A stretch of 64,000 bases of DNA, taken from Candidatus Brocadia sinica JPN1. Its GTDB lineage: Bacteria; Planctomycetota; Brocadiia; Brocadiales; Brocadiaceae. The position numbers and the translations under genes are program-made. Location: the NCBI RefSeq assembly GCF_000949635.1, contig NZ_BAFN01000001.1:3345052-3409051 (forward strand), given 5' to 3'. Each line of letters starts with the position of its first letter. Positions within the stretch are counted from its first letter, which is position 1. Below are positions 1 to 64,000 of this stretch, piece after piece. Below the pieces are notes generated by a model, which worked only from the letters and a program-made list of their open reading frames with translations, did no database searches and was not told where the DNA came from.

Positions 1-870
1 TACCGAGGCAATAACAGGGACTTTTACACGCGATTTAATCTTCTCTGAAAGAAATGCATAAGCCATCCGCGGAATAACCATCAGCATGATCGGCGTCTTG
101 CTCTCATGCCAGCCAGGAGATACGTTAAAGACGTCTACACCTGCCTGCTCTAATATCCTGGCAATTTCTAAACTCTCGTCTATCTTGAGCCCTTCTTCTA
201 CAAAGTCATCCCCTGACATCCTAAAAATGATGGGATAATCCTTCCCGACAGTCTCCCTTATCGCAAGAACCATTTCTCTGGCAAAACGAGCCCTGTTTTC
301 AAGGCTTCCACCGTATTCATCGTCACGTTTGTTGGTAGCTTTTGAGAGGAACTGATTAATGAGGTATCCCATTCCGCCGTGAAGTTCCACAGCATCGAAA
401 CCTGCTTTTTTTGCCCTCACGGTAGCGCTGACATAGTTATCAATAATAATTTTGATCTCTGGGACCGTTAAGGCATGAGGTTCCTGCTTAATACTTCTAT
501 GTGTTAGCGAGGAGGGTGCAACAGGTTGCATCTTTGTAAAAAAAGACGAGGCGCTTCGGCCACCATGGAGTAATTGTGCTGCCACGCGGACGTTATACAC
601 ATGAATGGCATCGGTTAGTTTTTTTAAACCCGGGATGAGTTCATCCTTGTCCAGTCCAATAATACTCTTCCAGACCTTACCATTCATTTCCGGATAACAA
701 CCACCCACGACAATAAAACCTACACCTCCCTTTGCCCGTTCAACGTAAAAATCGATGATCTGGTCGTTAATGGTACCGTCTGAGGTAAATCCCAGATCCA
801 TGGCAGACATGATTAGCCGGTTTTTTAAAGTCATTTGACCAATATTGATTTTGTTAAACAGTTTGCTCAT
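1..870 (-). CDS. NADH:flavin oxidoreductase, old yellow enzyme family (3' end outside window)
   Basis: The minus-strand frame is open from ATG at 868-870 to the window edge, about 290 residues, so the C-terminus is missing. It begins MSKLFNKINIGQMTLKNR, the usual start of the FMN-binding TIM barrel of old-yellow-enzyme and 2,4-dienoyl-CoA-reductase-like proteins. Further on are GGVGFIVVGG, AAQLLHGGR, and the family signature FDAVELHGGMGYLINQFLS followed by NKRDDEYGGSLENRARF. Members use NAD(P)H to reduce enones or dienoyl-CoA through FMN. Long members add an Fe-S/FAD/NAD half, which cannot be judged here because the end is cut. The substrate is unknown. Confidence 0.88.
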   Translation of the reverse strand, partial: MSKLFNKINIGQMTLKNRLIMSAMDLGFTSDGTINDQIIDFYVERAKGGVGFIVVGGCYPEMNGKVWKSIIGLDKDELIPGLKKLTDAIHVYNVRVAAQLLHGGRSASSFFTKMQPVAPSSLTHRSIKQEPHALTVPEIKIIIDNYVSATVRAKKAGFDAVELHGGMGYLINQFLSKATNKRDDEYGGSLENRARFAREMVLAIRETVGKDYPIIFRMSGDDFVEEGLKIDESLEIARILEQAGVDVFNVSPGWHESKTPIMLMVIPRMAYAFLSEKIKSRVKVPVIASV

Positions 871-1458
871 AATTCATTTCTTGGATAAATCAGGACGCTG
901 ATTTTCATAAATGGACACAATACGTATTTTGTAAATCACTCTTTAAAATCCTTACTTTATCAATAGCTATACATTTTTGAAAACATTACTCTATTTACTA
1001 ATGAAAGCTACCTGCGGTATGTAATGAAGTGACCCTTTAATCGTTGAGATAGTCAATGACCACTATTTTACAAAGGGCAAGGGAATAAGCTGAAGGTTTT
1101 TTGTAGCAATATATATTATCCTTCTTTGAGAATTTTTATAGAAAGTGTAGCAATAGTTGTAAGTGATAACGTACTCTCATTTTGAAACGCCAAGCACCTT
1201 GGGATTATAAGGCTCACATCCACTTTTGTCAAGTGTATCCTTGCAGGAACGCAATATCACATTTCCAATTAAGAAATTTTTATTGTGCCGGTAAGGTGTG
1301 GAATACGAGTGAAAAGGGGTAGAAAATAAAGAAGGGGGTAAAATCTATAAACACAGCTACAAACTCAAAGGTATGATTTGCATTCACCTTTCAATGGTGA
1401 AACGCCAAAGATAAATTTCCGGATAGTTTTATCACAACAATTTCGGATTTAAACTCAT
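871..1458. other. intergenic region, no gene seen
   Basis: AT-rich spacer between two minus-strand genes. I found no convincing ORF, tRNA or strong hairpin. It may hold the promoter of the oxidoreductase gene, but no clear -35/-10 pair stood out. Confidence 0.5.
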
Positions 1459-1641
1459 TTATGCGTAAACATCTACATTTTTACCAACCCCTTCGGGATT
1501 GATAAAACTCTCATTTGCCTGTTTTTGTTCTTCGATAAGCTTTAATACCGTTTCCCCCTGCATCTTCATTAAGTCCATAGCTTTTTTAACCATCTCTATA
1601 TTATTATCAATGGACATTTTTGACGTAATGTTGCCGACCAT
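1459..1641 (-). CDS. small YjfB-like putative motility protein
   Basis: A 60-residue acidic, helical protein with a strong ribosome binding site (GGAGG, 8 bases before ATG). The core NNIEMVKKAMDLMKMQGETV, followed by LKLIEE, resembles the YjfB family, small proteins of unknown function found in motile bacteria. No signal peptide or membrane segment is seen. The assignment rests on pattern and size only. It stands alone between an oxidoreductase gene and a divergent radical SAM gene. Confidence 0.55.
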   Translation of the reverse strand: MVGNITSKMSIDNNIEMVKKAMDLMKMQGETVLKLIEEQKQANESFINPEGVGKNVDVYA

Positions 1642-1872
1642 AATGGTTGCCTCCTTAATTTGTGTTGTTGACTATGGTTTATAACAAAAATATCGTATAG
1701 TATCTTAAAATATCGGAACATTTCAGAAATTGTTTAGTACTTTTCATAAAAATATTTTGACATTTTGAGGGCACTTCTATCACAATGATAAAAATAAGTA
1801 GAGGCAAAAAATGTTTTTGTATAATATTCAAGTACAAGTACGCTGTGCATAATTTTTAAAGTAAAAATTACA

Positions 1873-3189
1873 GTGATTATCAATCCTGAACAAATCAAGA
1901 CTTTTGTTAATACAATCTACCCTTACCTTGGTGTAAATAAACAGCAAGAGGTCTCCCGGCTTCTGTTTGAGATTGCCAAGCGTGAACGCATCGATTATAC
2001 AGAGGTTGTTGGGTGCTTGCCAAAACCACCAAGTCGATTTTCCCTGCTGAAAGATTATCTCTTGAAACGGCGTTACCCATCTCTTGCCGTTAAGGGCAAC
2101 AAAATCAGGCCATCTTTTTCCGATATTAGCATTAATCCGGCATTGCAAGTGGATGTTACTTTGAAACCACAGATCAAACCCAGAAATCTGTTCATAGAAG
2201 AATCTGTTTTGCATACTGAAATGGTTAAAAGGGTAGTGGCTCAATTTCCAACAAGCGATATTGAAATAATCAAGACTTACAAAGAGCATACAGAGAAGAA
2301 ACAGTTTAGAATCGAAGACTATAACCGAAGGTCAGAGAATTTTTACCTTGTGCGCGAGAACTATGATTTCTATAAACGGTGTCCGTGTTCCAGCAAATCC
2401 GCATCGTGTGGTTATTTTATTGTTAATCTGGGAAGTGGATGTGTGTATGAATGCTCCTATTGTGTTTTGCAGGATTATATCAATTCACCCGGCATTATCC
2501 TGCCTGTCAATATTGAGGACTTTTTTTTGGCTTTTCAGAATTTGAAGCATGACATCCGTTGCGGCTCGTGCGAGTTAACCGATTCTCTGGTCTTCGACCA
2601 CATTACAGGATACTCACCGCAGATCGTCGAATTCTTTCGGCGCTATCCCAAAAGCACGTTCGAGTTTAAAACAAAGAGCGATAATATTGGTCTTTTGACT
2701 TCGGTGCCAGGGGCAAATAATATAGTCGTCTCCTGGTCGATGAACCCCCAGCATATTGTGGAAACCGTTGAATATTTTACCGCTACGTTACCCCAACGTT
2801 TAGCAGCTGCGCAGAAATGCGTTGATTGCGAATACCGGGTCGCCTTCCATTTTGACCCGATTATTTACTACCCAGGATGGGAAGCCGATTATGAAACATT
2901 GATTCATGACATCTTTAATGCCATCGATGGAGGAGATATCGCCTGGATAAGTCTTGGAACACTGCGCATGACACCACGACTGAAAAAGATCATTGAAAAT
3001 CGTTTTCCGGATAATACGATACTCGATGAGGAATTTTTCGTTGGCCACGATGGCAAACTCAGATATCCACGGGATATTAGGGCTTTCATATACAAAAATA
3101 TGACATCCTGGATTCGCAGGCGCTGTAAAGACGTTCCTGTTTATCTGTGTATGGAAGAAAAGTCAATGCGCTTAGACCAAGGAACTTAG
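1873..3189 (+). CDS. radical SAM protein, spore photoproduct lyase family
   Basis: A 438-residue protein starting at GTG. No strong RBS is visible. The radical SAM cluster motif C-x3-C-x2-C is in GSGCVYECSYCVLQDYINSP (residues about 188-207), the exact style of spore photoproduct lyase (SplB). Upstream is CPCSSKSASCGYF, which adds conserved cysteines. SplB-type enzymes use the 5'-deoxyadenosyl radical to reverse a thymine dimer lesion. Homologues in non-spore-formers have unproven substrates, so a repair role is only inferred. The gene stands alone: the next gene starts about 200 bases downstream. Confidence 0.8.
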   Translation: MIINPEQIKTFVNTIYPYLGVNKQQEVSRLLFEIAKRERIDYTEVVGCLPKPPSRFSLLKDYLLKRRYPSLAVKGNKIRPSFSDISINPALQVDVTLKPQIKPRNLFIEESVLHTEMVKRVVAQFPTSDIEIIKTYKEHTEKKQFRIEDYNRRSENFYLVRENYDFYKRCPCSSKSASCGYFIVNLGSGCVYECSYCVLQDYINSPGIILPVNIEDFFLAFQNLKHDIRCGSCELTDSLVFDHITGYSPQIVEFFRRYPKSTFEFKTKSDNIGLLTSVPGANNIVVSWSMNPQHIVETVEYFTATLPQRLAAAQKCVDCEYRVAFHFDPIIYYPGWEADYETLIHDIFNAIDGGDIAWISLGTLRMTPRLKKIIENRFPDNTILDEEFFVGHDGKLRYPRDIRAFIYKNMTSWIRRRCKDVPVYLCMEEKSMRLDQGT

Positions 3190-3385
3190 CTAATGAACTT
3201 GATTGTATAGAAAGTTTCATTTTATTTCTGCGGATTTGCGGTAGGGTAGATGAAACGAGAGCGAATCCATCAATACTATTTCACGGGAAGGTGAATTCGG
3301 CGTATAAACCAACATCAGCACTATGGTTAAGTCTGATATTTTAAATCCGGCATTATACTTGAAATCAATCAATAGTGGAGATACT

Positions 3386-4921
3386 TTGAAAACCCTGTCG
3401 TTGAATATTCTCAGAATAACAAAAAACATTGTTTGTTTTATGGCATGCACTATTCTACTTCTCGTCCTTTTCGGTTGTGCGCAATCACCGCAGCATGATG
3501 AGATAGAAGCATATTTCAGAGTGCTTGACAAAATTAAAGTAACAAAGAAAAGACAAATGATCGACTATTTTAGCAAAATAAAACAAACGGTTCATGAGGT
3601 GGACAGGGACGAGAAGATATTACATTGTTTCACTGTAATGAGAAACTATTGTAATTCAAATCCAATGAGGACAGATGCCCCATCTCTCTACAAGTTAGAG
3701 TACGAAATGGATGTGCATTATGTAGAGAAATACGGAGATTTTTATGATATTCTTTTTATAGACAATAAGGGTTTTGTTTTTCACAGCATCAAACATGAGG
3801 CTGATTACCACACAAATCTTTTTACCGGACAATTCTCTGATACGCAACTGGCAAAACACATGAAAAATAATCCGGATAGCGAATTCGTGGATTATGAATT
3901 TTATTCTCCGTCAGACGAGCCAGCTGCCTTTTTTCTGAAACCAGTACAGGAAAACAATGAAATGCTTGGGTGGTTGGCGCTCCAATTCCCTATCAATAAA
4001 ATCAACGCCATACTTTCTGACCATAAAGGTTTGGGAAGGACTGGTGAAGTTTATCTGGTAAACAAAAATAAACTCATGCTGACTGATTCGAGGTTTATTG
4101 AAGACAGTACTATTCTAAAACTGAAAATCGATACAGATGCTATCAGATTAGCCCTTACCAGAGAATCCGGGAAAATGATAATAAATGATTACCGGGATGT
4201 AAGGGTTCTCAGTTCTTTCGAACAATTTGATATCTTCGGGCATTCATGGATAATCATAGCTGAGATTGACGAAGATGAAGCTGTTTCAAATCATTATCAA
4301 AAATATAAAAAATTCTACCTTCCCAGGATAGTAGAGTATTATACCAACATAGCTTCCAAAATGAACACATCTGGAAAAGAAATGAGCAGGAGCATAAAAG
4401 GGAAAAGGGTTGATATGAATGAGTTCTGTATGACAAGATCAGGGGAAGTACTTGAAACGCAAGGAGTCGGGCCGTGTACTTCAATAATCATTTATTATCC
4501 CAAAAAATTTGGATATCTTGCCCATATTAGTCCAAAAGATGAAATTTATCAAAAATCTTTACTGCTAAAATATTTGCCATGGGGGGAAAAAACGTGCTTT
4601 CTGGAAGAGTTAGTAAAGAGAATACAATACTACGATATATATCCATATCAACTGAAAGATCTTCAATTTGTCGTAATTGCTACCCATGATAAGAGCCTTG
4701 AAACTATTATTGATCAATTATTTAATATGGGAGTAAATCTTGCTCAAATAAAGTTTTTATATAATCCATTGGCAAATTATGCAAATGTCGCGTTCAATCA
4801 GTCAGATGATTCTGTTTATGTTGAATGGCTGGCCGAAAATCGGAAAAATGCCTCCTTTTTTGAAAATACCTCCACTATTGATTCAATTGGAACCATGGTA
4901 AAAAAGATAACAGTTCAATGA
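3386..4921 (+). CDS. lipoprotein with Cache-like sensor region and C-terminal CheD-like domain
   Basis: I chose the TTG at 3386 because GGAG lies 5 bases upstream and because it gives a normal lipoprotein signal ending LLLVLFGC (Cys31). The upstream in-frame start at 3323 is possible. Residues about 60-260 look like a periplasmic PDC/Cache ligand-binding fold (DILFIDNKGFVFHSIKHEAD, later GRTGEVYLVNKN), as in chemoreceptors. The C-terminal third contains TQGVGPCTSIIIYYPKKF then GYLAH, which matches the CheD glutamine-deamidase signature. Thr358, Cys364 and His380 are spaced like the CheD Thr-Cys-His triad. No HAMP, kinase or MCP signalling domain is present. Function is unknown: a lipid-anchored sensor with a CheD-like fold is an inference. 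Confidence 0.6.
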   Translation: MKTLSLNILRITKNIVCFMACTILLLVLFGCAQSPQHDEIEAYFRVLDKIKVTKKRQMIDYFSKIKQTVHEVDRDEKILHCFTVMRNYCNSNPMRTDAPSLYKLEYEMDVHYVEKYGDFYDILFIDNKGFVFHSIKHEADYHTNLFTGQFSDTQLAKHMKNNPDSEFVDYEFYSPSDEPAAFFLKPVQENNEMLGWLALQFPINKINAILSDHKGLGRTGEVYLVNKNKLMLTDSRFIEDSTILKLKIDTDAIRLALTRESGKMIINDYRDVRVLSSFEQFDIFGHSWIIIAEIDEDEAVSNHYQKYKKFYLPRIVEYYTNIASKMNTSGKEMSRSIKGKRVDMNEFCMTRSGEVLETQGVGPCTSIIIYYPKKFGYLAHISPKDEIYQKSLLLKYLPWGEKTCFLEELVKRIQYYDIYPYQLKDLQFVVIATHDKSLETIIDQLFNMGVNLAQIKFLYNPLANYANVAFNQSDDSVYVEWLAENRKNASFFENTSTIDSIGTMVKKITVQ

Positions 4922-4988
4922 TTCAGGAGTAAATCAGGCATCCAGCAGCCTTTCTGAATCACCAAGACACCTTGTTGCAGGGAAAAAA

Positions 4989-6215
4989 TTATTTATCATT
5001 CGATCTCATATTTTTCGGTCTCACATCAAAAATAGTTTGTGGCCCGTGCGGATACATTCCCTGACTTACCATCCCCATCATATTGTGGTCATGGGCTATG
5101 CTGATACCAGGTCCGTAATTGCATGACGAGCATCCTCTCATCGAAGAGGAATCAGGAATTTTATAGAAAATGTCATATCGCTCACCCGATCCGATAAGTA
5201 AAGTATCTTTTTCATAGGGATAGCTTAACTTTCTCCCATCTGTCCCGATTACCAAGCCATGAAACCCGTGCGGATGCCATGCAAATATATGGTTATACCC
5301 CACGGCCATTAATCGAATCAAAACCGTCTCACCTTCGTATGCGACAATCCTTGTCTTAGGGTCATTAATCGTGGACAAAGGATTGGTCAAATTATCCGTG
5401 AATATCCTGCCATTGAGCATAAAATAATTTGACTTCCAATCCAATCCACGCCGTATGTTTCCTTCTGTCCTGAGCATCTCCATATATTCACTATCAACTT
5501 CGCTCATAATAAGCGTATATTCTCTGTCAAATTTATATCCGTAGATTTCATTTGGCTTTTTTTCCAGTATCAAAGGGAAATACATCCCTGCCATGAGATG
5601 ATTGGTGGTATCCACATGGCAGTGTCCCAGGTACGACCCTTCAATATCTTCCGGTATTGTTAACAAATACCGGTACTTTTCTCCTGGAAATACAGGAGTA
5701 TATGGCAGGTTTGGCACACCATCATAAGCTGGGATTAAATCCAATCCATGGAAATGGATGGTGTGAGGAACGCCATGAATCCCGGAATGTTCCTCAATTT
5801 CATAAAATCCAGCATTGTGCAACACGACGACGTAGTTCTTACCTGACGTGAGACGTATCTCGTCACCAGGCACTTTTAGTGGCAGTAATTTTCCATCCCT
5901 TTCTTCTTTTGTTTTAATTTCTCCGGCATCGGCAAAATCCTTTGCATGTGCAAACCCCCAGAAATAGATAAATTCTCCGTCGGCCATTTCCTGATAACCA
6001 TCTGTTGCATACAGATGAAATTCCCTTTCTACCTGTCCCTTTTTACTCAATTCCGAGAAAGCCTCTTCCAAATTCTGGTCACCAGGTATGAGTATCTCTT
6101 CCGGAGAAGCCGTTACGGTAAAACAAAATACCGTTGCAATGAAGAGATACCACAGTGAGTGCTTTCTCTGCATACACTTTGTAATAAACTCGAAATATTT
6201 CCTTTTATGAGACAT
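4989..6215 (-). CDS. multicopper oxidase
   Basis: A 408-residue exported cupredoxin protein. I chose the ATG at 6215 because GGAAGG lies 4 bases upstream, rather than the TTG at 6233. A hydrophobic export signal (LWYLFIATVFCFTVTAS) follows a basic N-terminus. Copper-site motifs appear in order: HTIHFHG, then YLGHCHVDTTNHLMAGM, then FAWHPHGFHG, and near the end IAHDHNMMGMVSQGM. This is the His pattern of multicopper oxidases that couple one-electron oxidation of a substrate to reduction of O2 (or, in the related nitrite reductases, of nitrite). The last T1/T2/T3 set is not a textbook HCH-x-H, so the exact copper complement is unsure. It converges with the sensor lipoprotein gene. Confidence 0.85.
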   Translation of the reverse strand: MSHKRKYFEFITKCMQRKHSLWYLFIATVFCFTVTASPEEILIPGDQNLEEAFSELSKKGQVEREFHLYATDGYQEMADGEFIYFWGFAHAKDFADAGEIKTKEERDGKLLPLKVPGDEIRLTSGKNYVVVLHNAGFYEIEEHSGIHGVPHTIHFHGLDLIPAYDGVPNLPYTPVFPGEKYRYLLTIPEDIEGSYLGHCHVDTTNHLMAGMYFPLILEKKPNEIYGYKFDREYTLIMSEVDSEYMEMLRTEGNIRRGLDWKSNYFMLNGRIFTDNLTNPLSTINDPKTRIVAYEGETVLIRLMAVGYNHIFAWHPHGFHGLVIGTDGRKLSYPYEKDTLLIGSGERYDIFYKIPDSSSMRGCSSCNYGPGISIAHDHNMMGMVSQGMYPHGPQTIFDVRPKNMRSNDK

Positions 6216-6480
6216 TGCGCCTTCCTTTGGCAATAATATATAGAAAAAGCCTCTTATCTAAGTGAATTTTCCATTATTATTAAGACAAATACCTGGCGTG
6301 GCCGCAACCAAATTAACCTCTCTTTACGCCCTTGTGAATAGGGGATGAAGCAAGGCGAACTTAAGTTCGCTCTACTGCATAGAGTAAAAACTTGCTAAAA
6401 TTTGTCCTCATGAAAATGGGGAAAAGAAGTTTTTTACCTCCCCTTGCTAAGGAGAAAATCGGAAAAGTTTCAATTCTATA
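6216..6480. other. upstream region of the multicopper oxidase gene
   Basis: Non-coding sequence between the oxidase start and the end of the RT element. It includes a short inverted repeat (GCGAACTTAAGTTCGC, 6356-6371). I saw no clear promoter. Confidence 0.4.
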
Positions 6481-8530
6481 AGCTGGTAGACTGGAGGACT
6501 AGCCTCCAGCCCCAATCGTCGCCGGAAGCACTGGACAACGTGCAGTGCTTCCTTTTAACCATACGTCTTTCTCGTAGTTAGCGACCCCACAGCGTTGCTC
6601 TCGAATAGAGAAAAGTACCCTATCATGATTTAGCACATACCTTAAGAAATTCTCGTTCAAATGAGAGTAACCCCAATTTGAAGAAACGGTGAGTAGGGAA
6701 ACGTTTATTGTCTGTTCTCCACTTTCTTGAGAACTTGAAGCATCGAAGCCTCATCCGTACCCAACAGTCTAATGAGCGATAAAGTTTCTTCACATCGCCC
6801 AGCCGAAAGTAATTGACATGTCCCCGTATCACAGGGTTTAATCTATCAATGACGGCTGTAAGGTTGACGCCTTGTGTGCGTCTGGTGATGTCTCTGATGG
6901 TGTTCCTGATTTTCATCAGGACAGGCTCTTGAGTTTGTCCAGTGATTTCGTGCTTATCCCTTTGTAATTGCCAGAGAAATTGTATCCGAGAAACCTGAAG
7001 CCTCGTTTGAAGTTGGTGAGTTTGGTTTTATCCTTGCTCAACTCCAATCCAAGCTTCTCTTCAATGATTTCTTTGACGTAACTCAGGGCGGCAGGGAGTT
7101 CTTCTTTGGTTTTTGCCATGACAACGAAATCATTGGCATAACGGACAAACTTATATCCAGCCTTTTCAAGCTCCTTGTCAATGATGTCACCGACAAGGTT
7201 GGCAAGTAAGGGGAAAATGACGCCTCTTTGCGGAGTGCCTTCGGTTGTCTTATGCACGATGCCATCTTCCATGACACCTGCCTTAAGCATATTTTCAATA
7301 CTGTTCAAAACCCATCCATCAGCGATCTTTTCACGCAGCCTATCCATGATAAGCTTATGTGGTATAGTGTCATAGAATGCCTTTATGTCGGCATCAAGGA
7401 CACTGGTATACCCCTCTTGCTTATACATTTCAAGCCGTTTGATAGCGTCATGACAGCATCGGTTTTGACGGAATCCAAAGCTATTATCCGAGAACTCTTT
7501 CTCGAAAATAGGTTCTATGATTTGTCTGAACGCCTGCTGTATTACCCTGTCTTTAACAATAGGTATGCCAAGAGGTCTCTTGTCATGCTTGCCTTTGGGA
7601 ATATATACCCGCAGTACAGGCGAGGGTTTGTATACGGTGGTTTTTAGCTCCTTGTGAATATTCATGATATTATTTTCAAGGTCACTTTCAAACTGCTTAA
7701 TACTTACCCTGTCGAGACCGGCTTTCCCTTTGTTCTTCTTTACGTGCCGAAAAGCAGCATAAAGGTTCTTAAGACCGAACACCTTATCTCGTAATGAATG
7801 ATACTTAAGCATCTCTCGATAGTTTCCTTTTGATTGATTTCCGAAACCATACTTCTCAACCGTGTTTCCTGATTGTTTGGATATCCTTGTCTTACACCCC
7901 AAGAGAGGCTCCTGGCGCTATCCATGTATGATTAAAGAATATCCTCATATCATTGAACGTATTCAATCTGTCACGTACATCAACTCCACTATGGTTATGC
8001 CCCTTCATCCTGAAACCAGTTCATGACTATTATGAGCAATGCTGACGGCTTTAAAGATAGTCGTTTGAGAGAAACGGTCTATCACCATCTCATACAGATT
8101 GGATTTCGGATTGCCCTTATACCGCACTGTTAGGGACTCATGTCCCAAGATGTAAGCGCTCTCCCTCGGTCATATGGATTACCCATCCCCGTTTTCACGA
8201 GGACATGTTTTCCCTTCGTGATGTATGTTCTAATGCATTATCCAGAGATGTATTCGCCTAATCTCTTTCGACATCTTCCGCAAGGACATTGCTTGTGCTT
8301 CACCAGGGAAGGGAGGTTGGCGCGAATAATACGCCATACTCATACACCCCAAAAGGTCATCTGTACCTCGTAACTCCGTCATATCACCTCACGGTGGGTA
8401 CGCTATCTTTCTACGCATACGGATTGCTCCATTGTATGTGCATAGGTACAAACTTCTCTACGAGGAATTAGGCTCGCAGAGGTGGTATTTTCAACCACTC
8501 AGGTATTCCATACTTCAAGGCACGCCAACC
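6481..8530 (-). mobile_element. degenerate group II intron-like retroelement
   Basis: The low-coordinate boundary is fixed by a second, truncated copy at 59245-59454: homology begins exactly at AGCTGGTAGACTGG in both. The element reads on the minus strand, with RNA 5' part about 7903-8530, an RT/maturase ORF (6623-7902), and a 3' RNA tail with two hairpins (GGAAGCACTG/CAGTGCTTCC and GACTGGAGG/CCTCCAGCC). The 5' boundary is a guess from where structured sequence gives way to pyrimidine-rich sequence. I could not identify a canonical domain V, so intron status rests on the LtrA-type protein. Confidence 0.6.
6623..7902 (-). pseudogene. ltrA: LtrA-type group II intron reverse transcriptase/maturase, split and mutated
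   Basis: Two minus-strand frames make one LtrA-like protein. The N-terminal part (6916-7902) has all RT blocks: KGKAGLDRVSI, YKPSPVLRVYIPKGKHDKRP, FGFRQNRCCHDAI, DADIKAFYDTI. The C-terminal part (6623-6916) has the maturase region (IRNTIRDITRRTQG, RGHVNYFRLG). The frame breaks at 6916, where TGATGA ends one ORF and starts the next. About 14 extra bases sit between LDKLK and KIRN. Key motifs are altered: the usual TPQGGVISPLL reads TPQRGVIFPLL, and the catalytic YADD reads YAND, which replaces the first aspartate. No HNH endonuclease follows. The enzyme is probably dead. Confidence 0.85.
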
Positions 8531-8906
8531 CTATACCGGTTTACTGTCCCATTCTTTAATTTCTTTACATACCTCTGCTTCCCTATTCCTTCATCTCTTT
8601 GATCTTGTCCTCCTCTCTTGCAATTTTTCCTTTGCCTTTGCTCCTCACATTACTCCCTCTTTAAACATATCTTTTTTTCGGGTGTTGAATAATCCATGAA
8701 TGGCTTTTTCAATCTGCTTTTAACCGATTCCTTTAACAGGAAAATCTTTTACCACCTCCCATTACTGATTACTGATAAAAGTATCCTTGCTCCCTTTTCC
8801 CTTACTCCTTTCTCTGGTGAGTGGAACAGTTTCCATGTTGTTTTTGGTTTTTATAAACCACTTTGTGTCTCTTTGGTTCCCTGCTCCACCCACCGTTTTA
8901 TTGAAA
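7903..8906. other. gene-free stretch: probable intron 5' RNA, then pyrimidine-rich spacer
   Basis: 7903-8530 (minus strand) probably is the 5' RNA part of the retroelement. It has many short complementary segments, such as ATACCACCTC... and ACCTCACGGTGGGT. 8530-8906 is CT-rich on the plus strand, with no ORF or hairpin that I can support. Confidence 0.35.
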
Positions 8907-10057
8907 CCTAAATTCTGCAAATGATTTTCGCGCCGCGAAAATCGCCCTTCAGCAATAGCCTTTCCGGACAAAAATCAATAATAAACCTCAATGTTTAGCG
9001 ATTTTCTGAGCTACTCAGTTTCATTATGAACAAAAAGAACTGGGAAATAGTCCTGATTTAACCATTCGGAGCGACAAAACCGGCACGGAGGTATACCATC
9101 CCCTTTTGCAGTATTCTCAGCACACTGAAATAACGCTGCATTGGTCAAAAATTCACCCGTACGTAAATGACCCGCATTCATCTGACTCTTACACTCTTCT
9201 ATCCACGTCTCACACGTAGCCCTCTCTCCATACGAACCATGCGCCTCTATCGGACTTAACCGCTCTGTCGTAACGTAACAGAAATACTCGTACAGGGGCA
9301 GAGGAAACAACCCCCTCTCGATTTTGACCAACTTCCTTACTGCTTTTGTTTCTCCAACAAATGCCATTAAATACTGATACGCCTTCTGGCCCTTTTTCTT
9401 AGGATTGTATCCAACCTCTGCTCCTTCCTGATTCCCATATACTCCATCCACGGTTGAATCAACGTCTATCCACATATCGCTCAGCGCACTTCTCAATCTG
9501 TGACCTGAACGCACCGCCCGTTTCCACACCTGTCCCCTGAATCGATGGATTATCCCTGTCAGCTCCACAATATCCCTCTGCGTTACCAGCTTCATCATAC
9601 GTCCTATTGTCGTATCTACAGGATTCTTTTCCATCCCGCCATCTTCATCAGTACCTCATCTGCCCATACCTTCGTTATCTGCACCATCGAGGTCGCTCCG
9701 GCTATCAAACCGATTACTGCCATTTGCATGGCATCAACAATCTGATACTGGGCATTTGCCCCCCCGCTCCTTACGGATTGCCTCTTGTACTCTCTGCCTG
9801 AATAACAACTTCCCCATATTCCCCATACATAAAGGTTAGGACTGGTAAGAGTGCTGCGTGTACTGTTAATCCCTTCCCACTCATCTCCGTCTTGATTTTC
9901 GGTTGTCTTCTTTCCCCGTTTTGTGCTATAGTCTTCATTGAAAAGGTGAACCTCCTTTTAGGTGTTTTTATTCTTAAAATACCTTCAATTCCCTTGGAGA
10001 TTCTACCTTTTCTCGTCTAATCCTGCAACAAGGCTTTGCCTTGTTGCAGGATTTAGG
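8907..10057 (-). mobile_element. IS1380-family element, decayed (copy 1)
   Basis: The terminal inverted repeats are CCTAAATTCTGCAA (8907-8920) and TTGCAGGATTTAGG (10044-10057), with one mismatch. The right end also carries a perfect hairpin, CCTGCAACAAGGC/GCCTTGTTGCAGG. The 1151-bp length is shorter than typical IS1380 elements (about 1.65 kb), which agrees with the internal deletions in the transposase. No target duplication is evident (TGAAA left, TTATT right). Confidence 0.8.
9011..9945 (-). pseudogene. IS1380-family transposase remnant
   Basis: The longest surviving frame (9011-9634, 207 residues) has the IS1380 DDE signature WIDVDSTVDGVYGNQEGAEV followed by GYNPKKKGQKAYQYLMAF. After KLVKIERGLF the sequence jumps to the C-terminal region TWIEECKSQMNAGHLRTGEF, so the middle of the catalytic domain is deleted or scrambled. 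The N-terminal part continues upstream in another frame to an ATG near 9945 (MKTIAQNGERRQPKIKTEMS). It cannot make an active transposase. Confidence 0.8.
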
Positions 10058-10084
10058 TTATTAATAATTATTTTTATTTTTTGT

Positions 10085-10113
10085 TTGACACAGATGTGAT
10101 TATGCTGTATTTT
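10085..10113 (+). promoter_or_regulatory. sigma70-type promoter of the LamG gene
   Basis: TTGACA (10085-10090), a 17-base spacer, then TATTTT (10108-10113). The -35 is a perfect match. Transcription should begin near 10120, inside the first units of the octamer repeat, so the repeats would be part of the RNA leader. Confidence 0.7.
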
Positions 10114-10216
10114 ACACTAACACACTAACACACTAACACACTAACACACTAACACACTAACACACTAACACACTAACACACTAACACACTAACACACTAA
10201 CACACTAACACACTAA
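10114..10216 (+). repeat. tandem octamer repeat, unit ACACTAAC, about 13 copies
   Basis: An uninterrupted perfect run with an 8-base period lies between the -10 box and the riboswitch aptamer (starting 15 bases later). The unit is not a multiple of three and lies outside any ORF. It is likely hypervariable by slippage, so copy number would change the leader length. Confidence 0.95.
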
Positions 10217-10230
10217 TTATATAGAAATAC

Positions 10231-10366
10231 ATTTCGATAAGGGCAAACCCTGAGTAATCAGGGGACGCAAAGTAAAGGGTCTTTAAACATACAGGGAAGT
10301 AGTTTAAACAAGATAGCCTTACTGCCGAAGATGTTTTTATGAATATCTTTGCAGTAAGGCTTTTTT
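10231..10366 (+). promoter_or_regulatory. cyclic di-GMP-I (GEMM-I) riboswitch with terminator, copy 1
   Basis: The aptamer shows the GEMM-I landmarks in order: GGGCAAACCC, a hairpin with a GNRA tetraloop (CCTGA-GTAA-TCAGG), GGGACGCAAAG, AAAGGGTCT, then GCCTTACTGCCGAAG. The 3' strand AGCCTTACTGC (from 10315) also pairs with GCAGTAAGGCT followed by T6, an intrinsic terminator ending about 10366. Aptamer folding and terminator are mutually exclusive, which suggests an ON switch for the gene starting at 10395. Ligand identity (c-di-GMP rather than cGAMP) follows from the family and is not proven. Confidence 0.85.
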
Positions 10367-10394
10367 ATTTGAATGTTAATTGGGGAGTAAGAAA

Positions 10395-13300
10395 ATGGCT
10401 ATTCGACATAAATTAATATTAGGGGCGATTTCTTTCACCGGCATATTAGGATTTTTATTCATTCTGTCTTTTCCCTCTTTTGCGCAAGAATGGGGAAGTA
10501 TTAGCATTGGGGCAGATACAGATGGAGCATTGGAAGTATCTCTAGAGAATAGTAAGATAAGACTGAAATATGGACGTTTTTTCGGCGGACACCATTATGA
10601 ACATGCGATCAAGGATCTGGTGATCAAGAGTGTCAATGAGGATCAGGCAGGGTTTTACCTTGATGCATGCGCTAATCGTGGAACACTTACAACAGCGGTT
10701 GTTGTGCAGGATGATGCAAATGTCAAGACCGTTCGACTCGAGTGGGATAATGGAGCCAAGGTGTCAGAGGTATCAATCTATCCAGACAGTCATTATATAA
10801 AAACGAAATACCTAAAGTATGGCACAAATATTGTGGACCAGGGATCTCCTGGAGGCGGTGGTAGTAGTAGTGGGGTGTACGAAATATATGGCGCGAGTGA
10901 GTGGAAAAGGGGTTACGTAATTTATCCCAATATTTATTTTGATCGGTATCCGGGTGATGTGGGTTACCAAAATATTACCGAAATAGACCAACCTGGGCCT
11001 CTGGATTATCACGGGTGGTTTATCATGGGTGTATACAACGAGGCAAATGGGAGAGGATTTGGTAGGGTAGCGCCTGTATCGCAGATAGACATTATAAAGC
11101 TTTTGTGGAACAAAGGCTTTGAACTTTGCCCTACTTTTAACAGGACACATTCACCCTACACCGCATATTTATTTGTCGTGACGGGAGGAGGCGCCAATGA
11201 AATACTCTCGAGAGGGAAAAATCTTGCTGATGGTTTGGGAGATAATGCATCGCCCACTGTGGCTATTACCAACCCGACTGAGGGGGCGACATTTACAACA
11301 CCAACGGACATAACGATAACGGCAACGGCCTCGGATATTGATGGTGTCGTGAGCAAGGTTGAGTATTACGCGGGGAGCACAAAACTTGGTGAAACAACTT
11401 CCGAACCTCACATTCTCACATGGAACAATGTAACCGCTGGCAGTTATATACTCTCAGCAAAAGCAACAGATAACGATGGAGCAACGACGACTTCTAGCGC
11501 AGTGAATATTACCGTTTTTAAAGCCGGTATGGTAGGGTACTATAAATTTGATGAAGGGAACGGTACTATCGCTATTGATTCTTCAATCTACGGAAATAAT
11601 GGTACCATCAATGGGGCCACATGGACAACCGGCAAGAATGGTGGGGCGTTGAGTTTTGATGGGATTGATGATTTTGTGTCGGTTCCACGTATGAATCATG
11701 ACGAGATTTCCATTGCTGCATGGTTCTATAAAAATGCAAATGATACAACAAATATTGATGCCATATTCGGTGGATATAAATGGAATTCAGACGTACAACT
11801 GCGGGAGGGGTTTGATTTGAGATTTAACAAAACTATTCCCAATAAGCTTCAATTTATTCTCGTGACGCAGGATGGAAATGGGAATAGGATACAGAAAACC
11901 GCGATAAAGGATTTAGTCAATTCAGTTGGTAGTTGGTATCATGTAGTTGGCACTTACAACAAGGCTACAGGGGAACAGAAGCTTTATGTAAATGGGCAGC
12001 TGGTTAATACCCAATACCATCCGGCGGGAAATACGGTCGTGCCATTGACATATTATTCTGACATGAAAATAGGAAATTCTGGCAATAACGGTTACTTTAA
12101 TGGCGAGATTGACGACGTCCGCCTTTACAATCAAGCCTTGGCCAACCAGGAAGTACAAGATTTGTATAACACCTTTAGCACGGGTTTGCATGCCCGCTAT
12201 ACATTCGATGAAGGAAGTGGGGTGACTGCAACCGATACATCAGGTAACGGCAACGATGGCGCTATCAATGGGGCCACATGGACAACCGGCAAGAATGGTG
12301 GGGCGTTGAGTTTTGATGGGATTGATGATTTCGTGTCGATTCCTCTGATGAATCATGACGAGGTTTCCATTGCTGCATGGTTCTATAAAAATGCAAAGGA
12401 TACAACGAATATTGATTCAATATTCGGTGGCTACAAATGGAATTCAGATGTGCAACAACAGGAGGGTTTTGATCTGCGATTTTATAAAACCACACCCGAT
12501 AGGCTTGAATTTGTCCTTGTGACACAGGATGGAAGTGGGAATAGGACGCAGAAGGCTGCTGTGAAGGATTTGGTCAATTCGGTGGGTAGCTGGTATCATG
12601 TAGTTGGCACTTACAACAAGGCTACAGGGGAGCAGAAGCTCTATGTAAATGGCCAGTTGGTTAATACACGAAACCATCCCGCAGGAAATACGGTTGTGCC
12701 ATTGACATTATATTCTGACATGAAAATAGGGCAATCAATGATTAGTAACGGTTACTTTAATGGCAAGATTGACGACTTCCGCCTTTACAATCAAGCCATG
12801 ACCGACCAGGAAGTACAAGATTTGTATAATGCCTTTAGCACTGGTTTGCAGGCCAGCTATCCGTTCGACGAAGGGAGTGGGACGGTTGCTACTGATGCGT
12901 CTGGCAACGGCAACGATGGCGCCATCAGTGGGGCCACATGGACAGAGGGGAAGAGTGGAAATGGGTTAAGCTTTAATGGCGCCAGCGATTATGTATCAAT
13001 TCCCCGCATGAATAATGAAGAGCTTTCTATTGCCGCATGGTTCTATAAGTATGCAAATGATACAACCGCTGTTGATGCCATATTGGGCGCATGGAAATGG
13101 AATTCTGATGTGCAATTTAGGGAAGGTTTTATTGTGCAATTTTCCAAAACAGCGCCTGATAAGCTTCAATTTATCGCCGTGACACAAGATGGAAACGGGA
13201 ATAAGACGCAAAAGACCGCTGTAAAAGATTTGGTCAATTCGGTGGGTAGCTGGTATCATGTAGCAGGCACTTACAACAAGGCTACAGGGGAGCAGAAGCT

Positions 13301-13499
13301 CTATGTAAATGGCCAGTTGGTTAATACACGAATCCATCCCGCGGGGAATACGGTTGTGCCATTGACATGGTATTCCGATATGAGAATAGGGCACTCAATG
13401 AATGGTAATGGTTACTTTAATGGCAAGATTGATGGCGTTAAAATCTATAATCGTGTCTTGACCGACCAGGAAGTGCAGGATTTGTATAATGCCTTGTGA
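10395..13499 (+). CDS. secreted surface protein with Ig-like domain and three LamG-type repeats
   Basis: ATG at 10395 is chosen over the TTG at 10380 because GGGGAG lies 7 bases upstream. It yields 1034 residues. A signal peptide (LGFLFILSFPSFAQ) is followed by a unique N-terminal domain (to about 280), a bacterial Ig-like domain (about 285-380; PTVAITNPTEGATFTTPTDI) and three concanavalin A/LamG modules of about 215 residues. The modules start at YYKFDEGNGTIAIDSS, YTFDEGSGVTATDTSG and YPFDEGSGTVATDASG. They are nearly identical at DNA level, which suggests recent duplication. LamG modules bind glycans or surface ligands. Control by the upstream c-di-GMP switch fits an adhesin or matrix protein. 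No sortase, PEP-CTERM or transmembrane anchor is visible at the C-terminus. Confidence 0.88.
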   Translation: MAIRHKLILGAISFTGILGFLFILSFPSFAQEWGSISIGADTDGALEVSLENSKIRLKYGRFFGGHHYEHAIKDLVIKSVNEDQAGFYLDACANRGTLTTAVVVQDDANVKTVRLEWDNGAKVSEVSIYPDSHYIKTKYLKYGTNIVDQGSPGGGGSSSGVYEIYGASEWKRGYVIYPNIYFDRYPGDVGYQNITEIDQPGPLDYHGWFIMGVYNEANGRGFGRVAPVSQIDIIKLLWNKGFELCPTFNRTHSPYTAYLFVVTGGGANEILSRGKNLADGLGDNASPTVAITNPTEGATFTTPTDITITATASDIDGVVSKVEYYAGSTKLGETTSEPHILTWNNVTAGSYILSAKATDNDGATTTSSAVNITVFKAGMVGYYKFDEGNGTIAIDSSIYGNNGTINGATWTTGKNGGALSFDGIDDFVSVPRMNHDEISIAAWFYKNANDTTNIDAIFGGYKWNSDVQLREGFDLRFNKTIPNKLQFILVTQDGNGNRIQKTAIKDLVNSVGSWYHVVGTYNKATGEQKLYVNGQLVNTQYHPAGNTVVPLTYYSDMKIGNSGNNGYFNGEIDDVRLYNQALANQEVQDLYNTFSTGLHARYTFDEGSGVTATDTSGNGNDGAINGATWTTGKNGGALSFDGIDDFVSIPLMNHDEVSIAAWFYKNAKDTTNIDSIFGGYKWNSDVQQQEGFDLRFYKTTPDRLEFVLVTQDGSGNRTQKAAVKDLVNSVGSWYHVVGTYNKATGEQKLYVNGQLVNTRNHPAGNTVVPLTLYSDMKIGQSMISNGYFNGKIDDFRLYNQAMTDQEVQDLYNAFSTGLQASYPFDEGSGTVATDASGNGNDGAISGATWTEGKSGNGLSFNGASDYVSIPRMNNEELSIAAWFYKYANDTTAVDAILGAWKWNSDVQFREGFIVQFSKTAPDKLQFIAVTQDGNGNKTQKTAVKDLVNSVGSWYHVAGTYNKATGEQKLYVNGQLVNTRIHPAGNTVVPLTWYSDMRIGHSMNGNGYFNGKIDGVKIYNRVLTDQEVQDLYNAL

Positions 13500-13536
13500 G
13501 GCATTTGGTTTGCAAATGCGACCAAAATGAATCGTC

Positions 13537-13573
13537 CTTTAGCCCCTCCTTGCTAAGGAAGGGGCTAAAGGAT
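13537..13573 (+). terminator. hairpin after the LamG gene
   Basis: Long inverted repeat CCTTTAGCCCCTCCTT / AAGGAAGGGGCTAAAGG with a 4-base loop, 40 bases after the stop. There is no U-tract, so it may be a repeat-family hairpin and not a true intrinsic terminator. Confidence 0.5.
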
Positions 13574-13635
13574 GGTAAAAAAGTGTTTCCCATTGAAATT
13601 ATTTTGAGAGGAGAATTTGTCTCTATAAGGAGAAA

Positions 13636-13821
13636 ATGGCAATGAAAAAATTCACTTTATTGGCTGTTACATTAATGCTGTCGTTAATTTTTAATTTTAT
13701 TGTAGAATCGAAGGTCAATGGCGAGGCGCCAGGAACTCCTGCTGACCTTGAGGCGACGGCTGGAAGCGGCATGGTTAACCTCTCATGGGACAGTGTTGCT
13801 GGAGCAACCGATTATAATATA
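13636..13821 (+). pseudogene. secreted fibronectin type III protein, cut off by IS1380
   Basis: AAGGAG precedes two close ATGs (13636 and 13642). The product starts with a signal peptide (KKFTLLAVTLMLSLIFNFIV) and then enters an Fn3 domain: PGTPADLEATAGSGMVNLSW followed by DSVAGATDYN. The frame runs into the IS1380 left end at 13822 after about 62 residues, and the rest of the gene is not on the other side of the IS. Bacterial Fn3 domains are usual in secreted polysaccharide-active or surface proteins, which matches the LamG gene just upstream. Confidence 0.75.
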
Positions 13822-14284
13822 CCTAAATTCTGCAAATGATTTTCGCTATGCGAAAATCGACCTTCTATAATACCCTTGCTAGACAAAAATCAATACTACA
13901 CTTCAGTTTATTTGGGTTTTCTGAGTTACCCAGCGCCATTTTGGACAAAAAGAATCGGAAAATAGCCCCGATTCAGCCATTCGGAGCGACAAAAACCGGG
14001 ATGGAAACATACCATCTCCCGGCACGGTGTTTTCAGCGCTCAAAATACCCCGGCTCAAAGACAACAATCATTTTCTGCCCGAACGCAACACTCAGCGATA
14101 TGCCTTCCCACGCCCGCCATTCCTCCTGATGGAGAAACTTCTCGGGCAACTTTAAGGTCAACTGTCTGCCTCCCTTTATCAATTTCCCTGCAACACGGAT
14201 TAACCACAGTCTCATCGTCTTTACTTCCCACTGTTGTATCACCCCTCCCGTGAGCAACGCCATCCACTTCAAGAGATTATATGC

Positions 14285-16303
14285 TAGCCCGACCTTCGCA
14301 ATTCGAGGGGTAGGCAAACCGCTAAGCCAGTAAATTCAAGGGGTCATGGAAAAAGGTCGGCACTACAGACCGACCTATCCTGATGCATAAATCTTGGGCG
14401 GAGGTTGTTCAGGAAGCGTCAATCCCAATTGTGCCAAAAGGAGAACAACATCCTTTTCCGGCTGTGTATAGCGGCTCATGACAATGTGGCGACCATCCGT
14501 TGTCGGTAAATGAACGTCAATCATTTGAATGCTCGATAGTTTTTCCAAAATTGCTTCAGACGTCAACCCTGCGGCTCGTCCCCGCGCAAGATTTCGCAGC
14601 GTCGTGTGGAGACAAAAAGCCAAAAAGGAGACAAAAATATGGGCTTCAATCCTCCTTTCCAATTGGTGCCATATGGGGCGGATGGAAAGCGATCCCTTCA
14701 AATCCTTAAATGCCTGTTCTATACGGGTCAACAGCAGATACGATTCCCAGACGGTTTCAGGCGAGGCTGCCTGCATATTTGAACGAAGCAGATAGCGCGT
14801 CCCTCACGCCGCAACGTTCTCCGCAGGCGTTCACGATCCAGACTGAAATGGAACGTGTGTTCATTTACCGGTTCTTGCGGATTTGGCAGAGAGATGCGAA
14901 CCAGCCCAAAGTCTCGTCCGGCCTCTTTCTTTAATGCCCCGATATGCATCAGCAGGTCGTCACGAGTGATGCTCTTTCGATTGCGAAGTTCGTGCAGGCT
15001 TCTCCACAGACGCTTGAGTCTGCGGCGACGCATGGAACGTGCCTTGGCTACCCGGTCATGGCTTTCCACAGAGACGTAAAACTCCGATTCTTGCAGAAGT
15101 ATTTTCACGCTGACACTCTCACGCGCCTGCATCCAGGGGCTGTTCGAGCAACGGTTTTTCAACACGGGTCAAATGTCTCTTCGGGGTGCCAACCAAATAA
15201 TCAATCCCTCGGGAACGCATCTTTTCCAACATATCCTCCGTTGGAATACCGCGATCCATGAGCCAGGTGCGCCGAAATTTCTCACACTGCTTTTCGATCC
15301 TATCCAGAAACTCCTCCTCCAGTGTCGCAGTGTCTCTTGTATTGCCGGGATATACTTCGTAGGCCACGGGAAATCCTTCCGGCGTCAATACCAATGCCAC
15401 TACCACTTGAACACAATCCGAACGTTTGTCCCGGCTGTACCCAAACCGTTTTTTACCCCCAGATCCCGTCGGTGGCGGATCACTTTCAAAATACGCACTC
15501 GTCAAATCATACAGCAGCACATCATACTTCGCGCCAAGCAGCTTGCCCCATTGCCCTTTTAAAAAACCAAACAGCTCGTCGCGATGCTCAAGCAGCAAAT
15601 CCAAACAACGATACGGCTTGTCCTTCTGTGCCAGCGAATCATCTTCCCCCAACAGCTCTCCCATTGCGCTCCGCAAATACCACTCACGGTGAAAACGAAA
15701 TTCGCTTCCCGGATCTATCAATCGGTAACAGACGAGCGCCTTCAGCATATTCAGCCAGATTGTCCCTTTACGGCTTGACGGCAAACGTCCTCTCCAAAAG
15801 GTGTCCAGTTCCAAAAGATCCCACACATACAATCCCAACCAGCTCGCACCCCATTCACACGGACGGCGCAATTCTATTTTGTCCAACCTCACCCGGATGG
15901 TTTCACAGCCCAGTATGGGCAATTCTTCCTAGTCATCCGGAAATAACGCCAGTTGTTTTGCTTTGGGTTTTGCACCCCACAGTGCCTCTATTGTCCGAAC
16001 CCATCCCGCCCGTTGGTTATCATTGAGTTCTCCCAAATAGAGAACTTGCCGCTGCACCACTCTTCTTCCGCTGACCCGGCGGTTCTCTACAACGCTCCAA
16101 TACCGGTGGGTTTTTCTATCCTTCGTCCGTGATTTTTCTCGGAGAAACATGCAAGCATTTTCGCAGTTTCCCTTGCATGCGTCAATAGGCTAGGTCGGCA
16201 CTACAAGCCGTTTTGAAAATTCACCCCTTTAATATCAAGGGTTTCCCAGCTATACATGCCCAAAAATAACCGTTTTTAGGTGCGAATTGCGAAAGTCGGG
16301 CTA
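14285..16303 (-). mobile_element. IS1634-family element
   Basis: Bounded by 21-base inverted repeats with one mismatch: TAGCCCGACCTTCGCAATTCG (14285-14305) and its inverse at 16283-16303. The length is 2019 bp. It sits inside the IS1380 copy, next to the codons for LAYNLLKWMALL. Inner direct copies of GGTCGGCACTACA lie near both ends (about 14358 and 16193). Confidence 0.7.
14375..16150 (-). pseudogene. IS1634-family transposase, broken by a stop and two frameshifts
   Basis: The pieces in order from 16150 downward are: N-terminal MFLREKSRTKDRKTHRYWSV...ALFPDD; an in-frame TAG at about 15929, after which the same frame continues with the catalytic region (DVLLYDLTSAYFESDPPP, LVLTPEGFPVAYEVYPGNT, TWLMDRGIPTEDML); a -1 shift near 15140 into SESVSVKILLQESEFYVSV-like sequence (14728-15165); and a second shift near 14780 into the C-terminal SYLLLTRIEQAFKDLKGSLS (14375-14776). 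The domain order is complete, so the element was once full length. It is now inactive unless these are sequencing errors. Confidence 0.8.
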
Positions 16304-16342
16304 ATCCTGCAACAAGGCTTCGCCTTGTTTGCAGGATTTAGG

Positions 16343-17176
16343 TATTAATTTTGTAACATCAGATGCTACCTCGTGTGCAACTGTCTCTGTTGATTTCCTT
16401 GTATTTGCAAAAATGAGGGCTTGTCCGCCATCTTTTATGGTTTCAAGGCTGAGGTTCACGACATCCAGGGCACTTTCCTTTTTTACCTGAATAATACTGC
16501 CGTCACGAAAGGTTATGGCATCGTTAAAATAGACCCCCTCCTTTAAAGGAACCGGCCTCCAGTCTGATTCGATGAGGTGTGCGCCGAGCCATTGAGCAAT
16601 TTCTGGCGCATTCGGTATGGTAGCGCTCAATGCAATAAACCGGAGTCCAGGGTTCATCCACCTCAATCGGGTAAGGACGACCTCAAGGGTTGGTCCCCGG
16701 TAGGGATCTCCGAGGAGGTGTATCTCATCGGCCACCACAAGACTTATATCCCTCAACCACGAGGCGCGATGTCTGATGAGGGAGTCCATCTTCTCATTTG
16801 TCGTAACGATAAGATCCGCTTTATAAAGCCATGGGTCTGCGGTGTCATAATCTCCCGTGCTCTGTACAACCTTCATTCCTGTGTCTTTGTATTTCTTCAA
16901 AAAATCATCATATTTCTCCCTTGCAAGGGTCCGTAAGGGGACAAGGTATGCGACTTTCCCGCGTAGCTCAAGGAATACCCTGAGTGCTGCCATCTCGGCT
17001 ATGAGGGTCTTCCCTGAGGCAGTAGGCGCTGCCACTACAAAAGAATCCTGACTTTGTAAGAGGCCCTCCTTTATTGCCAGGATCTGAGGCGGATAAAGTT
17101 CCTTAGTACCTGCAGCAACCAGGGTCTCTGTTAACCGCTTTGATCCACCGTAAGCATGTAAATCATCCACTATCAT
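16343..17176 (-). pseudogene. Ski2/Hel308-like DEAD-box helicase, C-terminus lost at IS junction
   Basis: About 277 residues of a superfamily 2 helicase remain. Visible are the Q-motif-like YPPQILAIKEGLL, Walker A APTASGKT, motif II DEIH (VVADEIHLLGDPYRGPT), motif III SAT (FIALSATIPNAPEIA), and the start of RecA domain 2 (GQALIFANTRKSTET). The reading frame meets the IS1380 end at 16342 after VASDVTKLI. The second RecA motifs V-VI and the C-terminal domain are absent. Hel308-type enzymes unwind forked DNA, but a fragment without domain 2 should not be a working helicase. Confidence 0.85.
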
Positions 17177-17326
17177 AGAAAGATATCGGAAAACTGGCAG
17201 TAAAAATTTATGCTCAGTAAACGCTGATACGAAAATTTTTTATTACGCGATTTTCAAATTAACTGCTTCTTGTCGGTCACTCGCCAAAAGATATCATGAA
17301 AACCTGTCAAAATAGTAATAGTCTTT

Positions 17327-18778
17327 TTAGAATATCACCACCCAGAGATAGGCCAGTGCAAGGAATAGGTACGCGAGAAATGAAATGGCAAGGAGCCACT
17401 GAGATATCCTTCCTGGGCGTGCCCAAGGCGGAAGATGTGGCGCCAGGATTTTGTAATTCAGGAGATAGAGAGCAACGGGGAATATCACAGTGCCGATAAA
17501 ACCGATAACCGCACTGGTCATAATCAGAGGGCCTGGTGCATTGAGCAGCATGGTAAGAGAGGTAATCATAGTTAAAATTCCCAGGAAGAAATAATACCAA
17601 TGACGCAACTCAAAGCGGCGGCTCCGGGGAAAAAGGATATGCACAATGTCTGCCTGCATCCTACTTACTGCGTCTGCGGTGGCCAGCCAGGTGTCTGTCA
17701 GAAAGGCCGCGGCCACGATAAGAAATAAGAATCGTCCCACAGAACCCCAGCTTACCTCGAAAAAACTGCTTTGCACAACGGCCAATTCGTATTCCCGGGG
17801 CAGGAGTCCTTTGGGAAAGAGCAGGGCATAAGCAAGCAGACAGGTCATAAGGGTAGTAAACAGATTTCCGCAAATGCCGACCATGGTATCAACAGAAAGG
17901 TAACGCCGCCAGCGTTTCCATCTTCCAGGATTATCCGGGGAGTCGTCGGGCAGGTTCCCGTCGCTCGTAACTGTTTCAGGTTTTCCTGTGACAGGTCCGG
18001 TAATACGGCCCATATGATCCGTCATGGCATTGCCCTTATCACGCATCCAATAAGAATAGAAAAGGATCCAGAAACCACCAAGACCGGCAAAGGTAATTGC
18101 GGTTAGCAGCTTGGTAGCATCACTGTTATCCCATGTACGCGGTATTGGACCACAGGGACCGAACAAGCCTTTCATGAACCCCGGTGCCGAGTGTAATACC
18201 TGCGGTTGAAGGCATGCCCAGAGCAAGCCGCTGACGGTGATCAATGCCACTACCTTCATGAGTCGTTCAATCAGTGAATATACCACACCGCTCATCAAGA
18301 TGGCGGCAAGAAAGACCATGATAGAAGTGTAACCCCAGAATAACGTTTGACCTCGCTGGCTCCAGCCTGCAGGAAAATGGGTAAGCGCTGCCATTGCCGT
18401 TCCTCCCGCAGAGGCAAATGCGCCGAACCAGAGGAATGAGACTGTCATGAGCAGCCAGAGAAATATCCCAAACCAGCGGTTTAGCCGGATAAAGCCGTGG
18501 AAAATACTCTCGCCCGTGAGAAGTGTGTATCGACCAATTTCAACAGTAACAGGGTATTGGAGGAGGCAGGCAGGAATAAGCAGGAATAAAAAAGTCAGGC
18601 CGTATTTGGCAATGATGTACGGCCACCAGATCAGTTCTCCACTCCCCTGGGCAAGTGCCATCCAGACGATTCCGGGACCCAGCGCTACCCACCAGCCAGG
18701 AAAGCGTGGTACCGGTTTGCGTCCAAGAGAAGCGAATTTATTTTTCACTGTTTTGTTTTGTTCCTGTAGCGAATTCAT
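17327..18778 (-). CDS. Nramp-family metal ion transporter-like membrane protein
   Basis: A 483-residue protein with about 11 hydrophobic segments. The first has GPGIVWMALAQGSGELIWWP followed by YIIAKYG, resembling the Nramp TM1 region, though the classical DPG motif is replaced by GPG and SGE. Nramp proteins import Mn2+ or Fe2+ with protons. This branch, common in planctomycetes, may carry another substrate. An unusual hydrophilic loop of about 50 residues (RDKGNAMTDHMGRITGPVTG, then KPETVTSDGNLPDDSPDNPG) lies mid-protein. It abuts the protease gene with zero spacing (18778/18779), so the two are probably co-transcribed. Confidence 0.75.
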   Translation of the reverse strand: MNSLQEQNKTVKNKFASLGRKPVPRFPGWWVALGPGIVWMALAQGSGELIWWPYIIAKYGLTFLFLLIPACLLQYPVTVEIGRYTLLTGESIFHGFIRLNRWFGIFLWLLMTVSFLWFGAFASAGGTAMAALTHFPAGWSQRGQTLFWGYTSIMVFLAAILMSGVVYSLIERLMKVVALITVSGLLWACLQPQVLHSAPGFMKGLFGPCGPIPRTWDNSDATKLLTAITFAGLGGFWILFYSYWMRDKGNAMTDHMGRITGPVTGKPETVTSDGNLPDDSPDNPGRWKRWRRYLSVDTMVGICGNLFTTLMTCLLAYALLFPKGLLPREYELAVVQSSFFEVSWGSVGRFLFLIVAAAFLTDTWLATADAVSRMQADIVHILFPRSRRFELRHWYYFFLGILTMITSLTMLLNAPGPLIMTSAVIGFIGTVIFPVALYLLNYKILAPHLPPWARPGRISQWLLAISFLAYLFLALAYLWVVIF

Positions 18779-20026
18779 TCAGTGTGAAAATCCCTTGAGA
18801 TATCGAATTCTCTCCAGAATAGGTGGGTGCGAATAGTACAAGGTAACATAAAGGGGATGGGGATAAAGATTGGTGAGATTCTCTTTTGAAAGCTTTATGA
18901 GGGCACTTGCCATACTTTCAGGATCCTTCGTGAGCTCATAAGAAGCCCTGTCTGCCAGTCTCTCGTGTCTTCTCATAAAATAGCTCACACATGGAGTAAA
19001 CAGTAATGAGAGAATATCCGTAAGGAATGCAAGGATTATAAATTTTGCATAAAGGGTATTTGAACTGACATGAAAAAGCGTTACAAGAAAGTCGCTTTGT
19101 ATAATTTTGAACGATAGATAAAGGGCAATGAATGAAAATACTTCAAATGCAATGATCATTTTCAACATATGCTTTTTCTTCCAGTGCCCTATCTCATGCG
19201 CCAGCACTGAAAGGATTTCCGTCTGGCTCATGCTTGCAAGCAGGGTGTCATAAAGGACAATCCTTTTTGTTTTCCCAATACCGGTAAAATAGGCGTTGGT
19301 GTGTTTGCTTCTCTTTGATGCGTCTATTCTGAGAATCCTGCTTGCATGAATGCCAGCCTTATTTGTTAATTTAAGAATCCTTTCTTTTAGTGATTCATCT
19401 TCAATTGGGGTGAATTTATTAAAGAGAGGCTCAATGATGTAGGGAGATATATACAGAATAAAGATGCTGAAAATAAAAAGAAAACCCCATACCCAGAACC
19501 ACCAGTAATGGGGACTCCACTGAATGAGCCAGAATCCTGCAAATGTCACCAGCGACAACATGACGGTTGAAATCAGGAGCGTTTTTATGAAATCGGATAC
19601 CCATAGTCGTGAGGTCATGGCGTTGAATCCGTATTTATTTTCTATCTTAAAGGTATGGTAAAGGCTGAAAGGTATGGATAGGAATTCGGAGCCATAGGCT
19701 AAAAGTAAGAAGAACAGCCATCCCGATACGATAAATGACAGGTTCAGCGAAGCAATCCATGAATTATAGATATTCAGCAGACCGCCAAAGATGAATATGA
19801 TGGTAATTATATTACTGAATATTGACGATATAAAGCTGAAACGGGTTTTTTCTGTTTCGTAGTCAATTGTTTTTTTTAGTACCGATTCGTCTATCTTTCC
19901 CGCAAATTCAGATGGAACAGTTGCGCCAGCCCTTCTCATGTGTCTGAGATTGAGATACTGAACCCAGTATTCAAAGGTCTCTTTGAAGATGTAAAGGCAA
20001 AGGATGAGAACAAGATATGCGTTCAG
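18779..20026 (-). CDS. M48-family (Ste24/CAAX prenyl protease 1-like) membrane metalloprotease
   Basis: 415 residues if translation starts at CTG (20024-20026). The Zn site HEIGH lies in SVLAHEIGHWKKKHMLK, the distal ligand region is near RHERLADRASYEL, and there are 6-7 membrane segments. The ATG at 19939 would cut off the first membrane helix: upstream in-frame codons read LNAYLVLILCLYIFKETFEY followed by WVQYLNLRH, the typical Ste24 N-terminus. AAGGAGG lies 7 bases before the CTG, and there is no ATG, GTG or TTG between an upstream TAA and that point. The protein therefore seems to use a non-standard start (CTG, or ATC at 20029). The family cleaves membrane or misfolded proteins. Confidence 0.85.
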   Translation of the reverse strand: MNAYLVLILCLYIFKETFEYWVQYLNLRHMRRAGATVPSEFAGKIDESVLKKTIDYETEKTRFSFISSIFSNIITIIFIFGGLLNIYNSWIASLNLSFIVSGWLFFLLLAYGSEFLSIPFSLYHTFKIENKYGFNAMTSRLWVSDFIKTLLISTVMLSLVTFAGFWLIQWSPHYWWFWVWGFLFIFSIFILYISPYIIEPLFNKFTPIEDESLKERILKLTNKAGIHASRILRIDASKRSKHTNAYFTGIGKTKRIVLYDTLLASMSQTEILSVLAHEIGHWKKKHMLKMIIAFEVFSFIALYLSFKIIQSDFLVTLFHVSSNTLYAKFIILAFLTDILSLLFTPCVSYFMRRHERLADRASYELTKDPESMASALIKLSKENLTNLYPHPLYVTLYYSHPPILERIRYLKGFSH

Positions 20027-20197
20027 GATAAGACCTCCTTTTCGTTCACCTGGATTGTGTTCGTATTGTTAGCATAGACATATAAGTAATGATACTATCA
20101 AGAGGGATAGTTATGATAAATCAAAATTTTAACTTCTTATTTGACCATACAAAAGTGGAATAGTGCAATAGGAATTTTATTTCTTTTATTTTTTTGC

Positions 20198-20226
20198 TTG
20201 AGATAAGTTACTATGCATGTTATATA
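20198..20226 (+). promoter_or_regulatory. sigma70-type promoter upstream of riboswitch copy 2
   Basis: TTGAGA (20198-20203), a 17-base spacer, then TATATA (20221-20226). A start near 20233 would give a 45-base leader before the aptamer. Confidence 0.65.
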
Positions 20227-20278
20227 AGTATGAAGTTTCAATAATGGTTTTTACGAAGTAGTGCGGTAAAAGAACATT

Positions 20279-20436
20279 ACGATAAAGGCAAATCCTGAGT
20301 AATCAGGGGACGCAAAGTAAAGGGTCTTATCAGTTGTTTAAACAGTTTAAGCCGTTTAAACTGTTTAAACGGCTTACGAAGAGACAGCCTTACTGCCGAA
20401 GATGTTTAATAAATATCTTTGCAGTAAGGCTTTTTT
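20279..20436 (+). promoter_or_regulatory. cyclic di-GMP-I riboswitch with terminator, copy 2
   Basis: Landmarks: AAAGGCAAATCC, GNRA hairpin CCTGA-GTAA-TCAGG, GGGACGCAAAG, AAAGGGTCT, and GACAGCCTTACTGCCGAAG at the 3' side. The variable arm holds a 13-bp perfect palindrome, AAGCCGTTTAAAC/GTTTAAACGGCTT. AGCCTTACTGC (from 20386) is shared with a terminator hairpin ending in T6 at about 20436. The next gene is the Sec-rhodanese at 20606, with a small hairpin (GGGCGTATTG/CAATACGCCC, about 20531) between. Confidence 0.85.
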
Positions 20437-20605
20437 GTTTGGTTTTTCAGTAATTGAGTTTGATGACTATAGTCTTTTAACCAGGAATATTTACGATTTA
20501 GGAGATATATATTTTACAAAGAGAAGTAGGGGCGTATTGCAATACGCCCTAAGAAGCCTTTTTATTCTTACCCCGGCAACTTTTAGAAAGAATGGGAGGT
20601 GTATT

Positions 20606-20926
20606 ATGGCAGAACCCGTACGTATTACTCCGAAAGAAGTTTACCAGAAGTTGAAATCCGGCACAACGCTCCTCGTCTGCGCATATGACGACGAGACAAC
20701 ATTCAGGCAAATGAAACTGCAGGGTGCGATTTCGCTGCACGAATTTAAATCAAGGTTACCGTCATTATCAAAAGATCAGGAGATTATCTTTTACTGCGGC
20801 TGACCCAAAGAAGCGAGCGCTGCCGGTCAGGCAGCGGAATTCATAAAGAAGGGATATAAGAATACAAAGGCCCTTGATGGAGGCGTTAATAGTTGGAAAA
20901 AGGCGGGCTATCCTATCGAACCGTAA
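20606..20926 (+). CDS. rhodanese-domain protein, probable selenoprotein (Sec66)
   Basis: ATG at 20606 follows GGGAGG by 6 bases. Reading TGA at 20801-20803 as selenocysteine gives one continuous 106-residue single rhodanese domain: IIFYCGUPKEASAAGQAAEF, then the typical rhodanese end LDGGVNSWKKAGYPI, stop TAA. Without recoding the protein stops after 65 residues, just before the active-site loop is complete. Cys64 sits at the usual rhodanese cysteine position, with Sec66 two residues later (C-G-U). The related family often has C-A-C-P here. A SECIS-like hairpin lies 14 bases after the TGA. It may act as a sulfur or selenium transferase or a thiol redox protein. Riboswitch copy 2 is upstream, and another Sec gene is 240 bases downstream. 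Confidence 0.85.
20818..20836 (+). promoter_or_regulatory. SECIS-like hairpin in the rhodanese gene
   Basis: Perfect 7-bp stem CGCTGCC/GGCAGCG with loop GGTCA. The loop starts 21 bases after the TGA. E. coli fdhF has the loop GGUCU and a similar placement, so both geometry and the loop G residues fit SelB recognition. Confidence 0.85.
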
Positions 20927-20952
20927 TAACGTATAAGGTTGGGTGAAGCTGA

Positions 20953-21103
20953 CAGACTAGGTCAAATGAACTTTTTTGCTTCAAAAGTGAGTAAGAACTG
21001 CTATAAATTGCCATTTTTTGCGCTTGTTTTGTCGCTTTTTAACCCATAAAGCGGGGAATAAATCTCACGAAATAGGGTGAAATTGCCCATTTGACCCAGT
21101 CTG
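20953..21103. repeat. 151-bp inverted-repeat-ended element between two Sec genes
   Basis: The ends are CAGACTAGGTCAAATG (20953-20968) and CATTTGACCCAGTCTG (21088-21103), complementary at 15 of 16 positions. There is no ORF inside. It could be a MITE-like insertion or a large RNA hairpin base. No clear target duplication. Confidence 0.55.
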
Positions 21104-21163
21104 GAAGCGCATCTCGGTCATTACGGATGCCGATCATTAACTTTACTATAAGGAGGGAAGGGT

Positions 21164-21733
21164 ATGGAAAACAAAATTATATGGGAAACAGGAATGGACA
21201 ATGCCCTATCAAGGGCACGATTGGAGAAAAAGCCAGTGTTACTTGATTTCTTTAACCCAGGCTGAATCGGATGCCAACAGATGGATACAGTTTCGTATCC
21301 AAATAAAGACGTTACCGAATTTATCAGAGATTCTGTAATTCCACTGCGCGTGCGCTATGATACGCAGCCCCTTGCTACGGATTTTAGTATAAACTGGACT
21401 CCAACCCTTATAATTCTTGATATGGAAGGCAAAGAACATCACAGGGCAGTCGGTTTTCTTTCTCCCGAAGAATTGATGCCTTTGTTATTGCTGGGTATTG
21501 CAAAAGTTCATTTTGACCACAATGCATTCAAAGAGGCGTTTTCAAACCTGGAGAAGATTTTATCTGATTTTCCTAAAAGTGACTCAGCACCGGAGGCAAT
21601 TTATCTGAAAGGTGTATGCTTATACAAAGATACGAAAAATCCAAAAGGACTTAAAGAGGCATACGAACAACTTCAGGCCAGGTATCCTGAGAACGAGTGG
21701 ACAAAGCGGGCATATCCCTATCGGCTTTTATAG
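21164..21733 (+). CDS. thioredoxin-like protein with TPR-like C-terminus, probable selenoprotein (Sec34)
   Basis: ATG at 21164 follows AGGAGGG. Reading TGA at 21263-21265 as Sec gives 189 residues. The active site LLDFFNPGUIGCQQMD places Sec34-Ile-Gly-Cys37 where thioredoxins have C-x2-C, and the cis-proline region follows as WTPTLIILD. Residues about 105-185 (KVHFDHNAFKEAFSNLEKIL, later PEAIYLKGVCLYKD, WTKRAYPYRLL) look like a tetratricopeptide-type helical repeat. If the TGA were a stop, the product would be 33 residues with no active site. No signal peptide is seen, so it is probably cytoplasmic. The partner is unknown. The Sec-rhodanese gene just upstream is an obvious candidate. Confidence 0.87.
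21282..21301 (+). promoter_or_regulatory. SECIS-like hairpin in the thioredoxin-like gene
   Basis: 7-bp stem TGGATAC/GTATCCA with a 6-base loop AGTTTC. The loop starts 23 bases after the TGA. A G is at loop position 2, which meets the usual bacterial SECIS rule of a G in the first two loop bases. Confidence 0.78.
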
Positions 21734-21821
21734 CTGTGTACCTTGCGATCGTGAGTTAGGCCACTCCGGACTGCGCTGAAGAAACTCCAACAACTCTAAA
21801 CCAAACGTAAAGGAGTTACCT

Positions 21822-22454
21822 ATGAATACAAAATACACTTACCGCCGTCTCTCCAAAGATAACGCCGCAGTCCTTCTCATTGACCATCAATCCGGCCTTG
21901 TTAATCTTGTGCGGGACTACTCGCCGGATGAATTCAGGAATAACGTCCTCGCACTAGCCGACCTCGCCAAATACTTTAAGCTGCCGACCATCCTGACGAC
22001 CAGCTTTGAAGATGGTCCCAATGGTCCAATCGTACCAGAACTTAAGGAAATCCACCCAGAAGCCGTTTACATTCCGCGTCCTGGCCAGATCAATGCCTGG
22101 GACAACGAGGACTTTGTGAAGGCGGTCAAGGCCACCGGCCGCAAACAGTTGCTCATCGCTGGTGTTCTGACAGAAGTTTGCGTGGCCTTCCCCGCGCTCT
22201 CAGCACTGGAGGAAGGCTTCGAGGTCTTCGTCGTCACCGACGCTTCCGGTACCTTCAACGAGGTCACGCGCCACGCTGCGTGGGCGCGCATGGTGGCTGC
22301 AGGCGTGCAATTGATGAACTGGATGGCCGTTGCCAGCGAACTGCATCGTGACTGGCGCAACGACATCAAGGGATTGGGCAAACTGCTATCCAGCCACCTG
22401 CCTGCTTACAGAAACTTGATTACGAGCTACTCGGTAAAGAAACCAGTGGCCTAA
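21822..22454 (+). CDS. isochorismatase-family cysteine hydrolase (YcaC-like)
   Basis: 210 residues. The ATG has AAAGGAG upstream. The family core is present: Asp in AAVLLIDHQSGL, Lys region in AVKATGRKQLLIAG, and the nucleophile Cys in VLTEVCVAFPALSALEEGFE. It contains the cis-peptide segment GVLTEVCV typical of YcaC-like hydrolases. The substrate cannot be told: relatives cleave amides, isochorismate or nicotinamide. The gene is visibly richer in G+C, with many GCC, CTC and ACC codons, than the selenoprotein genes on both sides, which suggests separate acquisition. It lies 88 bases after the Sec-thioredoxin gene on the same strand and ends at a strong hairpin. Confidence 0.87.
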   Translation: MNTKYTYRRLSKDNAAVLLIDHQSGLVNLVRDYSPDEFRNNVLALADLAKYFKLPTILTTSFEDGPNGPIVPELKEIHPEAVYIPRPGQINAWDNEDFVKAVKATGRKQLLIAGVLTEVCVAFPALSALEEGFEVFVVTDASGTFNEVTRHAAWARMVAAGVQLMNWMAVASELHRDWRNDIKGLGKLLSSHLPAYRNLITSYSVKKPVA

Positions 22455-22483
22455 TCTGCGCTCAGCTAAACGATTTCGCACAT

Positions 22484-22524
22484 CACGGCTCCTGTTCCCG
22501 TAGACCCAACGCGCAGGAGCCGTG
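22484..22524 (+). terminator. strong hairpin after the isochorismatase gene
   Basis: 11-bp perfect stem CACGGCTCCTG/CAGGAGCCGTG with a 19-base loop, 30 bases after the stop. No U-tract follows, so termination is likely but not certain. Confidence 0.5.
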
Positions 22525-22803
22525 CCGTACTCTGCCGGAAGCTGTTCTTGTTGGGCGAAATTGCGTTCCTGGTGCCGTACGTGTTTTGTTTTTCTGAATG
22601 CAGAAAGAGGGAGAGATACCGTTGACCTATTTGAAGTACCTTCAACCATGTGCATGATCTTCAATGAGACAAACAATAAAATGTACCGGTGCTTTCCATG
22701 AGCAATTAACGCCCTATAACGCTGTTATGGAATTATTTATATACCTGATAGCTCAGGTGATAATTGAGACATATTTCTGACCAAAAATCGATGGAGGAAC
22801 GCA
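22525..22803. other. intergenic region before the pirin gene
   Basis: With the hairpin, the gap from 22455 to 22803 is about 350 bases. It starts GC-rich, like the isochorismatase gene, and becomes AT-rich. No ORF, and no aptamer like the four c-di-GMP copies. Confidence 0.4.
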
Positions 22804-23718
22804 ATGACTGAAACGAGAAAGATCCGTAAGGTCTTGAAAAGTAAACCTACGATAGAAGGTGCCGGTGTCCACCTCAAACGTGCATTGGGATATAGCCAGG
22901 TTCCGATGTTTGACCCTTTTTTACTTCTGGACGATTTCCGCTCAAACAATCCAGAGCATTATATCAAGGGTTTTCCATGACACCCGCATCGTGGAATCGA
23001 GACAATCACCTATGTTCTTCAGGGAGATGTTGAGCATGGTGACAGCATGGGGAATAAGGGCATTATATCGTCTGGCGATATACAATGGATGACCGCGGGA
23101 AGCGGGATCATACACCAGGAAATGCCGAAAGGCGACCCAAATGGTGTGATGTTTGGATTTCAACTTTGGGCCAATCTCCCCAAATCCCACAAAATGATGG
23201 AGCCTCGTTATCGGGACGTGAAAAACAGGCAAATCCCGGAGGTAATGCTTGAGAATGGCACAAAAGTCAGGGTCATATGCGGTAAAGCTGGCGGTAGGCA
23301 AGGACCTGTTCGGGATATTATCACCAACCCGGAATATCTTGATGTAACAGTTCCAGCCCGTTCAGAATTCATACATCCGACAAAGCGTGGACACACTGTT
23401 TTTGCGTACGTCATCGAAGGTAAGGGATATTTTTGCAAGGAAAAGCTACCGTTTTCTTACGAGATCGAAGGAGTCAACTATTTCGATATTCAAAGAGATC
23501 CCTTTGTAAGTAACGAGACTCTTGTTCTCTTTGATGATGGCGATCAGATGATGGTCTCAACGGAAGGCGATGCAGTCAGGTTCCTGCTTATATCGGGCAA
23601 ACCCATTGGTGAACCGATCGCCTGGTACGGACCTATTGTGATGAATACGGAAGATGAACTACGGGTCGCTTTTGAAGAGTACCATAATGGCACATTTGTC
23701 AAACACGGGAGAGTTTAA
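22804..23718 (+). CDS. pirin-family protein with in-frame TGA at residue 59 (possible selenoprotein)
   Basis: ATG at 22804 follows GGAGG. The frame has one TGA at 22978-22980, then runs uninterrupted to TAA: 304 residues, normal for pirin. The TGA falls in IKGFP-[59]-HPHRGIETITYVLQG, directly before metal ligands His60 and His62. The second ligand set is IIHQEMP. Bacterial pirins usually have Trp and eukaryotic ones Asp at this position, so it is not a classical Cys site. A supporting hairpin is weak here (GCATCGTG/CACCTATG region with internal loop). It may be Sec, or a Trp (TGG to TGA) nonsense mutation. Two real Sec genes nearby and the otherwise intact frame favour recoding. Pirins are Fe-binding cupins, some with quercetinase activity. 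Confidence 0.75.
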
Positions 23719-23793
23719 TAGTATGGTAGAACTACAGAGCGTGGAGAAATACCCTGTAGTTTATTTTGAATATTTATAAAAAGGAGGATAGAT

Positions 23794-24417
23794 ATGAAAG
23801 TACTAATCGTCTACTATAGCACATACGGCAATGTATACAAGATGGCGAAGTTCGTGGCAGAAGGGGTTAAGGAGGTTAAGGGTGCGGAACCAGTTATCCG
23901 TACAGTTCCAGAATTGATACCTGCATCTGTCATCGATTCCCGGGAGGATATGAAGGCAGGCAAGACGATGCAGAAAGACGTTCCGATGGTTACAAAAGAT
24001 GACTTCAAAGAAGCAGGAGCAATAGCTTTTGGCACACCAACAAGGTTTGGAAATGTATCAGCGCAATTAAAAAACCAGGTAGACCAACTCACATCGTTGT
24101 GGCTCTCAGGTGAACTTGAAGGCAAACCTGCCGGCGTCTTTGTGTCTACGGCAAGCCTTCATGGAGGGCAGGAGACGACGATACTTACCTTGATGGCCCC
24201 TCTCTTGCACCTCGGTATGATACTCGTTGGTGTACCTTACTCGGTTAAAGAGCTTTTTACGACTCAAGCCGGAGGTTCTCCATATGGACCAGGCCATGTT
24301 GCAGGACCGGACAGCCAGCGGGAAATTGACCAGCATGAGGCTATAATATGCCGTGCTTTAGGGCGCAGGCTCGCCGAATTCGGGCTTAAACTGCAAGGAA
24401 AGAATAACAATCAATAA
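23794..24417 (+). CDS. wrbA: NAD(P)H:quinone oxidoreductase, WrbA type
   Basis: 207 residues, the usual WrbA length. AAGGAGG precedes the ATG. It opens with the flavodoxin phosphate loop YYSTYGNVYKMA. It has the FMN contact GTPTRFGNVSAQLKNQVDQL, the SLHGGQETT segment and the WrbA signature GGSPYGPGHVAG. The enzyme reduces quinones by two electrons using NAD(P)H, avoiding semiquinone radicals. It lies 75 bases after the pirin gene on the same strand, in keeping with a redox-protection neighbourhood. Confidence 0.95.
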   Translation: MKVLIVYYSTYGNVYKMAKFVAEGVKEVKGAEPVIRTVPELIPASVIDSREDMKAGKTMQKDVPMVTKDDFKEAGAIAFGTPTRFGNVSAQLKNQVDQLTSLWLSGELEGKPAGVFVSTASLHGGQETTILTLMAPLLHLGMILVGVPYSVKELFTTQAGGSPYGPGHVAGPDSQREIDQHEAIICRALGRRLAEFGLKLQGKNNNQ

Positions 24418-24531
24418 CTCCACCATTGGTCTAAGGAAAGGAGTTTGACAAACAAGACTTTTACAATACAATTTGAATTGAATGTCTTGAGTTTAAACCA
24501 ATGACCAAAAATTTGAAAGGGAAAAATTGTT

Positions 24532-25587
24532 GTGGAACCTCTTTTTCAAGTCGTGTCAACCAATGGAATCGGGCCTGATGGTTCTCGGATATCTGAAGCA
24601 GTTGCCCCTCCTGATGAAGAACTTCTTGATGCGTATTCGAAGGCCGTCGTTAGCGCTTCAGAGAAAGTTATCCCGGCTGTAGTAAATATTAACGTTCGTC
24701 AGTTGTTGAATGGCAGGCAAACAGTCCATCCACGGATGTCACAACAAATGATGGGCAATGGATCGGGGTTCATTTTTACCCCGGATGGTTTTATTCTCAC
24801 AAACAGTCACGTTGTGCATAATGCCGGTCAAATTGAAGTGGCGCTTGCGGATGGCCGCCGTTTGACAGCAGATATGATCGGCGACGATCCTGATACGGAT
24901 TTGGCGGTTATCAGAATTCATGCCCCGGACCTGGCATATGCACGTTTAGGGAACTCTCAATCTATTCGTGTAGGCCAACTCGTAATTGCAATTGGTAATC
25001 CCTATGGCTTCCAGTGTACAGTAACCGCCGGTGTGGTAAGCGCACTCGGGCGCTCACTCAGATCACGATCGGGAAGGTTGATAGATAGTATCATCCAAAC
25101 TGATGCTGCACTCAATCCGGGCAATTCAGGAGGCCCGCTCATAAATTCCCACGGAGAAGTAATTGGCGTCAATACAGCGATTATCCAGGGAGCACAGGGA
25201 CTCTGTTTCGCTATCGCGGTTGACACAGTTAAGTTCGTTGCGACAGGGCTTATGAAAGATGGGAAAATCCGCCGTGGTTACATTGGTGTAGCAGGGCAAA
25301 GCGTCTTTCTCCACCGCCGACTTGTGCTATTCCATAACTTACCGATAGAGAGCGGCGTACTGGTCATTTCCGTTGAGAACAACAGTCCTGCCCAAAGAGC
25401 TGGCTTGGTTGAAGGGGATGTAATCATAGGTTTCGACGATCAGACGATTGAGAGCGTAGATGATCTGCACAAGCTCCTTACTGAACACTGGATCGGGGTA
25501 AAGTCGGAGCTAACCATTATTCGGCGTTCCGAGAAGGTCGTTCTTGAGGTCGTCCCGGAGGAATCTAAAGTCAGATCGGATGAATAG
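24532..25587 (+). CDS. trypsin-like serine protease with PDZ domain (HtrA/DegP-like)
   Basis: 351 residues from a GTG start. The catalytic triad is seen: His in LTNSHVVHNAG, Asp in DTDLAVIRIH, Ser in NPGNSGGPL. A single PDZ domain occupies about residues 255-345 (ESGVLVISVENNSPAQRAGL, VEGDVIIGFDDQTI). There is no signal peptide or membrane anchor, unlike DegP/DegS, so it may work in the cytoplasm or reach its site by another route. HtrA proteases remove damaged proteins. It follows wrbA by about 110 bases. Confidence 0.92.
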   Translation: MEPLFQVVSTNGIGPDGSRISEAVAPPDEELLDAYSKAVVSASEKVIPAVVNINVRQLLNGRQTVHPRMSQQMMGNGSGFIFTPDGFILTNSHVVHNAGQIEVALADGRRLTADMIGDDPDTDLAVIRIHAPDLAYARLGNSQSIRVGQLVIAIGNPYGFQCTVTAGVVSALGRSLRSRSGRLIDSIIQTDAALNPGNSGGPLINSHGEVIGVNTAIIQGAQGLCFAIAVDTVKFVATGLMKDGKIRRGYIGVAGQSVFLHRRLVLFHNLPIESGVLVISVENNSPAQRAGLVEGDVIIGFDDQTIESVDDLHKLLTEHWIGVKSELTIIRRSEKVVLEVVPEESKVRSDE

Positions 25588-25651
25588 TGTTAAATAACTG
25601 CATAATAATTACATTGTCGGGAAATTGTTGATGAAAAAAGGAAATGTGGCT

Positions 25652-26023
25652 ATGAAAAGTATAATAGTGTTGGTTATTGTAATTGCCCTTTCCGGATGTG
25701 CCGCTGTAAAGAAAGATAAGGCTCTGGAATCTATGCCTTATGATGCGCCGGTGCAGAAGATATCCATGACTGCAAAGCGGTTTGAATTTACTCCGGAAGT
25801 AATTCAGGTTAAGCAGGGCACTCATGTGATTTTGGAAATCGAGAGTCTGGATGTGACGCATGGGTTTAAGATTGAACAGTATGGAATTCTTGTGACCATC
25901 CCGGAAAAAGGAAGGGCTACCGTTGAGTTCTATGCTAAAGAACCCGGAACGTATCCTTTTCAATGTTCTCACTTTTGTGGTGCAGGGCATTTTGGAATGA
26001 ATGGAAAGATCGTTGTAGAGTGA
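25652..26023 (+). CDS. cupredoxin lipoprotein with CuA-type site
   Basis: I chose the ATG at 25652 because it gives a short lipoprotein signal (MKSIIVLVIVIALSGC) and has AAGGA upstream. Earlier in-frame starts at 25625 and 25631 lack this. The mature part is one cupredoxin domain of about 110 residues. It ends with CSHFCGAGHFGM, which is C-x3-C-x3-H-x2-M, plus an earlier His in VTHGF: the CuA ligand set of cytochrome c oxidase subunit II and N2O reductase. It could be a periplasmic electron carrier or a nitrosocyanin-like protein. It ends in TGA, proof that TGA can be a real stop close to the Sec genes. Confidence 0.88.
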   Translation: MKSIIVLVIVIALSGCAAVKKDKALESMPYDAPVQKISMTAKRFEFTPEVIQVKQGTHVILEIESLDVTHGFKIEQYGILVTIPEKGRATVEFYAKEPGTYPFQCSHFCGAGHFGMNGKIVVE

Positions 26024-26046
26024 AGATGAAATATCAGGAGTCTTTT

Positions 26047-28272
26047 TTATAATAAGACCTTTTCAATTTTAATGATTTCGTAAGTAGACTCTCCTTCCGG
26101 GAGTTTGATCGTTATCGTTTCACCTGCCGTTCTGTTTAGTAATCCTTTGCCGATGGGTGACAGGTAGGAGATTATGCCTTTTTCAATATCCACATCCCAC
26201 GGTCCCAATAGGGTATACATCTCTAATTCTGCCTTTCCCTCATGCCTTAAGGTAACCTTTGTGCCCGGAGATGCTGTATCTGCATGAACGGAGTGGGGGT
26301 CAATGATCACAACCTTCTGTAATTCAGCCTTCATGCGCTCTGCCTTTTCCACGAGCATTGCTTGCTTTTCCCGTGCTGCCTTATACTCTGCATTTTCACG
26401 CAGATCTCCCCGGCTTATGGCCTCTCCGAGATCACGTGCGTTTTCTGGAAATTCCACGTTCATAAGATGGTCAAATTCCTTCTTTTTCTTCTCATAACCT
26501 TCTTTCGTGACGTAGATTTTGCTTTCATCGAGTTTGGGGAGACCTGGTTCTTCGAATAGTTCCGGATAACGGTCCTGAATGACACTTTCGATAGAAACTT
26601 TGAACCAATCCTCCATGCCCTTGCTGCGGGAGACGACGTTAAAAATGGCTTCTGCGTTGGCATCATTCAGAATACTTATGGCATAATCGGTACCTTTATC
26701 CTCCAAGAGATTTTTTATCTTGGTGATGACGGTCTTTAAATCCCCATCGCGCCCTTTCTGGATCTTAAAATAGATATTATCTGATAGCTCGATTAACCGG
26801 TTAAACATGAGGGCTGGGTCGATGTTTTTATAAAGTTCAGGGTATCGTCTATGCATGCCATTTTTGCAAAACCAGATATAGTGTTCCGGGTAAGCGTTAA
26901 ATTGATTGAATAATTTTAAGGCTATCCCTTCAATGGCATGTTGCTTGTTTTCAGTAATAAGTTCCTTGATAATGAATTCCCATAGATTGCCACTGTTCAG
27001 AAAAAACAGAGATGTAAATTCATCCTGCCAATGTTCTGGTTTGACCTGTTTGATTAAACCGAGGGTATGTTTTCTGTATTCCAATGTGTTGATGTTATCT
27101 ATAAATTCCGGAAGATTTTCAGTTGTGCGAATAAGTGTTTCGATAGTGTCTTTATATTTCCTGGTCTCTTCTTTGAGGATGTCTTGTATCTCGTCGAGGA
27201 GGAAGAGGCATTCTATGGCAAGGGAGGGGTTTTCCCCCTGCAATGTGGCGGCGTCTTTTATAAAACGAGTTGTAATTTCATTCAAAGTTTCTCTGCATGT
27301 TTCAGTGTTTTTCATCGTTGAAATATATTTTTTGACGATTTCGATCTTTTTGCTGATGTCTGCGGTGATGGCCAGTTTTTCGAGTATCTCCTGATGGTGT
27401 GTCATTGGGGAGGTACGAAGTTCCAGGAAAGACGTGGTGGGTGTACCGTCGGTCAGTTTTATGTAAGGGTCTTTTTTGAGCAACTTTTTGGTATTTGTCC
27501 ACCATTTACTCCATGCGCCGGGTGGTATGACACCGGATATGAGCCGGTTCTTTATATGAGAAACCGATGCTTTTCCTTTAAAATATTTCAGGGTTAATTT
27601 AATTAAGCCTACGGGGTCTTCTTCAATCATTTTATTCAATGCATCTTTTCGGGCGTAAATCATCACCAGTAAATCATCCTTATCCAGTTTCTGTAATATA
27701 TCCGGGGCAATATCCATGGAAATGCTGTGATTGTTCTTCTTTTCGAAATTGATGTTTACCTTTTCGCCTTCTGTGTCAACAGAGACTACCTGACCCACCC
27801 CCCAGCTTTTATGGGAGACATAGTCGTCCAGATCGAGATAAAAGTACTTTTCTAGTTTTTTCATGGCACTGCGGATGTCGGATGCTGACTCTATACCCGT
27901 TTTTTCAACCAAGCCCTTTGCATAGGGTCTGTCTTTATAGATGTTTGAATAACATTCGGCGATTCCTTTTGCCAGCCCTTTTTCCTTCGGATTATATTCT
28001 AATACCTTTTTGAGTACTTCCAGGGCGTCTTGATAGAGCCCTTTTTGTTGGTAATGAGGTGCCAGCATTATCAGGAAATCGTGAGCCCGCTTTTTTTCTT
28101 CCCGTTTCGCAAGGAGATCGACAATATCGAAAAGCGCCTGTAAATCTTTGCTGTTGGATTCAATAATTCCAAGCCATGCCTCTTCCAGCTTGTCATACTG
28201 TTCTGTATTGATAAGGTTTATTAATTCATTTGTATCGAGCTTATCCCCGGTAATAGAACACTCATTGGACAT
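26047..28272 (-). CDS. greA: GreA-type transcript cleavage factor with long N-terminal extension
   Basis: 741 residues. The C-terminal 155 are a complete GreA: coiled-coil ENARDLGEAISRGDLRENAE with the acidic tip D and E of GDLRENAEY, then the C-terminal domain (SPIGKGLLNRTAGETITI). GreA rescues backtracked RNA polymerase by stimulating RNA cleavage. The first 590 residues are helical TPR-like repeats (APHYQQKGLYQDALEVLKKV) plus a segment KSWGVGQVVSVDTEGEKVNI that resembles the small beta domain of CarD/TRCF RNA-polymerase-binding modules. Chlamydial GreA has a similar long extension, which supports a PVC-type host. It converges with the cupredoxin gene 23 bases away. Confidence 0.9.
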   Translation of the reverse strand: MSNECSITGDKLDTNELINLINTEQYDKLEEAWLGIIESNSKDLQALFDIVDLLAKREEKKRAHDFLIMLAPHYQQKGLYQDALEVLKKVLEYNPKEKGLAKGIAECYSNIYKDRPYAKGLVEKTGIESASDIRSAMKKLEKYFYLDLDDYVSHKSWGVGQVVSVDTEGEKVNINFEKKNNHSISMDIAPDILQKLDKDDLLVMIYARKDALNKMIEEDPVGLIKLTLKYFKGKASVSHIKNRLISGVIPPGAWSKWWTNTKKLLKKDPYIKLTDGTPTTSFLELRTSPMTHHQEILEKLAITADISKKIEIVKKYISTMKNTETCRETLNEITTRFIKDAATLQGENPSLAIECLFLLDEIQDILKEETRKYKDTIETLIRTTENLPEFIDNINTLEYRKHTLGLIKQVKPEHWQDEFTSLFFLNSGNLWEFIIKELITENKQHAIEGIALKLFNQFNAYPEHYIWFCKNGMHRRYPELYKNIDPALMFNRLIELSDNIYFKIQKGRDGDLKTVITKIKNLLEDKGTDYAISILNDANAEAIFNVVSRSKGMEDWFKVSIESVIQDRYPELFEEPGLPKLDESKIYVTKEGYEKKKKEFDHLMNVEFPENARDLGEAISRGDLRENAEYKAAREKQAMLVEKAERMKAELQKVVIIDPHSVHADTASPGTKVTLRHEGKAELEMYTLLGPWDVDIEKGIISYLSPIGKGLLNRTAGETITIKLPEGESTYEIIKIEKVLL

Positions 28273-28532
28273 GCTTATTCTCCTAATCTTTTATAACGGG
28301 AAAAATAGAGACCCGTTTAAAAATGAAATTATAAACAATAATTATAAAACTATTTGGTGGATAAAGGAAGTAAGAAATTGGATTGTGCGTGAAAACGTAA
28401 TTTTTAAAATAATTTAATGAAAATACAATATTTTTTACTATAATTCATAGTTTATAATAGTAGGTAAGAAAAACCTGCTCTGTGTATGGTATGTTTTTAA
28501 AGAAGCCAGTAGTCAGGAGGTGGAATGCGGGC

Positions 28533-30005
28533 ATGAGAAAAATACCAAGAACGATGAGTACCCAACATCCGGATAATGTCACTATGCCATTCTTTACCGA
28601 GGGGACGTGTTTTTTGGGTGAAGATGAAATAAAAGAGGCATATTATGTGTTTTCACATCTGCAATGCGACGAGCAGATGTGGGATTGTGAAGGAAAGGAA
28701 GTTGATGAATTTGTCATTAAGAAACTGCTTACCCGGTATGATAATTATTTCAAAAAACACAGGATTGGGCAGGACATCTTTATTACTTTACGTGCACCAA
28801 ACCCTATGGTAGAAAAAAGTGAAGCAAAGATTCTTCTAGAAACTTTGGAAAGTGCGCCTCGTTCGTACGATACCGCAAGCCAGTTTTACGGAGACGATAA
28901 CATACCACCCATCTTTGAGGTTATTCTTCCCATGACGACCAATACGGAAACAATTAACCGGGTGTATTATTATTATCGTGATTTTGTCGTCGGGAAGCAA
29001 CATAGGAAGTGTTTTGAGAATGATATTACCATAAAGGAATGGATTGGTGAGTTCAAGCCAGAGACTCTGGAAGTGATTCCGTTATTCGAGGATATCCCGT
29101 ATATGCTCTCTGCGGATACTATGGTGCAGAATTATCTGAAGGATAAACAATTCTCATATCAAAGGGTATTCCTTGGCCGTTCAGACCCCGCATTGAACTA
29201 TGGTATGCTGCCTGCAATACTGGTAGTCAAAATTGCTTTGCAGAGGTTGCATGCGTTGCAGGAAAGAATCAGGATTCCCATCTATCCCATCCTGGGACTT
29301 GGTTCAAATCTCTTTCGGGGCAATCTGTCGCCGTTAACTGTGAACGAATGTCTGAAGGAATTTCCCAGTGTTCAGACCTTTACGATACAATCGGCATTCA
29401 AATACGATTATGACGAAGGACAAGTCAGAGAGGCCGTTCAAAAGATTAATAACCATGTAAGAACAGGTCCGACTTCAATAAATGAAGAAGTGGCCCTGGA
29501 TATTGCGGAAAGATTGGCGTCAGCTTACCGGGAACAGATAAAGGAGCTTGCTCCTTTAATCAATGAGATAGCCAGATTTGTTCCTAAACGGCGGATGCGT
29601 AAACTTCACATCGGCCTTTTCGGCTATTCGAGAAATATTGAAGGGATTACCCTGCCGCGGGTAATTTCTTATTGTGCCACACTCTACTCGATTGGACTAC
29701 CACCGGAACTGCTGGGATTACATTATCTGACTGAAAAGGATTTGGTGTTCCTCAAGACCGCGTACCCTGCATTCCTGGACGATCTTTCATCGGTGGCATC
29801 GTACTATAATGGGGACGTGATGAAATTAATATCTCCGAAAATTGCAAGGGATGTCGAGAAGGTGTTGGGTATGGTAAAATATAACGAAAACATACTTCAC
29901 AGCGAGTATACTTCCCAGATCATTCAGGCAATCCTCTCCGGGAAGAAAGAAACCGTTACCGAAAACATGATTGCAGCGGGCAAAGCGAGGAGATTCCTGG
30001 GATGA
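28533..30005 (+). CDS. ppcA: phosphoenolpyruvate carboxylase, archaeal type
   Basis: 490 residues from the ATG at 28533, which starts MRKIPRTMSTQHPDNVTMPF, the standard N-terminus of archaeal-type PEPC; AGGAGG lies 12 bases upstream. An in-frame ATG at 28482 would add 17 unlikely residues. Other family marks are DEQMWDCEGKEVDEFVIKKL, LRAPNPMVEKSEAK, and GSNLFRGNLSPLTVNE. It carboxylates PEP with bicarbonate to oxaloacetate, filling the TCA cycle. The archaeal form is unrelated in length to the 900-residue bacterial enzyme and occurs in few bacteria. It stops at TGA. Confidence 0.92.
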   Translation: MRKIPRTMSTQHPDNVTMPFFTEGTCFLGEDEIKEAYYVFSHLQCDEQMWDCEGKEVDEFVIKKLLTRYDNYFKKHRIGQDIFITLRAPNPMVEKSEAKILLETLESAPRSYDTASQFYGDDNIPPIFEVILPMTTNTETINRVYYYYRDFVVGKQHRKCFENDITIKEWIGEFKPETLEVIPLFEDIPYMLSADTMVQNYLKDKQFSYQRVFLGRSDPALNYGMLPAILVVKIALQRLHALQERIRIPIYPILGLGSNLFRGNLSPLTVNECLKEFPSVQTFTIQSAFKYDYDEGQVREAVQKINNHVRTGPTSINEEVALDIAERLASAYREQIKELAPLINEIARFVPKRRMRKLHIGLFGYSRNIEGITLPRVISYCATLYSIGLPPELLGLHYLTEKDLVFLKTAYPAFLDDLSSVASYYNGDVMKLISPKIARDVEKVLGMVKYNENILHSEYTSQIIQAILSGKKETVTENMIAAGKARRFLG

Positions 30006-30052
30006 TCAATTGCCGGTATTAACAAACATGTTTTTATTGAAAAAAATTTCGG

Positions 30053-31669
30053 GTGCAAACAAAAATTCATAAAATGTCTAAAATCTTTGCCAATAAGATA
30101 TTACGACGCTATCTAATGACAGAATGGTTCAGGATGTTTTTACCATCCTTGGCGTGTTTTGAGTTATTGATCTTCCTGGGATTTTCCATTCAATTGTTAC
30201 ATAAAGGACTTGATATCATTACCCTGCGGGCGCTGATTCCTCATCTCTTTATTCAGGCATTTCCTTATTCGATACCTTCGGCATTACTTACTGCTACGTC
30301 TATGACGTATGGACGTATGAGTGCCGACCATGAAATTATTGCCATCCAGGCAAGCGGCATCCATATACTGAGAATAATTACACCCGTTTTGGTAATTGGA
30401 GTTGTCTTTAGTCTCATAACATTAACCTTATCCGCCGAGATTTTACCACGGTCTTGCTATAAAATAATATTACTTCAGGAACGCGCTATTAATAACATTC
30501 TGGCAGGGCGTTTGGCTACCTTTCAGAAAAAAATAGACCTGCATCCGTACCAGATTTATATCGGGAGTGTGGAAGATGGTATAAATAAAGACATAGCAGT
30601 AATTGAGTATGCGAATGACTATGTGATGAATGTTATCCTTGCCGAAGAGGGGGCCATTAAAATGGATGAGGCGGAAAATAAGATATTTCTTACGTTGCAT
30701 CGGGGGGAATTTCTCAAGCCGAATTATAAAAAATTGGAAGAAATTCCTCGTGTGGGTGTGTTTAAGGAAACCACATTCGAGATTTCTCTGAAAGAAAAGA
30801 AGAGAGAATCTTCTTCAAAGTATATGACGATATTTCAACTCTGCAGATACAACAGGGAAATTAACAACGAATTGGCAAAAAATCCGAAAACGCCATTAAG
30901 CCCAGAAAGGAACAAGGACGATTTGATGAAAGACCTTGGCGCCCATCGGGAGGAACTCAGTAATTTGTCACGGAAACGTGAGAAACTTGCCACAGAATTG
31001 AAGCGTTCAAACGAAAACCTGGCACGCCAGGCATCAAAGATCGAAGGACTGGAGAACGAGAGCAAGATAGCAAAAAATTACATCCTGGTTGCTAATGAAA
31101 ATTTGATTCAGGTGAAAAAAGAAACGAAGGCAGGTACCTTAATGGCCGAAGACAGGGATAAAAAAATCATGCAGATAAAAGAGACCATTGAGAGGGAAAA
31201 GCAAAGAATTTATAACATCGAACGAAAAGTTAGTGCGGCCAGGGATGTGCAGAGTGAAGAGACAAAAAAAATTACCTCTCTCTCTCAGGCTATTTCAGAG
31301 ATAAATATCAGGCGTGATGCCTTGTTGAAAAATGTTGAAGCTATGGAGGAGGAATCAACCGTTGCCGGAAAAGAGGACATACGGCGTAAAAATGATATTT
31401 CCATACACAAGAGGCTTTCGCAAGCGCTTTCCTGTATACCTTTTGTCATAATTGGCATTTCACTCGGCATTATGCTGCGAAGCGGGCATCTCATGGTAGG
31501 GTTTGGCGCCAGCTTCATGGTGATCCTGTTTATCTATTACCCGCTGGTAGTCACAGGAATGGTGCTGGCAAAGGACACTTTCATACCCGTGGCACCTGCC
31601 CTATGGGGTGCAAATAGTATCCTTTTTATTGGTGGCATGTTTGTTTTCAGGAAACTGTTTATCAGGTAA
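30053..31669 (+). CDS. LptF/LptG-family permease with coiled-coil insertion
   Basis: 538 residues (GTG start; an ATG at 30074 is also possible). Three N-terminal membrane helices contain the family features RMFLPSLACFELLIF and SADHEIIAIQASGIHILRI, and three C-terminal helices end with IIGISLGIMLRSGHLMVGF. Between them lies the expected jellyroll-like periplasmic region, then about 150 extra residues of predicted coiled coil (MKDLGAHREELSNLSRKREK to DALLKNVEAMEEES). Normal LptF/G are about 360 residues. They form with LptB the ABC transporter pulling lipopolysaccharide from the inner membrane. The insertion could reach far into the periplasm. Confidence 0.85.
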   Translation: MQTKIHKMSKIFANKILRRYLMTEWFRMFLPSLACFELLIFLGFSIQLLHKGLDIITLRALIPHLFIQAFPYSIPSALLTATSMTYGRMSADHEIIAIQASGIHILRIITPVLVIGVVFSLITLTLSAEILPRSCYKIILLQERAINNILAGRLATFQKKIDLHPYQIYIGSVEDGINKDIAVIEYANDYVMNVILAEEGAIKMDEAENKIFLTLHRGEFLKPNYKKLEEIPRVGVFKETTFEISLKEKKRESSSKYMTIFQLCRYNREINNELAKNPKTPLSPERNKDDLMKDLGAHREELSNLSRKREKLATELKRSNENLARQASKIEGLENESKIAKNYILVANENLIQVKKETKAGTLMAEDRDKKIMQIKETIEREKQRIYNIERKVSAARDVQSEETKKITSLSQAISEINIRRDALLKNVEAMEEESTVAGKEDIRRKNDISIHKRLSQALSCIPFVIIGISLGIMLRSGHLMVGFGASFMVILFIYYPLVVTGMVLAKDTFIPVAPALWGANSILFIGGMFVFRKLFIR

Positions 31670-31764
31670 AAGCTCTACCGTATTACGTTCTTGACTTTTA
31701 ACGGAAAAGAATTAGTATAAATACAGAAATTTTTTAAGTATTCTCCTATAAGACGGTTTAATGC

Positions 31765-32646
31765 ATGCGCAATAATCGGCTCACTTTTGGAATAAATATC
31801 GGAAGCAAGTGGACACGCATAATCATGATTTTGATTATTGCCAATGTGGGCGTGTTTATGCTTCAGTTGTTATTTTCTACGGTGAGTTTGCAGTGGTCGC
31901 CGCAGATGATAAACATCTTTAGTGATGAGCAATTGGGGCATACAGCGGCACTGCCGTGGTATTACCCTGCTTCTGATAAATTTACAAAGCTGTTCTGGCT
32001 TTATCCACCTGACACTTTAGGACATTTGTGGCTGTGGCAGTTTTTCACATACATGTTCTTGCACAGCACAACAGACCCGTGGCACCTGATATTTAACATG
32101 CTAGGCCTTTGGATGTTCGGAAGTGAGGTTGAACGGGTACTTGGGTCCAGGCGATTTTTAACCCTCTATTTTACAGCGGGAATTTTCGCCGGGATATGCT
32201 GTTGCATATTTACTCCTTGGACTCCTATTCTCGGAGCTTCGGGGGCAATCTTTGCTATTGAAGTAGCCTTTGCCATGTATTTTCCCAACAGTACGGTCAT
32301 TCTATATTTCTTTCCCATGAAGGCGAAGTATCTGGTTATGATTTTTGCCGGTATTACGATATTTAACTGCATTGTCCCTAAAACCGGCAATATTGCCCAC
32401 TTTGCGCATTTAGGCGGCCTTGTTTATGGTTTTTTATTTGTTCGATATTCCTACCGGGTGGAAACGTACCTCAAAAAGTGGCAAATACACCAGCATGAAA
32501 AAGAGTTGATGAAAGAACAGGAACTCCGTGCGAGGGTGGATGAAATCCTCGATAAGGTGAATCGCGAAGGTCTAAGGAACCTATCCTGGAGGGAACGGAG
32601 TTTTCTCAAGAGCGCCAGTAAGAGGTATAAAAAGAATAGAGAATAA
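31765..32646 (+). CDS. rhomboid-family intramembrane serine protease
   Basis: 293 residues, six or so membrane helices. The catalytic serine is in ILGASGAIFAI (GxSG) and the catalytic histidine in FAHLGGLVYG. The L1/helix-2 motif HLIFNMLGLWMFGSEVERVL has the conserved HxxxN. Rhomboids cut membrane segments of substrate proteins. A basic, charged C-terminal tail of about 60 residues lies in the cytoplasm. It starts 96 bases after the LptF/G gene and is followed 28 bases later by dapB, so the three may form one operon. Confidence 0.92.
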   Translation: MRNNRLTFGINIGSKWTRIIMILIIANVGVFMLQLLFSTVSLQWSPQMINIFSDEQLGHTAALPWYYPASDKFTKLFWLYPPDTLGHLWLWQFFTYMFLHSTTDPWHLIFNMLGLWMFGSEVERVLGSRRFLTLYFTAGIFAGICCCIFTPWTPILGASGAIFAIEVAFAMYFPNSTVILYFFPMKAKYLVMIFAGITIFNCIVPKTGNIAHFAHLGGLVYGFLFVRYSYRVETYLKKWQIHQHEKELMKEQELRARVDEILDKVNREGLRNLSWRERSFLKSASKRYKKNRE

Positions 32647-32673
32647 TGCATAATAATTGCTTCGAGGCAGACA

Positions 32674-33471
32674 ATGATTGAGATTGCTATAAATGGTGCT
32701 TGCGGCAGAATGGGATCCAGGATCGCTGCCCTTGTATTTGAAGATTCCGAATTGAAATTAGTGGCTGCCCTGGAAAGGCCGGGTCACCAGTCGCTTGGTA
32801 AGGATGTGGGTCTGGTTGCCGGGTGCGGGGATACCGGTATCATAATAACAACGGCATTCAATGCACATGCAGACGTTTTAATTGATTTTTCATCACCCGA
32901 ATCTGCCATAGCTATCGGCGAGATTTGCGCAAAGAAAAATGTTGCCGTTGTTGTTGGTGCAACAGGATTAAACCCGCAACAACACGAAAAAATGCAGCAC
33001 TTCTCCAGGCTGATTCCATGCTTAGTATCTCCTAATATGAGTGTGGGGGTTAACGTCCTGTTTAACCTTGTTGCTCAGGTGGCAAAGATGGTGGGAAAGG
33101 AATTTGATATTGAAATTATCGAAACTCATCACAGGTTTAAAAAAGATTCGCCCAGTGGCACAGCCTTGCGACTCGCTGAAAAGGTATGTGAAGCAACGGG
33201 TCGAAAAATGGATGAGGATGTTGTTTATGGCAGGAGTGGGATTACCGGAGAGCGACCCTTGAATGAGATTGGTATACATGCGGTTCGTAGCGGCGATGTC
33301 ATAGGTGATCATACGGTTATTTTTGGCAGTTTGGGAGAACGCATAGAGATTACCCATAGGGCACACACCAGAGATACTTTTGTACGGGGCGCCATCCGTG
33401 CAGCGAAGTTTATAGCGAAAAAGCCTCCGGGGATGTACAGTATGTCAGACGTCTTGCAGATACAACCATAA
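32674..33471 (+). CDS. dapB: 4-hydroxy-tetrahydrodipicolinate reductase
   Basis: 265 residues, family-normal. The N-terminal nucleotide-binding loop is NGACGRMGS. The DapB signature ETHHRFKKDSPSGTALRLAE holds the catalytic His and Lys, followed by HAVRSGDVIGDHTVIFGS. It reduces the cyclic dihydrodipicolinate precursor with NAD(P)H on the route to diaminopimelate and lysine, thus to peptidoglycan precursors. Its presence matters because anammox planctomycetes were long thought to lack a wall. Confidence 0.96.
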   Translation: MIEIAINGACGRMGSRIAALVFEDSELKLVAALERPGHQSLGKDVGLVAGCGDTGIIITTAFNAHADVLIDFSSPESAIAIGEICAKKNVAVVVGATGLNPQQHEKMQHFSRLIPCLVSPNMSVGVNVLFNLVAQVAKMVGKEFDIEIIETHHRFKKDSPSGTALRLAEKVCEATGRKMDEDVVYGRSGITGERPLNEIGIHAVRSGDVIGDHTVIFGSLGERIEITHRAHTRDTFVRGAIRAAKFIAKKPPGMYSMSDVLQIQP

Positions 33472-33587
33472 ATCGACCTTCAGCAACTTTTCCTTCCCAT
33501 AAAGGCTACAAATGGTTTATTGAGTGTCTTTGAGCATAAAATTTTATTTCACTGTATGCTTGGGAATTTTCATAAAAAAAGAAAACT

Positions 33588-36197
33588 ATGAGATTTGATA
33601 AATTTACCATCAAGGCACAAGAGGCTGTGCAGGAAGCACAGGAATTAGCGGAATCCAAGAGGCAGCAGCAAATCCTGGCCGTGCATTTATTGGAAGTCCT
33701 TTTAACTCAGGAGCAGGGTATAGTTGTGCCTCTTCTGAAAAAATTAGGAATTAATGCGGATGCCGTTCTCGATAAGACGATGTCGGCTGTTAACAAATTA
33801 CCACAAGTAAGCGGATCGGGAGCGCCGGGACAGGCCTATGTAAGCGCAGAACTTCGTGATACGTTCAATCTGGCCTGGGAAGAAGCCAGCAAACTGAAGG
33901 ATGAGTATGTAAGCACAGAACACCTGCTGTTGGCGCTGGCGGGGCAGAGGAACATAGCTGCCGGCAGAATATTACATGAAGCTGGTGTTATCAGAGAAAA
34001 TATTTATGCGGCATTAAAAGAAATCAGGGGGGGCCAAAGGGTTACAGACCAGAATCCTGAAGAAAAATATCAAGCCCTTGAGCGCTACAGTAAAGACCTT
34101 GTCGAACTGGCGCGAAAGGGAAAGCTCGATCCTGTTATCGGACGGGATGATGAGATAAGACGCGTGATACAGGTTTTATCCCGCAGGACAAAGAACAATC
34201 CTGTCCTGATCGGTGAACCTGGCGTGGGGAAAACGGCCATTGTAGAGGGTCTGGCGCAACGTATCGTGAGTGGTGATGTGCCCGAAAGTCTGAAAAACAA
34301 GCGGGTGATGTCTTTAGATATGGGTGCACTGATCGCAGGTACAAAATACCGGGGTGAATTTGAAGACCGTCTGAAGGCAGTGCTCAAAGAAGTAAGTGAA
34401 AAAGAAGGCCAAATCATCCTCTTCATTGACGAGTTGCATACGGTTGTGGGGGCTGGCGCAGCCGAAGGTGCCGTCGATGCATCTAATCTGTTAAAACCAG
34501 CGCTTGCCCGTGGCGAGTTGCGTTGTGTGGGTGCTACTACCCTGGATGAATACCGGAAGCATATTGAAAAGGATGCCGCATTGGAAAGACGGTTCCAGCC
34601 GGTATATGTTGGAGAGCCGTCCGTAGAGGATACCATTGCAATCCTGAGAGGATTGAAGGAACGGTATGAACTACATCATGGGGTGCGTATTAAAGACTCT
34701 GCGATTGTTGCTGCGGCCACGCTTTCACAGCGATACATCTCAGATCGGTTTCTGCCTGACAAGGCTATTGACTTGATTGATGAGGCGGCCTCTAAGCTGA
34801 GGATTGAAATCGATAGTGTGCCCGTTGAACTGGACGAGATTGAGCGGAAGATTATGCAACTGGAGATCGAAAAAGAGGCCCTGAAAAAAGAAAAGGATAC
34901 CGCCTCAAAACAGCGCATGGAGAAAATCGAGAAACAGTTGTCGGATTTGCGGGAGGAATCGAGCGCCCTCCGCGCCCAATGGGAGAACGAGAAAAAGATT
35001 ATCAAAGAAATACAAGAAATTAATGCCAGGATCGAGCAATCCCGCATCGATGAACAGGCGGCGCAAAGGGAAGGGAACTTAGGGAAGGTCGCCGAGATAC
35101 GCTACGGACTTATACGGGAAAGCGAACAAAAACTAAAGCAAAAACACCGTGAATTGCAAGAATTACAAAAGAACTCGTCGCTCCTTAATGAAGAGGTTGA
35201 CGCCGATGACATTGCCATGGTTGTATCCAAGTGGACAGGGATTCCTGTGACACGCATGCTGGAAGGGGAAAAGGAAAAACTCCTGAAGATGGAAGAACGA
35301 CTCAGAGAGAGGGTTGTTGGTCAGGAAGAGGCTATCAGGGCCGTTTCACATGCGATCCGGCGTGCCCGTGCCGGACTTCATGATCCTAACCGGCCTATAG
35401 GTACCTTTTTATTCCTTGGACCTACCGGAGTGGGGAAAACAGAACTTTGCAAGGCCCTTGCTGCCTTTTTATTTGATAGTGAAAATGCCATGGTGCGTAT
35501 CGATATGTCTGAATTTATGGAACAACACTCCGTGGCACGACTCATTGGCGCCCCTCCCGGGTATGTAGGTTACGAAGAGGGCGGACGTCTTACCGAGGCA
35601 ATCCGGAGGAGACCGTATTCTGTAATCCTGTTTGACGAGGTTGAAAAGGCACACCGGGATGTATTCAACATATTGCTTCAAGTCTTTGATGACGGGCGGT
35701 TAACGGATGGACATGGCAGAACGGTGGATTTTAAGAATACCATTATCGCAATGACTTCTAATATTGCCAGCCAGTGGATACAGGACCTTACGGGTCCTGA
35801 GAATGAGGATGAATTGAGGAGTCGGGTGAAACAGGCATTGAAAGAGGCCTTTAGGCCGGAGTTTCTTAATCGTATTGACGAAACGATCATATTCCATGGT
35901 TTGTCAAGAGAGATGATTGGACAGATTGCTGAGATACAATTGAAAGAACTCCAAAGGCGTCTGGCTAAAAATAACTATCGATTAAAGGTCTCCGACCGAT
36001 TAAAGGAAAGGCTGGTGCAGGAGGGTTTTGATCCTCACTTCGGGGCAAGACCTCTAAAGCGTACCATACAGCAAATGATTGAGAATCCGCTGTCCCTGGA
36101 GATACTGGAAGGTAAGTTTGCTGAGGGAACAGAGATTCGAGCGGATATGGAAAATGGAAAAGTGGTTTTTACCACAGGTGAATTTGTCGCTGTGTAG
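33588..36197 (+). CDS. clpB: ATP-dependent disaggregase ClpB
   Basis: 869 residues with full ClpB layout: Clp-N repeats (1-145), AAA1 with Walker A GEPGVGKT, a middle coiled-coil domain (about 400-525, with [20 protein letters not shown]), AAA2 with Walker A GPTGVGKT and Walker B ILFDEVEK, then the C-terminal D2 domain. It works with DnaK to pull proteins out of aggregates. There is no IGF/L ClpP-binding loop that I could identify, which agrees with ClpB rather than ClpA/C. No heat-shock promoter or CIRCE element was recognised in the 116 bases upstream. Confidence 0.97.
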
Positions 36198-36320
36198 AAA
36201 TCAAATATTTGTTTACCTTGGAGGCACACAAGATAACACAGAAAAATAATAGTCAACAACGATACCTTGAGATTTGAATTATTTTTATAAACTCTTACAC
36301 ATTACTGAATGGAGCAGGTC

Positions 36321-36806
36321 GTGAATAAGATAATAGTTAAATACGTATGGTTTCCTTTCTTGTTTGCTGCGGTTCTCTCTCTAGCCCCAATAATTACTTA
36401 CGGCGGGAATTCTGTTACTACGATAAAACTTGCGGAATTAAATGCCATACTTGACCGCAACAAAGGCAAGGTGGTAGTTGTTGATTTGTGGGCAACGTGG
36501 TGCCCGCCGTGCAGAAAAGAGATACCCGGTTTTATAAATCTCTACAATAAATATAAGGGAAAGATTGAGATTATTGGTATTGCCTTTGATGAAAATGGGC
36601 AAGACGTCGTTCCTTCGTTCATAAAAAAAATGGGCATTAATTATCCCGTTTATCTGGGAGGGGGAGATATTGCCGAGTCACATGATCTCCGGGCATATCC
36701 AACGACCGTTGTTTACGGTAAAGATGGAAAAGTGGCCAATACGCACATTGGCTATGTATCTGAGCAGGATTTTGATGACGAAATCAGTATATTGGTGAAG
36801 AAGTAG
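36321..36806 (+). CDS. TlpA/ResA-like periplasmic thioredoxin
   Basis: 161 residues. GTG at 36321 is preferred over the ATG at 36309 because GGAG then sits 6 bases upstream. An N-terminal hydrophobic segment (FPFLFAAVLSLAPIITYGG) exports or anchors it. The redox site WATWCPPCRKEIPGF has C-x2-C, followed by the cis-proline AYPTTVVYG. Family members reduce disulfides in the periplasm, often for cytochrome c maturation. It is an ordinary Cys protein, which contrasts with the Sec-thioredoxin at 21164. Confidence 0.92.
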   Translation: MNKIIVKYVWFPFLFAAVLSLAPIITYGGNSVTTIKLAELNAILDRNKGKVVVVDLWATWCPPCRKEIPGFINLYNKYKGKIEIIGIAFDENGQDVVPSFIKKMGINYPVYLGGGDIAESHDLRAYPTTVVYGKDGKVANTHIGYVSEQDFDDEISILVKK

Positions 36807-36950
36807 TGAATTACCCGGTCATGACTGAATAACAAGTACTATCGTTGGTTTTTGAGAAATATGAAGGGAGAACTTGCGACCCCTGAAAGAAACGAAAATT
36901 CTCCGCATTTTGTATCTTTTGCCTACTGCATGATGTGCCATGTCACACTT

Positions 36951-36980
36951 GTGTTACGGCACAGATCTGTGTCGTGACAC
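36951..36980. promoter_or_regulatory. 30-base near-perfect palindrome
   Basis: GTGTTACGGCACAGA / TCTGTGTCGTGACAC, complementary at 13 of 15 positions with no loop. The shape suits a dimeric regulator operator. It lies 177 bases upstream of the small Cys protein. Confidence 0.5.
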
Positions 36981-37020
36981 ACTTTTCTTGTTTTTCATCT
37001 CAATAGATTATCTCGTTCTT

Positions 37021-37062
37021 TATTGACATAACAATTTGTGTTTGCCATGGTTATTGTCAATA
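37021..37062. promoter_or_regulatory. inverted repeat upstream of the small Cys-rich protein
   Basis: TATTGACATAAC at 37021 and GTTATTGTCAATA at 37050 are inverse copies, apart from one extra base. The centre-to-centre distance is about 29 bases. TTGACA in the left arm could also be a -35 element, so a repressor bound here could block transcription. Confidence 0.5.
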
Positions 37063-37156
37063 AAATATGGGTAAATTATTTTATTTTCCTGTGGCATCTT
37101 TTTTGCTTATTTTCTAATGACCTTAGATTGTATTTTTTCTGGAATGGGTGAAATAT

Positions 37157-37420
37157 ATGAACGATAAGTCTGATATTTGTAAAGAATTTATAACTGATGG
37201 TACAAGCAGACAGATGTGTAATGCGTATGCGAAGATATTGCTGCCGCTCTATCCCAGCCCCAATAAAATCAGGATGTTTTGTGAGACAGCAAATCATAAA
37301 AGATGCCCTATCAGAAACTTTTCCGCCTTGATCAATTCATCCGGGATAAAGACAGCAGAAAGCGATGTCCAGCCTTACTCAAAAGATCAAAAGGAAAAAT
37401 CTAACCCAACACATTTGTAA
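37157..37420 (+). CDS. small protein with four spaced cysteines, unknown
   Basis: 87 residues from the ATG at 37157; a GTG at 37148 is an alternative. I do not recognise a family. Cys8, Cys21, Cys42 and Cys50 (C-x12-C-x20-C-x7-C, ending NHKRCPI) could bind a metal or an Fe-S cluster. The C-terminal third is polar and probably disordered. No signal peptide. The two unusual palindromes upstream suggest tight regulation. It converges with the aminotransferase gene. Confidence 0.55.
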   Translation: MNDKSDICKEFITDGTSRQMCNAYAKILLPLYPSPNKIRMFCETANHKRCPIRNFSALINSSGIKTAESDVQPYSKDQKEKSNPTHL

Positions 37421-37446
37421 AGATACGTGCATAATACATTTTGACG

Positions 37447-38544
37447 TTATTGTTTGGTGAGATTATTGAGTATGTCTATACCGCGTTTGAGGGTCTCTTC
37501 TGAGGCTGCGTAAGAGATACGAAAGTGGGTATGGCGTTCGGAAAAGACACTGCCGGGGATAATGAGAAGGTTCTTTTGGATAGCGGCTGTAACGAATTCT
37601 TCATCGGTACCCCATGGAACCTGTGGGAAAAGGTAAAAGGCGCCGCCGGGTTTTACCATTTGATAATTGTCCTTTAGCCCATCATACATCAAGTCCCTTT
37701 TCTTGCTGTAGTTTGCAATATAGTTGCTCAGGTTTGTATCTAATGATTTTGCCACGGCATGCTGGGCTGGAGAAGGCGCGCACACAAACGTGTACTGTTG
37801 CAGTTTGATCATCTCGCTGATTATATTGGCAGGCCCTGCCGCATAACCCATTCGCCAGCCTGTCATGGCGAAGGATTTGGAAAATCCGTCCAGAATCAAC
37901 GTTTTTTCATAGTACCTTCCAATACTATCAAACTCGTGATTGTAATCATAGTCATGATATATTTCATCTGAAATCACAAGAAGGTTGTGTTTTCTTGCCA
38001 GCCCTGCAATCTCTTTTAGTTCCTGGCTGGTGCACATAGCTCCGGTAGGATTTGCAGGGCTATTGATAACCAGTATTGTTGTCTTTTTTGTAATACGGGA
38101 TTGGATGCGCGCAGCCGTCAGTTTAAAGTCTGGATAAGTATCAATATATACCGGTTTGCCTCCGCAGAAATTGGCCAAATGTTTATAACTCACAAAGGAG
38201 GGGTCGGGTATGAGCACTTCATCTTCGGGATTGATCAAAACCATAAATGCGAGTGTCAATGCCCCTGAGACGCCTGACGTGATCATAATGCTTTCGGCAT
38301 TAACTTCCCGTTCTTTCTGAAGCCGTTTGAGCAAACCATTCCGAAGTTCGGGTATGCCTTGTGTGACGGTATACTTATTGGTGCCATCCTGAATGGCTTT
38401 AATGGCCTCATTTTTAATCTCCTCAGGAACGTCAAAATCCGGCTGGCCAATACTGAGGTTCACCGGATTTTGCATTTTTTGTGCCAGATCAAAGACCTTT
38501 CGGATCCCCGAGGAGTCGATCTTCGACATCCTGTGGGCGATCAT
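37447..38544 (-). CDS. class I/II PLP-dependent aminotransferase
   Basis: 365 residues, close to the AspC/PatA subgroup length. PLP-lysine motif DGFSKSFAMTGWRMGYAAG; other marks are NLSIGQPDFDVPEEI, NSPANPTGAM and SDEIYHDY. It moves amino groups between an amino acid (often aspartate or an aromatic one) and a keto acid. The substrate cannot be fixed by eye. Its ATG overlaps the stop of the small basic protein gene (TAATG-type junction at 38544), so they are translationally linked. Confidence 0.92.
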   Translation of the reverse strand: MIAHRMSKIDSSGIRKVFDLAQKMQNPVNLSIGQPDFDVPEEIKNEAIKAIQDGTNKYTVTQGIPELRNGLLKRLQKEREVNAESIMITSGVSGALTLAFMVLINPEDEVLIPDPSFVSYKHLANFCGGKPVYIDTYPDFKLTAARIQSRITKKTTILVINSPANPTGAMCTSQELKEIAGLARKHNLLVISDEIYHDYDYNHEFDSIGRYYEKTLILDGFSKSFAMTGWRMGYAAGPANIISEMIKLQQYTFVCAPSPAQHAVAKSLDTNLSNYIANYSKKRDLMYDGLKDNYQMVKPGGAFYLFPQVPWGTDEEFVTAAIQKNLLIIPGSVFSERHTHFRISYAASEETLKRGIDILNNLTKQ

Positions 38545-38822
38545 TATTTTTTGGCCTTTTCTTTAGCGGCAGGCGCTGCAGCACTTGCTTCTTTTGATGT
38601 TGCTGTTGGGGCGGCTTCTGCTGTCTCTGCTTTAGCTGCCTTTTTCTCTGACTTCGTCTTTCGTTTCAACTTAACGGTTTTTACCTTGGGAATGCCGAAG
38701 ACTGACATCGTTGGCTCCCATTTTCCCTCTCCCTTAAGTATTTTGATGCGTTCTACCCTTGTAAATACATTCCTTGGCCTCACTAACTTACCCTTTGTCT
38801 TCAAACTTTTATCGATACTCAT
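38544..38822 (-). CDS. small basic protein of PVC bacteria
   Basis: 92 residues, very basic. The N-terminal half MSIDKSLKTKGKLVRPRNVF, then TRVERIKILKGEGKW and SVFGIPKVKTV, matches a short conserved family found in Planctomycetes, Verrucomicrobia and Chlamydiae and thought to be ribosome-related. The C-terminal tail is low-complexity Ala/Lys/Glu (AAKAETAEAAPTATSKEASA). The family role is unproven. It serves here mostly as a lineage marker. GGAGG-type RBS upstream. Confidence 0.85.
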   Translation of the reverse strand: MSIDKSLKTKGKLVRPRNVFTRVERIKILKGEGKWEPTMSVFGIPKVKTVKLKRKTKSEKKAAKAETAEAAPTATSKEASAAAPAAKEKAKK

Positions 38823-38838
38823 ATTTTCCTCCTAAATT

Positions 38839-39663
38839 TTATCTCATACGTATGGGATAGCATCCTTCAAATTGTTTTTTATTTTCGTACTTAAATTCAG
38901 CAAGTGTCTTTTGTGCATGGATCAAATTGGCATTGTCGCTCGTTTCAAATTCACCCACACAAATAAAAATTTCTTTACCAGTATTTACAATGAATGTGTC
39001 GTAACCTAAGGTATTCTGAATTTCTTTGGCTATTTCTTTTGCCTTTTCAACATTTTCTTTGGTATTTTTATATGATATTACGCGCAATGTCCATTTATCT
39101 TTAATAATTGGCTTTTGTTGTTCACTTTGTTTCTCCGATTTTACCGATGCAGGTTTGTTTGCAGCCTTTTGTGGGGGAACCTCCGCTGGCTCTGCCTGTC
39201 CAAAGGTAGCCTTTTTAGCGTCTTGAGGTTCTATCGTTTCCAACCATTCTTCCGCCTGACTCGATATGCCCTTATTGTATCCAACTTTATGTCCAATAAA
39301 AAAACATGCAATGGATAAAAAAGTCGCCGCTATCGCGCCAATAATAAGGGTCTCTTGCCTTAGTATCACCTCGTCCTTTCTTAAACTTCGTTCATTTTTT
39401 GAAAGAGGGGGGATGGGCAGGGATTCTCTTGGTTTTTCTTTTACAAGAGCGTTTTCTGAGCTTGTTTTCTTGATCCATCCCAGGGGGTCTGCTGCTGGGA
39501 TTGGTTTGCCAACCGCTTTATCCTCAGGAATGATAGGTTTGTATTGGGGACTTGTCTCCGGCGCTTCTGTTTGAGATTTAACTTCATCCTTTTGCGTATC
39601 CTGTACCTTCTGCGGTGGTTTAAATATCTCAAAAAACTCCCTTGAGTCAGTTCCTTTAGTCAT
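38839..39663 (-). CDS. single-pass membrane protein with SPOR-like C-terminal domain
   Basis: 274 residues. A Pro-rich cytoplasmic N-terminus (1-105) is followed by one membrane helix (LIIGAIAATFLSIACFFIGH), then a Gln/Lys-rich linker. The C-terminal 80 residues (KWTLRVISYKNTKENVEKAK, later FIVNTGKEIFICVGEFET) have the beta-alpha-beta pattern and spacing of SPOR repeats, which bind denuded peptidoglycan at division sites. The sequence is divergent, so this is moderate. It ends 16 bases before the small basic protein and may belong to the same operon. Confidence 0.65.
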   Translation of the reverse strand: MTKGTDSREFFEIFKPPQKVQDTQKDEVKSQTEAPETSPQYKPIIPEDKAVGKPIPAADPLGWIKKTSSENALVKEKPRESLPIPPLSKNERSLRKDEVILRQETLIIGAIAATFLSIACFFIGHKVGYNKGISSQAEEWLETIEPQDAKKATFGQAEPAEVPPQKAANKPASVKSEKQSEQQKPIIKDKWTLRVISYKNTKENVEKAKEIAKEIQNTLGYDTFIVNTGKEIFICVGEFETSDNANLIHAQKTLAEFKYENKKQFEGCYPIRMR

Positions 39664-39856
39664 AAATTTTTCACTCCATACTGAGGATAATTTATTGAAT
39701 TCATAAGAATTTCATATAATGGGAGTTACACCAAGCATCCAATGTTTGTTGAATTTTATAACAGATATATGATAAAGTCAAGCGATTTATATCTTTAAAA
39801 CACAATACGTTGACAGCAGTTTAAATTGTGATATACTGCATCCATTTAATTCTTAA

Positions 39857-41932
<2,076 letters not shown>

Positions 41933-41991
41933 ACATGTAAAACAAATGGTTGTTTTTAGAATTTGATTTAGAATTCAAAGGAATAATCCAA

Positions 41992-43353
41992 ATGGAAAAA
42001 TTGATAAAAAATGCCTTGAAATCAGCAAAAGCTGATTATGCGGAAATAAGAATACAGGAGGGGGTCAGTACCGGTATTACCTATGTAGGGAAGGAACTTG
42101 AAAGTATTGGTGAAAATAATGCCTTCGGCGGATGTGTCAGGGCATTGATTAAAGGCGGCTGGGGATTTGTTGCCTTTAATGACATTGCGAATCTGCCAAG
42201 ATATGTGGAAATGGCCTGTGAACAGGCGCGGTTTGTTGGCGCTGCGGAAAGTCAGCTTGCCCCAGTACCTGTAATAAATGACCAGGTAAAAACAAAGGTA
42301 GAAATAGACCCGGCTGATATCTCTTTAACCGACAAACAGGCTCTTTGCAATAAATACAACAACATGATCCTTTCTTCTCCTCAGATACAGACCTCCAATG
42401 TGCGTTATGTAGATTCCCATGGGACAGTATATTTTGCCAGCACAGAGGGTAGTTTTATTGTGCAGGAGACCATTTTTTGTGGAATTTCACTCCTTGCCAT
42501 GGCAAGGGACGGGATGAATGTACAACAGGCCTATCATTCTGTGGGTGATTTACGGGGTTTCAGCAATGTTCAGAATATGGAGCACAAATGCGAAGAAGTT
42601 ACGAAACGTGCGGTAGACCTGCTCTCGGCACAGCCGGTAACGGGGGGTAAATATACCGTTATTGTTGATCCAAAACTTTGCGGTGTCTTTGTCCATGAGG
42701 CATTCGGACATCTCAGCGAGGCCGATTTTATTTATGAAAACAAAAAACTTCGGGAAATCATGGTTCTTGGGAAACGCTTTGGGATCGATGCCCTTTCCAT
42801 TGTAGACGATGGCTCTTTGATTGGAGAGGCAGGATATAATAAATACGATAGTGAGGGTGTTCCGACACAAAAAACCTATCTCATTAAAAATGGTATTTTA
42901 ACAAGCAGGCTCCATTCGAGGGAAACGGCTGCCAAGATGCGCGAAAAACCAACGGGTAACGCACGGGCTATCGGTTATGCACATGCTCCTATCGTACGGA
43001 TGACCAGTACCTATATGGAATCCCGTGATTACACCTTTCAGAAAATGCTCTCCGAAGTCGATAACGGCATTTATGCCATTGGCTCCCTGGGAGGACAGAC
43101 CAACATGGAAATGTTTACCTTCAGCGCCGAAGAGGCTTACATGATACGACACGGGAAAATACAGGAAAAGATACGGGATGTTGTTCTTACAGGGAATGTG
43201 TTTGAGACGCTTATGAATATCGATGCCATCGGAAATGATCTTCAAATACATGGAGGTCTGGGAGGATGCGGCAAGGGCGGGCAATCACCGCTGCGTGTCA
43301 GTGATGGTGGTCCGCATGTCCGTATACGAAATGTCGTTATCGGAGGCCGATGA
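41992..43353 (+). CDS. tldD: metalloprotease TldD homologue
   Basis: 453 residues from the ATG at 41992. The in-frame start at 41950 gives an implausible leader. The TldD zinc motif HExxxH is HEAFGH in CGVFVHEAFGHLSEADF, and the C-terminal GGCGKGGQSPLRVSDGGPHV is family-typical. TldD pairs with PmbA/TldE to form a peptidase that trims unfolded peptides and removes leader peptides of some ribosomal natural products. Its partner gene lies 3.3 kb downstream, with two pilT genes between, an unusual split of the pair. Confidence 0.93.
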   Translation: MEKLIKNALKSAKADYAEIRIQEGVSTGITYVGKELESIGENNAFGGCVRALIKGGWGFVAFNDIANLPRYVEMACEQARFVGAAESQLAPVPVINDQVKTKVEIDPADISLTDKQALCNKYNNMILSSPQIQTSNVRYVDSHGTVYFASTEGSFIVQETIFCGISLLAMARDGMNVQQAYHSVGDLRGFSNVQNMEHKCEEVTKRAVDLLSAQPVTGGKYTVIVDPKLCGVFVHEAFGHLSEADFIYENKKLREIMVLGKRFGIDALSIVDDGSLIGEAGYNKYDSEGVPTQKTYLIKNGILTSRLHSRETAAKMREKPTGNARAIGYAHAPIVRMTSTYMESRDYTFQKMLSEVDNGIYAIGSLGGQTNMEMFTFSAEEAYMIRHGKIQEKIRDVVLTGNVFETLMNIDAIGNDLQIHGGLGGCGKGGQSPLRVSDGGPHVRIRNVVIGGR

Positions 43354-44128
43354 TATGTTAAAAATGATGGAGCAGTTCATGGGATTGTTTAAAAAGGGTA
43401 ACATTACGGCAATTTTTTGAAAATGGTAAGTATTTTGCCCTACGAAATACCGGGATGTTAACTTTTATGCCCGAAGGGCAGACAGTGTATAGCAGGGGGT
43501 GAAGCCCCCCTGAAAATGAATAATAAATTGGTTAGCCCCGAAAGGGCGAAAGGAATTCGCGTGGGTGGCACATTTACATTTTTGGGGATTCATTTTGTGT
43601 TTAGCACAAAAAATAGAGTTCCATTGTTAGATAATACCATCCATGAAAGGCTTTTCTCATATATGATGAAAATTATATTTGGAAATAAGGAGATGTCCTT
43701 TCTCCCCTTTGGGGCTTGTTGTTTTGTATTCAAGATCAGGGGGCTTCACCCCCCTGATATATCCTAACGGCCTTTTCAGGCCTAAACTCGAAGCCAGGCT
43801 AAGTTTCATTTTGCTGAGAATTTTCAAAAAACCAAAATATTGCGAATTTTTAAAGAATATCTGATTTTAAGTCTTTGTTTTCTTTTATCGGAGGGAAAAC
43901 TTTGGCGGGTTCAGATTCGTCCCCGAAATCTTAGTTTGGTAGTCTCGGAGGAGGAATAAACCAGACCAACCTCTCTATCATGCTTGCAGAATGCATCGTA
44001 CTAGCTTTGGTAGTATCCTTTGTCGCACATGGGCAGGACACAAAGAAAAACATACTTATTAAGAAAACAATGAACCATATTATTTGTTCGTGCTCAACGA
44101 GGATTTTTTATCTGACAACCATACATCC
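43354..44128. other. gene-free stretch with REP-like hairpins and an IS200/RAYT-type transposase remnant
   Basis: A decayed frame at about 43560-43680 reads FTFLGIHFVFSTKNRVPLLD, then NTIHERLFSYMMKIIF, the N-terminus of Y1 (IS200/REP-associated) transposases. The His-x-His site is lost. Two opposed hairpins of one sequence flank it: CAGGGGG TGAA GCCCCCCTG at about 43494 and TCAGGGGG CTTC ACCCCCCTGA at about 43736. The rest, up to the pilT start, shows no gene. Confidence 0.6.
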
Positions 44129-45178
44129 ATGGAAATTTTAGAATTACTCACATTCGCTAAAAAAGAGAACGCCTCAGATATTCATATAAGTTCCGGGGAA
44201 CCTCCCATGATCCGTATTCATGGTGATATCAGGAAGATCGACGTTCCACCGCTGAATAAGGAAGCCGTGCATAAGATACTCTATGATATTCTCAATGATC
44301 AGCAACGGAAAACGTACGAGGAACATCATGAGCTTGATTTTGCCATTGCATTGGGTGATACCGGGCGGTTCAGGGTAAATGCATTCCTGCAAAGCAGGGG
44401 AGAATCTGTCGTATTCAGGACGATACCAGCGGCCATTCCGACCCTGGAACAGCTTGATATGCCAAAAATCGTAGGCGAGCTAACGAAAAAAAATAAGGGA
44501 CTTGTGCTTGTGACAGGGCCTACGGGATGTGGCAAATCAACTACACTGGCGGCGATGGTTGACCTTATCAACCGTGAAGAAAAATGTCATATCCTTACGA
44601 TTGAGGATCCCATTGAGTTTGTACATCAGTCTAAAAATAGCCTTATTAATCAACGGGAGTTGGGACCGCATACCCACAGTTTCGCTAACGCCTTGAGGTC
44701 GGCCTTGCGTGAGGATCCAGATGTTATCCTTGTGGGTGAAATGAGAGATTTGGAAACCATTTCTCTGGCGCTCACAGCAGCCGAGACGGGTCACCTGGTT
44801 TTCGGTACTTTACATACATCCAGCGCACCCAAGACGGTTGACAGGATAATTGACGTGTTTCTACCAGAACAACAGGCGCAGGTGCGCACGATGTTTTCTG
44901 AGTCTATTCAGGCCGTTCTTACCCAGCAACTTGTAAAGCGAAAAGACGGGAAAGGACGTGTTGCGGCGCTGGAAATTATGATTGGAACATCGGCAGTAAG
45001 AAATCTCATCAGAGAAAATAAGATTGCTCAGATACCATCGTCTTTGCAGACGGGGCGTCAATACGGTATGCAGACCATGGATCAGGCCTTGATAGAACTC
45101 TGCCAGAAGGATTTGGTTACCAGAGAGGTAATCGAAGGTTTGGTGAGCAGTCATAGTGTTTTGAGCGGTCTTAAATAA
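44129..45178 (+). CDS. pilT: type IV pilus retraction ATPase PilT
   Basis: 349 residues from the ATG at 44129. An N-terminal PAS-like region (ENASDIHISSGEPPMIRIHG) and the RecA core with Walker A GPTGCGKSTTLA, Asp box LTIEDPIEFVH, Walker B DPDVILVGEMRD and the His box TGHLVFGTLHTSSAPKTVDR. It powers pilus retraction, hence twitching motility, adhesion and DNA uptake. A near relative lies 185 bases downstream. Confidence 0.93.
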   Translation: MEILELLTFAKKENASDIHISSGEPPMIRIHGDIRKIDVPPLNKEAVHKILYDILNDQQRKTYEEHHELDFAIALGDTGRFRVNAFLQSRGESVVFRTIPAAIPTLEQLDMPKIVGELTKKNKGLVLVTGPTGCGKSTTLAAMVDLINREEKCHILTIEDPIEFVHQSKNSLINQRELGPHTHSFANALRSALREDPDVILVGEMRDLETISLALTAAETGHLVFGTLHTSSAPKTVDRIIDVFLPEQQAQVRTMFSESIQAVLTQQLVKRKDGKGRVAALEIMIGTSAVRNLIRENKIAQIPSSLQTGRQYGMQTMDQALIELCQKDLVTREVIEGLVSSHSVLSGLK

Positions 45179-45363
45179 AGCGTAAGCTGGCAGGAGACGC
45201 TAAAATGCCAGTAGAAGAAGGGTTGACAGATTGAATTTTATTTTTAAAAGTTTCTTATCTTTTCTTTCTCGTTTCACTGATGTCTCGACTCCACTCAGAA
45301 TCAAGTCGTGTTGATCCAGGAACGGTAGTTTTGATTGCAGCTATGCAGTTCTAGGGAGATTTT

Positions 45364-46470
45364 ATGGAAATGAAAGAACTCCTACAAGAAATGGTTCGTC
45401 TTGATGCTTCGGACATCTATATTACTGTTGATCTTCCTCCCATGTTTCGCCGGGAGGGTGTCAACTTCCCTTTTGGAGTAAAAAAACTTACTGCAGAAGA
45501 TACCCGTTTGCTGGCGGAAAAGTGCATGAATGAGAAACAGAGAAAAGATTTTTATGAAAAGATGGAAATGAACCTTGCCTTGTATTATCCTGAACTGGGC
45601 CGTTTTCGTGTAAATATCTTCTTCCAGCAAAGGAATATTGGCATTGTTATGCGCCGGATAAAAATTAATATCCAAACTATTGATGATTTAGTCCTACCTC
45701 ATATTTTTAAAGATATAGCAATGACGAAAAGAGGGTTGGTGCTTGTCGTAGGTGCAACAGGCTCCGGGAAATCAACTACCCTGGCGGCAATGATTGATTA
45801 CAGAAATGCCAATAACTCGGGGCATATCATTACAGTTGAAGATCCCATCGAGTTTGTGCACCAGCACAAGAAATCCGTTATTACACAGAGGGAGATTGGT
45901 ATAGATACCCTGTCTTTTGGTGACGCACTGAAAAATACCCTGCGTCAGGCCCCAGATGTCATCCTCGTTGGTGAGATCCGCGATACGGAAACTATGGAAT
46001 CGGCCATTACATTTGCCGAGACAGGACATCTCTGCCTGGGAACGCTTCATGCCAACAATGCTAATCAGGCAATAGAGCGGGTTATAAATTTCTTTCCCCC
46101 GGAACGCCACGAACAGATCTATTTGCTGCTTTCGCTGAATCTGCGTTCTATTATTTCCCAAAGGTTAGTGCCGGCGAAGGACGGAAAACGAGCCGCATCC
46201 TTCGAAATATTGCTGGATACACCCAGGGTCAAAGATCTTATACTCAAGAAACAGGTTGAATTATTAAAAGAAACGATGTCAAGAGGGATACAGGAAGGTA
46301 TGTTAACCTTTGATCAATCATTATTCAACCTTTATAAAGAAGGCAAGATTAACTACGAAAATGCTATTGCATATGCTGATAGCGCCAATGATCTGCGTTT
46401 GCGTATAAAGGCGGAAGGAATAGGCGAAGTGAAAGAAGACAAACCCGCAAGTTTTAAATTAATGCAGTGA
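45364..46470 (+). CDS. second PilT-type ATPase (PilU-like)
   Basis: 368 residues with the same core: SDIYITVDLPPMFRREG, Walker A GATGSGKSTTLA, TVEDPIEFVHQHK, DVILVGEIRD, TGHLCLGTLHANNANQAIER. The N-terminal region departs from PilT and the C-terminal tail is longer, as in PilU, which assists PilT when retraction load is high. The close tandem arrangement with pilT supports a PilT/PilU pair. Confidence 0.85.
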   Translation: MEMKELLQEMVRLDASDIYITVDLPPMFRREGVNFPFGVKKLTAEDTRLLAEKCMNEKQRKDFYEKMEMNLALYYPELGRFRVNIFFQQRNIGIVMRRIKINIQTIDDLVLPHIFKDIAMTKRGLVLVVGATGSGKSTTLAAMIDYRNANNSGHIITVEDPIEFVHQHKKSVITQREIGIDTLSFGDALKNTLRQAPDVILVGEIRDTETMESAITFAETGHLCLGTLHANNANQAIERVINFFPPERHEQIYLLLSLNLRSIISQRLVPAKDGKRAASFEILLDTPRVKDLILKKQVELLKETMSRGIQEGMLTFDQSLFNLYKEGKINYENAIAYADSANDLRLRIKAEGIGEVKEDKPASFKLMQ

Positions 46471-46610
46471 ATATGAAACCGCAGTCATTACAGTATTGCC
46501 TTGTAAAAACTTCTCAGGAGAGGTATTGGCAGTTTGCCTTCAGCCGACTGCTGATCGCTAATAGCTATTAAGTTTTGATGATGCATTTTAGACAAACAGA
46601 GGTCAAAAAC

Positions 46611-47924
46611 ATGAATAAAATTGAAGAAAAAGTCCTGGAATTGGCTTTAAAACAGACCCCTTCTGCAGAGGTTCTTTACGACGAAGGTGAGTCACGGTCG
46701 GTGAGTTTTGAAAATAATAAGTTAAAATACGTAAATACAAAATCTATCCGTGGAATTGGACTTCGTGTAATTAAAGATGGGAGGATTGGATTCTCCAGTA
46801 CCACCGATCTCAGGAAACCTGAGAAACTGGTTGCCAATGCTATAGAAAGTGCAAAATTTGGCCAGACTGCCGCCTTCGAATTCCCTTCCGGGAATAACTT
46901 TCCAAAGATTGCCATGTTTGATCAGCAGGTAGTAGACTATCCTATCCACAAATGTGTGGAGATTGGGAAAGAGGCCATTGAGAGGGCATTATCGGTAAAT
47001 TCCAGCTATGAATGTAGCGTAAGTATGGGGAAAGGGCACGGGATGCGAAGGCTTATCAATTCAAAGGGGCTGGATATTTCCATTGCCTCCTCATCGTTTG
47101 GCATAGGTATAGAGATATTGGAGGTGAAAGGACAAAGTTTACTCTGGGTTGGGGAAGGGGAAAGCTCAAAAGGTCTTGTTACTGACCTCAATAAACACGT
47201 TGATAAGGCGTTGAAAGGCTTAAAGCTTACACAAAAGGAACTGAAATTAAAAACAGGTGCTTATCCTGTGGTGGTTACGGCAAAGGCTATGGGAAACTTG
47301 CTTGCAACCTTCGAAACCGGTTGCAACGGGAAGCTGGTGCAAAAAGGCGCCTCACCTCTTACCAATAGATTGGGTGAAAAGATTATCGATGAACGGGTCA
47401 GTATTTATGATGATGCTACAATCGATATGGCCGATTCCAGCTATCCGTGGGATGGGGAGGGTACACCATCGCAGCGCACCCCATTGTTTGAAAGGGGTGT
47501 CTTAAAAAATTACCTCTTTGACTTGCAAACGGCTGGAATAATGAAAACAAAGTCCACCGGGAACGGCAGCAGAGGTTTTTCTTCTCAGCCTTCTCCAGGT
47601 AATTCAAATGTTACCGTTGAACCTGGTAATATGTCCTTCGAGGCCATGATAAAGGACGTCAAATATGGTGTGCTGGTTGATCAAGTGCTCGGTGGTGGTC
47701 AGAGCAATATCCTTGCTGGAGAATTCTCCGTAAACATCGATCTGGGATATTTGATTGAGAATGGGGAAGTTGCAGGCAGGGTAAAAGACTGTATGATAGC
47801 GGGAAATGCCTTTGGGGTGTTTAATAATATTGTAGCGATCGGTGATAGGGCTGAATGGCACGGTTCGACAAAAGTACCGCCCTTTTATTTTAGGGCAATG
47901 AATATTGCCGGTAATGCTGACTAA
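46611..47924 (+). CDS. pmbA: PmbA/TldE-like protein, TldD partner
   Basis: 437 residues from the ATG at 46611 (46575 is an earlier in-frame start). It lacks HExxxH. PmbA marks are SFENNKLKYVNTKSIRGIGL, then RVIKDGRIGFSSTTD, ISIASSSFGIGIEI, GEGTPSQRTPLFERGVLKNY, LFDLQTAGI and the end GNAFGVFNNIVAIGD. It forms the inactive-fold half of the TldD/TldE protease. The tldD homologue is at 41992. Confidence 0.9.
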   Translation: MNKIEEKVLELALKQTPSAEVLYDEGESRSVSFENNKLKYVNTKSIRGIGLRVIKDGRIGFSSTTDLRKPEKLVANAIESAKFGQTAAFEFPSGNNFPKIAMFDQQVVDYPIHKCVEIGKEAIERALSVNSSYECSVSMGKGHGMRRLINSKGLDISIASSSFGIGIEILEVKGQSLLWVGEGESSKGLVTDLNKHVDKALKGLKLTQKELKLKTGAYPVVVTAKAMGNLLATFETGCNGKLVQKGASPLTNRLGEKIIDERVSIYDDATIDMADSSYPWDGEGTPSQRTPLFERGVLKNYLFDLQTAGIMKTKSTGNGSRGFSSQPSPGNSNVTVEPGNMSFEAMIKDVKYGVLVDQVLGGGQSNILAGEFSVNIDLGYLIENGEVAGRVKDCMIAGNAFGVFNNIVAIGDRAEWHGSTKVPPFYFRAMNIAGNAD

Positions 47925-47996
47925 TTTTGTGTGTTGAATACGGTGTAATAGATAAAAATAGAGATGTTATGTGATTGGCTCAAATGAGAAAAAGTT

Positions 47997-49832
47997 ATGA
48001 AGCAAGCACTTTCTAAAAAGTGGAATTTACTCACAATTGCGCTTTTGTTTTATATTTTTTTCCTCCTTTTAACGCCGCTTGATCGGTTTAATGAAAAAAT
48101 TCCTGCAAATTTCCATAAAGGTTTTTTTTCAATTATCAGATTTGATATTGCTGCCGATGATGGAGGACATTATGCCTATTTGAGGTCGCTCTTCTTTGAT
48201 CATGATATTGATTTTTTTAACGAACCATTTTCTTTATTAATGCGACTTAATAAAACAACCGGATACATCAACAATCCATGGCCAATTGGTGCATCTATTT
48301 TGTGGTTACCTTTCTTTCTGCTTGGTCATTTAATAACAATTATTCTGAATATTTTTGGTTGTAATCTTAGTGCAGATGGTTATTCTTTCCCGTACATATC
48401 AATGATCGCTATAGGATCGATTTTTTATGGATTTTTGGGCATAGTATTCATCTATAAATCCCTATGTCATTTTTTTAAATCAGAAATTGCTTTAATTACA
48501 GTAATTTCAGCATTTTTTTCTTCGATTTTAACATATTACGTCTATATAAGACCTTATATGGATATGAGTTTAGATTTCTTTAACTTGTCACTATTTATTT
48601 ATCTATTCACAATATTCATTGTAAATAAACCTTTTAGTAAAATGTTTTATCTGTTTTTCGGCATCGTATGCGGTATGTTATCCATAACAAGGTTTAATGG
48701 AGTAATTTATACAATTAGTTTCTTTTTTTATTTATTTTGTACGTTTCTTTTAAAGGTAAAAAGAAGAGAAAAAATAGAATGGTGGTCAGAGTTTAGGAAT
48801 TTATTTTTTGTTTTAGTTGGATTTTTTATCACAATAGCGCCACAGTTAATTGTTAATTTCATCTTAAATGGTTCTTTGTTGAATACAGGCCCAGCCTTTG
48901 GTATGAATGTTTCCACATTCAAAGTGGATATATTCATTGATAGGGTTGTCAATATTTTAATAGGTAAAACCGGAATACTTTATCAGTGCCCTATCTATAT
49001 TATAGGTTTTGCAGGTTTTGTAATAATATCATTCTTACGACGTAGCCAAAAAAATGAAAAGTTAAAGCTTTTTTGTATTTCGATTTTTTTAGCGTTTTTT
49101 TCTCAAATAATGTTAACTGCAAGACTATCTGGTTTTGGAAGCGAATATGGGATTAAATTTTTATCTTCTTCAATTGTTTTAATAATGCCTGGAATTGCTG
49201 TATTTTTGGACTACTTCTGGGGAAAAAGGGTTGTTATAGCTTTTAGTTTCGTGGCAATTTTTCTGGTTATCTGGCAATATATTCAACTAATACAATACAA
49301 AATTATCTTTGATTATAATGAGTTTTCTGTTGCAAAAGCGCTTTCAACAATTTTTCTTATCATGAAGAGCAATATAAATCTTCTTTTGAGATCTTCAAAT
49401 ATCTTTGCTTTACTATCTCACGGTCATTTTTATATCGACACCATGGCAGATAGTTACTTTTTAATTTTTATCCCGCTCCTTTTGGCGATATTCATTTCAG
49501 TTTCAATAGTGTTAATATGGAAAAATGTGCTTTCTGGCATTGTTAAAAATAAAATATTGATTTTAACTAATGTAATCATATTCCTGCTTTTTTCAATTAG
49601 TTTGGGTTATTTCCTAATCAGACAACCAAAAAAAACGCAAGAAGAAATAAAGGAAAGAATCATGCTTTATTCGAAATTGGAACCGATAGAGGGAAATCTT
49701 GTAAGCATAGAATTTCTATTACTGGACTATACCCTTGGAATTAAAAAGAAAGATAACAATTATTTTGCTTTAATTAAGTATAAGAATGAAGTTAAAGGCC
49801 TTAATCCAGCGACAATTTTAAATTTACCTTGA
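47997..49832 (+). CDS. polytopic membrane protein, glycosyltransferase-like (GT39/PMT-like)
   Basis: 611 residues, about 12 membrane helices and strongly AT-rich codons compared with its neighbours. The first loop has DIAADDGGHYAYLRSLFFDH, D-D and H residues placed like those of lipid-linked-sugar GT-C enzymes. I do not recognise a precise family. GT-C enzymes transfer sugars from polyprenyl-phosphate donors outside the membrane. The next gene makes a polyprenyl-phosphate-sugar intermediate, which supports this. The AT bias hints at transfer. Confidence 0.55.
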   Translation: MKQALSKKWNLLTIALLFYIFFLLLTPLDRFNEKIPANFHKGFFSIIRFDIAADDGGHYAYLRSLFFDHDIDFFNEPFSLLMRLNKTTGYINNPWPIGASILWLPFFLLGHLITIILNIFGCNLSADGYSFPYISMIAIGSIFYGFLGIVFIYKSLCHFFKSEIALITVISAFFSSILTYYVYIRPYMDMSLDFFNLSLFIYLFTIFIVNKPFSKMFYLFFGIVCGMLSITRFNGVIYTISFFFYLFCTFLLKVKRREKIEWWSEFRNLFFVLVGFFITIAPQLIVNFILNGSLLNTGPAFGMNVSTFKVDIFIDRVVNILIGKTGILYQCPIYIIGFAGFVIISFLRRSQKNEKLKLFCISIFLAFFSQIMLTARLSGFGSEYGIKFLSSSIVLIMPGIAVFLDYFWGKRVVIAFSFVAIFLVIWQYIQLIQYKIIFDYNEFSVAKALSTIFLIMKSNINLLLRSSNIFALLSHGHFYIDTMADSYFLIFIPLLLAIFISVSIVLIWKNVLSGIVKNKILILTNVIIFLLFSISLGYFLIRQPKKTQEEIKERIMLYSKLEPIEGNLVSIEFLLLDYTLGIKKKDNNYFALIKYKNEVKGLNPATILNLP

Positions 49833-49909
49833 GGATTCGCTATAAAAGGAGTTGATTTGCATGAGAAAAAATTATTACCCCAGTAGGAGACATTTCATAA
49901 GGAAATATA

Positions 49910-50788
49910 GTGCTATTTAAATACATCCTTTTATCAATGAGACCTGAGCAATGGATAAAAAACTTTTTTGTGTTCACTGCTCTATTATTTTCAAAAAACA
50001 TGTTCGATCTATCAAAGGATTTCAAGTCCTTTGCCGGGTTTCTGATCTTTTGCGGAATCACGGGTTGTGCCTATATCGTAAACGACCTTATCGATCTGGA
50101 AAAAGATAAACTACACCCTGTCAAATCTCAAAGGCCCCTTGCATCCGGAAAGCTAAAAACGAATACCGCGATTGTAATAATTTTCTTTATTTGTTGTGCC
50201 GGACTCTTTCTTGCATTTTCCATGGGCCTTTTTTTTGGGATTATTGTTCTTGCCTATTTTTTACTCAATATAGGATACAGTCTCTATTTGAAAAGTATCG
50301 TGATTATTGACGTTGTTACTATTGCGGCAGGATTTGTGCTAAGGGTTTTGGGCGGCGCAGTCATTATCTCGGTGGCCGCATCGCAGTGGCTGATCCTCTG
50401 TACGATCCTTTTGGCCCTATTTCTTGGTTTTAGTAAGAGGAGACATGAACTTGTCCTCTTGGAGGATAGCGCTACAAATCATAGGAAGGTACTTGAACAT
50501 TACAGTCCCTATTTTCTGGATCAGATGATAGCCGTTGTTACTGCATCCACCGTAATTTGCTATGCATTATACGCCATGTCAAAAGATACTATTGAAAAAC
50601 TGGGAACGTCAAAACTCATCTATACGATTCCATTTGTCTTGTATGGCATTTTCCGATATCTTTATTTAGTGCATCAAAAAGAAAAAGGCGGCAGTCCAAC
50701 GGAGATTATGTTTACCGATAAACCCATGATTATCAATATATGCCTATGGGTTGTTTCTTCTGTTGTATTTATTTACATCATACACTAA
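49910..50788 (+). CDS. decaprenyl-phosphate phosphoribosyltransferase-like UbiA-family enzyme
   Basis: 292 residues from a GTG start, with AAGGAAA upstream. Nine hydrophobic helices. The UbiA prenyl-diphosphate motif reads CAYIVNDLIDLEKDKLHPVK (N-D-x-x-D), and the N-terminus MRPEQWIKNFFVF is typical of the DPPR-synthase branch (mycobacterial UbiA). That branch transfers phosphoribose to decaprenyl phosphate, the first step to lipid-linked arabinose. Together with the membrane glycosyltransferase upstream, this suggests pentose-containing surface glycans. Confidence 0.85.
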   Translation: MLFKYILLSMRPEQWIKNFFVFTALLFSKNMFDLSKDFKSFAGFLIFCGITGCAYIVNDLIDLEKDKLHPVKSQRPLASGKLKTNTAIVIIFFICCAGLFLAFSMGLFFGIIVLAYFLLNIGYSLYLKSIVIIDVVTIAAGFVLRVLGGAVIISVAASQWLILCTILLALFLGFSKRRHELVLLEDSATNHRKVLEHYSPYFLDQMIAVVTASTVICYALYAMSKDTIEKLGTSKLIYTIPFVLYGIFRYLYLVHQKEKGGSPTEIMFTDKPMIINICLWVVSSVVFIYIIH

Positions 50789-51011
50789 AATGAGGACACA
50801 AATTACGTAGATTGCGCAGATTTTATGGCATAAATTTCCGCAGATTATGGGTATCTTTTGCCTGTGTAATCTGTAAAATCTGTGCTTTTAAACCCTTTTG
50901 GCGGCATAGGGGCATGCCTTGCTATGCGCAGCATTTTAAGTAATTGCGCATAAATGACTGAGTTTTTTCAGGGTTATTAAAAATAAAATACTATATCATG
51001 CCCAATTATTT

Positions 51012-52526
51012 ATGTCGTTAGGTATAGCTTCAAATCCGTATAATTCGTGTTTATCTGCGTCCGGAAATAATTCCCGTGCTATGAAATTAGAAAAAGCACT
51101 TCTCTTTAATCCCCCCGTCGGCCTTTATCAGCGTGGGGAAGACAGATGTCAGGCCGAGGTTGATGGAGGCAGCGCCACATCGCTCCGTCCGCCCAATGAC
51201 CTCGGGTACATCGCTTCTATGCTGAGGCAAATAGGGGTTACACCCTTTATCGCTGATTATCCTGCGGAAAAGAAACTGTGGAGTCATTTCGAAGATGACC
51301 TCAAAACGATACAGCCCAACTTCCTGATAATGAGCATCACCACCCCCACCATCGAAGATGATATGAAGGCATTTTCCATTGCAAAGACATTGAACTCCGA
51401 AATCTTTACTATCGCAAAGGGGGCTCACTTTTATACGTGTAATAGGGAAGACCTTAAAAAAGCGATCTACGAGGTCATGGATGTTGCCATTGTCGGAGAG
51501 GCGGAGACAGTTATCAACAACCTGATTCATGCAAAAAAAAACGGGGCGGATTTATCCAATGTCAGGGGGATTTTATGGAGAAACAATCTTAACCAGATCG
51601 TCCAAACTGGCCAGGAGCCATTCTTGACGGATCTTGACAAGATACCCTTTCCTGCCAGAGACCTGATGAAAAATCATCTTTACGTCCGTCCTGATACCGG
51701 CGAGCCGCAGGCAACGATCCAGACCTCCAGGGGTTGCCCATCCCAATGCATCTTTTGCCTATCGCCCCTCATTTCCGGTATGAAATTGCGGGAACGATCG
51801 GTAGGAAATATTATTGCAGAGCTTGAAGAATGCGTGAATGAATATGGTATCAGGAATTTTTTTTTCCGCGCCGACACCTTTACCATGAATAAAAAATCAG
51901 TGATTGAATTATGCAAGGAAATTATAAGCCGTAAGCTTGGCATTGCATGGGTGGCAAACAGCCGTGTAAATACCATCGATGAAGAACGTCTGGCATGGAT
52001 GAAAAAGTCGGGGTGCTGGCTGGTGGCATTTGGGATTGAATCGGGAAATGATGAAATCCAAAAAAGAATCAAAAAAGGCACAACCCGGACACAGGCACGG
52101 GAGGCCGTAAACCTGTGCAGAAAGCTGGGGATAAAAACTTATGGTTTTTATTTAATTGGATTTCCCTGGGAAACGAAAGAAATGATTATGGATACCCTGC
52201 AGCTTGCAAAAGAGTTACGGTGTGATTTTTCGGAAATCCACATTGCAATTCCCTATGAGGGCACGGAATTTTATAAGATTGCCCAGGATTTGGGGATATT
52301 AACGGAAAAAGCCGTTGGACACAATTATTTTTCCAATCCTGCTATTGGCACCTTACATGTATCAAAAGAAGAACTTATTCAAATGCGTAAAAAGGCTTTG
52401 AGGTCATTATATCTGAGTCCACGCTATATCGGTCGTACCCTTGTTCACATGAAAAGCTTCCGGGAAGTAAAAAACTACGCCAGATATGGATTACGCTTGC
52501 TTATTCAAAACTACCGTAAGGGTTAA
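51012..52526 (+). CDS. B12-binding-domain radical SAM protein
   Basis: 504 residues from 51012, or 481 from an ATG at 51081 (MKLEKALLFNPPVG), which fits the family start better. No strong RBS decides. N-terminal half: cobalamin-binding fold (LGYIASMLRQIGVTPFIADY). Second half: radical SAM barrel with C-x3-C-x2-C in TSRGCPSQCIFC, then FFRADTFTMNKK and GIESGNDEIQKRIKKGTTR. BchE/HpnJ-type relatives act on hopanoids, lipids or tetrapyrroles. The substrate here is unknown. Radical SAM enzymes of this class matter in anammox for ladderane-lipid hypotheses, but I claim no such role. Confidence 0.85.
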   Translation: MSLGIASNPYNSCLSASGNNSRAMKLEKALLFNPPVGLYQRGEDRCQAEVDGGSATSLRPPNDLGYIASMLRQIGVTPFIADYPAEKKLWSHFEDDLKTIQPNFLIMSITTPTIEDDMKAFSIAKTLNSEIFTIAKGAHFYTCNREDLKKAIYEVMDVAIVGEAETVINNLIHAKKNGADLSNVRGILWRNNLNQIVQTGQEPFLTDLDKIPFPARDLMKNHLYVRPDTGEPQATIQTSRGCPSQCIFCLSPLISGMKLRERSVGNIIAELEECVNEYGIRNFFFRADTFTMNKKSVIELCKEIISRKLGIAWVANSRVNTIDEERLAWMKKSGCWLVAFGIESGNDEIQKRIKKGTTRTQAREAVNLCRKLGIKTYGFYLIGFPWETKEMIMDTLQLAKELRCDFSEIHIAIPYEGTEFYKIAQDLGILTEKAVGHNYFSNPAIGTLHVSKEELIQMRKKALRSLYLSPRYIGRTLVHMKSFREVKNYARYGLRLLIQNYRKG

Positions 52527-52914
52527 ACTGATATCAATTCCTGCCAAACGTCTTACACTTCTCACATGAGCAGAGGCCAAATTAGCATACTTCATGTTTC
52601 ACTCATCTAAATTCATGTCAATAAATAGCTGCATTCCCCTTCATGTTCATGCGCCATCTATTCATTGTGGCATCCATTCCAATTTTGATTTAATTCAAAG
52701 CGCCCAGTCAGAAAAAAACCGAGTAAATCTTGTCTTTGAGATTGGAGAAAAAAACATCAAGAAGTAAAAAAATTTTTATTCTGTATTTCAGGGCTCGGGG
52801 TTGTCTCTCTTCACCTTGCATTCGTTGAGTTTCGTGCCACGACCCAACCTTACGCCTCTGTCTAGGATTTTCACACCCTGTATGGAAATAAACCCATTTG
52901 AAACCATCAAGTCA
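52527..52914. other. intergenic region, nothing seen
   Basis: AT-rich non-coding stretch of about 390 bases between the radical SAM gene and the transposase on the other strand. I see no ORF or clear hairpin. Confidence 0.4.
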
Positions 52915-53889
52915 CTATGACAAATCTGCTTCAATTTTCCCGAGGAGCGCTGAAAGATGCTTATCCCTTTTTCGTTTTTCTCGCAATCGTTTCCTCCCTT
53001 GACTAACCGTACTATAATCTACCCCTATCATCTCTCCTATCTCTGTCCCTGTCAATCCACCAAGTCGATACAACACGTCCATGGCCATCTGTCGTATCAT
53101 ACCTCTTTCCCTTTTTATCTCATCAAAGCTTTTACCCACCTCTTTACAGAGGACCTTAATAATTTCCTCTTTTGTGCTATACTTTCTCACTCGTTTTACC
53201 GCAGGAATCTCACGGGACTTTGCAGGTAAAAATCGATCTCGTACCCACTTTATAAAGCTATCACTCCCCAGGATGCTCCCACCAACTACCTCTTCCTTTA
53301 TGTCAAGACCTGTTGATACATCATTACAGATGGCCTCCCAATACAACCTTCTTCCTTCTCTAGTTTCACCTCCATACGCCTCAAGGACCTGGGCATAATC
53401 AATACAAGCGCCTCTTTTCGTATCATCGATATAACCCAAAAGACTGCTCCAAGGATAATTTCTTAAATATCTCTTCTTTTCTGACAAAGATGCTTTTTCT
53501 TTTTGCCTCGTTCTGACGGGGTTCAGGTGGATATATCGGGATAAAACATGCAGATAGCTCGCCTTTTCCACAAGGATACTCTTGTATCTTCCCTGGTACA
53601 GATGACCGCTCCTTTTGTATCGCCTGTTATAATGTGAGGTATAGGTAATATTAAACCACCTCATAAACTCGCCCAGATTGCCCAGGGGAGTTTCCAGGAG
53701 CAGGTGGAAGTGATTATCCATGAGAACATAGCAATACAGGTTAATGTTATATGTCTTCACACCATCGCTCAATAACTCAAGAAACACGTTCCTATCATGG
53801 TCATCCCTAAAGATCGCCTTCCTCTCGTTACCGCGACAGGTCACATGGTACAATGCACCTTCATATTGTATTCGTAATGGTCGTGCCAT
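52915..53889 (-). CDS. REP-associated tyrosine transposase (RAYT) with C-terminal HTH
   Basis: 324 residues. Opening MARPLRIQYEGALYHVTCRG, with the HUH motif HFHLLLE in VLMDNHFHLLLETPLGN and the catalytic Tyr region SGHLYQGRYKSILVEKASYL. The C-terminal 90 residues (EEIIKVLCKEVGKSFDEIKR, then GVDYSTVSQGRKRLREKRKR) form a DnaA-like helix-turn-helix. RAYTs nick and move short palindromic REP sequences. Their usual footprints, imperfect hairpins, are seen at 55117-55171, and end sequences recur at 53900, 55525 and 57030. Confidence 0.93.
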   Translation of the reverse strand: MARPLRIQYEGALYHVTCRGNERKAIFRDDHDRNVFLELLSDGVKTYNINLYCYVLMDNHFHLLLETPLGNLGEFMRWFNITYTSHYNRRYKRSGHLYQGRYKSILVEKASYLHVLSRYIHLNPVRTRQKEKASLSEKKRYLRNYPWSSLLGYIDDTKRGACIDYAQVLEAYGGETREGRRLYWEAICNDVSTGLDIKEEVVGGSILGSDSFIKWVRDRFLPAKSREIPAVKRVRKYSTKEEIIKVLCKEVGKSFDEIKRERGMIRQMAMDVLYRLGGLTGTEIGEMIGVDYSTVSQGRKRLREKRKRDKHLSALLGKIEADLS

Positions 53890-53948
53890 TACTTCATCAT
53901 ACCAGAGCCAAACGATTTGTCAAATATAAAGATTTGACCCCACCTTTT

Positions 53949-54131
53949 GCCTCCCATGCGGTGATAGAGCCGCTTCCGGAGAAGCCGGTAGAAGACTTTT
54001 GCGGAATCTTTAAAGATGGAACCTCTCTTACCAGGGCATTATTAAGGCAAAGAAGGGAGGATAAAAAGCATGAAGAAAAAGTACCTGTTGGACTCTTTCG
54101 TCCTTCTCGCATACCTAAAAGAGGAAAATAA
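53949..54131 (+). pseudogene. antitoxin C-terminal remnant (AbrB-type, likely)
   Basis: Frame fragment VIEPLPEKPVEDFCGIFKDG then TSLTRALLRQRREDKKHEEK. The lack of an N-terminal DNA-binding part and its place just before a truncated PIN toxin suggest a broken toxin-antitoxin pair; the overlap of about 60 bases with the toxin frame agrees with a former operon. Confidence 0.5.
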
Positions 54132-54369
54132 TTATGAAAAAGTGAAGAATATTCTTTCATCGCACAATACCCACGTCTTAATGAATGATATCAATATTGG
54201 AGAAACCTTTTATATTCTAGCACGAGAACGTGGCATGGAAAAAGCAGACTACTTTTTGTGCGTAATTTTACCTAATTTGCCGATAGCTCATATCGAAAAT
54301 TCCTTACAGGAAGTAATTGAAGCCTCGAGAATTAAGGCCAAATATCCCATCTCTTACTCATATTCCTAA
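54070..54369 (+). pseudogene. VapC-type PIN-domain toxin, C-terminally truncated
   Basis: 99 residues. The first acidic residue is in KKYLLDSFVLLAYLKEE, the second in NDINIGETFYILARERG. Normal VapC continues with SYADCFALATAL-like helix and a final Asp motif; here the frame ends at AKYPISYSYS followed by TAA. The third and fourth catalytic acids are therefore missing. RNase activity is unlikely. It sits upstream of an intact VapBC. Confidence 0.75.
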
Positions 54370-54444
54370 AACCAATTGACAAGCATATTGCAATGCCATA
54401 CAATCATGTCATATATTATAAGCATATGAATAAGGAGGCACAAC

Positions 54445-54663
54445 ATGCGTACCACGTTAAATATTGACGACCTTTTAATGAAACAGCTTCTTGAGGCTAC
54501 TCATGAAAAATCAAAAACCAGGGCGATTGCTATTGCCATTAAGGATTACCTCAAAAAGAAACACATTAAAAAAATTCTTTCTTACCAGGGCACCGTAGAT
54601 ATAGAAAACAACTGGCAACAATTGGAGAAAGAAGAAATAATGGAATATGAAGGCAAAAAATAA
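54445..54663 (+). CDS. vapB: VapB-type antitoxin
   Basis: 72 residues with RBS AAGGAGG. The ribbon-helix-helix start MRTTLNIDDLLMKQLLEATH, then KSKTRAIAIAIKDYLKKK, is standard for VapB (RHH type), and the C-terminal half should wrap the toxin. It probably represses its own promoter. Its end overlaps the toxin start by 17 bases. Confidence 0.88.
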   Translation: MRTTLNIDDLLMKQLLEATHEKSKTRAIAIAIKDYLKKKHIKKILSYQGTVDIENNWQQLEKEEIMEYEGKK

Positions 54664-55054
54664 TCCAAAAGTTATTGCTGATACGTGTATCTGGGTCGAA
54701 TTCTTTCGTACAAAATCAGAAACCTCAAACTGCCTGAGAGACCTTATCGCTAACAATCTTGTTGCTGGCGTTGGGATAATCATTGCTGAACTCCTTCAGG
54801 GTATTAAGACACATAGAGAACATGAAATTGTATTAGACGTATTCAATGTCATTGAATATCTCGAAATAACGAAAGATGTCTGGATAGAAGCCGGAATGCT
54901 TTCCAGAAGACTTCGGTCACAGGGAAAGACAATTCCACTTTCTGATATCACCATCGCTTGTTGCGCAAAGAAACATCAGTATCAGGTATTTACCATTGAC
55001 AATCACTTTCATGCTATTCAGGATATAACCAGTATTCCTTTTTTCTCTCGATAA
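54647..55054 (+). CDS. vapC: VapC-type PIN-domain ribonuclease toxin
   Basis: 135 residues. The four acidic PIN positions are visible: Asp in VIADTCIWVEFF, Glu in IIAELLQGIKTH, Asp in PLSDITIACCAKK, and Asp in FTIDNHF. VapC toxins cut tRNA or rRNA when free of VapB. The ATG lies inside the end of vapB, so the two are translationally coupled. Confidence 0.9.
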   Translation: MKAKNNPKVIADTCIWVEFFRTKSETSNCLRDLIANNLVAGVGIIIAELLQGIKTHREHEIVLDVFNVIEYLEITKDVWIEAGMLSRRLRSQGKTIPLSDITIACCAKKHQYQVFTIDNHFHAIQDITSIPFFSR

Positions 55055-55600
55055 ACCAATCAGCATAGCCAAGATCATTTTCAAAAATCAGATAATTTCT
55101 AACCCTCCCATCCCGTGGGTTCATGTTTGCCTGCCTGTGCGCACGGCGTACGCAGACAGGCAGCGTGAACCCGAACATTTTGCGACAACACACCACGGTT
55201 TGTGCAAGACAAAACCATGGGTTACAAACCTGCTAAGGGAAGTGCACGTAAGAATCAGGGCATGACCCCCCCAGCGGGTTCAAATTTCCCCCTACCGGGT
55301 TCAAATTTGTAATTTGAACCCAATAGTTGTCGTGCCCATGCTACTGTAACTTTAGTTTGTGTAGGGTGGACTTCGCCGTGAGCGTTCAGCCGAACGATTA
55401 AGGCGTTTGCCTTTTTGCGCCGAATCCACCAATATCATGCTGCTGCCTTCTCTCTTCCCTCGTCTCTCGTTTCTCGTATGACTTCTGTATTCCGTACCCT
55501 GACAAGCGACCCCTTCCCTTCAATGCCAGAGCCAAACGATTTGTCAATAATAAAGATTTGACCCCTATTTACTCTCTTCAGAGAAATTTCCGGAGGTTTC
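55055..55600. other. gene-free stretch with REP-like sequences before IS66
   Basis: Holds the long hairpin annotated separately, a GTTCAAATT-rich pair (55278-55320), and at about 55527-55566 a copy of the RAYT end motif GAGCCAAACGATTTGTC, also at 53906. No ORF. Confidence 0.5.
55117..55171. repeat. REP-like long hairpin
   Basis: Outer arms GGGTTCA/TGAACCC and inner arms TGCCTGcCTGTGCG/CGCAGACAGGCA with loop CACGGCGTA. The two-tier imperfect palindrome suits a REP/BIME unit, fitting the RAYT gene 1.2 kb away. Confidence 0.7.
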
Positions 55601-55606
55601 TTGTTC

Positions 55607-56977
55607 ATGACCAGGGATGAAGCTATAGCTATTTTAGAGATGGACAGAGAGGATGCGATTCAAGCCATCCTGATACTGGCCGAGAAAGCAGAGAACTATG
55701 ACAGACTCTGCGATAAACCGAGTCCGACCACCCCGTCCGGCATGACACCACCGTATCTAAAGCCCGCAGGCAAAAGGAAAAGACGGCCTTGTGGCAGGAA
55801 ACACGGACATAAGGGGATTTCCCGGAAACGGCCGGAAAAAATAACTGCCTATCAGACACATACCCTCAAGAGTTGTCCTGATTGCCACCAGCCACTGCAA
55901 AATCCGGTAAGAACGTATAAGCGATACATCGAAGATATCCCACAGATTGATCCGGTCGTGACTGAACATACGGTTCATGGTTCCTGGTGTTCTTGTTGTA
56001 GAAAGATTGTCCAGCCTACGGTCACAGACGCGTTGCCAAATGCCCGACTCGGATTGCGCCTCGTTGTCTTTACCGCCTGGCTTCATTACTTAGTCGGCAT
56101 AAGTATAAACAATATCGTAAAGATGGTTTCCGTATTTTTCAACTTTCACATAAGCGCCGGTGGTTTAACCCAGGCTTGGAAGTCCCTTGCAACACTCCTG
56201 GAATCACGGTATAACGATATTGGACAAAAAGTCTCCGCAAGTGCCGTTTTACACGCAGATGAAACAGGGTGGCGGTTGAACGGGAAAACCCATTGGTTGT
56301 GGTGTTTTACAACCAAAACCCTCTGCTACTACCTCATAACACGCAATCGGGGGTCGCCTGTCATAGAAAAGTTCTTAGGCAGACTATTCAAGGGCATCCT
56401 GATTTGTGACTTCTGGGGCGCTTATAACAAGATAAACGCACTGGCAAAGCAGCGGTGTTTCTATCATCTGTTCACGGAACTGGTAAAAGTCGACACATAC
56501 AATCGGTCAATTCCATGGAAAGCTTTCCGGAAAAAACTCTCTCGTGTGCTCAAAGACGCATTGCGGTTATCGGAGGAAAAGAACCATTTGAGTCCAGAAT
56601 GCTTTCTTCGGTTGAAAAAGAGATTACATTATCGGCTTGAACAGTTTTTGATAACACCCTATCAGGATAAAGACGCACAAAGACTGATCAAACGTCTGAA
56701 TCGCCATAAAGAGGAACTCTTTACGTTCCTGGAACATGAGGGCGTGAGTCCCTATAATAACCATGCTGAGCAACAGATGCGAAAGCCGGTATTGACTCGA
56801 AAGGTCTCACAACAAAATCGTTCTGCTCAAGGTGCGAATACCCAGGCTATCCTTATGACATTGCTTCGCTCTGCGGAATTACAAGGTGCTAATCCCGTTG
56901 AAAACCTTCTGGCAATTGCCAAAAACGCCCTGACGGTAAAAACGCCTTCTGGGTTGGCCTATAAAATCGCTTGTTAA
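55607..56977 (+). CDS. IS66-family transposase
   Basis: 456 residues from the ATG at 55607; a TTG at 55601 is possible. Zinc-binding CPDCHQPLQ..CSCC region (CPDCHQPLQNPVRTYKR, SWCSCCRKIV), DDE residues: Asp in LHADETGWRLNG, Asp in LICDFWGAYNKI, Glu in PYNNHAEQQMRKPV. The IS66-style accessory genes tnpA/tnpB are not present next to it, so this is a single-ORF form. Frame intact, so it may be active. Confidence 0.93.
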   Translation: MTRDEAIAILEMDREDAIQAILILAEKAENYDRLCDKPSPTTPSGMTPPYLKPAGKRKRRPCGRKHGHKGISRKRPEKITAYQTHTLKSCPDCHQPLQNPVRTYKRYIEDIPQIDPVVTEHTVHGSWCSCCRKIVQPTVTDALPNARLGLRLVVFTAWLHYLVGISINNIVKMVSVFFNFHISAGGLTQAWKSLATLLESRYNDIGQKVSASAVLHADETGWRLNGKTHWLWCFTTKTLCYYLITRNRGSPVIEKFLGRLFKGILICDFWGAYNKINALAKQRCFYHLFTELVKVDTYNRSIPWKAFRKKLSRVLKDALRLSEEKNHLSPECFLRLKKRLHYRLEQFLITPYQDKDAQRLIKRLNRHKEELFTFLEHEGVSPYNNHAEQQMRKPVLTRKVSQQNRSAQGANTQAILMTLLRSAELQGANPVENLLAIAKNALTVKTPSGLAYKIAC

Positions 56978-57216
56978 TTTTTCAAAGAACTAAAGTGTTA
57001 CCTTCTTTATTGTATGCATAATGGTCGTGCCATTACACCATCATCCCAGAACCAAACAGATTGTCGGCGATAAACAGGCTGTCCAAGAATGCAACTGCAA
57101 TCTTTAACGTATACTACATATCGATTAAATTTTAATTACAAATCAATACATAGTATGGCTTTTGATCTGCAAAACAATTCTCGGACAACCTGTAATGGGT
57201 GGCCCTCGCTTCCCCC
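56978..57216. other. short gap with RAYT-type end sequence
   Basis: At 57022-57065 a diverged copy of the RAYT flank (ATGGTCGTGCCATTAC, ending with CAAACAGATTGTC) marks a decayed REP-type element. Otherwise no gene. Confidence 0.4.
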
Positions 57217-57339
57217 TTAGAATGTACTATCCCCTTTGATAGTGCCGGTATGTGCAGGTCCCAGCTTCTCAAATATATCTTCGTCAGTGTAGGTAATCAC
57301 TTCTGGCGCTTCGTATCCGGGTAATTTTTTGCCTTCCAT
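57217..57339 (-). CDS. 40-residue peptide resembling a RiPP precursor
   Basis: ATG at 57337-57339 with AGGAAA upstream; stop TAA at 57217. The sequence begins MEGKKLPGYEAPEVITYTDE, then DIFEKLGPAHTG, then IKGDSTF after a threonine. The block Y-x-x-P-x-V-x-T-Y-T-x-E-x-I-x-x-x-L-G-P-A resembles leader peptides of radical-SAM-modified or PqqD-linked ribosomal peptides. This is my recollection of a pattern, not a database hit. The short tail after GPA would be the core. No modifying enzyme is adjacent; TldD/PmbA and radical SAM genes are elsewhere in the window. It lies 126 bases downstream of the BNR-protein gene on the same strand. Confidence 0.55.
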   Translation of the reverse strand: MEGKKLPGYEAPEVITYTDEDIFEKLGPAHTGTIKGDSTF

Positions 57340-57465
57340 TATATGTTTCCTTTCTCTATAAAAATTTGCGATGTCTGTCTTGTCATTTGGCCATCAGCGG
57401 TCAGCCTTCACCCTCTGCCTGATACCTGATCCCCGTATTCTGGCTTCTAACTTCCAACCTTCATC

Positions 57466-59043
57466 TTATTTACGTTTCTTTGTCCTTAAACTCTTTATTG
57501 TGGCATCATCTGACCTTACCTTTACCTTTTCAGGACCGTGCATGGCGCTCACCCCTTTGTAGTCCACGTCCTCCAGCTTGTAATAGTACGTGCCTTTGGC
57601 TGGTGGCGTATCTACAAAGCTGTAACCGGCTCCGGACGTGGCATTGCCCTGGGCTGGGATGAGGATGTCGTTGATCTTTTTATAAGCGCCATCCTTGGTT
57701 TCTGCGCGGTAGAGATTAAATCCGGCATTGTCCACCTCCGTGGCCGTTTCCCAGGTCAGAATTACACTACCATCATTACCCGACTTGGCGTTAAAAGATA
57801 ATAGAGTAACAGCACATGGAACAGAGAACAAGAAACGCCTTCCGTCTTCTGTGAAAGCCAGGATCCTACCAGAGGCGTCCGGGAGGTACGCCATAGCGAC
57901 TACTCGAACAGTGCTGGTAAACCCATCCATCGGAAGTGGCGACCAAGTGACTCCACAATCGTGAGTTATAGAGAAGGTTGTGCCTCCGGTCTGGACAACC
58001 CATGTGCAAGGCTCAGTCGGATGAGCCAATAGATTGTAACCATCTGGGAAATCAATGTTCACACCGTTGATTGGTACCGCTGAAGAAACGTCCGGCACAC
58101 CTCCCGCCGCATAGTAAAGAGTTTGGGTATTCTCGGCGGAATAAATAAACCCACCATCTGCGGTGCATCGTCCCATGAGTCCTCCTGCCCTCTTTTGGAG
58201 ACCTCTGACTGGAACATCATACGTGATTCCACCAAGTGGTCTTCCCGCAATAACGCCAGGGAAGTTAATCTCAGTTGAGTTGCTTCCGTCCAGATTCATA
58301 CTCATGGGAGAAAGAAAATCGTGTTTATTGAGGATCAATCCCACCACGAAATCGATCGTAATTACTGCGTAGTTCCATCTATCGTCACCAGTCTTGCTCA
58401 CGTTGTTGTGACCTTGGAGGATTGTAAAAGTCACACCAGCATCCGTGCTCACAGACACGTTGCCGTAATCATAGCCGCGTCCAATAAATACTTTGCCCTG
58501 ATCGTCAGGGTCTGGGATAATGCTATTGATCTCGCCACTTTCTCCTGGCTGTCCTGCCATCAGATTTTCAGTCCATGAAGTACCATTGTCATCGGAGCGC
58601 CATAGCCCTCCTTTGGGCGCAGGAGAGTACCATGGATGCCCGTTCGCCGCAAACCAGATACGATTGGGGTTGGCTGCCGACCGGGCAACAACGCGGTCCC
58701 GCCAATTATCTCCCCAACCCTGTGTCTCGATTTGATCGAAGTTCGGTGAATCATGAACAACCCAAGACACCGCTTGGTTAGTAGACGTGGCTGGACGGCA
58801 TGCAACATCGTCACGTTCAGCTCCCACTGGACCCACAATCCCAGTCAGCAAATTAGGCTGATCCTTGTCGGCAAATGTGACGGAATAAACGTAACCGGGG
58901 TTTCCATTTTTGTCGATGATCGGGTTTCCGATACCGATTTCAGTCCAACAGGTTCCCGAAGCCACTGTTACCAAGCTGCTGAGCATCAGCAGTAGAACCA
59001 GACTTCCAATCAACGCCTTCATCATTTTGCTTATGTGCTTCAT
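57466..59043 (-). CDS. secreted BNR-repeat (sialidase/sortilin-like) protein with Fn3-like C-terminus
   Basis: 525 residues; AAAGGAG is 6 bases before ATG. Signal peptide (ALIGSLVLLLMLSSLVTVAS). Beta-propeller-like BNR motifs are seen: GGLWRSDDNGTSWTENL, VSVSTDAGVTFTIL, FSITHDCGVTWSPLP. The last 130 residues, from VTLLSFNAKSGNDGSVILTW, through ATEVDNAGFNLYRAE, to YYYKLEDVDYKG, form an Fn3-like adhesin/secretion domain. No Asp-box enzyme catalytic residues could be assigned, so I do not call it a sialidase. Riboswitch copy 3 lies upstream on the same strand, but with 0.87 kb of inserted repeats between. Confidence 0.8.
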   Translation of the reverse strand: MKHISKMMKALIGSLVLLLMLSSLVTVASGTCWTEIGIGNPIIDKNGNPGYVYSVTFADKDQPNLLTGIVGPVGAERDDVACRPATSTNQAVSWVVHDSPNFDQIETQGWGDNWRDRVVARSAANPNRIWFAANGHPWYSPAPKGGLWRSDDNGTSWTENLMAGQPGESGEINSIIPDPDDQGKVFIGRGYDYGNVSVSTDAGVTFTILQGHNNVSKTGDDRWNYAVITIDFVVGLILNKHDFLSPMSMNLDGSNSTEINFPGVIAGRPLGGITYDVPVRGLQKRAGGLMGRCTADGGFIYSAENTQTLYYAAGGVPDVSSAVPINGVNIDFPDGYNLLAHPTEPCTWVVQTGGTTFSITHDCGVTWSPLPMDGFTSTVRVVAMAYLPDASGRILAFTEDGRRFLFSVPCAVTLLSFNAKSGNDGSVILTWETATEVDNAGFNLYRAETKDGAYKKINDILIPAQGNATSGAGYSFVDTPPAKGTYYYKLEDVDYKGVSAMHGPEKVKVRSDDATIKSLRTKKRK

Positions 59044-59908
59044 AGAACGCTCCTTTCTTTCTTTCTTTCTTCATTCTATAAATGTTAAAGTAGTAGAGAT
59101 GTCCAAAAAGCCGAATCGGCTGGGACGACCCCCAAATTCACAGTATCTATGTAATGTTCATATTTGTTTCCTCCTTTCTTGAAGCTTAGGAATTTTAAAA
59201 TTTTCTCCTCCCCCTTAGTCCCCCTCGTGAGGGGGACAACAACTAGCTGGTAGACTGGAGGACTAGCCTCCAGCCCCCAATCGTCGCCGGAAGCACTGGA
59301 CAACGTGCAGTGCATTCTTTTAAACCGTACGTCTTTCTCGTAGTTAGCGACCCCACAGCGTTGCTCTCGAATAGAGAAAAGTACCCTATCATGATTTAGC
59401 ACATACCTTAAGAAATTCTCGTTCAAATGAGAGTAACCCCAATTTGAAAAAACGGGCCCCCTTTTTTAATGGGGACTTGCAACCCACCCCTTATTTCCCA
59501 ATTCAAAAAAACAATGCATCGTTTTGTACAAGCGCCCTCTTTTCATGGTAAAATTGAGCCTTCGGTGACTTACACATACACCTTTTACGACAAAATCCCA
59601 CCCCCTTCACCCCCGTCGGCGGGGGACAGTTATTTGTCCCTCTCATAGAGGGGGATAGGGGGGAGGAACAAGGCATTTCGAATTTCGACATTCATTATTC
59701 CTTGTTCAATATTCGATATTGGAATCCCCAGAGTAAAAACGGGGACCGGGGAAAAGAGTTTTCACACCACCATAATCGTATTTCCGCATCCTGCCAAAAA
59801 ACCTTCAGCAGTTCAGCAATCAGCCTCCAGCCCTTTGTCTGACTGCTGAAAGCCGAGTCAGGGCACGTGGCAACGTGCCCCTACATTGAAATCATTACGG
59901 ATTAAAAT
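59044..59908. repeat. repeat-rich region between BNR gene and riboswitch
   Basis: 59178-59244 (AAGCTTAGGAATTTTAAAAT onward, ending GGGGGACAACAACT) recurs as a direct copy at 60552-60615. 59562-59632 recurs inverted at about 60614-60690, with GACTTACACATACACC and GACAAAATCC as marks. GC hairpins such as CCCCCGTCGGCGGGGG also recur. No ORF is supported here. Confidence 0.6.
59245..59454 (-). mobile_element. 5'-truncated copy of the group II intron-like element
   Basis: Matches 6481-6689 with only a few differences: it covers the RNA tail and the last codons of the RT. The left boundary falls directly after ACAACAACT, a repeat that is seen uninterrupted at 60605-60615. Truncation on the RNA 5' side is what incomplete reverse transcription gives. 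Confidence 0.8.
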
Positions 59909-60062
59909 AAAAAAGCCTTACTGCAAAACATGTTCATTGAAAAACATCTTCGGCAGTAAGGCTGTCTTTTTTCGTCAAGGTATCCTTCAACTACATCCGT
60001 GTGAATTTAAAGACCCTTTCCTTTGCGTCCCCTGATCACTCAGGGTTTGCCTTTATCGTATG
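59909..60062 (-). promoter_or_regulatory. cyclic di-GMP-I riboswitch with terminator, copy 3
   Basis: On the minus strand: ATAAAGGCAAACCC, GNRA hairpin CCCTGA-GTGA-TCAGGG, GGACGCAAAGGAAAGGGTCT, variable arm, GACAGCCTTACTGCCGAAG, then terminator arm GCAGTAAGGC with T6 (59909-59914). The next gene on this strand is the BNR protein, which starts 866 bases away. Insertions probably separated them. No strong promoter was seen upstream. Confidence 0.85.
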
Positions 60063-60789
60063 TTTTGTTTCTTTGTAACAACCCTCCCCTAATCCGAACG
60101 AGTCGGAAGAGTATTTTTGAGAGGAGATGCTGAAATAAGCATGTCCTGATAAAAATCAGGATTCAGCATGACATTTTGCGTTTTGTCATTCCGAACTTGT
60201 TTCGGAATCTCCTGTATTATTATAGGTTTTCTTCCGATTCATTCGGGTTAGTCTTCTAAAAACCTTAAAAGTTCGTTACCTTAAAAATTAGCTTATAAGT
60301 CTTGATATTACCTGGTATTCCGGTTTTTGATAAAAATATTTTTGCTGAAAATGTTAAAATATTTTTTGTAAGGAATTAATCCCCCTAATTTTGCTAAGGG
60401 AGGACTTCTTCGCCCCGCTTTTAAGGGGATTTGCAACCCACGGTATTCAGGCAGAAATGTGGGCAAAGATACGCTTTGATAATGGGAAATTTATAATCCT
60501 TTATTTTTTGATTCAAAATAAAAGGTTCGTCGTTTTAACAACAGCTATCTTCAAGCTTAGGAATTTCAAACTTTTCGCCTCCCCCTTTAGTCCCCCTCAC
60601 GAGGGGGACAACAACTGTCCCCCGCTGGCGGGGGTAAGGGGGTGGATTTTGTCGTAAAAAAGGTGTACGTGTAAGTCACCGAAGGCCTAATTTATACTAA
60701 CTGAAGGGTAGTATACGTTTACGGGAGTGCAGATGCAAGAAAACAAAGGTTGGTGTTTTCGGTATCTTTGGTTACTTGAAAAAGCAGAC
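60063..60789. other. gene-free stretch with repeats
   Basis: Contains the second copies of the repeats of 59.2-59.6 kb (60552-60690), a GC-hairpin CCCCCGCTGGCGGGGG (60618-60633), and otherwise AT-rich sequence. No ORF is supported. Confidence 0.45.
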
Positions 60790-61426
60790 TTAAGTTACCT
60801 TGAAATAAGACGGCCAGTGCTCCATGGCATAAAGTGCGAGTTGCAGCCTGTTAGCGACTCCGACCTTTTTATAGATACCGTTCATGTATTTTTTCACGGA
60901 TGGTTCACTGATGTTGAGACGTGCCATGATATCCTTGTTGCTGTATCCCTTGCAAATGCATTGAATAATCTCCGTCTCACGCCTGGTCTGGGGGGGGGTG
61001 TGTCAAATTTCCTTTGACAATTTTTTACACACGTGATGATGTCTTTTAGTTTCTTATGGGTAAACCACAGTTCGCCGGAAGCAGCGCATTGTATCGCCTT
61101 CTTGAGCTGTGTTGAATCGGCTCGGGAAACAAGATACCAATGATTCCTTTTGAGATATATTCCAGGAGACGTTGATCTTCTACCTTTGGGAGGCAATCCG
61201 TCAACAAGAGGAGGGTCTTCACCTTGTGGTGAAAGAGTGTTTCAGGAGACATCCTGGAAAAGGTATGAAAATCAGCAATGAGCAGGTCTGTTTTTGTTGC
61301 AATCTCTTTTTCAGATTCGACGATACCAACACGATAACCCATCTTCCGTGCGTCTCCTGCCACCAAGTGTTTGATACCTTCCGAAAAGAGATAGTTACAG
61401 CAACAGATCGATATCTTGAACGGCAT
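60790..61426 (-). pseudogene. LuxR-family response-regulator-like transcription factor with two frameshifts
   Basis: ATG at 61424-61426 with GAGGAG 8 bases upstream. Frame 1 gives MPFKISICCCNYLFSEGIKH to ISKGIIGIL. A -1 shift near 61125 leads into LKKAIQCAASGELWFTHKKL and ends RKFDTPPPRP at a run of nine C (G on the plus strand, 60990-60998). A second -1 shift there opens the GerE-type HTH: RRETEIIQCICKGYSNKDIM, then ARLNISEPSVKKYMNGIYKK. With both shifts repaired it is 212 residues, the normal length. The receiver lacks a clear phospho-Asp pocket. It could be a pseudogene, a phase-variable gene (C9), or sequence errors. Confidence 0.75.
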
Positions 61427-61532
61427 TGTTTTTCTCCTCAAAACGATTACCGGCAGCTTATCTTCTGACAGGTTCAGGATGAACGTATTATACCCCTCAA
61501 ACCGTTCATGCGAACCTTCGTCCTTGAGAAAG

Positions 61533-61690
61533 AAAAAAACCCTACTGCAGAGTTTACAGTAAACATCTTCGGCAGTAAGGCTGTCTCTTCGTAAGCCGTT
61601 TAAACAGTTTAAACGGCTTAAACTGTTTAAACAACTGATAAGACCCTTTCCTTTGCGTCCCCTGATCACTCAGGGTTTGCCTTTATCGTA
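61533..61690 (-). promoter_or_regulatory. cyclic di-GMP-I riboswitch with terminator, copy 4
   Basis: Minus strand: ACGATAAAGGCAAACCC, GNRA hairpin with loop GTGA, GGACGCAAAGGAAAGGGTCT, then a variable arm that matches copy 2 for about 50 bases (the GTTTAAAC-rich palindrome), GACAGCCTTACTGCCGAAG, and terminator arm GCAGTAGGG plus T7. The LuxR-type gene starts 107 bases beyond the terminator. Confidence 0.85.
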
Positions 61691-61712
61691 ACGTTTTTGT
61701 TGATTGCAGGAT

Positions 61713-61740
61713 ACTATAGCATTGGTAATTAACTATGCAA
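61713..61740 (-). promoter_or_regulatory. sigma70-type promoter upstream of riboswitch copy 4
   Basis: Minus strand TTGCAT (61735-61740), a 16-base spacer, then TATAGT (61713-61718). It should start the leader about 15 bases before the aptamer. Confidence 0.6.
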
Positions 61741-62096
61741 GCGAAAAATACAAGAGGAAGTTTTTCCATGACATATAAGCAGGATATTTTGTTTGCAGCT
61801 TCGCTGCGGCAGGGAATGTTTTGGTAAGTTTCAGCGAAGGTAATAGGAAGTACTTTTTTTATTGAATAAAGCCGGTTACGAGCGTAATATATGGAATACG
61901 ATTACATAGGAATGTTTGTTTCAATTATGCAGGACACATGGTATATGAGGTGTCAAAATCCCCCTTAATAATAGGAGGGCAAAGAGGGTTGTCCGGAACC
62001 CGAAAGGAAAAAGACAACCCCCTGAATCGTTCGACTGAGTGTTCGTCTGAGCTCACGCCAAAGTCCTCTTTTTTAGTGGACTGAAAAAGGAATGCT
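61741..62096. other. intergenic region before cbiG
   Basis: About 355 bases with no ORF. I looked for a cobalamin riboswitch (B12-box like GCCACTG) before cbiG and found none. Confidence 0.4.
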
Positions 62097-62909
62097 TTGA
62101 ATATAGCTCTTATTGCCTTGACAGAAGAAGGATTAAAAACTGCACGAAGGATTGGAACAGGTTTTGATCCGCCTCCTTCTACGTATATATTTAATAAAAC
62201 GGGAGAGGGAAATAATTGTAGTACCGAAGACAAGACGCCCCCATATATTAGGCCTTTTTCTGAACCGCTGCAACAACTGGTTAATCGAATCTTCAAACAC
62301 TATGACGGCCTTGTCTTTGTTATGGCCATGGGGATTGTGGTGAGGATGATTGCCCAAAATATCCTCGATAAATACACCGATCCGGCTGTGGTTGTGGTTG
62401 ATGATGTGGGGCGTTTCGTTATCAGCGTGCTCTCGGGTCATGAGGGTGGCGCCAATCTGTTGGCACATCGGATTGCCGCTATCTTGCATACAGATGCCGT
62501 GATTACTACCGGCACCGAGGCGCAGAAGGACATTATCGTTGGTATCGGTTGTAAAAAGGGGGTTAGTTCTGAGGCGGTAAAACAATCCATTCTTGATGCC
62601 CTTCAGAGGGTGAATCTTACGATGGAACGTGTCCGACTGCTTGCTACTATTGAGATTAAATCTCAAGAGCCGGGATTATTGCTGGCGGCGGATGAATTGG
62701 GCATCCCGTTAAGGGCCGTTTCCAGCCGGGAAATTGCGGTATGTGCCAAAGAGCATGGTAGATCAGATTTTGTGAAAGAAAAGATAGGGGTGTGGGGGGT
62801 GTGTGAACCCGCGGCGCTTCTTTCGGGGAGGAAGACTCAATTACTACTCAAAAAACAGAAATATCCAGGCGTGACCGTAGCCATCGCCCAGGAAAACTTT
62901 ACGTGGTAG
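62097..62909 (+). CDS. cbiG: cobalt-precorrin-5A hydrolase CbiG
   Basis: 270 residues from TTG; AAGGA lies 5 bases upstream. N-terminal marks: GLVFVMAMGIVVRMIAQNIL, then VVVVDDVGRFVISVLSGHEG, then GANLLAHRIA. The C-terminal CbiG_C region is GIGCKKGVSSEAVKQSILDA. It opens the lactone ring and removes the C2 fragment (acetaldehyde) in anaerobic corrin synthesis. The end overlaps the next gene by 7 bases. Confidence 0.93.
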   Translation: MNIALIALTEEGLKTARRIGTGFDPPPSTYIFNKTGEGNNCSTEDKTPPYIRPFSEPLQQLVNRIFKHYDGLVFVMAMGIVVRMIAQNILDKYTDPAVVVVDDVGRFVISVLSGHEGGANLLAHRIAAILHTDAVITTGTEAQKDIIVGIGCKKGVSSEAVKQSILDALQRVNLTMERVRLLATIEIKSQEPGLLLAADELGIPLRAVSSREIAVCAKEHGRSDFVKEKIGVWGVCEPAALLSGRKTQLLLKKQKYPGVTVAIAQENFTW

Positions 62910-63619
62910 GCATTGGCCCCGGGGCAAGGAACGAGATTAGCCAGAGGGCATTAGACGCATTGAAAGATTCTGAAACGATCGTTGGCTATAAACTGTATGT
63001 GGATCTGGTGAAAGATATTGTAGGAAATAAACAGATCGTTGCCAGCGCCATGCGTAAGGAAATTGAGCGTGTGGAGATGGCGATACAGGAAGCCCTGGCG
63101 GGAAAGATCGTGTCTCTCATCAGCAGCGGTGATCCGGGTGTTTACGGCATGGCCGGACTTGTGCTGGAGGTGGTTTCTGAAAAAAATATCGATTTGCCCC
63201 TAGAAATTATTTCAGGAATTCCTGCAGCCAATGCCGCTGCAGCCGTGCTCGGCGCGCCGCTCATGCATGATTATGCCGTCATTAGCCTTAGCGACCTGCT
63301 CACACCGTGGGAGACCATAGAAAGGCGCGTAAAGTGTGCTGCCGAGGCAGATTTTGTCATTGTACTATACAATCCCAGGAGCTCTCAAAGGGATTGGCAG
63401 ATTGAGAAAACTGCCCATATCATCCTTCACTATAAATCTCCAGCGACCCCTGTAGGGATCGTCAAAGACGCATCCCGGAAGGATGAATCGGTTATCATCA
63501 CAACACTTGACAAAATGACTTCTCATCCTATTGACATGACGACCGTTATTATCGTAGGAAATTCGACTACCTTTCAATATCATAATTACCTGGTAACAAA
63601 ACGGGGTTATCAATTGTAA
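62903..63619 (+). CDS. cbiH: precorrin-3B / cobalt-factor III C17-methyltransferase
   Basis: 238 residues from GTG at 62903, inside the end of cbiG. SAM-dependent tetrapyrrole methylase: VGIGPGARNEISQRALDAL, then SSGDPGVYGMAG, and YNPRSSQRDWQIEKTAHIIL. It methylates C17 with ring contraction, next to the CbiG step, so the overlap fits a single pathway unit. CobJ is the aerobic equivalent. CbiG as neighbour points to the anaerobic CbiH. Confidence 0.93.
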   Translation: MVGIGPGARNEISQRALDALKDSETIVGYKLYVDLVKDIVGNKQIVASAMRKEIERVEMAIQEALAGKIVSLISSGDPGVYGMAGLVLEVVSEKNIDLPLEIISGIPAANAAAAVLGAPLMHDYAVISLSDLLTPWETIERRVKCAAEADFVIVLYNPRSSQRDWQIEKTAHIILHYKSPATPVGIVKDASRKDESVIITTLDKMTSHPIDMTTVIIVGNSTTFQYHNYLVTKRGYQL

Positions 63620-63643
63620 TTGCTTATAGAAAAGGAGGCTGGT

Positions 63644-64000
63644 ATGCCAAAGGAAAAATTACCTCAACAGTATATCCAAATGAAAAAAAGGCATGAGAAG
63701 TTATTCAACGCAATTGAGGAGGTTGGTAAGACTGTCAGGCAGGAAGGCCCTCTTGACGAAAATACTGCGCATCTGATTCAACTTGCGGCTGCGGCAACCG
63801 TACATTCCGAAGGCGCTGTCCACAGTCACGTAAGAAGGGCTCTTGAAGCAGGCGTAACACCTGATGAGATTTATCACGCAATCATTCTTCTCACAAGCAC
63901 CATCGGATTTCCAACCGTCGTTGCTGCATTAAGTTGGGCGGAAGATGTCATAAAAAAAAGAAAAAATAGGAACTCTCATCCTGGTAAAACCTTGAAATGT
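63644..64000 (+). CDS. carboxymuconolactone decarboxylase/AhpD-like protein (3' end outside window)
   Basis: AAGGAGG precedes ATG. 119 residues and still open at the window edge. The AhpD fold mark is HSEGAVHSHVRRALEAGVTP, then DEIYHAIILLTSTIGFPTVV. The redox C-x2-C before the His is not there (Ala-Thr-Val-His-Ser-Glu-Gly-Ala-Val-His), so it is the decarboxylase-like, non-thiol branch. The reaction is unknown. A 24-base gap to cbiH suggests co-transcription. Confidence 0.82.
   Translation, partial: MPKEKLPQQYIQMKKRHEKLFNAIEEVGKTVRQEGPLDENTAHLIQLAAAATVHSEGAVHSHVRRALEAGVTPDEIYHAIILLTSTIGFPTVVAALSWAEDVIKKRKNRNSHPGKTLKC

Follow-up and report, generated by a model that had tools for sequence, protein, structure and literature searches.

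A hairpin shortly downstream of an in-frame UGA in a small rhodanese gene very probably makes a Brocadia-type anammox bacterium read this stop codon as selenocysteine (Sec), as predicted from a comparison with relatives in several phyla. Our full explanation comprises a bacterial SECIS element (bSECIS) directing Sec66 into a rhodanese-fold redox protein, a neighbouring gene for a Sec-containing thioredoxin and transcription gated by a riboswitch, and we assign it a probability of about 0.93.

A predicted Sec-containing rhodanese

The window, which is the whole 64-kb stretch of DNA that we analysed, corresponds to contig positions 3345052-3409051 of a 4.08-Mb Brocadia genome. Its nearest named relatives, Candidatus Brocadia sp. 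AMX1 and Ca. B. pituitae, place it among the anammox planctomycetes. An ordinary ORF finder cuts both selenoprotein genes of the locus short at their UGA. The following features were annotated for the first of them:

20606..20926, + strand: coding sequence of a predicted CxU rhodanese-fold selenoprotein of 106 aa (C25, C64, U66), based on translation with TGA as U, the Pfam Rhodanese family and a structural model
20801..20803, + strand: UGA codon for the predicted Sec66, in frame and shared as TGA by 78 distinct genes that entered the hairpin test
20818..20836, + strand: bSECIS hairpin with stem 20818-20824 / 20830-20836 and loop GGTCA at 20825-20829, based on complementarity, conservation, covariation and codon shuffles
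20820-20824 / 20830-20834, + strand: conserved core of this hairpin, based on the comparison of relatives

With TGA translated as Sec, the protein reads MAEPVRITPKEV...KDQEIIFYCGUPKEASAAGQAAEFIKK...GYPIEP. It matches Pfam Rhodanese (PF00581) with 41.7 bits (cut-off 22.2), and its AlphaFold model (pLDDT 89.6) has E. coli GlpE as the best match among solved structures (Z 16.6, 2.2 A over 103 residues). Residue 64 occupies the catalytic position of rhodaneses and Sec66 follows two residues on, while C25 provides a second, nearly invariant thiol. Active rhodanese sulfurtransferases carry a loop of the CX4R type, with an Arg five residues past the catalytic Cys. The active-site loop of the window protein, C64-G-U-P-K-E, has Glu in place of this Arg, which suggests that it is more probably a redox protein for thiols or persulfides than a classical thiosulfate sulfurtransferase. 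Most likely, the rhodanese would act as a thiol/persulfide oxidoreductase or as a sulfur carrier that cycles via a C64-U66 S-Se bond. Both C25 and the neighbouring Sec thioredoxin are plausible partners, and the latter may recycle the rhodanese.

The hairpin within the coding sequence

The original prediction placed a stem-loop, CGCTGCC/GGTCA/GGCAGCG, 14 bases behind the TGA. These coordinates were confirmed and the stem is fully complementary; the accompanying statement that the stem doubles as coding sequence, read as S-A-A-G-Q-A-A-E, was likewise correct. The published bSECIS model describes an apical loop of 3-9 nt that begins with two G, an upper stem of 4-16 bp and 16-37 nt from the UGA to the loop (PMC13188914). 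The rhodanese hairpin agrees with these rules in its loop of 5 nt, its stem of 7 bp, the GG at the start of the loop and a UGA-to-loop distance of 21 nt. No Rfam family matched over the hairpin at gathering score.

Hairpins of this general shape also arise by chance: among the 2375 TGA trinucleotides on both strands of the window, 30 are followed by a perfect stem of at least 7 bp whose bSECIS-like loop lies 16-37 nt behind the TGA, although only three of these loops start with GGT. Synonymous shuffling of the window gene retained on average 4.97 of the seven pairs and all seven in 3.4% of the draws (P = 0.034). Since the protein sequence (A-A-G-Q-A-A) alone yields about five of the seven pairs, the evidence from the single sequence is weak and only mildly surprising, and the relatives have to decide. 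The same null result lends some credit to the view that the stem is a by-product of a conserved Ala/Gly-rich helix start (S/A-A-G-x-A) together with GC-rich codon use rather than a selected RNA, a view which we nevertheless regard as very unlikely in the light of the comparisons below.

Conservation and covariation in relatives

For the comparison, we used 14 Brocadiaceae genomes, public genomes from outside this family and two phylum-wide samples. Together, they supplied 78 distinct genes for the hairpin test, all with TGA at the aligned codon and with readable sequence behind it. Outside Brocadiaceae, the TGA form occurs in Desulfobacterota (Geomonas, Desulfofustis, Syntrophaceae and others), Nitrospirota, Acidobacteria, Synergistaceae and another planctomycete. 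A search for Sec-type relatives devoid of the stem, proposed along with the original prediction, revealed that 77 of the 78 genes keep at least three contiguous pairs counted from the loop and 74 keep at least four; contiguous stems of 5, 6 and 7 bp are present in 26, 22 and 21 genes, respectively, and a single gene (L069) has no pairing beside the loop in this register. All 78 loops open with GG, and 56 of them carry GGTC.

The hairpin had been described as a near-ideal, fdhF-like SECIS with a perfect 7-bp stem. The SECIS of E. coli fdhF has a bulged U in the stem beneath its loop. A perfect 7-bp stem does exist in the window, but as a general form the description does not hold, as only the inner 5 bp are conserved across the 78 genes. 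The outer two pairs vary, with a Ser codon TCN in many relatives where Brocadia has GCT, which leaves a non-pairing U just beneath the 5-bp core in 20 of the 78 genes, at roughly the position of the fdhF bulge. Taken together, this marks the perfect stem of the window, as judged from the alignment, as a local variant rather than the ideal form. With E. coli fdhF and the bSECIS consensus the hairpin shares the GGUC loop, its location shortly 3′ of the UGA with the loop 21 nt behind it, and sizes within the model (PMC13188914); it differs from fdhF in its perfect stem, which lacks the bulged U beneath the upper stem, in the conserved core of 5 bp and in the 5-nt loop. "Near-ideal" and "fdhF-like" were overstated: GGTC is the consensus of the family itself, the bulged U is absent and the outer two pairs are local.

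Covariation, the other check that had been suggested, is present. In the first 40 genes, the covariation score was 0.195 compared to 0.114 after shuffling, with none of 500 shuffles reaching the observed score, and 85% of the cells were paired in the true register versus 20-51% in slid registers. If the stem were a mere by-product of protein sequence and codon preference, synonymous redraws with the codon usage of each locus should reproduce it; instead, they fell far short (177 +/- 6 pairs, maximum 194, against 239 observed in an earlier, smaller set). In the larger set, protein-preserving codon shuffles gave 4.48 pairs per CxU gene compared to the 6.00 observed (z 12.7; z -11.3 for dG), and z was 6.4 for the genes with TGA at both motif positions (UxU, see below). 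The covarying pairs include one that consists of two synonymous positions, namely the last base of codon 72 and that of the Ala76 codon (window 20821/20833, alignment columns 21/33), both of which are synonymous when the residues are Ser/Ala and Ala. In the 78 Sec genes, this pair is T-A in 50, C-G in 20, G-C in two and non-Watson-Crick in six, i.e. 72 are paired where about 20 would be expected, and the two bases switch together on the tree, which also argues against a by-product of coding. Phylogenetically independent contrasts across well-supported branches typically gave six changes in the same direction, none in the opposite direction and two undecided (median sign test 0.03, range 0.03-0.125), or 16 contrasts if weak branches were admitted; the underlying protein tree has 106 columns only and many of its forks are open. 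As stem and loop persist in 78 genes, the synonymous pair switches coordinately and the codon-shuffle z reaches 12.7, the SECIS reading of the hairpin is well supported.

Cys-containing homologs, intended as a negative control, gave a mixed picture. A group of 17 closely related CxC homologs of the Nitrospirota sister clade (L153-L169) keeps a GC-rich stem at the SECIS position (z 7.0), possibly as a relic of a Sec-containing ancestor or as an effect of codon use. This fits the notion of a coding by-product, and the stem alone is therefore not diagnostic of Sec. We thus dropped the absence of the stem in Cys forms as a general argument. Two divergent Brocadiaceae homologs (L031 and L032), which have TGC at the Sec codon and come from genomes without SelB or tRNA-Sec, do lack the stem, and the absence of stem and pairing in L031, a CxC gene in a SelB-less genome, speaks against the by-product view.

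Reading of the UGA and selenocysteine machinery

The own genome of the window encodes SelB (378.8 bits), tRNA-Sec (67.8 bits), SelA (561 bits) and a SelD of the Sec type, which itself has an in-frame TGA in TCGGUAGK. Among 33 Brocadiaceae genomes examined, all 14 with a TGA rhodanese possess SelB or tRNA-Sec, and none of the seven with neither SelB nor tRNA-Sec has the TGA form at the Sec codon; as some of these genomes are incomplete, absence of the machinery is approximate. Along with the conservation and the covariation at the synonymous pair, this machinery upholds the original SECIS reading. During translation, SelB-GTP with Sec-tRNA-Sec would bind the apical loop, which has the consensus GGUC and lies 21 nt behind the UGA at 20801-20803, and Sec would be delivered in place of termination to yield the 106-residue rhodanese-fold protein with its C64-G-U66 motif and the thiol C25.

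The possibility that the TGA is a true stop or an assembly error, leaving a truncated or pseudogenised rhodanese, appears highly improbable to us, and more so than a coding by-product. Two copies would suit it. The one of Ca. B. pituitae (L027:1440-1800) is interrupted by TAA codons in the N-terminal half and by its sequence looks like a decaying gene, although it retains the TGA, the stem and the downstream Sec thioredoxin gene. In L032, the preceding Cys codon is also a TGA; the Sec machinery was not found in that genome, and we take this TGA as a stop or an error. However, a stop or an error is difficult to reconcile with 78 distinct genes from several phyla sharing a TGA at this codon, with the Sec machinery being present and with the conservation of the protein 3′ of the UGA, where G93 is invariant and W97 and G101 are conserved in at least 90% of the relatives. 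UGA read-through occurs in general, so that the codon could be read as another residue such as Trp, or termination could be leaky, with no Sec involved. We give this equally little weight, because the codon aligns with a Cys of the CxC homologs, the hairpin obeys the published bSECIS rules and genomes with the TGA form have the Sec machinery.

A second predicted selenoprotein gene and a riboswitch

In the neighbourhood of the rhodanese gene, we annotated the following features:

20278..20401, + strand: c-di-GMP-I-GGC (GEMM-I type) riboswitch aptamer, RF03167, cmscan 63.5 bits (gathering 59)
20386..20431, + strand: predicted intrinsic terminator that serves as expression platform and shares sequence with the aptamer on its 3′ side, a hairpin of -26.7 kcal/mol (z -8.0) followed by T6
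20953..21103, no strand: MITE-like repeat with imperfect 16-bp terminal inverted repeats between both selenoprotein genes, based on repeats in the genome
21164..21733, + strand: coding sequence of a predicted UxxC thioredoxin-like and TPR selenoprotein of 189 aa, based on family matches and on adjoining the rhodanese in relatives
21263..21265, + strand: UGA codon for the predicted Sec34, in frame and kept as TGA by Brocadiaceae orthologs and paralogs
21282..21301, + strand: second bSECIS hairpin, TGGATAC / loop AGTTTC / GTATCCA, based on covariation

The neighbouring gene would give rise to a UxxC thioredoxin-like/TPR selenoprotein via its own hairpin, which changes in concert from GGATAC-AGTTTC-GTATCC to GGGTAC-CGTGAC-GTACCC; the third pair of its 6-bp core is A-T in 18, G-C in 10 and G-U in one of 29 distinct sequences. 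Like other Sec thioredoxins and thiol:disulfide interchange selenoproteins (PF13098, UxxC), the protein has a Thioredoxin_2 domain with UxxC, but it differs from them by an additional C-terminal TPR and by its location next to the rhodanese. The two genes are adjacent in L018, L021, L023, L027/L048, L029, L030 and L019/L047, and among the loci examined the thioredoxin-TPR gene adjoins the rhodanese in Brocadiaceae only. A diverged group of Sec-containing paralogs of the thioredoxin-TPR gene is also found across Brocadiaceae; some genomes carry them in tandem, for instance at G030:C214.

The TGAs of the two genes are 462 bp apart in the window compared to 248 bp in most relatives. The MITE-like repeat, with its terminal inverted repeats CAGACTAGGTCAAATG / CATTTGACCCAGTCTG, is missing between the two genes in relatives, where these lie 214 or 145 bp closer. 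It occurs in seven places of its own genome, with four other copies at 91-93% identity.

Upstream of the rhodanese, the aptamer overlaps an arm of the terminator hairpin, from which we infer that the riboswitch is an ON switch. Aptamer and terminator would together probably gate transcription of the two genes in response to a cyclic dinucleotide, provided that these are co-transcribed. The same overlapping arrangement is found in L027. Matches to RF03167 directly precede the rhodanese in L019/L047, L020, L021, L027 and L030, and one lies about 1 kb before it in L029, whereas RF03167 was not found in L022-L026 and L028 at E <= 0.001, nor by the rhodanese of relatives outside Brocadiaceae; the riboswitch is therefore not a general partner of the rhodanese. 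The 64-kb window contains four c-di-GMP-I-GGC riboswitches in total (10233-10330, 20278-20401 and, on the minus strand, 59948-60060 and 61567-61690). A match to mir-4680 at 20379-20440 was discarded as a chance match to the terminator hairpin.

Relation to known families and UxU relatives

A 2026 review lists CxU rhodanese selenoproteins as Rhodanese-like selenoprotein form 3 (NF041203, rhodanese_LYCAU), with one Sec for that form (PMC13188914), so this kind of selenoprotein is already known. NF041203, which shares the rhodanese fold and the YC-x-U motif, ranks first among the NCBIfam models for the window protein and likewise for the relatives tested. However, the window protein scores 67.1 bits and the five or six tested relatives of its clade score 47-71 bits against a cut-off of 115, and two UxU members of the clade reach 63.7 (L052) and 53.1 bits (L068), whereas the members proper, L138 and L139, score 115-116 bits and are placed in a sister clade. 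Moreover, the window clade has a signature of its own (LVCAY...KDQEIIFYC[AGN]U) and includes UxU members. Its scores stay below a cut-off that members of the sister clade pass, which makes it a separate, uncurated subfamily. The rhodanese/DsbD fusion-like selenoprotein TsoB (NF045694) has the associated domains and weakly matches both genes (rhodanese 20.6 bits, thioredoxin 41.6 bits); yet these values are far below its cut-off of 805, and the window has two separate small genes with CxU and UxxC rather than UxxxxU.

In 14 distinct genes (L052, L065, L068, L072, L074, L122, L131, L140, L145, L146, L147, L148, L150 and L152), TGA is present at both positions of the CxC motif. All of these except L152, which is placed beside the sister clade, fall inside the window rhodanese clade, and changes between CxU and UxU occurred at least 10 times on the tree. 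In the UxU genes, two UGAs precede one hairpin, the first 27 nt and the second 21 nt from the loop, and SelB is present in 5/5 UxU genomes tested. The UxU frame of L052 (L052:2950-3756), with the TGA read through, runs on into a putative YHS-like domain. We found no mention of UxU rhodaneses in the literature covered by our search, and the term "UxU" is absent from the review (PMC13188914); an earlier description is possible. On balance, we lean towards a scenario in which the clade moved repeatedly between CxU and UxU, with one hairpin serving two UGAs six nt apart and thereby Sec at the catalytic and the +2 positions; in Brocadia, the CxU form would be paired with a Sec thioredoxin under a cyclic-dinucleotide riboswitch, linking second-messenger signalling to selenoprotein synthesis in anammox bacteria.

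In those parts of the literature on anammox and selenocysteine that were covered by our search, no description of anammox selenoproteins was found. With the present locus, anammox bacteria gain two well-supported selenoprotein genes as a pair. The rhodanese hairpin furthermore represents a clean case of one stretch under selection both as coding sequence and as a SECIS, beyond the needs of the protein and visible at paired synonymous sites, and the UxU relatives make it possible to test how a single SECIS can serve two UGAs so close together.
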